Positions 1 through 28,376 of a DNA stretch of 28,376 nucleotides are shown here, piece after piece. The position numbers were made by a program, and so were the translations under genes. The number at the start of each line of letters is the position of its first letter. The stretch's first letter is position 1. The notes below the pieces were generated by a model. The model was not told the DNA's origin, searched no databases, and saw only the letters and a program-made list of their open reading frames with translations. The stretch spans positions 1 to 28,376 of the IMG/VR virus record IMGVR_UViG_3300009180_000170, one strand, 5' to 3'. Source of the stretch: a virus.

Positions 1-394
1 AGTCTGCGCCCAGTTTAACTTTATATTCTTCTTTTTTATCTTGAAACTTTTCTTCTTCTTGTTCTATTTCTCTATCTTCGTTTGTGCCACGAACAACAAC
101 AAGTCCTTCGCTGACATTTAATAAACGTGCTAGTTCTTGTTTAAGCATTTCATTACTTACTGGCAAGTTGCTAGTAAAATCAATAATATAAATCTCACCC
201 ATGTCCAGATTAGGAAAGTCTAATGGACGAGCTTGTAAAATTGTTTTGCTTGGACTTGATACTTTTTCAGCATCATACTTTTGCAAGTGACGCTCAATCT
301 TGTCCATCATTTCGTCTGTTACTTCGCAGGCGAATTTAACACGCACTTCGTGTTTTTCTTTTAGTTGTTCAATATATTCAAATAGAGTAGGCAT
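1..394 (-). CDS. Partial head-assembly/scaffold-like phage protein
   Basis: The gene starts at ATG 394 and runs off the left edge, so only about 131 N-terminal residues are visible. A GGAGA ribosome site lies 6 nt before the ATG and a late promoter box (413-420) lies upstream. The N-terminus reads MPTLFEYIEQLKEKHEVRV. It is followed by a mixed charged/hydrophobic region and a highly charged Glu/Lys/Gln segment near the window edge. From memory, T4-like cyanophages carry similar proteins annotated as capsid/scaffold or prohead-core associated, but I cannot verify this and no catalytic motif is visible. Its place after the gp4 and gp16-like genes fits a head-assembly role. The function is tentative; the reading frame and start are secure. 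Confidence 0.55.
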   Translation of the reverse strand, partial: MPTLFEYIEQLKEKHEVRVKFACEVTDEMMDKIERHLQKYDAEKVSSPSKTILQARPLDFPNLDMGEIYIIDFTSNLPVSNEMLKQELARLLNVSEGLVVVRGTNEDREIEQEEEKFQDKKEEYKVKLGAD

Positions 395-411
395 TTCGTT
401 TCTCCGATACT

Positions 412-918
412 TTATTTATCTTTGTTTTTAAGGTTCTGGCTGATTAGATTCAATATAGCATTGCGATCTGTAGTCAAATCACCCAGGCCTTGTGGGCCAT
501 TATCATCTTCAGTTTTAGCCGTTTGTGCCAGTTTAGCTGCCTTTAATTGTAGATCAATCATCTTTAGCTTCTTGTCCAGTTTGGCTGTTTTAGCAGAAAT
601 GGCATTATTCATCATAGTGCTGGCTACTTCAAATACTTTACCGGCATTTCTATCATCCATGTTGTAGCCAAGATCCATTAGTCTTTCAAAGCTATCCATA
701 GCTCTGGCAGCATAATCATCCAAGTCTCGATCTTCTACATCTAATCCTCTAACTGTGGGCAGTGCTTGATCAATTCTATCTGCTATAGTCAGTTGTTCGT
801 GTACAAGGGCTATAGTTGTTTCTATTGGCACTAGTTTTTCGGCTGTCAGGGGGAGTTGATCCTCTACATCCGATTCTGTATTGTCTACATTAAAAAAGTC
901 TTCAAGTTTTTTAGTCAT
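412..918 (-). CDS. 16: Terminase small subunit-like protein (gp16-like)
   Basis: This is a 168-aa acidic protein. The first 60 residues are low in structure. They are followed by a predicted helical region with a tyrosine-containing segment (DDYAARAMDSFERLMDLGY), then a long Lys/Ala/Leu helix around residues 95-135 that looks like a coiled coil. T4 gp16, the DNA-recognition subunit of the packaging motor, has a similar length (164 aa) and layout: an acidic N-terminus, a central DYG-type motif and a long coiled coil. Its ATG overlaps the stop of the gp4 gene as ATGA, so the two are probably translationally coupled. The assignment rests on layout and remembered cyanophage gp16 sequences. A scaffold-type coiled-coil protein is the main alternative. 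Confidence 0.68.
   Translation of the reverse strand: MTKKLEDFFNVDNTESDVEDQLPLTAEKLVPIETTIALVHEQLTIADRIDQALPTVRGLDVEDRDLDDYAARAMDSFERLMDLGYNMDDRNAGKVFEVASTMMNNAISAKTAKLDKKLKMIDLQLKAAKLAQTAKTEDDNGPQGLGDLTTDRNAILNLISQNLKNKDK
413..420 (-). promoter_or_regulatory. Late promoter box GATAAATA
   Basis: The minus strand reads GATAAATA, matching the T4 late -10 element (TATAAATA) at 7 of 8 positions. It overlaps the stop codon of the gp16-like gene (GAT AAA TAA) and lies about 20 nt before the next ATG (394), leaving room for a short leader with GGAGA. Confidence 0.6.
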
Positions 919-1379
919 CGTTTTTTCGTTCTTTTGGCAGCGGTTCTTGGTTGCCAGTTATTGTATATATCTTCTTCGGTGAGTATTCTAAACTTCATAC
1001 CATGTCGTTGGCACCAAAGTCTACATGCTTCCCACTTGGCCATATTTAACACTACAGCCGCTTTTTCCTGCTGTGTATTTGCTTCATCTAGTCTAGCTTG
1101 TTTGCGTGGTTTAACTTCTATGATCTCGCTGATTTTATTACCAGATTTGTCTTGATAAGTGATTAAAAAGTCTGGATAGTATGTTGTATCTTTACCTGTA
1201 AACGGATTACGATATGGTATGCGTAGACTTTCACTGGCCCATCCTATGACCGCAGGATGATTATCACAGAATCTCATCACTGTTAGTTCCCAACTGCTAC
1301 GATACTTGGGACTATTACTGCCTATATACTTACTTGGGTTAGTAGGGGTAAAAAATCCCTGTGTAAAATTGTAAGCCAT
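915..1379 (-). CDS. 4: Head completion protein gp4 (PD-(D/E)XK nuclease-like)
   Basis: This 154-aa protein resembles T4 gp4/50, which is needed to finish the head before tail joining. Matching T4-style segments are an N-terminal KYIG (residues 17-20), YRSSWE (26-31), a Pro-x-Val-x-x-Trp segment with SE, then IPY (54-56). The nuclease core is visible as YYPDFLI (67-73, Asp70) followed by EIIEVK (85-90, Glu88 and Lys90), giving a D...ExK arrangement, with Glu31 as a further acidic candidate. The C-terminus is basic. The gene starts immediately after the stop of the 92-aa gene and ends overlapping the gp16-like start. In T4 gp4 is a small structural protein of the portal region; any cutting activity here is inference from the motif. 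Confidence 0.78.
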   Translation of the reverse strand: MAYNFTQGFFTPTNPSKYIGSNSPKYRSSWELTVMRFCDNHPAVIGWASESLRIPYRNPFTGKDTTYYPDFLITYQDKSGNKISEIIEVKPRKQARLDEANTQQEKAAVVLNMAKWEACRLWCQRHGMKFRILTEEDIYNNWQPRTAAKRTKKR

Positions 1380-1658
1380 TTACACTGCCTGTTTAGCAAT
1401 AGCAAGCGGTATGTTGTTTTGATCTATATAACCAATTTGACTGCTGTTTGTTCTTGCTTTATTTAATAATGCATACACTTCATTGTCAAATCGAAGTCCG
1501 TTTGAGTTGACATACTTTAGTAAATCGTCTGTGGACACACCTTGTTCTGTACTAATATCATATAACACTTTTGATAATGCCTTGGCTTGATCAACAGCAA
1601 GGCCTAATTTTAATAGTTTGCCATAAAGTACGTCATATTTAGATGCTTCTAATGCCAT
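1380..1658 (-). CDS. Small conserved-looking phage protein, unknown function (92 aa)
   Basis: A 92-aa protein starting MALEASKYDVLYGKLLKLGL. It looks mostly helical, and the second half carries an Asn-rich segment (YVNSNGLRFDNEVYALLNK) followed by a stretch containing IGYI. There is no signal peptide or membrane span. It sits between the gp19-like tail gene (ends 1662) and gp4 (starts 1379) with almost no spacing, so it is co-transcribed with tail and head genes and is likely a virion or assembly factor. I do not recognise the family. Baseplate or tail-chaperone roles are possible, but nothing in the sequence decides between them. Confidence 0.7.
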   Translation of the reverse strand: MALEASKYDVLYGKLLKLGLAVDQAKALSKVLYDISTEQGVSTDDLLKYVNSNGLRFDNEVYALLNKARTNSSQIGYIDQNNIPLAIAKQAV

Positions 1659-1661
1659 ATG

Positions 1662-2546
1662 TTAACCTCGACCGCTGGCAAGTCTTGCCTTGATTATAGG
1701 GTCGTCGCCTGTATAAGGAGCCGCATTTGGATCTCCCAATCTATTAATTGCTTGATCAATTGATCTAGTAGGCGACATTGCTGCCGTTTGAGATTGCTTT
1801 ACACTTTCCGCATTTAAATCTTTGGGAGGAATAGTGTTATTTAATTTAATTTGCTCTTCTACTTGTTTAGCATAAGAGTTGTCTCGATCAGCAGAAGTTG
1901 CCTGCGGACTACCAGTTGTTGCCTGCGGGCTACTGACTGTCGATGAAGTGCTATTAGAATAAGTAACACTTTCATATCGCAGACTTACCTGCCATGTAAT
2001 TGCTTCGCTGGCACTATAATCTAATGTGTCATGTTGCACATCAACAATCTTTGGACGCCATAATGTCACTACACTGGGTGTTTGTAGATTTTCTCTATCA
2101 GCATCTGCGCCGTAAAATCTAGTAATAACAATTTTATCTATGGGACAATCTTTACCAGTCTCTAACATCCTAATACCAAAATCATCAAAGCCTTTACGCA
2201 TGGACTTTGTCTGTGGCGCAAAATTACCACTGACGATGTTCATATAGTTTTTAATAAAAGTTTGAAACCTATTATCTAACGTATCAGTAAATGAAATACT
2301 AATCGGTTCAAAGTTAATTTTAGTTGGAATAGGTTGACGCACATTCCATGCGTTTGCTACTTCTGTTTCTATGCTATACTTAGGAAGTTCAATCGTGCGA
2401 ACAGCATCAAATATCAGCCTAGCTGGTGTTTGAAGTTGTCCTGTATACTGTGAGCTAAAGATTTCTACTTTAAAATGGAACTTTAGGCGAGCCGCTTTAA
2501 GACCGCCTAAGTTATACCATTTCATAGCGTCAGTTAATGCCGCCAT
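1662..2546 (-). CDS. gp19-like tail tube / tube-initiator-type structural protein
   Basis: A 294-aa protein directly downstream of gp19. Its first 200 residues follow the tail-tube pattern: an N-terminal FHFKVEIF strand, a statement of the plane-forming loops, a central IPTKINFEPISISFTD strand pair resembling the tube signature (W-P-V-T-L in gp19), and C-terminal alternating strands ending near YESVTYS. The last 90 residues are Ser/Thr/Gln/Asn-rich and probably flexible. In T4, gp54 (baseplate tube initiator) and gp19 share this fold, and a gp54-type role would fit a second tube-like protein here. The start is supported by AGGAT about 8 nt upstream. The fold assignment is moderate; the choice of gp54 over another tube-like protein is inference. 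Confidence 0.55.
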   Translation of the reverse strand: MAALTDAMKWYNLGGLKAARLKFHFKVEIFSSQYTGQLQTPARLIFDAVRTIELPKYSIETEVANAWNVRQPIPTKINFEPISISFTDTLDNRFQTFIKNYMNIVSGNFAPQTKSMRKGFDDFGIRMLETGKDCPIDKIVITRFYGADADRENLQTPSVVTLWRPKIVDVQHDTLDYSASEAITWQVSLRYESVTYSNSTSSTVSSPQATTGSPQATSADRDNSYAKQVEEQIKLNNTIPPKDLNAESVKQSQTAAMSPTRSIDQAINRLGDPNAAPYTGDDPIIKARLASGRG

Positions 2547-2555
2547 GTATTATCC

Positions 2556-3167
2556 TTATGTTGCAGAGTTACCTGCGCCAATCGGTAATACGCCAGTAGT
2601 CAATCCGCCTTGTGTAGTAGCTGATCCAACTGCTTCACCGTGAATGTCTGCGGCGTCGTAACGTATCTGTAGTGTAATTTGCATTACATCGCTGGTTGCA
2701 TAGTTATTTTCGCCGTAGTTTACGTTTTGGATGAAACATCCATTTAAACTCCAACTTTCAATGACTAGTCCTGGTTGACTACCATCCAGCTGTTCAATTA
2801 CCATGCCAAACTTATAGTCACGTCCTGCTGTTGGAGCACTTTGCAGACCTTGGTTTAATTGCTTTTGTAATTGACTTGCTACAGCTTTAGTAACTGTACC
2901 GTTGATGTCGTCACGTAAAGTTAAAGTAACGGGTTCCCATGTGTGCTTACCAGCAAGGTAAGCACGACTGTTGTACGCATCTAATGTAACTTCATCGTGT
3001 GTTAGACTGGGTCTAGTTACACTAATTACGTTCTGTGTCATCGCAACCGTACTACCGTTGTTTCTACCAAAGTCATATAAATTAACTCTGAATCGATATT
3101 GGAGTTTAGGCATCACCATTGCATTAGTGCCTGTTGTTGGAACTCCAAATTGTGTTAAATCTGCCAT
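2556..3167 (-). CDS. 19: Tail tube protein gp19
   Basis: A 203-aa protein with the gp19 tail-tube pattern: an N-terminal strand LQYRFRVNLYDFG, the segment VISVTRPSLTHDEV, HTWEPVTLTLRDDI in the middle, and a C-terminal set of strands (IESWSLNGCFIQNVNYG, then MQITLQIRYDAA). Its length is close to T4 gp19 (163 aa) plus a small C-terminal tail. It stacks as hexamers inside the contractile sheath and carries DNA into the cell. It lies directly after gp18, as in T4, with its own late promoter (3190-3197) and a GGAG ribosome site close to the ATG. Confidence 0.9.
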   Translation of the reverse strand: MADLTQFGVPTTGTNAMVMPKLQYRFRVNLYDFGRNNGSTVAMTQNVISVTRPSLTHDEVTLDAYNSRAYLAGKHTWEPVTLTLRDDINGTVTKAVASQLQKQLNQGLQSAPTAGRDYKFGMVIEQLDGSQPGLVIESWSLNGCFIQNVNYGENNYATSDVMQITLQIRYDAADIHGEAVGSATTQGGLTTGVLPIGAGNSAT

Positions 3168-3189
3168 GTTGTTTCTCCTTCGGCTATTT

Positions 3190-3197
3190 TATTTATC
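3190..3197 (-). promoter_or_regulatory. Late promoter box GATAAATA for gp19
   Basis: The minus-strand GATAAATA falls just after the gp18 stop codon and about 22 nt before the gp19 ATG. It gives the tube gene its own late transcript in addition to gp18 read-through. The leader carries GGAG close to the ATG. Confidence 0.65.
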
Positions 3198-3198
3198 A

Positions 3199-5628
3199 TT
3201 ATGATAACTCGCCTGTGTTAACAACACGAACTGGAATGTAAATGAACTCAGCAGCCTTAACTGGCTCGATGGCAACATCTACATATAATTCGTTTCTGTC
3301 AATTCTAGCAGGTGTGTTGTTTGTTTCATCACAGACAACAATGAAGTCATAGATAGCACGTTTGGCAAGCAACTCGCCTAGGAAACTATCAAATACTTGT
3401 TTTACGTTAGCACGAGTAATCTTGTCGTTTGGTTCAAATATGAACGGACGTGCAAGAGGATCAAAACGCTCACGTAAGTAAGCCAATAAACGAGCAACGT
3501 TAACTCTATCTAAAGCACTAGAACCAGTTTGTAATGTTTTCTGACCGAAAACATAAACACCTTGTCCTGGGAAACGTGCAATTGGATTTAAACCAACTCT
3601 ACTGCCATCGCCATACAATGTATCACGCTGACCTGTTGTCAATGCCACTGGTATAAATTCGCCTTCTCCGTTGATGTAACCCACGTTACTTGCATTGGTT
3701 ACAACACCGCGTGTTAAACCAGCTGGAGCGAACCAAGGATAAGCAACTTGGTCGTTGTATGCATAAGTTCTTAGAACAACGTGACTTGCTGGAACAACAA
3801 CATCGTTGCCACTTAAATCAGTTGCCAATGCACTTGGATAGTAACATGCTGCCTGATATGCAGAGCCACCGCTGACAATTAAACCATCTTCGCCTGTGCT
3901 ACTTGCATTATTACCGCTCATCCAGTCAATTAATGTTTGACCTTGTGGGGCTAAACGCAATGGAGTATCTACGATAACAAATGCTGTTTCTTTACGATCT
4001 GTGTTCAATGACAACATTTCGTCGATTAGTTCTGGATAACCTGGAGCCGCAATCAGTGTAAAGAAGGTCATTTCTTCACGAATTGTTTCATTGCTAGAAA
4101 CCGCGCTTTGTAATGATTTAACTACTGCTCGACGTTGTGCTTTACGCAACATATATGGGCTACCGTCTTCTTTGTTACCGCTGAATGTAAACCATGCTTT
4201 GTCGCCTGTAGCAACACCGCTGGCATCTAGTACATCACTGTATTGTTTAACGTTACCCGTTGAAACAATACCATTCCATAATAAAATACCATTTGGATAC
4301 AATAAAGGATCAGGAGCATTTTCGTCAACTGCCGTTGCACCGCCTGTGCCATTTGTAGTGTCGCTTGGTGTATATGTTAAATCAGCAAATACAACACCAT
4401 TAGGAGTTGTTTGATCTGTTACATTGCGAGAAACCCAAGAACTACCATCGTATTCATAAATTGCAGGATAGTTTTCTACATCACTACTGTCAATCCAGAA
4501 GTCACCGTTTGCAGGACTACTCGGAGAATTAGAATCGATAGTGATATCGGTGCCTATCGGTTCCCATTGACTATTTGCTTTTACATATAAGTCAACTGCC
4601 AAACTAGTATTGTACCATAATGCACCGTCTATTGTTGCACCTACAGGAGCACTAGCACCAGATTGTTCATCTAATGAACTCCAATTGCTGCCGTCATAAT
4701 AACGTAATTCTACATTGGCACTTCCAGTGTCTGCTTTAGCATATACTTTACCTGCAGATAATGCACTTGCAAAACCTGTAGTGGCCGCCGAGTCATTGGC
4801 ATAAACAGGAGTTGCTACAATTACCCACGGGCTACTGTCTGGAATATTAGCACTTACATATTTTTTAACTGCTAAACTTAAACCATTGTTAGGACTTGTA
4901 GTCTTTAACCATACATCGCCAGCCGCTGTTGCTGTAGGAATATTGTAGTGAGCTGAAACAAAAACTGTAGGGATTGCAGTATTTGTTGTTGTACAAATTT
5001 CCCAAGCGCCTGATACTTTTTTATACACTTGATAACTAGAAACTGTAGAAGTTGCTACAACTGCATAATCACCGTTGGCACCAATGCCAACATAAGGAGT
5101 AACACCCAAACTGTTAGTAGTGTCGTTGGCGTCAGTGATAACTAAAGGAGTTTTTGCAACCCAACTAGATGTACCAATTGCTGATGCTTCAAAAATACCC
5201 CAGCTTGTATTAGCCAAGTCTAGCCAGTATGTACCATTGGCAGGTGCGCCAGCTGGTTCAATGTCTGTTGGTTCTAATTGTAGCAAATCAATGTCTGCAC
5301 GTAAAACATAAGCACGATTGGCAAGACCCAAATAGCTGTAAGCAGACAATAAGCCATACTCGTTGACTTCTGAACCATGTACTGCTGTACCGTTTACTGT
5401 TTTAAATTTTGGTTGACCAAATTGCTCGACAAGTTCGCGTTGACTTGTTAGCAAATAGGGCTTATTGGCATTTGCAGGAATTGTTCCTGTTGCATAGCCT
5501 GTGCCACTTACATTGTCTTTGTTAGACTGTGTGGCTAAAATGATTAAAGGAACTGTTCCTTGGCCAGCAGATCCGAATTGACTTTGGTCAATAATCGAAA
5601 TCTCTACGCCTGGTGATGTTAGTGCCAT
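3199..5628 (-). CDS. 18: Contractile tail sheath protein gp18
   Basis: This 809-aa protein begins MALTSPGVEISIIDQSQFG, the typical sheath N-terminal arm, and ends with the sheath C-terminal domain: KITRANVKQVFDSFLGELL, then a YDFIVVCDETNN segment and a final FIYIPVRVVNTGEL strand. T4 gp18 is 659 aa. The extra length is in the middle (about residues 120-420), which holds at least four copies of a small module of the form G-x-x-W-x-D ... Y-x-G-x-x-W, probably surface-exposed decoration domains. Sheath subunits contract to drive the tube through the envelope. The gene is preceded by one or two late promoter boxes and a strong GGAG site, as expected for a highly made protein. Confidence 0.93.
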   Translation of the reverse strand: MALTSPGVEISIIDQSQFGSAGQGTVPLIILATQSNKDNVSGTGYATGTIPANANKPYLLTSQRELVEQFGQPKFKTVNGTAVHGSEVNEYGLLSAYSYLGLANRAYVLRADIDLLQLEPTDIEPAGAPANGTYWLDLANTSWGIFEASAIGTSSWVAKTPLVITDANDTTNSLGVTPYVGIGANGDYAVVATSTVSSYQVYKKVSGAWEICTTTNTAIPTVFVSAHYNIPTATAAGDVWLKTTSPNNGLSLAVKKYVSANIPDSSPWVIVATPVYANDSAATTGFASALSAGKVYAKADTGSANVELRYYDGSNWSSLDEQSGASAPVGATIDGALWYNTSLAVDLYVKANSQWEPIGTDITIDSNSPSSPANGDFWIDSSDVENYPAIYEYDGSSWVSRNVTDQTTPNGVVFADLTYTPSDTTNGTGGATAVDENAPDPLLYPNGILLWNGIVSTGNVKQYSDVLDASGVATGDKAWFTFSGNKEDGSPYMLRKAQRRAVVKSLQSAVSSNETIREEMTFFTLIAAPGYPELIDEMLSLNTDRKETAFVIVDTPLRLAPQGQTLIDWMSGNNASSTGEDGLIVSGGSAYQAACYYPSALATDLSGNDVVVPASHVVLRTYAYNDQVAYPWFAPAGLTRGVVTNASNVGYINGEGEFIPVALTTGQRDTLYGDGSRVGLNPIARFPGQGVYVFGQKTLQTGSSALDRVNVARLLAYLRERFDPLARPFIFEPNDKITRANVKQVFDSFLGELLAKRAIYDFIVVCDETNNTPARIDRNELYVDVAIEPVKAAEFIYIPVRVVNTGELS

Positions 5629-5632
5629 TTGT

Positions 5633-5676
5633 TTTCTCCTCTATAGGTTATACATATTTATACTATTTCGGAGAAA
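5633..5676 (-). promoter_or_regulatory. Anti-ribosome-site element flanking the gp18 late promoter
   Basis: On the minus strand TTTCTCC (5676-5670) is exactly complementary to the gp18 ribosome site GGAGAAA (5639-5633). The late box TATAAATA lies in the 30-nt loop between them. RNA reading through from upstream could pair the two and hide the ribosome site, while RNA starting at the box lacks the upstream arm. The stem is only 7 bp with a long loop, so this is weaker than the gp13 case. Confidence 0.4.
5655..5662 (-). promoter_or_regulatory. Late promoter TATAAATA for gp18
   Basis: A perfect match to the T4 late promoter on the minus strand, 26 nt upstream of the gp18 ATG at 5628. The leader contains GGAGAAA. 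Confidence 0.75.
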
Positions 5677-5682
5677 CCAGGC

Positions 5683-5690
5683 TATTTAGC
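5683..5690 (-). promoter_or_regulatory. Possible second late promoter box GCTAAATA before gp18
   Basis: GCTAAATA lies 20 nt upstream of the TATAAATA box, just downstream of the dNMP kinase stop. The same variant GCTAAATA precedes gp13. Tandem late promoters would suit the sheath, but a single-position variant of a short motif can occur by chance. Confidence 0.35.
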
Positions 5691-5695
5691 GGAAT

Positions 5696-6328
5696 TCATA
5701 TTTTCGAGCGTTCGGGTTGCACCACTGTTTCTACTTGATTAAACAAAGAGTCTAATGTAGAATTATTATCTAACATATAATCAAACTTAGTACCTACCCA
5801 AGCTGTTTCACTGGCATGAACACCCAATGCTTTGAGCTTTGCGGCAGCAAATGCATCACCTTCATTTGCTTTGGAGGCCATAATATACCAACTAGGCAAT
5901 TCTCCCCGGGCAACACAAACAATAATGCCGGTGGCATTTTTAATACTAGCTATTTCATTAGGAAATCTACAATCACTGATAACAATGTTATCTTTGCTTC
6001 TGCGTAATTTATTCTCTACACTAGCAATCCAAATGTCATCATGAAAGCCTCGACGGCATACCTCCGTGCCCCATTGCTGTAATACCCAACGCGGTGTTAG
6101 ATTAGGCAAGTTTAATCGCTCTGCCCACCATGGATCTACTTGTTCACGCCATTCACGTGCTTCTTTAGTACGACCTTCCAGCATAACTCTATCCCAGCCA
6201 AATACTGCGGCCACTGCATCTTTTAATGTGTTAGCAAAACTTTCACGACGAAAGCCGTGTACATTTACTAGATAGTCTGCAATGGTATCTTTACCACTGC
6301 CAATAAAACCACATACGCCGATAATCAT
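5696..6328 (-). CDS. Deoxynucleoside monophosphate kinase (T4 gp1-like)
   Basis: A 210-aa P-loop kinase. Walker A is GFIGSGKDT (residues 7-15), placing the phosphate-binding Lys at 13, and is followed by an ADYLV helix. Further on, RWVLQQWGTEVCR resembles the LMQALGTD segment of T4 dNMP kinase, and IVISDCRFPNE corresponds to the T4 PDTRQDHE region. The enzyme would phosphorylate dNMPs to dNDPs for phage DNA synthesis. ATG 6328 is preferred over an upstream in-frame ATG at 6349. It has GGAGGAG about 9 nt upstream and overlaps the nucleotidase stop as ATGA. The pairing with a nucleotidase suggests nucleotide-pool tuning. The family is well supported; substrate preference is not visible. Confidence 0.82.
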   Translation of the reverse strand: MIIGVCGFIGSGKDTIADYLVNVHGFRRESFANTLKDAVAAVFGWDRVMLEGRTKEAREWREQVDPWWAERLNLPNLTPRWVLQQWGTEVCRRGFHDDIWIASVENKLRRSKDNIVISDCRFPNEIASIKNATGIIVCVARGELPSWYIMASKANEGDAFAAAKLKALGVHASETAWVGTKFDYMLDNNSTLDSLFNQVETVVQPERSKI

Positions 6329-6810
6329 TTTAATGTCTCCTCCAGCCATAGTTTACAGTCAGGCCATTGTTTATATATGTGAGATAGCCCTCCGGCACTG
6401 CGCCATTCTTCGCAGTTACTTGTTCTGTCATCAATTAGTATATCTCCTTCTTGACAGTGACGATGTTTGTCGTGACTGAATGGTCCAAAGAATACTGTGA
6501 TATCAGGATAGCGTTCATGTGCCCACCATACTTTATCGCTGGCAGCATAGGGCATTGTATAGTCATGGGGTAATGCTGTTAGAAAGAATAAACCACAGTT
6601 TGTTCGATCTCTGTAGTCCCTGCACCACTGTACAAGTTCATCGGCGCCAGGTTTTTTAGGAAGGTCCCGATAGAATCGTTGTCGTGTTTGTAGTTTTTTC
6701 CAATCAGCGTCTGGAATTCTTTGTCCGTAATCCCAGTTGCGCTGTACCATTTCACGAGCAGTCTTCATCCAGTCTGCTACTACGTCATCCATGTCAAGAT
6801 ATATGTTCAT
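6325..6810 (-). CDS. 5'(3')-deoxyribonucleotidase (HAD superfamily)
   Basis: A 161-aa HAD phosphatase of the NT5C type. Motif I is YLDMDDVVADW (residues 4-14) with nucleophile Asp6 and acid/base Asp8. Motif II is FFLTALP with Thr79. Lys93 lies before the WWAHERYP segment, and DILIDDR (123-129) gives the metal-binding Asp pair. It should remove phosphate from deoxynucleoside monophosphates. ATG 6810 must be the start because motif I begins at residue 4. There is no ribosome site before it. The -10 element of a perfect promoter ends only 6 nt upstream, so the mRNA is probably leaderless. The stop overlaps the kinase start (ATGA), making a two-gene nucleotide operon. Confidence 0.87.
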   Translation of the reverse strand: MNIYLDMDDVVADWMKTAREMVQRNWDYGQRIPDADWKKLQTRQRFYRDLPKKPGADELVQWCRDYRDRTNCGLFFLTALPHDYTMPYAASDKVWWAHERYPDITVFFGPFSHDKHRHCQEGDILIDDRTSNCEEWRSAGGLSHIYKQWPDCKLWLEETLK

Positions 6811-6816
6811 GCTAAT

Positions 6817-6845
6817 ATTATATAGCAAACAAATCTACTTGTCAA
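6817..6845 (-). promoter_or_regulatory. Perfect sigma70 promoter (TTGACA-N17-TATAAT) for the nucleotidase
   Basis: The minus strand has TTGACA at 6845-6840, a 17-nt spacer, and TATAAT at 6822-6817. The seventh base after the -10 is the A of the nucleotidase ATG (6810), so transcription is expected to start at or next to the start codon. Confidence 0.85.
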
Positions 6846-6852
6846 CGGTATT

Positions 6853-7044
6853 TTACTTTTTAGGAGTGGGATTTTCGCCAGTTAATTTTGGTCTAGCGAA
6901 CCATAACTTGAACCATTCGTCGGTGCCTGGACGAATGTTATTCTTACGCATGTACTCACCTTTGTCTGTTCCAATCTCACCGGTGATGGGACTGACTGCA
7001 TTTTTATCAATGCCGGCAAGTTTGCGTAATTTATCTTTATCCAA
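6853..7044 (-). CDS. Small phage protein of unknown function after gp13 (63 aa)
   Basis: A 63-aa basic protein ending in a Trp/Pro-rich segment (EWFKLWFARPKLTGENP). It starts at TTG 7044, overlapping the last 8 nt of gp13, with a weak GGGA upstream. No ATG start is available in frame that keeps the N-terminal LRKLAG helix. I have an impression of similar short proteins in other T4-like marine phages, but no function comes to mind. Translational coupling to gp13 suggests a head/neck or assembly role. The reading frame is supported by its compact fit between gp13 and the promoter at 6817-6845. Confidence 0.65.
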   Translation of the reverse strand: MDKDKLRKLAGIDKNAVSPITGEIGTDKGEYMRKNNIRPGTDEWFKLWFARPKLTGENPTPKK

Positions 7045-7783
7045 TTATGAATCCCAATGGGTCACTGCCGTCTGCATATAGTTTTAAGTCTTCTTCTAAC
7101 TTTTCCATGTCGGCGGCTGCTTCTGATTTTAAATTGTCACCATTTAAACTTGTTCCACCTTGTGGTCCTGCAATAGTACTAAACTTACTACGAGCTTCTC
7201 CTAATATAAACTTGGCCTGTGCCATGGCGTAGTCTTTGATCCAAGGACCACAATATACATCGTTTAATAACTCGTCATCGGCTTTTTCAACAAACGTCCA
7301 AAGATACACTTCGTCATCTGCTCTAAACTTACGGTGTATGAATAACGTACGATCACTAGGATTAAATGTAAAAGTGCAGTATGCTCCGAACATACGTGCT
7401 AAAAGTTCCCTGCGATCTGCATATAGTTCATAGTTTAATAAACCTGAGAAGTTGGTGTTACTTTGTAATAACATGTTACTCAAGTACATTGTATTGAATG
7501 GTTCGAAGTCAACACCAGTACTGCTAATGCCCATGGCACCAGTGCTTCGTAAAAATACATCACGAATATTAACCACCTGTTGCGGCAGTTGATATTCTTG
7601 CTGTTCCATTTTAATGTTTAACTTAAGAAACTTTTCTATAACTGATCTACTGCCGCGTTGACGATATTTGCGTAGTGCTTTTGAAATAGCCAGCTCATAG
7701 TGATCTGAATCCAGTTCGACATCGACCATACCGCCACCTAGGCGTAATTCTATCTCTCTAATTAATTCGTCTTTCACGCTCAT
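7037..7783 (-). CDS. 13: Neck protein gp13
   Basis: A 248-aa protein whose N-terminus (VKDELIREIELRLGGGMVDVELDSD) follows the T4 gp13 pattern of ELK-x-x-I-x-x-RLG-x-P-x-x-x-VEL-T near the start. The next segment, with a long alternating-strand middle (QQEYQLPQQVVNIRDVF) and aromatic C-terminal half, also fits. gp13 closes the filled head together with gp14 and joins it to the tail; T4 gp13 is 309 aa. The ATG has GGGAG upstream, but that site lies inside a 10-bp inverted repeat with a late box in the loop. In T4 gp13 and gp14 are adjacent. Here 5.3 kb of accessory genes on the same strand and a strand switch separate them. Confidence 0.8.
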   Translation of the reverse strand: MSVKDELIREIELRLGGGMVDVELDSDHYELAISKALRKYRQRGSRSVIEKFLKLNIKMEQQEYQLPQQVVNIRDVFLRSTGAMGISSTGVDFEPFNTMYLSNMLLQSNTNFSGLLNYELYADRRELLARMFGAYCTFTFNPSDRTLFIHRKFRADDEVYLWTFVEKADDELLNDVYCGPWIKDYAMAQAKFILGEARSKFSTIAGPQGGTSLNGDNLKSEAAADMEKLEEDLKLYADGSDPLGFIIG

Positions 7784-7787
7784 AAGA

Positions 7788-7821
7788 AAATCTCCCGTTA
7801 TGTATATTTAGCGGGAGATTT
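7788..7821 (-). promoter_or_regulatory. Ribosome-site-sequestering hairpin with late promoter in its loop (gp13)
   Basis: A perfect 10-bp inverted repeat, AAATCTCCCG (minus strand 7821-7812) and CGGGAGATTT (7797-7788), has a 14-nt loop. The right arm contains the gp13 ribosome site (GGGAGA), 4-8 nt before the ATG. The loop contains GCTAAATA. Long transcripts from the upstream accessory operon would form the hairpin and block gp13 translation. Late transcripts starting about 6-10 nt after the box lack the left arm. This is the known arrangement of T4 gene e and similar genes; its operation here is inferred. Confidence 0.65.
7805..7812 (-). promoter_or_regulatory. Late promoter box GCTAAATA for gp13
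   Basis: GCTAAATA on the minus strand, 22 nt before the gp13 ATG, within the hairpin loop. It is a one- or two-base variant of TATAAATA and recurs upstream of gp18. Confidence 0.5.
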
Positions 7822-7840
7822 AAGTTTAGAAGTTTAGATT

Positions 7841-8674
7841 TTAGTCTACTGCCGGGCTAAAGGCTTTTACTTGCTGGATTTTTGTTTCAATTTTAACTTC
7901 GTCAAAATAGACAATCTGTGTTGGCATGGGTCCATTATTTCTGCTAATCAAGGTGTTGTAAATACCATATTTAACAAAGAAATCTTTGGCTGTGTAATTA
8001 ACAAGAGGTTTGTTAATCGAACCTTTAAGTTGTCCATTTACATAAACGTGAACAAAACCCTGGGTCTGTGAAGTTGAAAAATGTAATGCTACATCTGTCC
8101 ATTTTTCTTTCATCTCATCAATCTTAGACATTTTAATATCTGTACATACCGTGGTTCCAGCTGCCGGGTTTGTTAATTCTTGCCAACAAAAGTTGTACTC
8201 GTTGCCCAGCATGTATAACTGAAACAGTGATGGTGCTGATGCAAAACCTGCATAAGTACCAGTGGGACCGTTTCTAGGTTTGATTTGTCCAACAGTGCTT
8301 TTTACAGTACTAGAAGTTTGAAAATCATTTGGCAGAAACAAAGAGAATGCAAACCAGTATTCTTTACCGCTTGTCATATTTTGTTCTACTACGACCTCGG
8401 TTCTAGAACGATCAGTAGTGCAATCATTCCATCCTGGCTGAGTAGCACAATCACCTGCTCGCAACTCAAATCGTTGAGCAGTTTTTCCAGCTCTAACAGG
8501 CTCTGGATTTTGAACTATTTGATAGCCATGAGGCGTGTTGCTCAATGACCTAGTCACTGTGAGTTTTTGGTACCTATCAGTAGCAACAACATCATTTTTG
8601 ACAATTTCAGCATTACCACTATAACATGCTGTTAATAAAACAATTAATAATGAAGCTAATATGGTTTTTTTCAT
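7841..8674 (-). CDS. Lipoprotein with polysaccharide-lyase-like (concanavalin-fold) domain
   Basis: A 277-aa secreted lipoprotein. The signal peptide MKKTILASLLIVLLTAC ends in the lipobox LTAC with Cys17 as the lipid anchor; Tyr at +2 does not signal inner-membrane retention, so the outer membrane is likely. From residue about 60 the sequence follows a polysaccharide-lyase/jelly-roll family (glucuronan or heparin lyase-like): QRFELRAGDC, DRSRTEVVVEQNM, YWFAFSLFLPNDF, VGQIKPRNGP, LFQLYM, then a lectin-like HVYVNGQLKGS strand and YFDEVKIETK near the end. Four Cys in the body may form disulfides. It would cleave or bind acidic polysaccharide at the cell surface. It is last in the accessory operon, 57 nt before gp13. 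Catalytic residues cannot be assigned by eye, so a binding-only role remains possible. Confidence 0.72.
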   Translation of the reverse strand: MKKTILASLLIVLLTACYSGNAEIVKNDVVATDRYQKLTVTRSLSNTPHGYQIVQNPEPVRAGKTAQRFELRAGDCATQPGWNDCTTDRSRTEVVVEQNMTSGKEYWFAFSLFLPNDFQTSSTVKSTVGQIKPRNGPTGTYAGFASAPSLFQLYMLGNEYNFCWQELTNPAAGTTVCTDIKMSKIDEMKEKWTDVALHFSTSQTQGFVHVYVNGQLKGSINKPLVNYTAKDFFVKYGIYNTLISRNNGPMPTQIVYFDEVKIETKIQQVKAFSPAVD

Positions 8675-8687
8675 TTAATTTTAGTAG

Positions 8688-10109
8688 TTATTGAGTTGTA
8701 AAAAATAAGTCAGGATTTTTAGATGCGTATGGGGCAATACCTACTACATTATTTTTTGTTTGAATAGTCCACCATTCAATCCAAGTTCCTAACTGATTAT
8801 ACAATAATGAAGATATCTTAGTAGATACGTTATAGGCTTGCAATACATTGTTAGAATAAGTTGTTCTGCCAATATAAATTACTGTTTGATTACTTGCATT
8901 TTGCGCTACAGTAAAGTCAAGTGCAGAAGGAGCTTCTGCAATACCGGGAATAACTGTTTTACGTGTTCCAAAAGTATTATTAGAATTTCCATATAGAACT
9001 ACTGTTTCAGCAGAGCCGATGGGCGATTCATGTCCACCTGCAATTATATCAATGATTCCATCTTTATCTACGTCGACTAATTCTACAGAATAATATCCAG
9101 CAGTATTACCTTGTCCAAAAATTCTATTATTATCAAATACAAAGGTTCCATTTTTTTGATTAATCAATGCTGTGATATTGGCGCCGGGACTTCTGAAACT
9201 ATCTGTAATAACAATATCAATCCATCCATCTCCATTTACGTCTGCGGCGGCGGCACCGTGATAATAGCTGGTACTGGTTGTGCCAACATCTGATACTGCA
9301 AATTTGCCTTGACCTTTAGAATCATTTAACAATAGTTTATTAATTTCGCCTGGCCATTTACCATTTACTTGCATATCCCAGCCGTGACACACAACAAAAA
9401 TATCAGGGTGACCGTCATTGTTAAAATCAGCAACAACGGCTTTTCTCGGAGTAAGACATCCTGCTATTTTTGTAGTAGTGGATTCAAGATTACCGTTGGC
9501 GGACAATTTAAAAAATTGAAACTCTGCTCGATGTTCATCTTTGATATACATAGGTGCTGTACCTATACAATTAGGATCGATGCCATTTGGCTTGTAACAT
9601 TGCAGACTGTTTGACTTGGCAATCATTACTGCCATCTTATTATCTCCAAAGAAATTTCCAACAGCCCAAGCCGAAGTATAATTATTAGGATTTACAATAT
9701 TTAATCTTGGAATATTTTGCAACTTTGCATTTTCATAAGATGTTTTGTACAAGGTTATTGTCGATACCGGCGAAGATGCGCCAACCGATAACACTGTTCC
9801 TACATTAATAATAACGTCATAGTAAACAAACCCATAGGCGCTTACACTGGGAATTGTAAGTTGATTTTTATATGGATCATATGAATCATAAGTAGTGCTT
9901 GGCTTTGCTGGATATTTTGAATCCAGACTAGAACCGCCTACAGTTAAGATAGGACCAACTGTGATAACAACATCACGGTAAATTATTTCTCCCACCAACA
10001 CCGCTGGAATAGTTAGTTGATTGTTTACATGATTATATGTGTCTGTGGCATAAACTATAGGAGAGAAAAATGCCAGCAACGATAAAAATAATTCATTAAT
10101 ATATTTCAT
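8688..10109 (-). CDS. Secreted FG-GAP/VCBS beta-propeller protein
   Basis: A 473-aa exported protein. The signal peptide ends near residue 21 (SPIVYA then TDT). Two copies of a 30-residue unit follow (residues 30-60 and 82-112, each beginning NQLTIP and ending in a VGxxLxVGxSS motif), a type I associate with betaproteobacterial surface proteins. The rest is a beta-propeller with three calcium loops: DFNNDGHPDI (from 228), DVNGDGWIDI (from 290) and DVDKDGIIDI (from 346). Such propellers usually bind sugars or proteins outside the cell. It starts one base after the 58-aa lipoprotein stop and ends 13 nt before the lyase-like lipoprotein, so the three are one operon. No anchor is visible. Target and role are unknown. 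Confidence 0.78.
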   Translation of the reverse strand: MKYINELFLSLLAFFSPIVYATDTYNHVNNQLTIPAVLVGEIIYRDVVITVGPILTVGGSSLDSKYPAKPSTTYDSYDPYKNQLTIPSVSAYGFVYYDVIINVGTVLSVGASSPVSTITLYKTSYENAKLQNIPRLNIVNPNNYTSAWAVGNFFGDNKMAVMIAKSNSLQCYKPNGIDPNCIGTAPMYIKDEHRAEFQFFKLSANGNLESTTTKIAGCLTPRKAVVADFNNDGHPDIFVVCHGWDMQVNGKWPGEINKLLLNDSKGQGKFAVSDVGTTSTSYYHGAAAADVNGDGWIDIVITDSFRSPGANITALINQKNGTFVFDNNRIFGQGNTAGYYSVELVDVDKDGIIDIIAGGHESPIGSAETVVLYGNSNNTFGTRKTVIPGIAEAPSALDFTVAQNASNQTVIYIGRTTYSNNVLQAYNVSTKISSLLYNQLGTWIEWWTIQTKNNVVGIAPYASKNPDLFFTTQ

Positions 10110-10110
10110 A

Positions 10111-10287
10111 TTAACCGCCGTTCTTTTTTAGTAGAGGTGCAAAGGGATCAGTTGGTGCAGGTGTTGCTGGTTGAGTAGGCAATGACTTCCCCAGTGCTTC
10201 CTGAAAAGGATTTGCCTGAGTTGCCACACTTCCTCCGCCACCACAGGCAGTTAATGTTACTGCTAAAATTAAAATTAAATTTTTCAT
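10111..10287 (-). CDS. Small lipoprotein (58 aa)
   Basis: A short gene starting at ATG 10287 and overlapping the stop of the 398-aa gene as ATGA. It encodes MKNLILILAVTLTAC, a lipoprotein signal with Cys15 as anchor. A GGGGS linker and a Pro/Thr/Ala-rich 35-residue tail (TQPATPAPTDPFAPLL) follow, so the mature protein is only about 44 residues. The AC-GGGG start is common among betaproteobacterial lipoproteins. The mature part has no fold I recognise. It could be an anchor or partner for the propeller protein encoded immediately after it, or an entry/exclusion peptide like other tiny phage lipoproteins. The compact tail-to-head packing with neighbours supports the call. Confidence 0.75.
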   Translation of the reverse strand: MKNLILILAVTLTACGGGGSVATQANPFQEALGKSLPTQPATPAPTDPFAPLLKKNGG

Positions 10288-11480
10288 TTGTATACCTTTA
10301 ACAAAATTACATCTGTACTTATACGTCCGTTAAGTTTGATCTCTGTGCTTTTAATTCCTTTAAACCATTTCTTAGCGGCAGGCTTGCCATTGGCACTAAA
10401 CTCTTTAATCTGTTCTTTTGGCTTGCGTAGGGTTTTTTGCACACTTGCTGTGGCGTCAAATCCCATAATAGAACTGTTCTTAACTGTTAGTGTACCTGCA
10501 TATTGGTCTGCAATGTAGATACCCAACTTGCGTGTCTTAGTATTGTAAACCCATAGCTCTTGTGCTGTAAGGATTGTAGTCGGATCTGCACTTTTGAGAG
10601 CCAACTCTTTAAACTCTTTTGCGTACTTCAATTTGGCCACTACCTTCTCCGGCAGTACTGCTTTCTTCTTACGTGGAGCTTTGCTGGCTTTCTTAACTAC
10701 ATTGTAGCTGTTAGCATCTGTTAGAGCCTGTGTCCACCATTTAACCATGGCAGTAATCTGGCGCTTGCCTAAATGCTTGTAAGCTTCTAATACCTGAGGA
10801 TCTTTGCTGTTGTTGACTTCTTCAAATTCTGAGATCTTTTTGCTGATGAACTCTGTTACAGTTTTAACCTGTACTGCTGGCACATTCATTTGTGTCATCA
10901 ACTCCACTAGTTTAGGCTCGCCTTTAAACTCCGCAATAAAGTCATCAAAGCGACCTTCTAGTTCTCCCAAGAACTCTGACGTCTTTTCTGCCATGCGTTC
11001 TTGTATATTGAACTTGGGCTTGTCGTCTACTACAACTTCTGCAACTTGAGCAGAAGTATCAACGCCTTTGTCCGCTTGTTTAAGTTGTTTAACCAATGTA
11101 CGTAGTGTACCAAACCTTAGTGCCAAGCCGACACGACCTGCTCTTAGTGCAAAGCCAACTGTGGTACCGGGCCACATGTCGCCGCGACGAACTGCATCTG
11201 CTGTTTTTTGGCGGCGTGGATTACGTGCAAGGAATTGACTAAGCCATTCTGCGCTTTTCTTTTTGTCTTGTGTGTGTGCGTACCAATTAAGTGTACGCAT
11301 TACCTGTGTCCTGTACTCACTATCAGTCCAGGCCTGTTGTTCTTCTACGCTGGGGTAAGTGGGCTCCTCGCCAACATACTTGACATCTACTTCTCGGTAG
11401 ACAACTGTTTTGGCAAGGGGCTCGTAGCGCCATGCCAATTTATCTGTGCTTGTTTGTTTAACTGCTTTTTTGGTGGCCAT
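10284..11480 (-). CDS. Unknown 398-aa basic protein heading the accessory operon
   Basis: A 398-aa Lys-rich protein without signal peptide or membrane span. Residues 1-130 contain YRTQVMRTLNWYAHTQDKKK and a basic Arg-rich segment (RNPRRQKTADAVRRGDMWPG). A helical middle follows, and the C-terminal third has an ELWVYNTKTRKLGIYIAD segment then TLRKPKEQIKEF. I have a vague impression of similar conserved hypothetical proteins in T4-like marine phages, with no known role. The basic charge suggests nucleic-acid binding, but no motif proves this. The gene has a perfect sigma70 promoter (11503-11531) and an AGGAG site 7 nt before the ATG, so it should be made early, and it is coupled by ATGA to the lipoprotein gene. 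Confidence 0.72.
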   Translation of the reverse strand: MATKKAVKQTSTDKLAWRYEPLAKTVVYREVDVKYVGEEPTYPSVEEQQAWTDSEYRTQVMRTLNWYAHTQDKKKSAEWLSQFLARNPRRQKTADAVRRGDMWPGTTVGFALRAGRVGLALRFGTLRTLVKQLKQADKGVDTSAQVAEVVVDDKPKFNIQERMAEKTSEFLGELEGRFDDFIAEFKGEPKLVELMTQMNVPAVQVKTVTEFISKKISEFEEVNNSKDPQVLEAYKHLGKRQITAMVKWWTQALTDANSYNVVKKASKAPRKKKAVLPEKVVAKLKYAKEFKELALKSADPTTILTAQELWVYNTKTRKLGIYIADQYAGTLTVKNSSIMGFDATASVQKTLRKPKEQIKEFSANGKPAAKKWFKGIKSTEIKLNGRISTDVILLKVYK

Positions 11481-11502
11481 ACTTGCTCCTAGTAAAAATG
11501 TA

Positions 11503-11531
11503 ATTATACACTAACTTCTATTTTGTGTCAA
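11503..11531 (-). promoter_or_regulatory. Perfect sigma70 promoter (TTGACA-N17-TATAAT) for the accessory operon
   Basis: TTGACA at 11531-11526, a 17-nt spacer and TATAAT at 11508-11503 on the minus strand. The element overlaps the last codons of the metallopeptidase gene. Its -35 context AATTGACACAAA is identical to that of the promoter at 11981-12009. The transcript would cover the 398-aa, lipoprotein, propeller and lyase-like genes. Confidence 0.88.
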
Positions 11532-11952
11532 TTGCCCGGCGCAACAGGAGTTCCTGTTTTGAGAAAGCGTCAATTTCCCAAGGCATGTCCAAATATTTTG
11601 TTTTTTTGGTATAACGTTTACCCTTCCAATATCTAACTTCATTTGGGGCAAACTTCATAATACCTTTGGCAAGTTGGCGGACATGTACCATCTCATGTGC
11701 CAATGTTGTGGCCATTTCCATTAACGCCATCGGTGTAAGACGTTTTGGTGCTTTAATTAATACAAGATAGCAGTCTGCTAATTCTATATTGTGTGTAGCG
11801 CCTTGAAAATCATCTTCCAAATCTTTAGTAACTTTTACTAGAACTGCTCGTTTGCTGTTAACCAAACTCAACTGCTCAATAAACGATGGCATTAAACTGT
11901 CCAAAAACTTTTCTATTTTGGGACTGTCTGCATCCACATCATACTCCATCAT
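11518..11952 (-). CDS. HExxH zinc metallopeptidase, SprT/phage type
   Basis: A 144-aa protein with the zinc-peptidase helix LAHEMVHVRQ (His86, Glu87, His90) and a downstream Glu in PWEIDAF (about residue 126) that could be the third zinc ligand. No signal peptide is present, so it acts in the cytoplasm or virion. Short stand-alone HExxH proteins of this kind are common in phages, and their substrates are unknown. I chose ATG 11952 (followed by a second ATG) with GGAG 6 nt upstream. A longer reading from TTG 12009 would overlap the -35 box of its own promoter. It is transcribed from a perfect sigma70 promoter just after the porin terminator. Confidence 0.78.
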   Translation of the reverse strand: MMEYDVDADSPKIEKFLDSLMPSFIEQLSLVNSKRAVLVKVTKDLEDDFQGATHNIELADCYLVLIKAPKRLTPMALMEMATTLAHEMVHVRQLAKGIMKFAPNEVRYWKGKRYTKKTKYLDMPWEIDAFSKQELLLRRAIDTK

Positions 11953-11972
11953 ACCCGACTCCAATTTGTGTG

Positions 11973-11991
11973 TATAGTGTATTATACTATA
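11973..11991. promoter_or_regulatory. Inverted repeat over the -10 region of the metallopeptidase promoter
   Basis: TATAGT and ACTATA form a 6-bp inverted repeat with a 7-nt centre, overlapping the -10 element and probable start site. It could be an operator, but the AT-rich context makes chance plausible. Confidence 0.25.
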
Positions 11992-12009
11992 GACATCAAT
12001 TTGTGTCAA
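11981..12009 (-). promoter_or_regulatory. Perfect sigma70 promoter (TTGACA-N17-TATAAT) for the metallopeptidase
   Basis: TTGACA at 12009-12004, a 17-nt spacer and TATAAT at 11986-11981 on the minus strand, starting 2 nt after the porin terminator T-run. The expected leader is about 20 nt and carries GGAG. Confidence 0.88.
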
Positions 12010-12011
12010 TT

Positions 12012-12033
12012 AAAAACCCGCCGAAGCGGGTTT
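12012..12033 (-). terminator. Rho-independent terminator after the porin gene
   Basis: On the minus strand an 8-bp stem AAACCCGC/GCGGGTTT closes a TTCG tetraloop and runs into a T5 tract. It lies 22 nt after the porin stop codon and insulates porin from the next promoter. Confidence 0.9.
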
Positions 12034-12054
12034 GTGCTAATCAATTACTATTAA

Positions 12055-12936
12055 TTAGAAACGGTGTGTTAAACCAACACCAATTTGTTCTACGTCACGT
12101 GATGTTCCAACGGCATCAACATTGCGATATACAACACCTACATCAGTACGTTTACTAAACGCATATTCTACACCAACTGCATAGGCTTTAACATCTGTAC
12201 TCGTTGTACCATAACTTGCTTTAGCAGTAACAGCACCAAATGATTGACTTACACCAATTAAATTACCCGTGCTGTTTACGGCACCTTCATTGTCACTGTA
12301 AGTATAAACTACTGTGGCTTTACCAACTTTAGTATTCAACCCAACTACTGTACTTTTTTCAGAGCCGGCAGTATAAGTTGCCACAGTACCATTGACACCA
12401 TATGCACCAGCACTCAGGCTATAAGAACTTGCATCAGCACCCGTTGCATTGTGAGCATTATCAGCAGTAAGTGTTACACCTTTCATAGGAGTAATGCTAA
12501 CGAATGTACCATTGCTCATACGTAGACCGCGTAGGTTATGAACATCGCCGGCAATAGAACCATACATAACTCCGAATACATCGTTCTTAGCAATAGCTGA
12601 GAATTCGCTGTGAACATTGCGACCTAAATTAATGCTGCCTAATTTGTTCGATAGACCAACTGTTGATTGACGATCTCCTAATTGAGTGTCGGCTGATTTT
12701 GGATCGTTTGCAAACAGTTTAGTATCGATAACAACTGAAGCTGTCAAATCGTTGCCTAATGTTTCTGAACTTCTAAAAGTGATATTACTAGTAGGTTCCG
12801 AAGCCATACTATTAACTGTGGTAACCCCAGTTTTTGTGCTATCAATATATTGTCCGATTTTACCAGAAACGGTAGGTTGAGCCGATGCTACAGTTGTTAC
12901 TAATACCAACACGGTTGCTAAGATTGTTTTTTTCAT
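12055..12936 (-). CDS. Outer-membrane porin, betaproteobacterial general-porin type
   Basis: A 293-aa exported beta-barrel protein. The signal peptide MKKTILATVLVLVTTVASAQ ends in ASA-Q. Family features are an SNITFRSSETLGNDLTA segment (compare SRWGLKGSEDLGGGLKA of neisserial/burkholderial porins), RQSTVGLSNKLGSINLGRN (compare RQAYVGLSGSFGTVTLGRQ), a repeated amphipathic strand pattern with aromatic girdles, AFSKRTDVGVVYRN, and a terminal GVGLTHRF with the C-terminal Phe needed for BAM recognition. It is shorter than typical 340-400 aa members, so loops are probably trimmed. ATG 12936 follows AGGAAA and begins the signal peptide. It has its own promoter and terminator and is divergent from gp14. 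It would form a channel in the infected cell's outer membrane. Confidence 0.88.
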   Translation of the reverse strand: MKKTILATVLVLVTTVASAQPTVSGKIGQYIDSTKTGVTTVNSMASEPTSNITFRSSETLGNDLTASVVIDTKLFANDPKSADTQLGDRQSTVGLSNKLGSINLGRNVHSEFSAIAKNDVFGVMYGSIAGDVHNLRGLRMSNGTFVSITPMKGVTLTADNAHNATGADASSYSLSAGAYGVNGTVATYTAGSEKSTVVGLNTKVGKATVVYTYSDNEGAVNSTGNLIGVSQSFGAVTAKASYGTTSTDVKAYAVGVEYAFSKRTDVGVVYRNVDAVGTSRDVEQIGVGLTHRF

Positions 12937-12986
12937 ATTAAATTTCCTTTTTTTGTTTAGCAAATTAAAATAATTTACTATCTTAT

Positions 12987-13016
12987 ATATTACATGTATT
13001 CAGATTCTCCTGTCAA
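12987..13016 (-). promoter_or_regulatory. Sigma70-like promoter for the porin gene
   Basis: TTGACA (13016-13011), an 18-nt spacer and TAATAT (12992-12987) on the minus strand, about 50 nt before the porin ATG. The -35 is perfect and the -10 is weak, with a TG nearby. It lies in the 154-nt region shared with gp14. Confidence 0.55.
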
Positions 13017-13074
13017 AGAGACTAAAATCAAATATTTCAATGAGTTTTTGGTAGTAGACAATTAAAAAACTTTA

Positions 13075-13082
13075 GGTAAATA
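13075..13082 (+). promoter_or_regulatory. Possible late promoter box GGTAAATA for gp14
   Basis: GGTAAATA ends 8 nt before the gp14 ATG and no ribosome site is visible, so a late transcript from here would have almost no leader. It is a two-base variant of TATAAATA and the only candidate on the plus strand. Confidence 0.4.
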
Positions 13083-13090
13083 GTTATACT

Positions 13091-14137
13091 ATGCCAAGAC
13101 TAAGCCTGTGGAAACCTGAAAAAACAAACGACTATCATTTCATGGATAGACTTATCCGTGAACAATTTATGGTAGGCGGTACTGGTGTGTTGATCCACAA
13201 ATATTTACAACCAGCAGATCAAGGTGCCAGCAATGATCCGACCAAGCCCAACTATAGAGCCGATGATATATTAAACGAAACTAAGATACAAGACTTGCTG
13301 TTCTTAGAAATTCGTGATAGAATTTATGATCCCGACGTCTACGAACTTCGCGGAGTTTATAACGTAGGTGATCAGGATTTTGACTTAACACAATTTGGTT
13401 TATTTTTAAGTGCTGATACTATCTATATTACTTTCCATACCAATGACATGGTCGACAGAATGGGACGTAAACTCATGGCAGGAGATGTACTAGAACTGCC
13501 GCATATTCGCGATGATTTATTGTTGGACGAAACCAAGCCCGCTATCAATAAGTTTTACGTTATTCAAGATGCTAGTCGTGCCGCAGAAGGTTTTAGTCAA
13601 ACTTGGTATCCACACATTTGGCGTATCAAAGCCAGTCCAATGACAGATGCTCAAGAGTATAGAGATATTTTATCACAGCCTGCAGACAATGGTGTCGACA
13701 CATTAAAAGATGCATTGAGTACGTATCAAAAAGAACTAGAAATATCCAAAGCTATTATTGCTCGTGGTGAACAGCTTGCACCTACTATTTTAGATGATGG
13801 CAGTAATATATTACAAAACACAACCAAGCCTTATCAAGCAGATGCTGATCCAACTTATAATCACGGAGAAGCATTAGACTCGGGTCTAAGTTTCCCTTTA
13901 ACTCCAAAGCAGGGAGATTTCTTTTTACGCACAGACTACAAACCCGCGGCATTGTTTGCTTATCGTGGCACACGTTGGCAACGTATGCAAACTGACAATG
14001 GACCAGTTGACTTAAGAGACAAAGTTCTCAATGCCGCTGGCTTTATCAATAATGATGCTGTCACTGTTGTTGGCAATCAAGAATTCCCAGAACGTCAAGC
14101 ACTGAGCCAAGTAGTATTACCTAAATCAGATTTTTAA
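13091..14137 (+). CDS. 14: gp14-like neck protein
   Basis: A 348-aa virion protein. The N-terminal 160 residues fit the T4 gp14 layout: an FMDRLIREQFMVGGTGVLIH segment (compare LVDSLVTESIQMRGYDVYYL), an Asp-rich stretch with ILNE, then FDLTQFGLFLSADTIYITF (compare FFSKFGMQVNDEVTLSI) and a GDVLELP motif before a Leu/Ile strand. T4 gp14 is 256 aa. The extra C-terminal 150 residues include a QGDFFLRTDYKPAALFAY...W module of the type also inserted in the sheath. It forms the neck with gp13 and gp15. It is the first plus-strand gene after the porin and is followed 2 nt later by gp15. The identity to gp14 rather than another gp14-like virion protein is moderate. Confidence 0.65.
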   Translation: MPRLSLWKPEKTNDYHFMDRLIREQFMVGGTGVLIHKYLQPADQGASNDPTKPNYRADDILNETKIQDLLFLEIRDRIYDPDVYELRGVYNVGDQDFDLTQFGLFLSADTIYITFHTNDMVDRMGRKLMAGDVLELPHIRDDLLLDETKPAINKFYVIQDASRAAEGFSQTWYPHIWRIKASPMTDAQEYRDILSQPADNGVDTLKDALSTYQKELEISKAIIARGEQLAPTILDDGSNILQNTTKPYQADADPTYNHGEALDSGLSFPLTPKQGDFFLRTDYKPAALFAYRGTRWQRMQTDNGPVDLRDKVLNAAGFINNDAVTVVGNQEFPERQALSQVVLPKSDF

Positions 14138-14139
14138 TT

Positions 14140-15495
14140 ATGCAACAATATTTTTACGATGAACAAATAAGAAAATACCTAACGCAGTTTATGCGTATCT
14201 TAGGGGGATTTTCAGTTAAAACTGGCAAGGATAGAAACGGCAACGAAAGTTACATTCAAGTGCCTGTGCGCTATGGCGACATTAATCGTATGGCTGCTCA
14301 CATTTTAAAAAATCAAAGTGAGAACATGATTAACACCGTTCCGTTTATCAGTTGTTATGTCACAGATCTACAAATCAGCGCAGAACGTAGAAGTAATCCT
14401 ACACACGTTAGTAAAGTGCAGGTCTATGAAAAGAAAGTTGATCCCACAACCGGAGATTACATCGAAGGCGAAGTGGGCAATACTTATACTGTAGAACGCT
14501 ATATGCCTGTGCCCTACGACTTAACAGTACAAGTGGATATATGGACCAGTAACACAGATCAAAAGCTACAATTAATAGAACAATTATTGGTATTATTTAA
14601 TCCCAGTATTAACTTAAAATCCAACAGCAATCCCTTTGACTGGAGTAACTTAACCTACACCGAGCTAGTAAACGTTGTATGGAGTGTGCGACAAGTTCCT
14701 CAGGGCACAGATGACATCATCGATGTTGCGGCATTAAATTTTAACATTCCTATATTAATTAATCCTCCGGCTAAAGTTAAACGTCAAACTCTTATACATA
14801 CAATATTAAACGAGATTAAAAAATTAAAAGAAGAAGATCCAATAGATTGGATCGAAGATGATCCAATACCAAACAAACAATGGGTAGTAGTTACATTTGA
14901 AAATTTAAAATTGCAGGTTAGAATAGAAGGTGATCGTGCCACGCTGTTAAACAAAGCAGGTGGGCTCACTGACGAAGATGGCAACTTACTATCATGGGAA
15001 ACTTTATTAAAACCATTTGGTGATTTAAGATTAGGTATCAGTAATCTACGTCTACGACGAGGCAGTGATCCCAGTGATCCCAACAACGACATTGTTGCCA
15101 CTGTTGCAGAAATAGACACAGACAATCCAAATGTTGCTGTCATAGATGTTGATCAAGATAGTTTGCCCAGTGCTAGTTTAGCGGCTATCAATGCAATCAT
15201 TAATCCCAGTCGTGTTGCCCCTGGCAGAAATTTACCTGCGGCAACAACAGGGCAACGATATCTAGTATTGGAAGATGTGCCTAATAATAATTTCTGGGGT
15301 GTAACAGACGCTCGAGCCAATGACATTATACAATACAACGGAAGTAACTGGATTATAAGTTTTAATTCATCTGCTAATACCGAAGCCATTGTATTAAATA
15401 CGACTACTGGTATATTGTACGAGTGGCGATCAGGTCAATGGATTAGTGTGTTTGAAGGCACATATCAAAACGGATGGTGGAGAATTTATCTTTGA
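14140..15495 (+). CDS. 15: Tail terminator / sheath stabiliser gp15
   Basis: A 451-aa protein matching T4 gp15 in its first 230 residues: YFYDEQIRKYLTQFMRILGG near the start (T4 YFYNSSFRRYATLMGDLF), YIQVPVRYGD (T4 FIRVPITYAS), VPFISCYVTDLQIS (T4 LPRINLHLVDFSY), YMPVPYDLTVQVDIWTSNTD (T4 PIKMIYELSIFTRYEDD), then LIEQLLVLFNPSI. T4 gp15 is 272 aa and caps the tail tube and sheath. The extra C-terminal 200 residues hold two G/Y-rich modules ending in W (about residues 370-450), again like the sheath inserts. It directly follows gp14, as in T4, and its final codons overlap the NUDIX start. Confidence 0.8.
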   Translation: MQQYFYDEQIRKYLTQFMRILGGFSVKTGKDRNGNESYIQVPVRYGDINRMAAHILKNQSENMINTVPFISCYVTDLQISAERRSNPTHVSKVQVYEKKVDPTTGDYIEGEVGNTYTVERYMPVPYDLTVQVDIWTSNTDQKLQLIEQLLVLFNPSINLKSNSNPFDWSNLTYTELVNVVWSVRQVPQGTDDIIDVAALNFNIPILINPPAKVKRQTLIHTILNEIKKLKEEDPIDWIEDDPIPNKQWVVVTFENLKLQVRIEGDRATLLNKAGGLTDEDGNLLSWETLLKPFGDLRLGISNLRLRRGSDPSDPNNDIVATVAEIDTDNPNVAVIDVDQDSLPSASLAAINAIINPSRVAPGRNLPAATTGQRYLVLEDVPNNNFWGVTDARANDIIQYNGSNWIISFNSSANTEAIVLNTTTGILYEWRSGQWISVFEGTYQNGWWRIYL

Positions 15496-15974
15496 AACAG
15501 TTTAGAGGTGTTGGTGCTATTATAGTCAGCGAAGACTCAGGTCGAGTCATGACAGTGTTACGCAGTCCGCAAGAAAGCTATCCCAACACTTGGACGTTTG
15601 CTGGAGGTAAAGTTGAAGCCGATGAATCAGAAATCAACGGACTACGCAGAGAGTTACAAGAAGAACTTCAACTAATTAAAATAAAAAAAATAATACCGTT
15701 GCATAGATATCAAAGTCGAAGTAAAGATTTTGTCTATGACACTTTTGTAGTATTAGTTAACAAAGAATTTATACCCGAGCTTAATTGGGAGAATGCCGGC
15801 TATGCATGGACTAGCATAGATAGTTTGCCCAGCCCATTGCATCCAAAAGCCCGTCAAATGATTAGTTCTAGCAGGCTAATTAAAAAATTTAAAAACTTCT
15901 ATAGTTGGATTGATAAGAAGAATGTCAGCAGAGATAATTCCATTCCCGAAAAAGATAAAACTACGACGATTTAA
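15492..15974 (+). CDS. NUDIX hydrolase
   Basis: A 160-aa protein with the NUDIX box from GKVEADE to RELQEELQL (residues about 39-61). All Glu ligands of the REUxEE signature are present, but the conserved Gly near the end of the box is Gln. NUDIX enzymes hydrolyse nucleoside diphosphates linked to other groups, including oxidised dNTPs, NAD-type cofactors and RNA caps; the substrate here is unknown. TTG 15492 is the preferred start: it has GGAG about 9 nt upstream and overlaps the gp15 stop (TTGA). An ATG at 15474 is also in frame but lacks a ribosome site. Its place in a virion operon is unusual for a housekeeping enzyme. Confidence 0.8.
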   Translation: MKQFRGVGAIIVSEDSGRVMTVLRSPQESYPNTWTFAGGKVEADESEINGLRRELQEELQLIKIKKIIPLHRYQSRSKDFVYDTFVVLVNKEFIPELNWENAGYAWTSIDSLPSPLHPKARQMISSSRLIKKFKNFYSWIDKKNVSRDNSIPEKDKTTTI

Positions 15975-16308
15975 AAGCGTTGATTTATATCATTGCTGGG
16001 ATCGTCGATTAGACAATCCCTTGCTGAATAGTTTGTTCAAACAAGAAGTCAGTTATGTAGAGCGTTGGTACTTGCAGACCGTGCATCTTCTTAACATGGA
16101 ATTAGTCGAGCACCCATTAATAATAACGTTAATGGCAGATAATACTCTAGACTTATTAATCGAGCTTATTAAAAAAGATTTAGAGATTCAAAAATCTGTG
16201 GAAGATGATGTTACTATAGCCACAGATTATAATTTGATTAGACTTAATAAGTGGCTGGTTAAGTTTCAAGGTCTACTTCAATACCGTCATCGACTTTATA
16301 ACTTTTAG
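15922..16308 (+). CDS. Unknown 128-aa protein, last gene of the plus-strand block
   Basis: A 128-aa protein starting MSAEIIPFPKKIKLRRF, with an AAGAAG ribosome site just upstream. It looks helical, has several aromatic residues (YHCWDRR, YVERWYLQTVHLL) and a basic N-terminus. It overlaps the NUDIX gene by 53 nt in another frame, and its last 50 nt overlap the convergent glycosyltransferase gene. No family is recognised and no signal or membrane segment is seen. Co-transcription with gp14 and gp15 suggests a virion or assembly role. The double overlap is typical of compact phage genomes, and the reading frame remains open and protein-like throughout. Confidence 0.62.
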   Translation: MSAEIIPFPKKIKLRRFKSVDLYHCWDRRLDNPLLNSLFKQEVSYVERWYLQTVHLLNMELVEHPLIITLMADNTLDLLIELIKKDLEIQKSVEDDVTIATDYNLIRLNKWLVKFQGLLQYRHRLYNF

Positions 16309-16897
16309 TACCAAGATGGCCTAACTCGCAGGTTGTTTGTACATCAAGCCAAATATCTGTGCTGATACATTTTCTAAAAAACTCAATGTCTTCGCCTGTG
16401 TAGTGACCGTCATAGTAGCCTATTTCAAACCAAGGCTGTTTAATTTTCTTAAACACTGGAGTTTTAATTAAACAAAAACCTAGACCCATTGCTGCCACTT
16501 TGATGTGACTATCTGTTTGTTCATCGCATCGTACGTGAGTATCCCAAGCGTCGATTTCTGTCCATGCTGTTGTAATAAACGGAGCGACACGTTTGCTGTA
16601 AGCGGCACCGACAATGTCTTCATCGAAATCCAATAAATTAATTACATGATATGGTTCAAATTCCATGTCACTGTCAATAAACATAACATGAGTTGCTTCC
16701 CATTCTTGGGCCGACTTAACAAGTTCATAACGCTGATTTACAATTAAAGTTCCTGGACTTATAAAGAGTTTGTTATCAATTTCCAATTCAGCTAACACGC
16801 TAGCAAGATTGTACAAGCAAAAGCTAGTCGCGGTGTGCATCTGGTCTCTAGCTGGTATACATATCGCCAATTTTATTTCAGAGTATTTGTTTGTCAT
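16259..16897 (-). CDS. Glycosyltransferase, GT-A fold
   Basis: A 212-aa protein with GT-A features: LAICIPARDQMHTATSF at the N-terminus, and THVMFIDSDMEF giving the metal-binding DxD (Asp75-Ser-Asp77). These are followed by DIVGAAYSKR and a later YTGEDIEFFRKC acidic segment that may supply the catalytic base. Similar small transferases are common in marine phages. It would move a sugar from a nucleotide-sugar to a phage structural protein, the DNA or host surface sugar. The acceptor is not visible. It is coupled by ATGA to the 197-aa gene and lies at the end of the fibre cluster, so fibre or capsid glycosylation is a reasonable guess. The stop overlaps the convergent 128-aa gene. Confidence 0.78.
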   Translation of the reverse strand: MTNKYSEIKLAICIPARDQMHTATSFCLYNLASVLAELEIDNKLFISPGTLIVNQRYELVKSAQEWEATHVMFIDSDMEFEPYHVINLLDFDEDIVGAAYSKRVAPFITTAWTEIDAWDTHVRCDEQTDSHIKVAAMGLGFCLIKTPVFKKIKQPWFEIGYYDGHYTGEDIEFFRKCISTDIWLDVQTTCELGHLGTKSYKVDDGIEVDLET

Positions 16898-17487
16898 TTA
16901 ATTTTCTTTAACAGTAATTTCTTAGCTGGGGCCTGTTCTTTAGAGTTAGATTCAGGTTGAGGTTGATTTGGCTCTGGAGCCGAAATTCCAATTTCCATTT
17001 CAGCGTTGGCTGTGGCAACTTTAATTGCATTTGCTAATTTAACGCAAATTTGTGTGGACTTAATGTATAAGTCTTCGGGTAGTTTGACCATTTTGCTCAT
17101 AGTTTCAACTGTGGGTCTTCCAAAAGTTAATAACTCTATAGCAGCCTGTTTGCCTAAAAAGTTTACCCAGTAGTCTTGTTCGGAATCTTGCCAATTATTA
17201 ACAGCGTCCGTTAATGTTGCAGTATCTTGTTGATCTAGAATTTTTAGTAGTTTAGATTTTTCTTCTTCTAAACATAGTTTTTCAAAAGTTCGAGTTTCTG
17301 TTTCCAGATCACTGTCGATCTTTCTAATTTTATTAATTATATCTATGACAGAACGCGAGTATGCTGATCCTGCGAGATTATTAAAATTTTCTTGTTCAAA
17401 ATCACTGAGAACATGAAACGGGCAAGAATCTAGCAATTCTTTATACCTGTTATTTGTTGGTTTAGCAGTTGTCTTTTTTGTGGTCAT
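16894..17487 (-). CDS. Unknown 197-aa protein before the glycosyltransferase
   Basis: A 197-aa protein with a Lys/Thr-rich start, a helical middle (two helices with ELLDSCPFHVLSDFEQENF and a Leu/Glu-rich segment) and a Pro/Gln/Glu-rich tail ending KKLLLKKIK. No signal or membrane span is present. I do not recognise it. It has a late promoter and a hairpin over its ribosome site, and its stop overlaps the glycosyltransferase start, so it is a late protein probably linked to that enzyme or to virion assembly. Confidence 0.65.
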   Translation of the reverse strand: MTTKKTTAKPTNNRYKELLDSCPFHVLSDFEQENFNNLAGSAYSRSVIDIINKIRKIDSDLETETRTFEKLCLEEEKSKLLKILDQQDTATLTDAVNNWQDSEQDYWVNFLGKQAAIELLTFGRPTVETMSKMVKLPEDLYIKSTQICVKLANAIKVATANAEMEIGISAPEPNQPQPESNSKEQAPAKKLLLKKIK

Positions 17488-17491
17488 AAAA

Positions 17492-17519
17492 AAATACCTT
17501 GATGTTATTCAAGGTATTT
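17492..17519 (-). promoter_or_regulatory. Ribosome-site hairpin overlapping the late promoter (197-aa gene)
   Basis: A perfect 11-bp inverted repeat AAATACCTTGA/TCAAGGTATTT with a 6-nt loop. The left arm overlaps the TATAAATA box, and the right arm contains the AAGG ribosome site 8-11 nt before the ATG. Read-through RNA would be folded, while RNA started after the box would lose most of the left arm. This is the same logic as at gp13. Confidence 0.6.
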
Positions 17520-17522
17520 ATA
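17515..17522 (-). promoter_or_regulatory. Late promoter TATAAATA for the 197-aa/glycosyltransferase pair
   Basis: A perfect T4 late box on the minus strand, 27 nt before the ATG at 17487, overlapping the left arm of the hairpin at 17492-17519. Confidence 0.75.
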
Positions 17523-17538
17523 ATCTACTATCTTAAAA

Positions 17539-17733
17539 TTAATGTGCGTAAGGAGTAGTCTGTCCACCGAATCTAGAACTTAAACTAATTTGAGTTCCAG
17601 CTGATTGACCAATCAATCCGCCTAATGTGCCGCTCAATGTAATGTTTTGGCCTGCGCTTGGCGTGATATTAGTGTATGCTTTACGCACACGACCCATTAC
17701 AATTTCGCTGCCTGTTGCTGGTAATAATGCCAT
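17539..17733 (-). CDS. Small virion-associated protein (64 aa)
   Basis: A 64-aa protein MALLPATGSEIVMGRVRKAY with a Gly/Ser-rich middle and a C-terminus ISLSSRFGGQTTPYAH. The pattern of a MALLPxxGxI start and a SLSSxRGG-type tail resembles short structural proteins I recall from cyanophage fibre regions, where a similar motif also caps larger fibre proteins. It has its own late promoter (17754-17761) and an AGGAG site just before the ATG, and lies between the 932-aa fibre and the 197-aa gene. A fibre-associated or cap role is likely but unproven. Confidence 0.65.
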   Translation of the reverse strand: MALLPATGSEIVMGRVRKAYTNITPSAGQNITLSGTLGGLIGQSAGTQISLSSRFGGQTTPYAH

Positions 17734-17753
17734 TTATAAATCTCCTATTGAAT

Positions 17754-17761
17754 TATTTATC
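17754..17761 (-). promoter_or_regulatory. Late promoter GATAAATA for the 64-aa gene, inside a palindrome
   Basis: GATAAATA on the minus strand, 20 nt before the ATG. It sits in a perfect 8-bp inverted repeat (ATTATTTA/TAAATAAT, 17752-17770, 3-nt centre). A TAAATA therefore also faces the plus strand, although no plus-strand gene follows. Confidence 0.6.
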
Positions 17762-17781
17762 GTAAATAATGATTTTGACTT

Positions 17782-17809
17782 ATAAGAAGGGAGGAAACTC
17801 CCTTCTTAT
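17782..17809 (-). terminator. Strong hairpin after the 932-aa fibre gene, probable terminator
   Basis: A perfect 12-bp inverted repeat ATAAGAAGGGAG/CTCCCTTCTTAT with a 4-nt loop, 8 nt past the fibre stop. The T-run after it is poor, so it may instead protect the mRNA 3' end. Confidence 0.6.
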
Positions 17810-17817
17810 TCTACAAA

Positions 17818-20616
17818 TTAATGTAAAGTCTTTTTCATATCCTTACGAAGTTCTTCAATCATAGCTTGTTGTTCTTTGATAGCGTTAACTAAAACAGAAA
17901 CAACTTTGTCATAACGAATAGTCTTGTAACCTTCGATTGCAGACTGTGTAACCAATTCTGGCAATACTGCTTCAACTTCGTCGGCCATTAGACCAATTTG
18001 GTCCATGTGCTTTGGAAGACCCAAAGACTGAGCAAGTTCGCTGGAGTCATATGTATAACCGTTGATAGCCATAACTTTTTCTAGTGCGCTGTCAATTTTA
18101 GATACATTTGTCTTCAAACGTGCGTCAGAGTAGTAAGCTGTAATTTCACCAGTTGCTGTAAGGTTACCAGATACTGTTAAACCACCTGTTGAACAAGCAC
18201 TACTTGTTGACAATGCACCAGTGTGTGTGCTTGCCAAAATAGATGATGTAACATATCCACTTGGGTTAGTACTATTATAAGGTGTAAAGCCTAAAGCTGT
18301 TGTAACATTACCACTTGTAATACCAGTGATATAACCACTTGGGTTAGTACTATTATAAGGTGTAAAGCCTAAAGCTGTTGTAACATTACCACTTGTAATA
18401 CCAGTGATATAACCAGCACCGTTAGTTAGTTGGTTTGTGTTAGTTGGGATACTGAATACACCAGTTGAACTGTTGTAAGCACCTGAACCAGCTGCGAAAC
18501 TAACTGCACCACGAGCCAATGCGTCTGTGTACTGAGTAATTGTTGTTGCGATAGCACCGCTAGTAATTGTTATACCTGTACCTGCGCTGAAATGAGCACG
18601 TACATCACTGGCACTTGGACCTGTGTAAGTAATAACACCAGTTGTGCTGTTGTAACTCAAGCTACCATCACCACCAGAATCAGTAACGCTTACTGCGCCA
18701 CGTGCTAATGCGTCTGTGTACTGAGTGATTGTGTTAGTAATAACACCCGTTGTGCTATTATAGCTAATACCTGTACCAGCACTTACTGCGGCTCTTGCAC
18801 GAGCGTCAGTGAAGAATCTGTTTGTAGAACCTTCAGTGATTTCGTCTGTGTTATCTTTAGCTTGTACAGCACTATCAACATAACTTGTTGTTGCAAAACT
18901 TGCACCGTTAGTCAATTGGTTAGTGTTAGTTGGGATTGTAAATACACCAGTTGTGCTGTTGTAAGCACCGCTGCCAGCTGCGAAACTAACTGCACCACGA
19001 GCCAATGCGTCTGTGTACTGAGTGATTGTTGTTGCTACAACACCAGAAGTTACAGTAATACCTGTACCAGCTGTGATTGCGGCTCTTGCACGAGCGTCAG
19101 TATAGTACAAGTTTGTACCTTCAGTGATACCTGTTGTACTTGGAGTAGTATAGCTGAATACACCAGTTGAACTGTTGTATGATAAGCTACCACCAGCACT
19201 TACTGCACCACGAGCCAATGTATTACTAAAATACTTGTTTGTCACGCCTTCACTGACTACGTCAGTGTCTAAAGTACGTGTACCACCTAATGCTACGCTT
19301 GTACCATTGATAGTGATGCTGTTGTTTGACAAGCTACTATTTGGAATAGAACCTAGACCAAATGTACCAGTTGAGCTGTTGTAACTGATACCAGTGCTAT
19401 TTGTAATGTTTAATGCACTACGTGCGCGAGCATCTGTGAAGTATTGATTTGTACCTTCAGCCAAGTCTGTTGTGCTAACTGCCATTGGGTAATAAACAGC
19501 GCCATTGTTAGTAAATGTCCAAATATCAGAACCTTCGTTCCAACGTAATTGTACGTTGGCTTCGTCACCACGCTTGACTTCAATGCCAGCGTTTTGACTT
19601 GGAGCACCAGTTGCATCACTGTTTAGCGTGATGATGTTGTCAGCCAAGTTAATTGTGTTTGAGTTAACACTTGTTGTTGTACCGCTAACTGTGAAGTTAC
19701 CAGCAACTACAACACCATTGGCATCAACTGTCAATGCTGTGCTACCGTCTACTGTGACTGTAACTGTACCAGTACCTGAGTCAACAACAGAAATGTTGCT
19801 GTTACCTTGAGTAAGAGTACTTGTGCTGATGTTACCAATGGCCGTATCAACATAAGTCTTTGTGGCTGCATCGTTGGCACTACTTGGAGCACCTAGACCG
19901 ATAATTTTGTTACTGTTCATTTCGATGTTGTCACCGAAATTAACTTTGATACCTGCGCTGTCAGTAATGTTCTTACCGGCTGCAATTTGCAATGTACCGT
20001 CAATTTGAATATTTGATGTGCTAGAACCTAATTGTAAAATACCTGTACCAAGTGTCTTGATACGAATGTTTTCGTCTAGGTCAGCAGAGAATGTAATTGT
20101 ACCAGCATCGTCTTGAAGAACTTTTTGTCCGTTAACATACAAAGAACCTGGACCAACGTAAATATCTTTCCACTGCTTGCTTGGGCTACCCAAGTCATAA
20201 GTAACGTCTGCACTTGGAACAATGCTACCAGCGATACTAGAAATACCGCCAGTTAATGTCATACCTGCAAACTGTGGTGTGCCTGCTGTAGATAAGTTTT
20301 GTGCTGTAGTAATTGCACCAGTACTGCTGTTATAGCTAATACCAGTTCCTGCGCTGATTGCGGCTCTTGCGCGAGCATTTGTAAAATATTGTGCAGTTCC
20401 TTCTGCAACATCTGTAGTGCTTAAAACTACAGAACCTGTCTTTGTATTAACGCTTGTAACACCACCGATTTGAACAACGCTGTCAGAGCCGTCATTTTTT
20501 TTGATATAAATTAAACCGTCATATGTGTTAATGCCGATTTCACCTAGTGCTAGCTGGGCTGTCGTTGGGACTTTGCCCGGCGTAGAACTACGCTTTAAAA
20601 TAATTTGATTTGCCAT
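17818..20616 (-). CDS. Tail fibre with C-terminal Peptidase_S74 intramolecular chaperone
   Basis: A 932-aa fibre. The N-terminus MANQIILKRSSTPGKVPTTA and a following LGEIGINTYDGLIYIKK segment form the attachment type found on many marine T4-like fibres. Residues about 60-800 are repeats of D-x-x-EG-x-x-x-(Y/F)FT-x-ARAR-x-A(I/V)SAG followed by SYNSTTGVF, likely a trimeric beta-structured shaft. GFTPYN repeats follow near 735-800. The last 105 residues are an endosialidase-type chaperone domain: YYSDARLKTNV (Ser about 830 and Asp831, the self-cleavage dyad), QIGLMADEVEAVLPELV, YDKVVSVLVNAIKEQ and a final coiled coil. The chaperone folds the trimer and is then cut off. The late promoter is at 20670-20677. 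Confidence 0.92.
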   Translation of the reverse strand: MANQIILKRSSTPGKVPTTAQLALGEIGINTYDGLIYIKKNDGSDSVVQIGGVTSVNTKTGSVVLSTTDVAEGTAQYFTNARARAAISAGTGISYNSSTGAITTAQNLSTAGTPQFAGMTLTGGISSIAGSIVPSADVTYDLGSPSKQWKDIYVGPGSLYVNGQKVLQDDAGTITFSADLDENIRIKTLGTGILQLGSSTSNIQIDGTLQIAAGKNITDSAGIKVNFGDNIEMNSNKIIGLGAPSSANDAATKTYVDTAIGNISTSTLTQGNSNISVVDSGTGTVTVTVDGSTALTVDANGVVVAGNFTVSGTTTSVNSNTINLADNIITLNSDATGAPSQNAGIEVKRGDEANVQLRWNEGSDIWTFTNNGAVYYPMAVSTTDLAEGTNQYFTDARARSALNITNSTGISYNSSTGTFGLGSIPNSSLSNNSITINGTSVALGGTRTLDTDVVSEGVTNKYFSNTLARGAVSAGGSLSYNSSTGVFSYTTPSTTGITEGTNLYYTDARARAAITAGTGITVTSGVVATTITQYTDALARGAVSFAAGSGAYNSTTGVFTIPTNTNQLTNGASFATTSYVDSAVQAKDNTDEITEGSTNRFFTDARARAAVSAGTGISYNSTTGVITNTITQYTDALARGAVSVTDSGGDGSLSYNSTTGVITYTGPSASDVRAHFSAGTGITITSGAIATTITQYTDALARGAVSFAAGSGAYNSSTGVFSIPTNTNQLTNGAGYITGITSGNVTTALGFTPYNSTNPSGYITGITSGNVTTALGFTPYNSTNPSGYVTSSILASTHTGALSTSSACSTGGLTVSGNLTATGEITAYYSDARLKTNVSKIDSALEKVMAINGYTYDSSELAQSLGLPKHMDQIGLMADEVEAVLPELVTQSAIEGYKTIRYDKVVSVLVNAIKEQQAMIEELRKDMKKTLH
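18257..18412 (-). repeat. Tandem 78-bp direct repeat in the 932-aa fibre gene
   Basis: Two adjacent copies (18257-18334 and 18335-18412) appear identical by eye and encode 26 residues each, including SGNVTTALGFTPYNSTNPSG. Identity at third codon positions suggests a recent duplication or gene conversion. Confidence 0.9.
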
Positions 20617-20669
20617 TGAGTATATACTCCCTTAAGGGACGATAAAATATTCGATCTTATCGTTCGAAT

Positions 20670-20677
20670 TATTTATC
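20670..20677 (-). promoter_or_regulatory. Late promoter GATAAATA for the 932-aa fibre
   Basis: GATAAATA on the minus strand, 53 nt before the ATG. The leader is unusually structured: CGATAA/TTATCG can pair across 11 nt, CCCTTAAGGG covers the AAGGGAG ribosome site, and GAGTATATACTC is a perfect palindrome ending 2 nt before the ATG. Confidence 0.6.
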
Positions 20678-20723
20678 TAAAACTTGAGTATTACTTTGAA
20701 TTATGTTATGAATAGTGGCGATT

Positions 20724-21224
20724 TTAATATTCACCTGCATCCAAATTTATGTCAACTTCAGTGACTTGAGTTATCATTCCGTATTCATCTATGGTTAGCA
20801 CCACACTTTTTGATCCAGAACCATAAGTTCCTGCTGTTTCTAAAGCACCTAGTCTATTTTCTCTAACAAATGTAAGTGCAGTGGTACCCAAAGTAATTAT
20901 ACCAGGAGTAATCAATACCCAAGTTGTTTTGGCGTTTACATCGCCTTCTTCAACATAGACTTTAAGTCCTGCTGAAACTTCATTGTTACTGTCGGCATCA
21001 TCTGATCTTACTAATTTAGACGACGATGAATTCCACATATAAATTCCGTTTTGACTAGCAGTAGTCTGACCCACCAATAACACTCTATTTCTGTGCACCA
21101 GATTGACATTATCAATGGTATAAATTAAAGTGTTGAGATTAATATTTGTTCGTTGAACGACTCTTGCGCTGTCCTTATAATCGGATTCTGCGCTGACGAA
21201 TTGTTTACCTCGAAAAATTGGCAT
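20724..21224 (-). CDS. Fibre-associated structural protein (166 aa)
   Basis: A 166-aa beta-rich protein with a central unit NGIYMWNSSSSKLVRSDDAD, then a GLKVYVEEGDVNAKTTWVL strand pair and LGTTALTFVRE. I recognise this NGIYxWN...VxEG...W pattern from fibre and baseplate-linked proteins of T4-like marine phages, where it forms a small beta domain. The last 35 residues hold a TIDEYGMITQVTEVDI strand common at fibre junctions. It sits between the two giant fibres with its own late promoter (21265-21272), so it may be a connector. No enzymatic motif is seen. Confidence 0.75.
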   Translation of the reverse strand: MPIFRGKQFVSAESDYKDSARVVQRTNINLNTLIYTIDNVNLVHRNRVLLVGQTTASQNGIYMWNSSSSKLVRSDDADSNNEVSAGLKVYVEEGDVNAKTTWVLITPGIITLGTTALTFVRENRLGALETAGTYGSGSKSVVLTIDEYGMITQVTEVDINLDAGEY

Positions 21225-21264
21225 TGAGAATATCCCTGTCGTTGTAAAACGATATTTTATAGTT

Positions 21265-21272
21265 TATTTATA
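21265..21272 (-). promoter_or_regulatory. Late promoter TATAAATA for the 166-aa gene
   Basis: A perfect late box on the minus strand, 40 nt before the ATG. The leader contains a small hairpin TCGTT/AACGA and an AGGG about 9 nt before the ATG. Confidence 0.7.
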
Positions 21273-21288
21273 CAGATTTACAAAAGGA

Positions 21289-21312
21289 AAAAGGTGCCCG
21301 AAAGCACCTTTT
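21289..21312 (-). terminator. Rho-independent terminator after the 1556-aa fibre
   Basis: On the minus strand the 9-bp stem AAAAGGTGC/GCACCTTTT has a 6-nt loop and continues into a further T. It lies 25 nt past the fibre stop and just before the late box of the next gene. Confidence 0.85.
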
Positions 21313-21337
21313 ACCAGTTTACTAATACCGTTAGATA

Positions 21338-24300
21338 TTAATATGTACCACCGTCGATTGTACTGTTTTCGTTCAAAATACCGCCAGCACTTAACTGTGC
21401 AGTTGGTGTTGCGCGAACCATGATGTAATCGTCAGCTTCCGGAGCAGTGTCAAACACGATACTTGTTTCATCATTAACTGTGTTAATTGTGAAAGAGTAT
21501 GTTGGTGCTTGTACCAAACCGTTGATATACACTTGAACGTCATTGATAGTGTTGATCTCAACTTCAGTATTGAAACTTGTTGTTGTACCATCACCTGTGA
21601 AGTTTAGTGTTGTTACTGTAACTGCAATATTCTGTGCGATGAAAGTCTGTAATGCAGAGTTCCAAACCAAAGAATAACCGTCATTTACTGCACCATCACT
21701 GGCAACGTCGGCCAAGTCAAATACGCTAGCAGCCGCAATTGCCGCTTCGCCACGTGCTACAGTGTAGTACATGTTTACGTCACCTTCGTCGATAGCATCA
21801 GTGTTAGGCGTTACAAAAGTAAATGTACCTGTACCTGTAGCATAGCTCAAGATGTCAGCATCATCAGTTACTAAAGTAATAGCACTGGCTGCACGACTAT
21901 CAGTAAAGTACAAGTTTGCACTACCTTCGTCGATGTTATCAGTGTCTAATACGACATCACCGGTTTGTGTGTTAACACTCCAAACTGCGGCTTGTGTACT
22001 GATAACACCAGTACTTGCATCATAATTGATGTTGCTACCGTTGCTTACACTTGCGCGAGCACGGGCTGTTGTGAAGTATAAGTTTACACTGCCTTCTTGA
22101 ACTTCATCACTGTTGATACCGGCCAAGCTGAATGTGAATACACCAGTTGTTGGATCGTAAGCTAATACAGTACTGTCACCAGTTGTCAAGCTAATAGCAC
22201 TACGAGCACGACTGTCTAAGAAGTACTTGTTAGTTGTACCTTCAGCAACATCATCTGTACCTAAAGTAATACTGCCACCTAAAGAAACATCTTTAGAGTT
22301 AACTGTAACTTTACTGTTAGTCAATGAGCTATTTGGGATACTTGCTAGAGCAATAACACCTGTCGCTGAATCATATGTTGCACCACTTGCTGTTGTAGCA
22401 CTGATATGAGCACGAACTTCGCTGGCACTTGGACCAGTGTAAGTGAATTCACCTGTTGCTTGATTGTAGCTGAAACTACCGTCACCGCCGGCATCAACTG
22501 CATTGAAGTGGGCGCGAGCATCGGCAGCACTTGGGCCTGTGTAACTGAATACACCAGTTGCGCTGTCATAGCTGAAGTTGCCATCACCACTTACTTTAGT
22601 TGCACTAACTGCATCACGGTAATCAGCATCAGTTGGTCCAGTGTAAGTAAATACACCAGTTGAACTAGCATAACTGAAATTACCATCACCACTGTCTTTA
22701 ACTGCACTTACTTCACCGCGAATGTTTGCGGCTGTAACTTTAGCAAAAGTAAATACACCAGTTGCACTGTTATAGCTCAAAGCGCCATGACCTGTACCAC
22801 TGTTAGCGGCACTTACTGCGGCCTGAGCACGACTGTCTAAGAAGTATAAGTTTGTTACACCTTCTGCCAATTCATCTGTGTCATGGTTGCTGATATCGCT
22901 GACTTGACCTACTACGTTACCTAGTACGTTACCTGTTAGGTTACCGGTTACATCACTAGTTACACCAGCAAAAGTAACGCTGTCTGTTGTGCCAACTGCT
23001 TGACCAATTTTAACTTCAGTACCAGTTACTGTTACACCTGTACCAGCAGTAACTACTGTAATAGGCGCAGTACCATCAAAACTCACGCCTTGAATGTTAC
23101 GGGCCGTAAATAACTTAGTAGCTGTACCTGCATTACCAGATACATTACCAGTTACATCACCAGTTACTGGAGATGTTACTTTAGCAAAAGTAACTTCGTC
23201 TGTTGTGCCAACTGCTTGACCAATTTTAACTTCTGTACCAGTTACTGTTACACCTGTACCAGCAGTAACTACTGTAATAGGCGCAGTACCATCAAAACTT
23301 ACGCCTTGAATGTTACGTGCTGTTTTCAATGCTGTAGCTGTAGATGCGTTACCAGTTACTTCACCAGTTAGGTTACCTGTAACATTACCAGTTAAATTAC
23401 CAATGAATGTCGGAGCAGTTAAACTAGTTGTTACTTCTAGACCACCTGTAACTTTAACACTCTTGTTGAAGTCCCATGTATCTGTACCACTTGCGTAGTT
23501 GATAGTAGCATTAGCACCGGCAACAGTAATACCAGCACCGTCAGCAACTGCGGCACTTGCGGCACCACTTGCCAATGTCAAGTTCTTGTCAGCGATAGTA
23601 ACTGTTGTAGAATTTACAGCAGTCATTGTACCGTTAACTGTTAAGTCACCGCTAACTGTTACGTCACCAAAAGTAACGTCGCTAGTTGTGCTAACATCTT
23701 GACCAATTGCAATTTCTGTACCACTAATAGATACACCAGTACCAGCTGTGTGAACTATTACGTTTGTTGAGCCATCAAAAGCTACGCCGTTGATGTTACG
23801 TGCAGTAGCCAACTTAGTAGCTGTACCTGCATTACCAGATACATTACCAGTTACATTACCAGTTACTGGAGATGTTACTTTAGCAAAAGTAACTTCGTCT
23901 GTTGTGCCAACTGCTTGACCAATTGAAATATCACCGGTACTAGCTGAATATGTTACACCTGTACCACCACTTACGCTATTGCGAGCGCGAGTTGTTGTGA
24001 AGTATAGATTAGTGCCTTCAGACAAATCTGTTGTTGACTTGGCAGTAAATGCCGAGTTGAAACGAGTTTGTGTGTAATATAGGTTGTCACCTTCTGCAAC
24101 ATCATCAGTAGTCTTAGTAGCTAAAGATGTGTCAAAACGTGCTTCTGTATAATACTTGTTAGTACCACCAATTGCTTCGGCAATATCGTCAGCGTTCAAT
24201 GTTTTGTTTCCGCCTAATGAAATGGCATAACCGTTAACTGTAACTTCACTGTTTGTCAAGCTAGCATTTGGAATACTTGCAAGAGCAATAACACCAGTTG

Positions 24301-26008
24301 CGGCTGTGTATGTAACACCACTTGCTGTTGTAGCACTAATTTCACCACGAACATCTGCACTTGTAACTTTAGCGTATGTAACTACACCAGTTGCGTTGTC
24401 ATATGTTAGACCGCCAAAACCAGCGCCACTTGTTGTAGCACTAATTTCACCACGAACATTTGCACTTGTAACTTTAGCGTATGTGAATGCGCCAGTTGCA
24501 TCGTCATATGTTAGACCGCCATGACCAGTACCGCTTGTTGTGGCACTGAAGTGAACACGAGTTTCAGCAGCACTTGGACCTGTGTATGTGAACACACCAG
24601 TTGTGCTGTTATAAGCTAAGTCACCGTCGCCGCTGGCACTAACTGCGCTAACTGCTTGACGATAATCAGAGTTTGTTGGGCCATCAAATGTAAATACACC
24701 AGTAGTACTACTATAGCTCAATTCGCCATCACCGCTGTTAGTGTTGGCACTAACTGCTTGACGATAATCAGCATCATCTGGACCAGTGTATAAGAATGCA
24801 CCAGTTGCACTGTTATAGCTGAAACTACCGTCACCGGCGTCTTTGCTTGCACTTAATGCTAAACGAGCACGACTGTCTGTAAAGTACAAATTTGTACCTT
24901 CTGACACATTAGTTGTACTTGGAGCAGTAATATTAATAACACCAGTTTGGTTGTTGTAACTTAAAACATTCCATCCAGTTGCACTAATGCTTTCGCGAGC
25001 ACGGGCTGTTGTGAAGTATAAATTGTCTTCGCCTTCGGCAACTTTATCAGTGTCGGGCTTGGCAAATGTAAACGCACCATTTGCATACGATAAAATGCTT
25101 GAGTCGTCGGTTGTTAATGTAATTGCACCGGCTGCGCGAGCATTAGTGAAGTACAAATTTGCACTACCTTCATCGATATTATCTGTGTCTAGTACCACAT
25201 CACCGGTTTGTGTGTTAACACTCCAAACGGCGGCTTGTGTACTGATAACACCTGTTGAGGCATTATAGTCAATATTACTACCATTACTTACACTTGCGCG
25301 AGCACGGGCTGTTGTAAAGTACTGGTTAATTACACCTTCAGTGATCTTATCAGTATTTGGTGTTGTAAAAGTAAACTGACCTGTACTTGAACCATAACTT
25401 AAAATTTGATTGTCATCACTTGTCAAACCAATGTCATTACGCACACGGGCTGTTGTGTAATACTTGTTAGTTGTACCTTCTAAGATACCATCACTTGTTG
25501 GGTGATTATATGTAAATGCACCAGTTGTTTGATTATAAGAAATAACTGTAGCGTTATCACTTGTCAATGAAACAGATGCACGAGCACGGTCTTGTGTAAA
25601 GTACAAGTTTGTTGTACCTTCATCGACGTCGTCTGTGCTATAAATCATCTGTGCATTGATGGCTTGATCTACGTACAATTTAGTAGCGGCATGTAAATCG
25701 TTTTGTGGAGCGCCTGACAATGTCAATAGACCTGTCATTGTGCTGCCAGCCAATGCAACCTTACCTGCTAATGCAGTTGTAATTGTTGTTGAAAAATTTG
25801 CATCATTACCAAGTGCTAGTGCTAGTTCATTTAATGTATCTAGTACGTTTGGTGCTGAAGCGATTAAGTCTGCTACGGCTTGACGAACGTAACCAGTAGA
25901 AGCGATTTGTGTAGTATTTGTACCGGCAGCGGCTGTAGCTGCTGTTGGTTGACCACGTAAGTCGACCGAGCTTATAATACTGCTCGACCTTGCTTTAATA
26001 ATAGGCAT
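21338..26008 (-). CDS. Giant repetitive tail fibre (1556 aa)
   Basis: The largest gene of the window. The N-terminus MPIIKARSSSIISSVDLRG and QIASTGYVRQAV resemble a fibre N-terminal unit (the IASTxFV motif of the phage fibre repeat family). Most of the protein is a shaft of about 35 EG-x-x-NLYFT-x-ARAR and SYNSATGVFTYTGP units, with two other modules: ARNIQGVSFDGTAPITVVTAGTG blocks with VTGNVTGNVSGNAGTATKL linkers (about 690-1000), and a final TGDGTTTSFNTEVEI...VQVYINGLVQAPTYSFTI domain (about 1470-1535) shared with the 377-aa protein. There is no chaperone domain, so trimerisation may need another protein. It probably contacts the host surface. The leader hairpin at 26029-26048 lies upstream. 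Confidence 0.9.
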   Translation of the reverse strand: MPIIKARSSSIISSVDLRGQPTAATAAAGTNTTQIASTGYVRQAVADLIASAPNVLDTLNELALALGNDANFSTTITTALAGKVALAGSTMTGLLTLSGAPQNDLHAATKLYVDQAINAQMIYSTDDVDEGTTNLYFTQDRARASVSLTSDNATVISYNQTTGAFTYNHPTSDGILEGTTNKYYTTARVRNDIGLTSDDNQILSYGSSTGQFTFTTPNTDKITEGVINQYFTTARARASVSNGSNIDYNASTGVISTQAAVWSVNTQTGDVVLDTDNIDEGSANLYFTNARAAGAITLTTDDSSILSYANGAFTFAKPDTDKVAEGEDNLYFTTARARESISATGWNVLSYNNQTGVINITAPSTTNVSEGTNLYFTDSRARLALSASKDAGDGSFSYNSATGAFLYTGPDDADYRQAVSANTNSGDGELSYSSTTGVFTFDGPTNSDYRQAVSAVSASGDGDLAYNSTTGVFTYTGPSAAETRVHFSATTSGTGHGGLTYDDATGAFTYAKVTSANVRGEISATTSGAGFGGLTYDNATGVVTYAKVTSADVRGEISATTASGVTYTAATGVIALASIPNASLTNSEVTVNGYAISLGGNKTLNADDIAEAIGGTNKYYTEARFDTSLATKTTDDVAEGDNLYYTQTRFNSAFTAKSTTDLSEGTNLYFTTTRARNSVSGGTGVTYSASTGDISIGQAVGTTDEVTFAKVTSPVTGNVTGNVSGNAGTATKLATARNINGVAFDGSTNVIVHTAGTGVSISGTEIAIGQDVSTTSDVTFGDVTVSGDLTVNGTMTAVNSTTVTIADKNLTLASGAASAAVADGAGITVAGANATINYASGTDTWDFNKSVKVTGGLEVTTSLTAPTFIGNLTGNVTGNLTGEVTGNASTATALKTARNIQGVSFDGTAPITVVTAGTGVTVTGTEVKIGQAVGTTDEVTFAKVTSPVTGDVTGNVSGNAGTATKLFTARNIQGVSFDGTAPITVVTAGTGVTVTGTEVKIGQAVGTTDSVTFAGVTSDVTGNLTGNVLGNVVGQVSDISNHDTDELAEGVTNLYFLDSRAQAAVSAANSGTGHGALSYNSATGVFTFAKVTAANIRGEVSAVKDSGDGNFSYASSTGVFTYTGPTDADYRDAVSATKVSGDGNFSYDSATGVFSYTGPSAADARAHFNAVDAGGDGSFSYNQATGEFTYTGPSASEVRAHISATTASGATYDSATGVIALASIPNSSLTNSKVTVNSKDVSLGGSITLGTDDVAEGTTNKYFLDSRARSAISLTTGDSTVLAYDPTTGVFTFSLAGINSDEVQEGSVNLYFTTARARASVSNGSNINYDASTGVISTQAAVWSVNTQTGDVVLDTDNIDEGSANLYFTDSRAASAITLVTDDADILSYATGTGTFTFVTPNTDAIDEGDVNMYYTVARGEAAIAAASVFDLADVASDGAVNDGYSLVWNSALQTFIAQNIAVTVTTLNFTGDGTTTSFNTEVEINTINDVQVYINGLVQAPTYSFTINTVNDETSIVFDTAPEADDYIMVRATPTAQLSAGGILNENSTIDGGTY
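21881..22078 (-). repeat. Long intragenic repeat, copy 1 (partner at 25115-25320)
   Basis: It encodes a 60-residue stretch including TGVISTQAAVWSVNTQTGDV and DTDNIDEGSANLYFT. The same stretch, with few changes, occurs 3243 bp (1081 codons) away in the same gene and in the same frame. Confidence 0.85.
22983..23102 (-). repeat. Near-identical 120-bp intragenic repeat, copy 1
   Basis: It matches 23199-23318 at a spacing of 216 bp (72 codons) with only a few base differences by eye. The encoded module includes SFDGTAPITVVTAGTGVTVT. A shorter related copy begins near 23898. Confidence 0.85.
23199..23318 (-). repeat. Near-identical 120-bp intragenic repeat, copy 2
   Basis: Partner of 22983-23102. 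The flanking VTGDVTGNVSGN linkers are also repeated, so the unit of duplication is about 216 bp. Confidence 0.85.
25115..25320 (-). repeat. Long intragenic repeat, copy 2 (partner at 21881-22078)
   Basis: In-frame second copy of the module near the C-terminal end of the fibre. Recombination between the copies would remove about 3.2 kb and keep the frame. Confidence 0.85.
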
Positions 26009-26028
26009 ATTATTAATTCCTTTTTTAT

Positions 26029-26048
26029 TAAGTTTCTATTGAAACTTA
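26029..26048 (-). promoter_or_regulatory. Leader hairpin of the 1556-aa fibre, duplicated upstream
   Basis: An 8-bp inverted repeat TAAGTTTC/GAAACTTA with a 4-nt loop, next to a TAAAAATA box (26047-26054) that is a one-base variant of the late promoter. A related AGTTTC/GAAACT hairpin (26292-26307) and the same 13-mer CAAACTTAAAAAT (26314-26326) precede the truncated paralog. The AAGGAA ribosome site lies outside the hairpin. Confidence 0.5.
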
Positions 26049-26051
26049 TTT

Positions 26052-26273
26052 TTAAGTTTGTTTACCGTCGTTACTCATCGACGCTGCCAATTCAGCTAAT
26101 GTGTTTAATATCGAGGGTGCCGAATCAACTAACTCACTGATAGCTTGCTCAACGAATTGAGTCGATGCAATCTGTGAATCATGTGTATCAGCCGGTGCTG
26201 TCGGTGCAGTTGGAACTCCTTCGAGGTCAACTGATCCAATAATAGAACTTGATCTTATTTTAATCATCGGCAT
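26052..26273 (-). CDS. Truncated paralog of the giant fibre N-terminus (73 aa)
   Basis: A 73-aa protein, MPMIKIRSSSIIGSVDLEG, then QIASTQFVEQAISELV and SAPSILNTLAEL, aligning along its length with the first 70 residues of the 1556-aa fibre. It ends at SNDGKQT, the point where the fibre has GNDANFS and continues into its shaft. The stop codon TAA lies inside the 13-mer CAAACTTAAAAAT that begins the next gene's leader, so the copy has been cut at a repeat junction. ATG 26273 matches the start of the fibre; an upstream in-frame ATG at 26315 falls in the leader hairpin. It may be a decaying remnant, a fibre adaptor that competes for the same site, or a donor for fibre switching. Confidence 0.72.
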   Translation of the reverse strand: MPMIKIRSSSIIGSVDLEGVPTAPTAPADTHDSQIASTQFVEQAISELVDSAPSILNTLAELAASMSNDGKQT

Positions 26274-26352
26274 GATATTATCCTCTATACCAGTTTCTAT
26301 CGAAACTTTTAGCATTTTTAAGTTTGGTATGCCACCAACTTGAGAATAAATT

Positions 26353-27486
26353 TTAAATTACCAGCAACCAAAAGTTTTTCGTTATATTAACGCTTCCGTT
26401 GCTAGCCGTTACTGTGATTTCATATCTGCTGGGACTACTGTTATTAGGAGCAGTACCTGTTAGATTTGTTCCAGTTACCATGAGCCATGGTAAGGATTGT
26501 TCGCTGGCATTTGCAGCGGTCAATGTTACATTTGTAGCATTGATTACACCTAATGTGTAGTTAATGGCATTACCGCCTGAAAAAGTTCCTATGTAGGAAT
26601 TGGAATTTGTCCAATATGGTACATTAGTACCGTAGTTAATCAGATTAGGAAATCTGAATTCATTTCCACTAGTATCAACTAGCGTAAGGTCCTTGCCCTG
26701 TAATGTATTTATCGAAATCGAGTTTTCAACCATGAGTTGAATGGTATTTTGACTGATATAGTCAATTCTTGTCACAGGTACTTCTCCAATTTTAACGCCA
26801 GTGCCGTACGTGATATCTGTAGCAACCAGTGTAATTACGTGATAGTTGCTAATAGTGCCATAAATGACATCGAGAATCTTCGGACGAGGTCTATCAGTTG
26901 TTGTATTACTTCTTAATATTCTTACTTGTATTCTATCACCGTCTTCAGGAGCTTCATCAAAGGCAACAATATTTCCATTGATAATAGTATAGCTGTAAAA
27001 AGGTTCCTGCGTTACACCGTTGACTGTTACAACTAAATTATTAACTGAGCTAACCGAATTAATAATATCAAATTCCAGTGTGGCACCATCAGCAGTAAAT
27101 GTTCTTGTTATAGGTGTTAATACATTGTTTTGACTTCTAAACTGTCCCAGCATTGCATCATATGCTAATACCTGACCTTCTGATGGAAAACTTACTGTAA
27201 CATCAGTTAAGTTATCTAATGACAAGTTGGCAATTGCTTGTGCCACTGTTTGTCCACCGAGACTTAGTTGAGACTGTACATAATTCGTACTGGCAAAAGA
27301 TTTCCATTCTGTGCCGTCATGATACTCTGGTTCAGATTCTGCAAATCTGACATATCCTTGTACACCAATTGTTGGACGATTGATAGTTGAACCCACTGGT
27401 ATTTTTATAGCCCCTGTGCTATCAACTGCTAGTACACCGCTTTCAGGTGTAAATGTTTCTTTTGAGTGATTTATTTTAATTGACAT
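26353..27486 (-). CDS. Fibre/baseplate-associated structural protein with fibre-shared and Ig-like domains (377 aa)
   Basis: A 377-aa beta-rich protein. Residues 36-62 (NRPTIGVQGYVRFAESEPEY then DGTEWKSF) follow the NRPxxGxxRFN...Y-x-G-x-x-W pattern of fibre entry domains. A DLTDV...GQVLAYD segment and a FTADGATLEFDI...VTVNGVTQEPFYSYTI domain come next; the latter is shared with the C-terminus of the 1556-aa fibre. The last 90 residues (FSGGNAINYTLGVINATNVT to the end) have the layout of a putative Ig-like fold with a VTGTNLTGTAPNNSS loop. It has an AAGAGAG ribosome site and follows the 132-aa gene by 10 nt. A proximal fibre or connector role is likely. Confidence 0.75.
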   Translation of the reverse strand: MSIKINHSKETFTPESGVLAVDSTGAIKIPVGSTINRPTIGVQGYVRFAESEPEYHDGTEWKSFASTNYVQSQLSLGGQTVAQAIANLSLDNLTDVTVSFPSEGQVLAYDAMLGQFRSQNNVLTPITRTFTADGATLEFDIINSVSSVNNLVVTVNGVTQEPFYSYTIINGNIVAFDEAPEDGDRIQVRILRSNTTTDRPRPKILDVIYGTISNYHVITLVATDITYGTGVKIGEVPVTRIDYISQNTIQLMVENSISINTLQGKDLTLVDTSGNEFRFPNLINYGTNVPYWTNSNSYIGTFSGGNAINYTLGVINATNVTLTAANASEQSLPWLMVTGTNLTGTAPNNSSPSRYEITVTASNGSVNITKNFWLLVI

Positions 27487-27495
27487 ATTACTCTC

Positions 27496-27894
27496 TTAAA
27501 TTGAAACAAGATCAATAACTGCTGTCCAGTTAATAGTGTCGGTGGCTGTACCGGTACAGGTTACTGTCATTTCACCCAACGAGTTAAAATTTATTGTTGG
27601 TTCTATAAAATCTGCTGTGTCTACATATGTATTTGTAACATATCCTGATATAGTTGTTGTACCTTGAAGATAACAACCTTTTATTTCATAAGCGGCTACA
27701 TTTACGCCTTGTCCTATAATATAAGCTGTGAAAAATACTGTGGATTCAACTGTGTATTTTAAACTATCCCTGTCTAATAATTCTGCGGTTACTGTATTAG
27801 TTGTGACTCCGGACAAAGTTACACGTTGGTTCTTTAAGCCTATTTTAAATCTATCAGTGGTTGTACCATGTAATTTTGTGTATATGTCGGTCAT
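27496..27894 (-). CDS. Putative small structural protein (132 aa)
   Basis: A 132-aa beta-rich protein, Thr/Val/Ile-rich with alternating strand pattern (VTLSGVTTNTVTAELLD, then YTVESTVFFTAYIIGQG and a C-terminal TVTCTGTATDTINWTAVID). No signal peptide or enzyme motif is seen. Its ATG overlaps the zinc-ribbon gene stop as ATGA and it precedes the 377-aa gene. Similar Thr-rich proteins occur next to fibre genes in other phages, so a fibre- or capsid-decorating role is plausible. I do not recognise the family. Confidence 0.7.
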   Translation of the reverse strand: MTDIYTKLHGTTTDRFKIGLKNQRVTLSGVTTNTVTAELLDRDSLKYTVESTVFFTAYIIGQGVNVAAYEIKGCYLQGTTTISGYVTNTYVDTADFIEPTINFNSLGEMTVTCTGTATDTINWTAVIDLVSI

Positions 27895-28124
27895 TGTTTA
27901 TTCCAGCTTTCGAGAATCATTTCTTCTATCTTATTTATTAGATTTTCACCAGGCTGACTAGTTGTCCATTTATCTTCGGGACATTCGGCACTTGCAAACA
28001 TTGATTTAGCTGGCATATAACATCCACAGTGTTTGCAAATCTTAATTGTTTTGTTGAAATTGTCACAACTCTTACAAATATCTAATCGAAACAATTTAAC
28101 TTCTTCACTTACTGTTTTTAGCAT
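27891..28124 (-). CDS. Small zinc-ribbon protein (77 aa)
   Basis: A 77-aa protein with six Cys: Cys17-x2-Cys20 (DICKSCDNF), Cys30-x2-Cys33-x-Cys35 (ICKHCGCYM) and Cys48 (AECPEDKW). This is the pattern of small zinc-ribbon proteins that I recall beside capsid and fibre genes in T4-like marine phages. The function is unknown; a fold-stabilising or protein-binding role is likely. I prefer ATG 28124 over GTG 28145 because the late box (28130-28137) lies between them. No ribosome site precedes ATG 28124, so a leaderless late mRNA is possible. The ATGA overlap couples it to the 132-aa gene. Confidence 0.75.
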   Translation of the reverse strand: MLKTVSEEVKLFRLDICKSCDNFNKTIKICKHCGCYMPAKSMFASAECPEDKWTTSQPGENLINKIEEMILESWNKQ

Positions 28125-28129
28125 AATAG

Positions 28130-28137
28130 TATTTATT
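28130..28137 (-). promoter_or_regulatory. Late promoter box AATAAATA for the zinc-ribbon gene
   Basis: AATAAATA on the minus strand, ending 5 nt before ATG 28124. A T4-like spacing to the start site would put transcription start at the A of the ATG or next to it. Confidence 0.5.
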
Positions 28138-28151
28138 TTAATCACATATTA

Positions 28152-28177
28152 AAAAAGGACTCCGAAGAGTCCTTTTT
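28152..28177 (-). terminator. Rho-independent terminator after gp23
   Basis: On the minus strand an 11-bp stem AAAAAGGACTC/GAGTCCTTTTT closes a TTCG tetraloop and extends into a T-run, 24 nt after the capsid gene stop. The structure is nearly symmetric and strong. Confidence 0.92.
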
Positions 28178-28201
28178 GTAGTAAAAATACTATGTAATGG
28201 A

Positions 28202-28376
28202 TTACATGTACTTAACGTCACCAATAGCAATTTTGCCTAGGTAGTCAGCAGCGTTGCCCAAAGAGCTTGCTGTGTTTGTCAACTCAACATAACCATAACG
28301 TGTCATGAAGCTAACTACTGGTTCCATTGTTGCTGGGTCAAGAACAACACCAGAACTCATCAATGGAATGTATGGG
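28202..28376 (-). CDS. 23: Major capsid protein gp23, C-terminal part
   Basis: Only the last 57 residues are present; the gene continues past the right edge. The visible sequence includes GVVLDPATMEPVVSFMTRYG. It matches the T4 gp23 C-terminal pattern (P-x-x-F-x-P-x-x-x-F-x-TRYG) that closes the capsid fold, followed by a tail ending in IAIGDVKYM. gp23 forms the hexamers of the prolate head. The gene ends with a strong terminator, and the next minus-strand genes belong to the fibre cluster. Confidence 0.9.
   Translation of the reverse strand, partial: PYIPLMSSGVVLDPATMEPVVSFMTRYGYVELTNTASSLGNAADYLGKIAIGDVKYM

Follow-up and report, generated by a model that had tools for sequence, protein, structure and literature searches.

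The stretch of DNA analysed here, hereafter the window, measures 28,376 bases and is a fragment from the record of a T4-related virus. No direct DNA similarity between the window and sequenced phages was found; judged by gp13, its nearest sequenced isolates are the jumbo phages Phosso, PA5oct, Atu_ph07 and the RaK2 group (∼33–43% identity). The gp13 gene (positions 7037–7783, minus strand, as are all window features named below) encodes a 248-residue neck protein, the head-tail adaptor Ad2 (PHROG 211, E = 1.8e-32). The minus strand also carries nucleotide-metabolism genes (5′-nucleotidase and dNMP kinase), the gp18 tail sheath gene and genes for gp19-type tube proteins. The order gp13 – dNMP kinase – tail sheath is found as well in PA5oct, Hallingskeid, CBB and others.

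Directly 5′ of the gp13 start codon (ATG, 7783–7781), AAATCTCCCG (7821–7812) and CGGGAGATTT (7797–7788) pair perfectly across the loop CTAAATATACATAA (7798–7811). The 5′ arm is present only in RNAs arriving from upstream; the 3′ arm contains the Shine-Dalgarno sequence GGGAG(A) (GGGAGA, 7796–7791) and is followed by the tail TCTT (7787–7784), which leads to the ATG. From the G-C pairs of the stem to the start codon runs a U-rich stretch, TTTTCTT (7784–7790), a feature of intrinsic terminators. A preliminary description of this DNA had proposed a perfect 10-bp stem containing a GGGAGA ribosome site, and we find this stem base by base on the minus strand. It had also placed the promoter GCTAAATA in the loop, where the late-promoter core CTAAATA (7811–7805) indeed lies, but the G of the motif is the last base of the stem. 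The hairpin folds as RNA with −13.7 kcal/mol, compared with −4.3 ± 2.1 kcal/mol for shuffled sequences (z = −4.6; 0 of 200 as stable), and perfect 10-bp inverted repeats spaced 3–20 nt apart occur 8 times in the window, against 0–3 across 20 shuffles. Together with the paired arm changes reported below, these values rule out a chance hairpin.

The operon upstream of gp13 comprises a 398-residue first gene (10284–11480, phrog_11903), an FG-GAP repeat protein gene (8688–10109, PF13517) and, as its last member, a gene for a polysaccharide-lyase-like protein (7841–8674, PF14099, E = 1.1e-25). Perfect sigma70 consensus sites at 12009–11981 and 11531–11503, the latter TTGACA-17-TATAAT and directly before the 398-residue gene, agree with the sigma70-driven operon lacking a visible terminator that had been proposed: apart from the terminator-like gp13 hairpin itself, we found no good terminator on the minus strand between these promoters and gp13. 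The 11531 promoter is presumed to be early, and its transcripts presumably reach gp13. Measured from the genes, a perfect TTGACA-17-TATAAT lies 3.7 kb upstream of gp13 and 1.2 kb upstream of gp18, and the perfect consensus site at 6817–6845 stands before the nucleotidase and dNMP kinase genes that precede gp18. Further upstream of the FG-GAP/polysaccharide-lyase-like gene run lies a gene for a Gram-negative porin (12055–12963, PF13609, E = 3.2e-25), which is unusual in a phage. Between positions 12044 and 11981 a stem-loop terminator, CCCGCTTCGGCGGGTTTTT, is followed at once by the perfect sigma70 promoter, and the promoter at 11531 opens with a near-identical sequence, AATTGACACAA.

We scanned IMG/VR, in which the relatives' contigs are metagenomic fragments, with a pattern derived from the window hairpin. 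The scan returned 49 stretches, a count that is conditional on the pattern; their fixed position is not, and 47 of them lie 4–6 nt before a gp13 start. One of the remaining two is cut by a contig end and the other, in L043, precedes a different, inserted gene. Nearly all near relatives keep the hairpin, while the gene upstream of it varies from relative to relative. Conservation of the arms as pairs had been named as a check on the proposal, and the arms show strong compensatory change: across 24 distinct leaders (alignment A3) 88.5% of the arm cells are paired, compared with 39–49% for slid partners, both sides have changed in a compensated manner in 9 of 13 pairs, and double-change cells number 35 versus 8.5 in shuffles. 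The arms read CTCCTG/CAGGAG in L027, AATCCCTGTT/AACAGGGATT in L158, GTGCAGTCTTC/GGAGACTGCAC in L166 and AAGTGTCTCC/GGAGACACTT in L172, and the stem of L026 is one pair shorter on both sides. The same layout is found in the gp13 leaders of RaK2-type jumbo isolates (Cronobacter phage GAP32, Pectobacterium phage CBB, XbC2, BF, E. coli phage 121Q, Munch, XaC1, Hallingskeid and Muenster) with arm sequences wholly unrelated to those of the window, for example ATCCCCTAAATA...TTTAGGGGTATTTTTTATG in GAP32 and GCACCTCTAAATA...GAGGTGCTTTTTTATG in 121Q.

L040 and L070 carry a hairpin, CTCCCGATAAATACA...TATCGGGAG, with the sequence of the window's clade, although their gp13 proteins are only ∼42% identical and are placed elsewhere in the tree; this leader may have moved between phages. 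In L043 the gp13-type hairpin (3709–3742) precedes an inserted, structural-looking gene with a GTG start, and gp13 itself follows 1.6 kb beyond the hairpin behind a plain leader. The gp13 leaders of L163 and L165 have no lock, the term we use for a paired ribosome site, and contain a strong separate hairpin, GCAGGGG...CCCCTGC, that stands after the late motif and before the ribosome site.

CTAAATA is no commoner in the window than expected by chance (3 occurrences versus 6.6 expected), and TAAATA is strongly concentrated 20–40 nt before start codons in the contigs of six relatives. At gp13 the motif sits between the two arms, so that an RNA starting there would lack the 5′ arm. If spacing follows the T4 late-promoter convention, as we assume, the predicted start falls at ∼7798 (± 1–2), the last base of the loop. 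The three largest of these contigs (G003, G005 and G006) encode a late sigma factor that matches phrog_12791 (E about 1e-78) and, with E about 1e-23 to 1e-25, the gp55 family phrog_234. A study of phage CBB describes the motif ATAAATA upstream of structural genes as well as a gp55-like factor, and its main text makes no mention of hairpins (PMC5259590).

Masking of ribosome sites in this manner is known from the T4 genes e (lysozyme), soc and 49, from I-TevI and segB, and from Aeh1 mobE, in agreement with the precedent that the preliminary description had cited: a helix masks the Shine-Dalgarno sequence in long RNAs, and a late promoter in its 5′ part lets late RNAs escape (PMC3014915, PMC2988022). 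We calculated the cost of opening the ribosome site as a predicted folding energy at 25 °C. For gp13 in the window it amounts to 12.7 kcal/mol in the long read-through RNA and to 0.9 kcal/mol in an RNA started in the loop; the positive control, T4 gene e, yields 17.2 kcal/mol in the long and 2.4 kcal/mol in the late RNA. The gp13 lock thus resembles gene e in its masked Shine-Dalgarno sequence, its late promoter and its similar predicted energetics. T4's own gene 13, located behind the late gene wac, differs from gp13 of the window: its ribosome site is open (0.4 kcal/mol), and no TAAATA was found in its leader.

Folding, opening energy and covariation agree that the ribosome site of gp13 is paired in the read-through RNA, and the late motif is placed such that a late RNA would be without the 5′ arm. 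The gene-e-type translation switch that had been suggested for gp13 is supported by the compensatory changes, the unrelated arms elsewhere, the gene-e-like energetics and the presence of the gp55 family. We consider it probable (about 0.78) that the gp13 hairpin is a lock of the T4 gene e type and a terminator, both bypassed by late starts in its loop.

Among 125 distinct gp13 leaders for which the direction of the upstream gene could be called (by simple ORF selection), a lock of at least 10 kcal/mol is present in 53 of 95 when the upstream gene is co-directional and in 0 of 30 when it is divergent (Fisher 3e-9). The remaining 42 co-directional leaders, PA5oct among them, have no lock. On the gp13 tree the lock requires 5 changes, at least 4 of which are forced by well-supported branches, and hence it has been gained or lost several times. 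A tree-aware test of orientation comprises 5 supported independent contrasts and is not significant. With just these 5 contrasts, the association is suggestive, not proven, evidence that the direction of the upstream gene decides whether the hairpin is present.

A run of at least four T between ribosome site and ATG occurs in 48 of 58 locked gp13 leaders compared with 5 of 64 unlocked ones; for other late leaders the count is 6 of 111, and for non-late leaders 6 of 137. Many relatives have T5–T8 before the gp13 ATG, and several have extended stems with loops of 5–7 nt; in the window, the stable stem is followed by the interrupted TTTTCTT, a modest example. A U-run behind the gp13 stem is the signature of an intrinsic terminator, and judged by this sequence feature early transcription is probably stopped too. 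With the terminator U-run present in most lineages, the gp13 element may block early expression at two levels.

The tail sheath gene gp18 (3199–5628; phrog_10581 and phrog_23) is a second locked gene in the window. Its 5′ arm, TTTCTCC (5670–5676), is kept and varied in relatives, its putative late promoter, TATAAATA (5655–5662), lies between the arms, and its 3′ arm, GGAGAAA (5633–5639), is the Shine-Dalgarno sequence and has no U-run behind it. An opening cost of at least 8 kcal/mol is predicted for 35 of 45 distinct gp18 leaders. Arm variants among relatives include CTCCTTATTGG/CCAATAAGGAG and AATATCTC/GGAGATATT, the RaK2-type isolates have AATCCTCC/GGAGGATT, and the loops of gp18 locks reach ∼30 nt.

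That the gp13 hairpin is merely the intrinsic terminator of the upstream operon, and that promoter and ribosome site overlap with it due to the short intergenic space, would fit the enrichment of U-runs in locked leaders and the extended stems with 5–7-nt loops. We nevertheless regard this explanation as unlikely. Ten locked gp13 leaders (e.g. L164, L166 and L172) keep the ribosome-site stem without a run of at least four T, gp18 locks lack a U-run and have the long loops given above, and what all these leaders share is a ribosome site paired across the late promoter. As locks without a U-run exist, a pure terminator is not sufficient; the gp18 leaders and the ten gp13 leaders instead identify the lock as the common core and termination as an added layer. 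Most gp13 examples share with intrinsic terminators a G+C-rich stem followed by a U-run, but differ from them in that the loop holds a late promoter and the 3′ arm is the ribosome site.

Leaders with an opening cost of at least 12 kcal/mol number 17 of 136 for late genes and 0 of 148 for non-late controls (relatives and window combined). An earlier, simple stem-score test had shown less enrichment (17% versus 5%), as gp13 arms were mixed among themselves in its permuted control, and the folding test superseded it. A sigma70 motif of 11–12 matches that belongs to the same gene run and lies no more than 6 kb upstream is found for 15 of 23 locked late genes versus 26 of 113 others (p = 2e-4, with orthologues counted separately). 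A paired change is also seen in the leader of a 106-residue protein, which reads ATGTGTATCTCT/GGAGATACACAT in G003 and TGTGTTTTTCT/GGAGAAACACA in G006. The window contains a third example before the gene at 17487, a perfect 11-bp stem, AAATACCTTGA-ATAACA-TCAAGGTATTT (17492–17519), with a U-run; here TATAAATA (17522–17515) overlaps the 5′ arm. The orthologues in G002, G004, G005 and G006 keep this hairpin with changed arms, and we found no sigma70 motif within 6 kb upstream of them.

It is very improbable that the hairpin is a recombination boundary at an insertion hotspot, comparable with the promoter-early-stem-loop (PeSL) cassettes of T4-type phages. Upstream of gp13 the neighbouring gene does vary widely while the leader stays constant, and L043 has an extra gene between hairpin and gp13, yet such a boundary accounts neither for the compensatory changes nor for a paired ribosome site nor for TAAATA lying between the arms, and could itself be a side effect of a conserved leader. 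PeSL cassettes of RB49/phi1-type phages reportedly join a stem-loop terminator to an early sigma70 promoter. The gp13 element likewise combines a stem-loop and a promoter at a hypervariable gene junction, but its promoter is of the late type and lies inside the loop, and no sigma70 site was found within the hairpin; the terminator and sigma70 promoter at 12009 resemble PeSL better. The inverted repeat could also be read as a DNA operator through which a repressor or activator acts on the late promoter, and the near-palindromic DNA around the promoter might point to this; we reject this reading, as arm sequence, length and spacing vary by lineage while pairing and ribosome-site overlap persist.

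Under the favored reading, a gene-e-type lock joined to a terminator, the gp13 hairpin would act as a cis-acting timing gate. Read-through RNAs from the sigma70-driven operon would carry both arms, and the stem would mask the gp13 Shine-Dalgarno sequence; stem and U-run would probably terminate many such transcripts shortly before the start codon of gp13. At the late stage of infection, a gp55-type late sigma factor would initiate inside the loop at ∼7798. RNAs started there would lack the 5′ arm and would therefore neither terminate at this site nor hide the ribosome site, allowing gp13 to be made. The same lock, without the U-run, would operate at gp18. Counting against this reading are the 42 co-directional gp13 leaders that have no lock, the lock-like hairpin of the 17487 gene family with no sigma70 motif within 6 kb, and the interrupted U-run of the window.

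The genes with known T4-type locks serve lysis or capsid decoration or encode endonucleases, whereas the locks described here stand before core neck and sheath genes. Unlike the T4 set, these locks span several jumbo-phage lineages, and at gp13 the U-run suggests termination as well. The lock principle is thus already known, and what appears to be new is its presence at core neck and sheath genes, its recurrence in several jumbo-phage lineages with arms that are unrelated in sequence, and the probable union of terminator, lock and promoter in one element. A literature search that covered few subscription journals returned no description of such an arrangement at gp13, at gp18 or in RaK2-type phages, and the novelty is provisional for that reason. 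We give even odds to the broader proposal that an element of 34 to 40 nt serves as early-operon terminator, as a lock on the translation of an essential virion gene and as the late promoter of that gene, that a start in its loop lifts both blocks (a 'self-bypassing terminator'), and that jumbo phages have retained it, or evolved it anew, at gp13 and related genes.

If this holds, a self-bypassing terminator would allow late structural genes to be placed last in early operons, which suggests a general way in which T4-related jumbo phages could combine early with late genes in a single transcription unit. Each late gene would carry its own lock, opened by the position at which transcription starts, and the lock would provide a signature for spotting late genes in unannotated phage genomes. 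GAP32, 121Q, CBB, Munch and RaK2-type isolates have culturable hosts, which makes the prediction directly testable.
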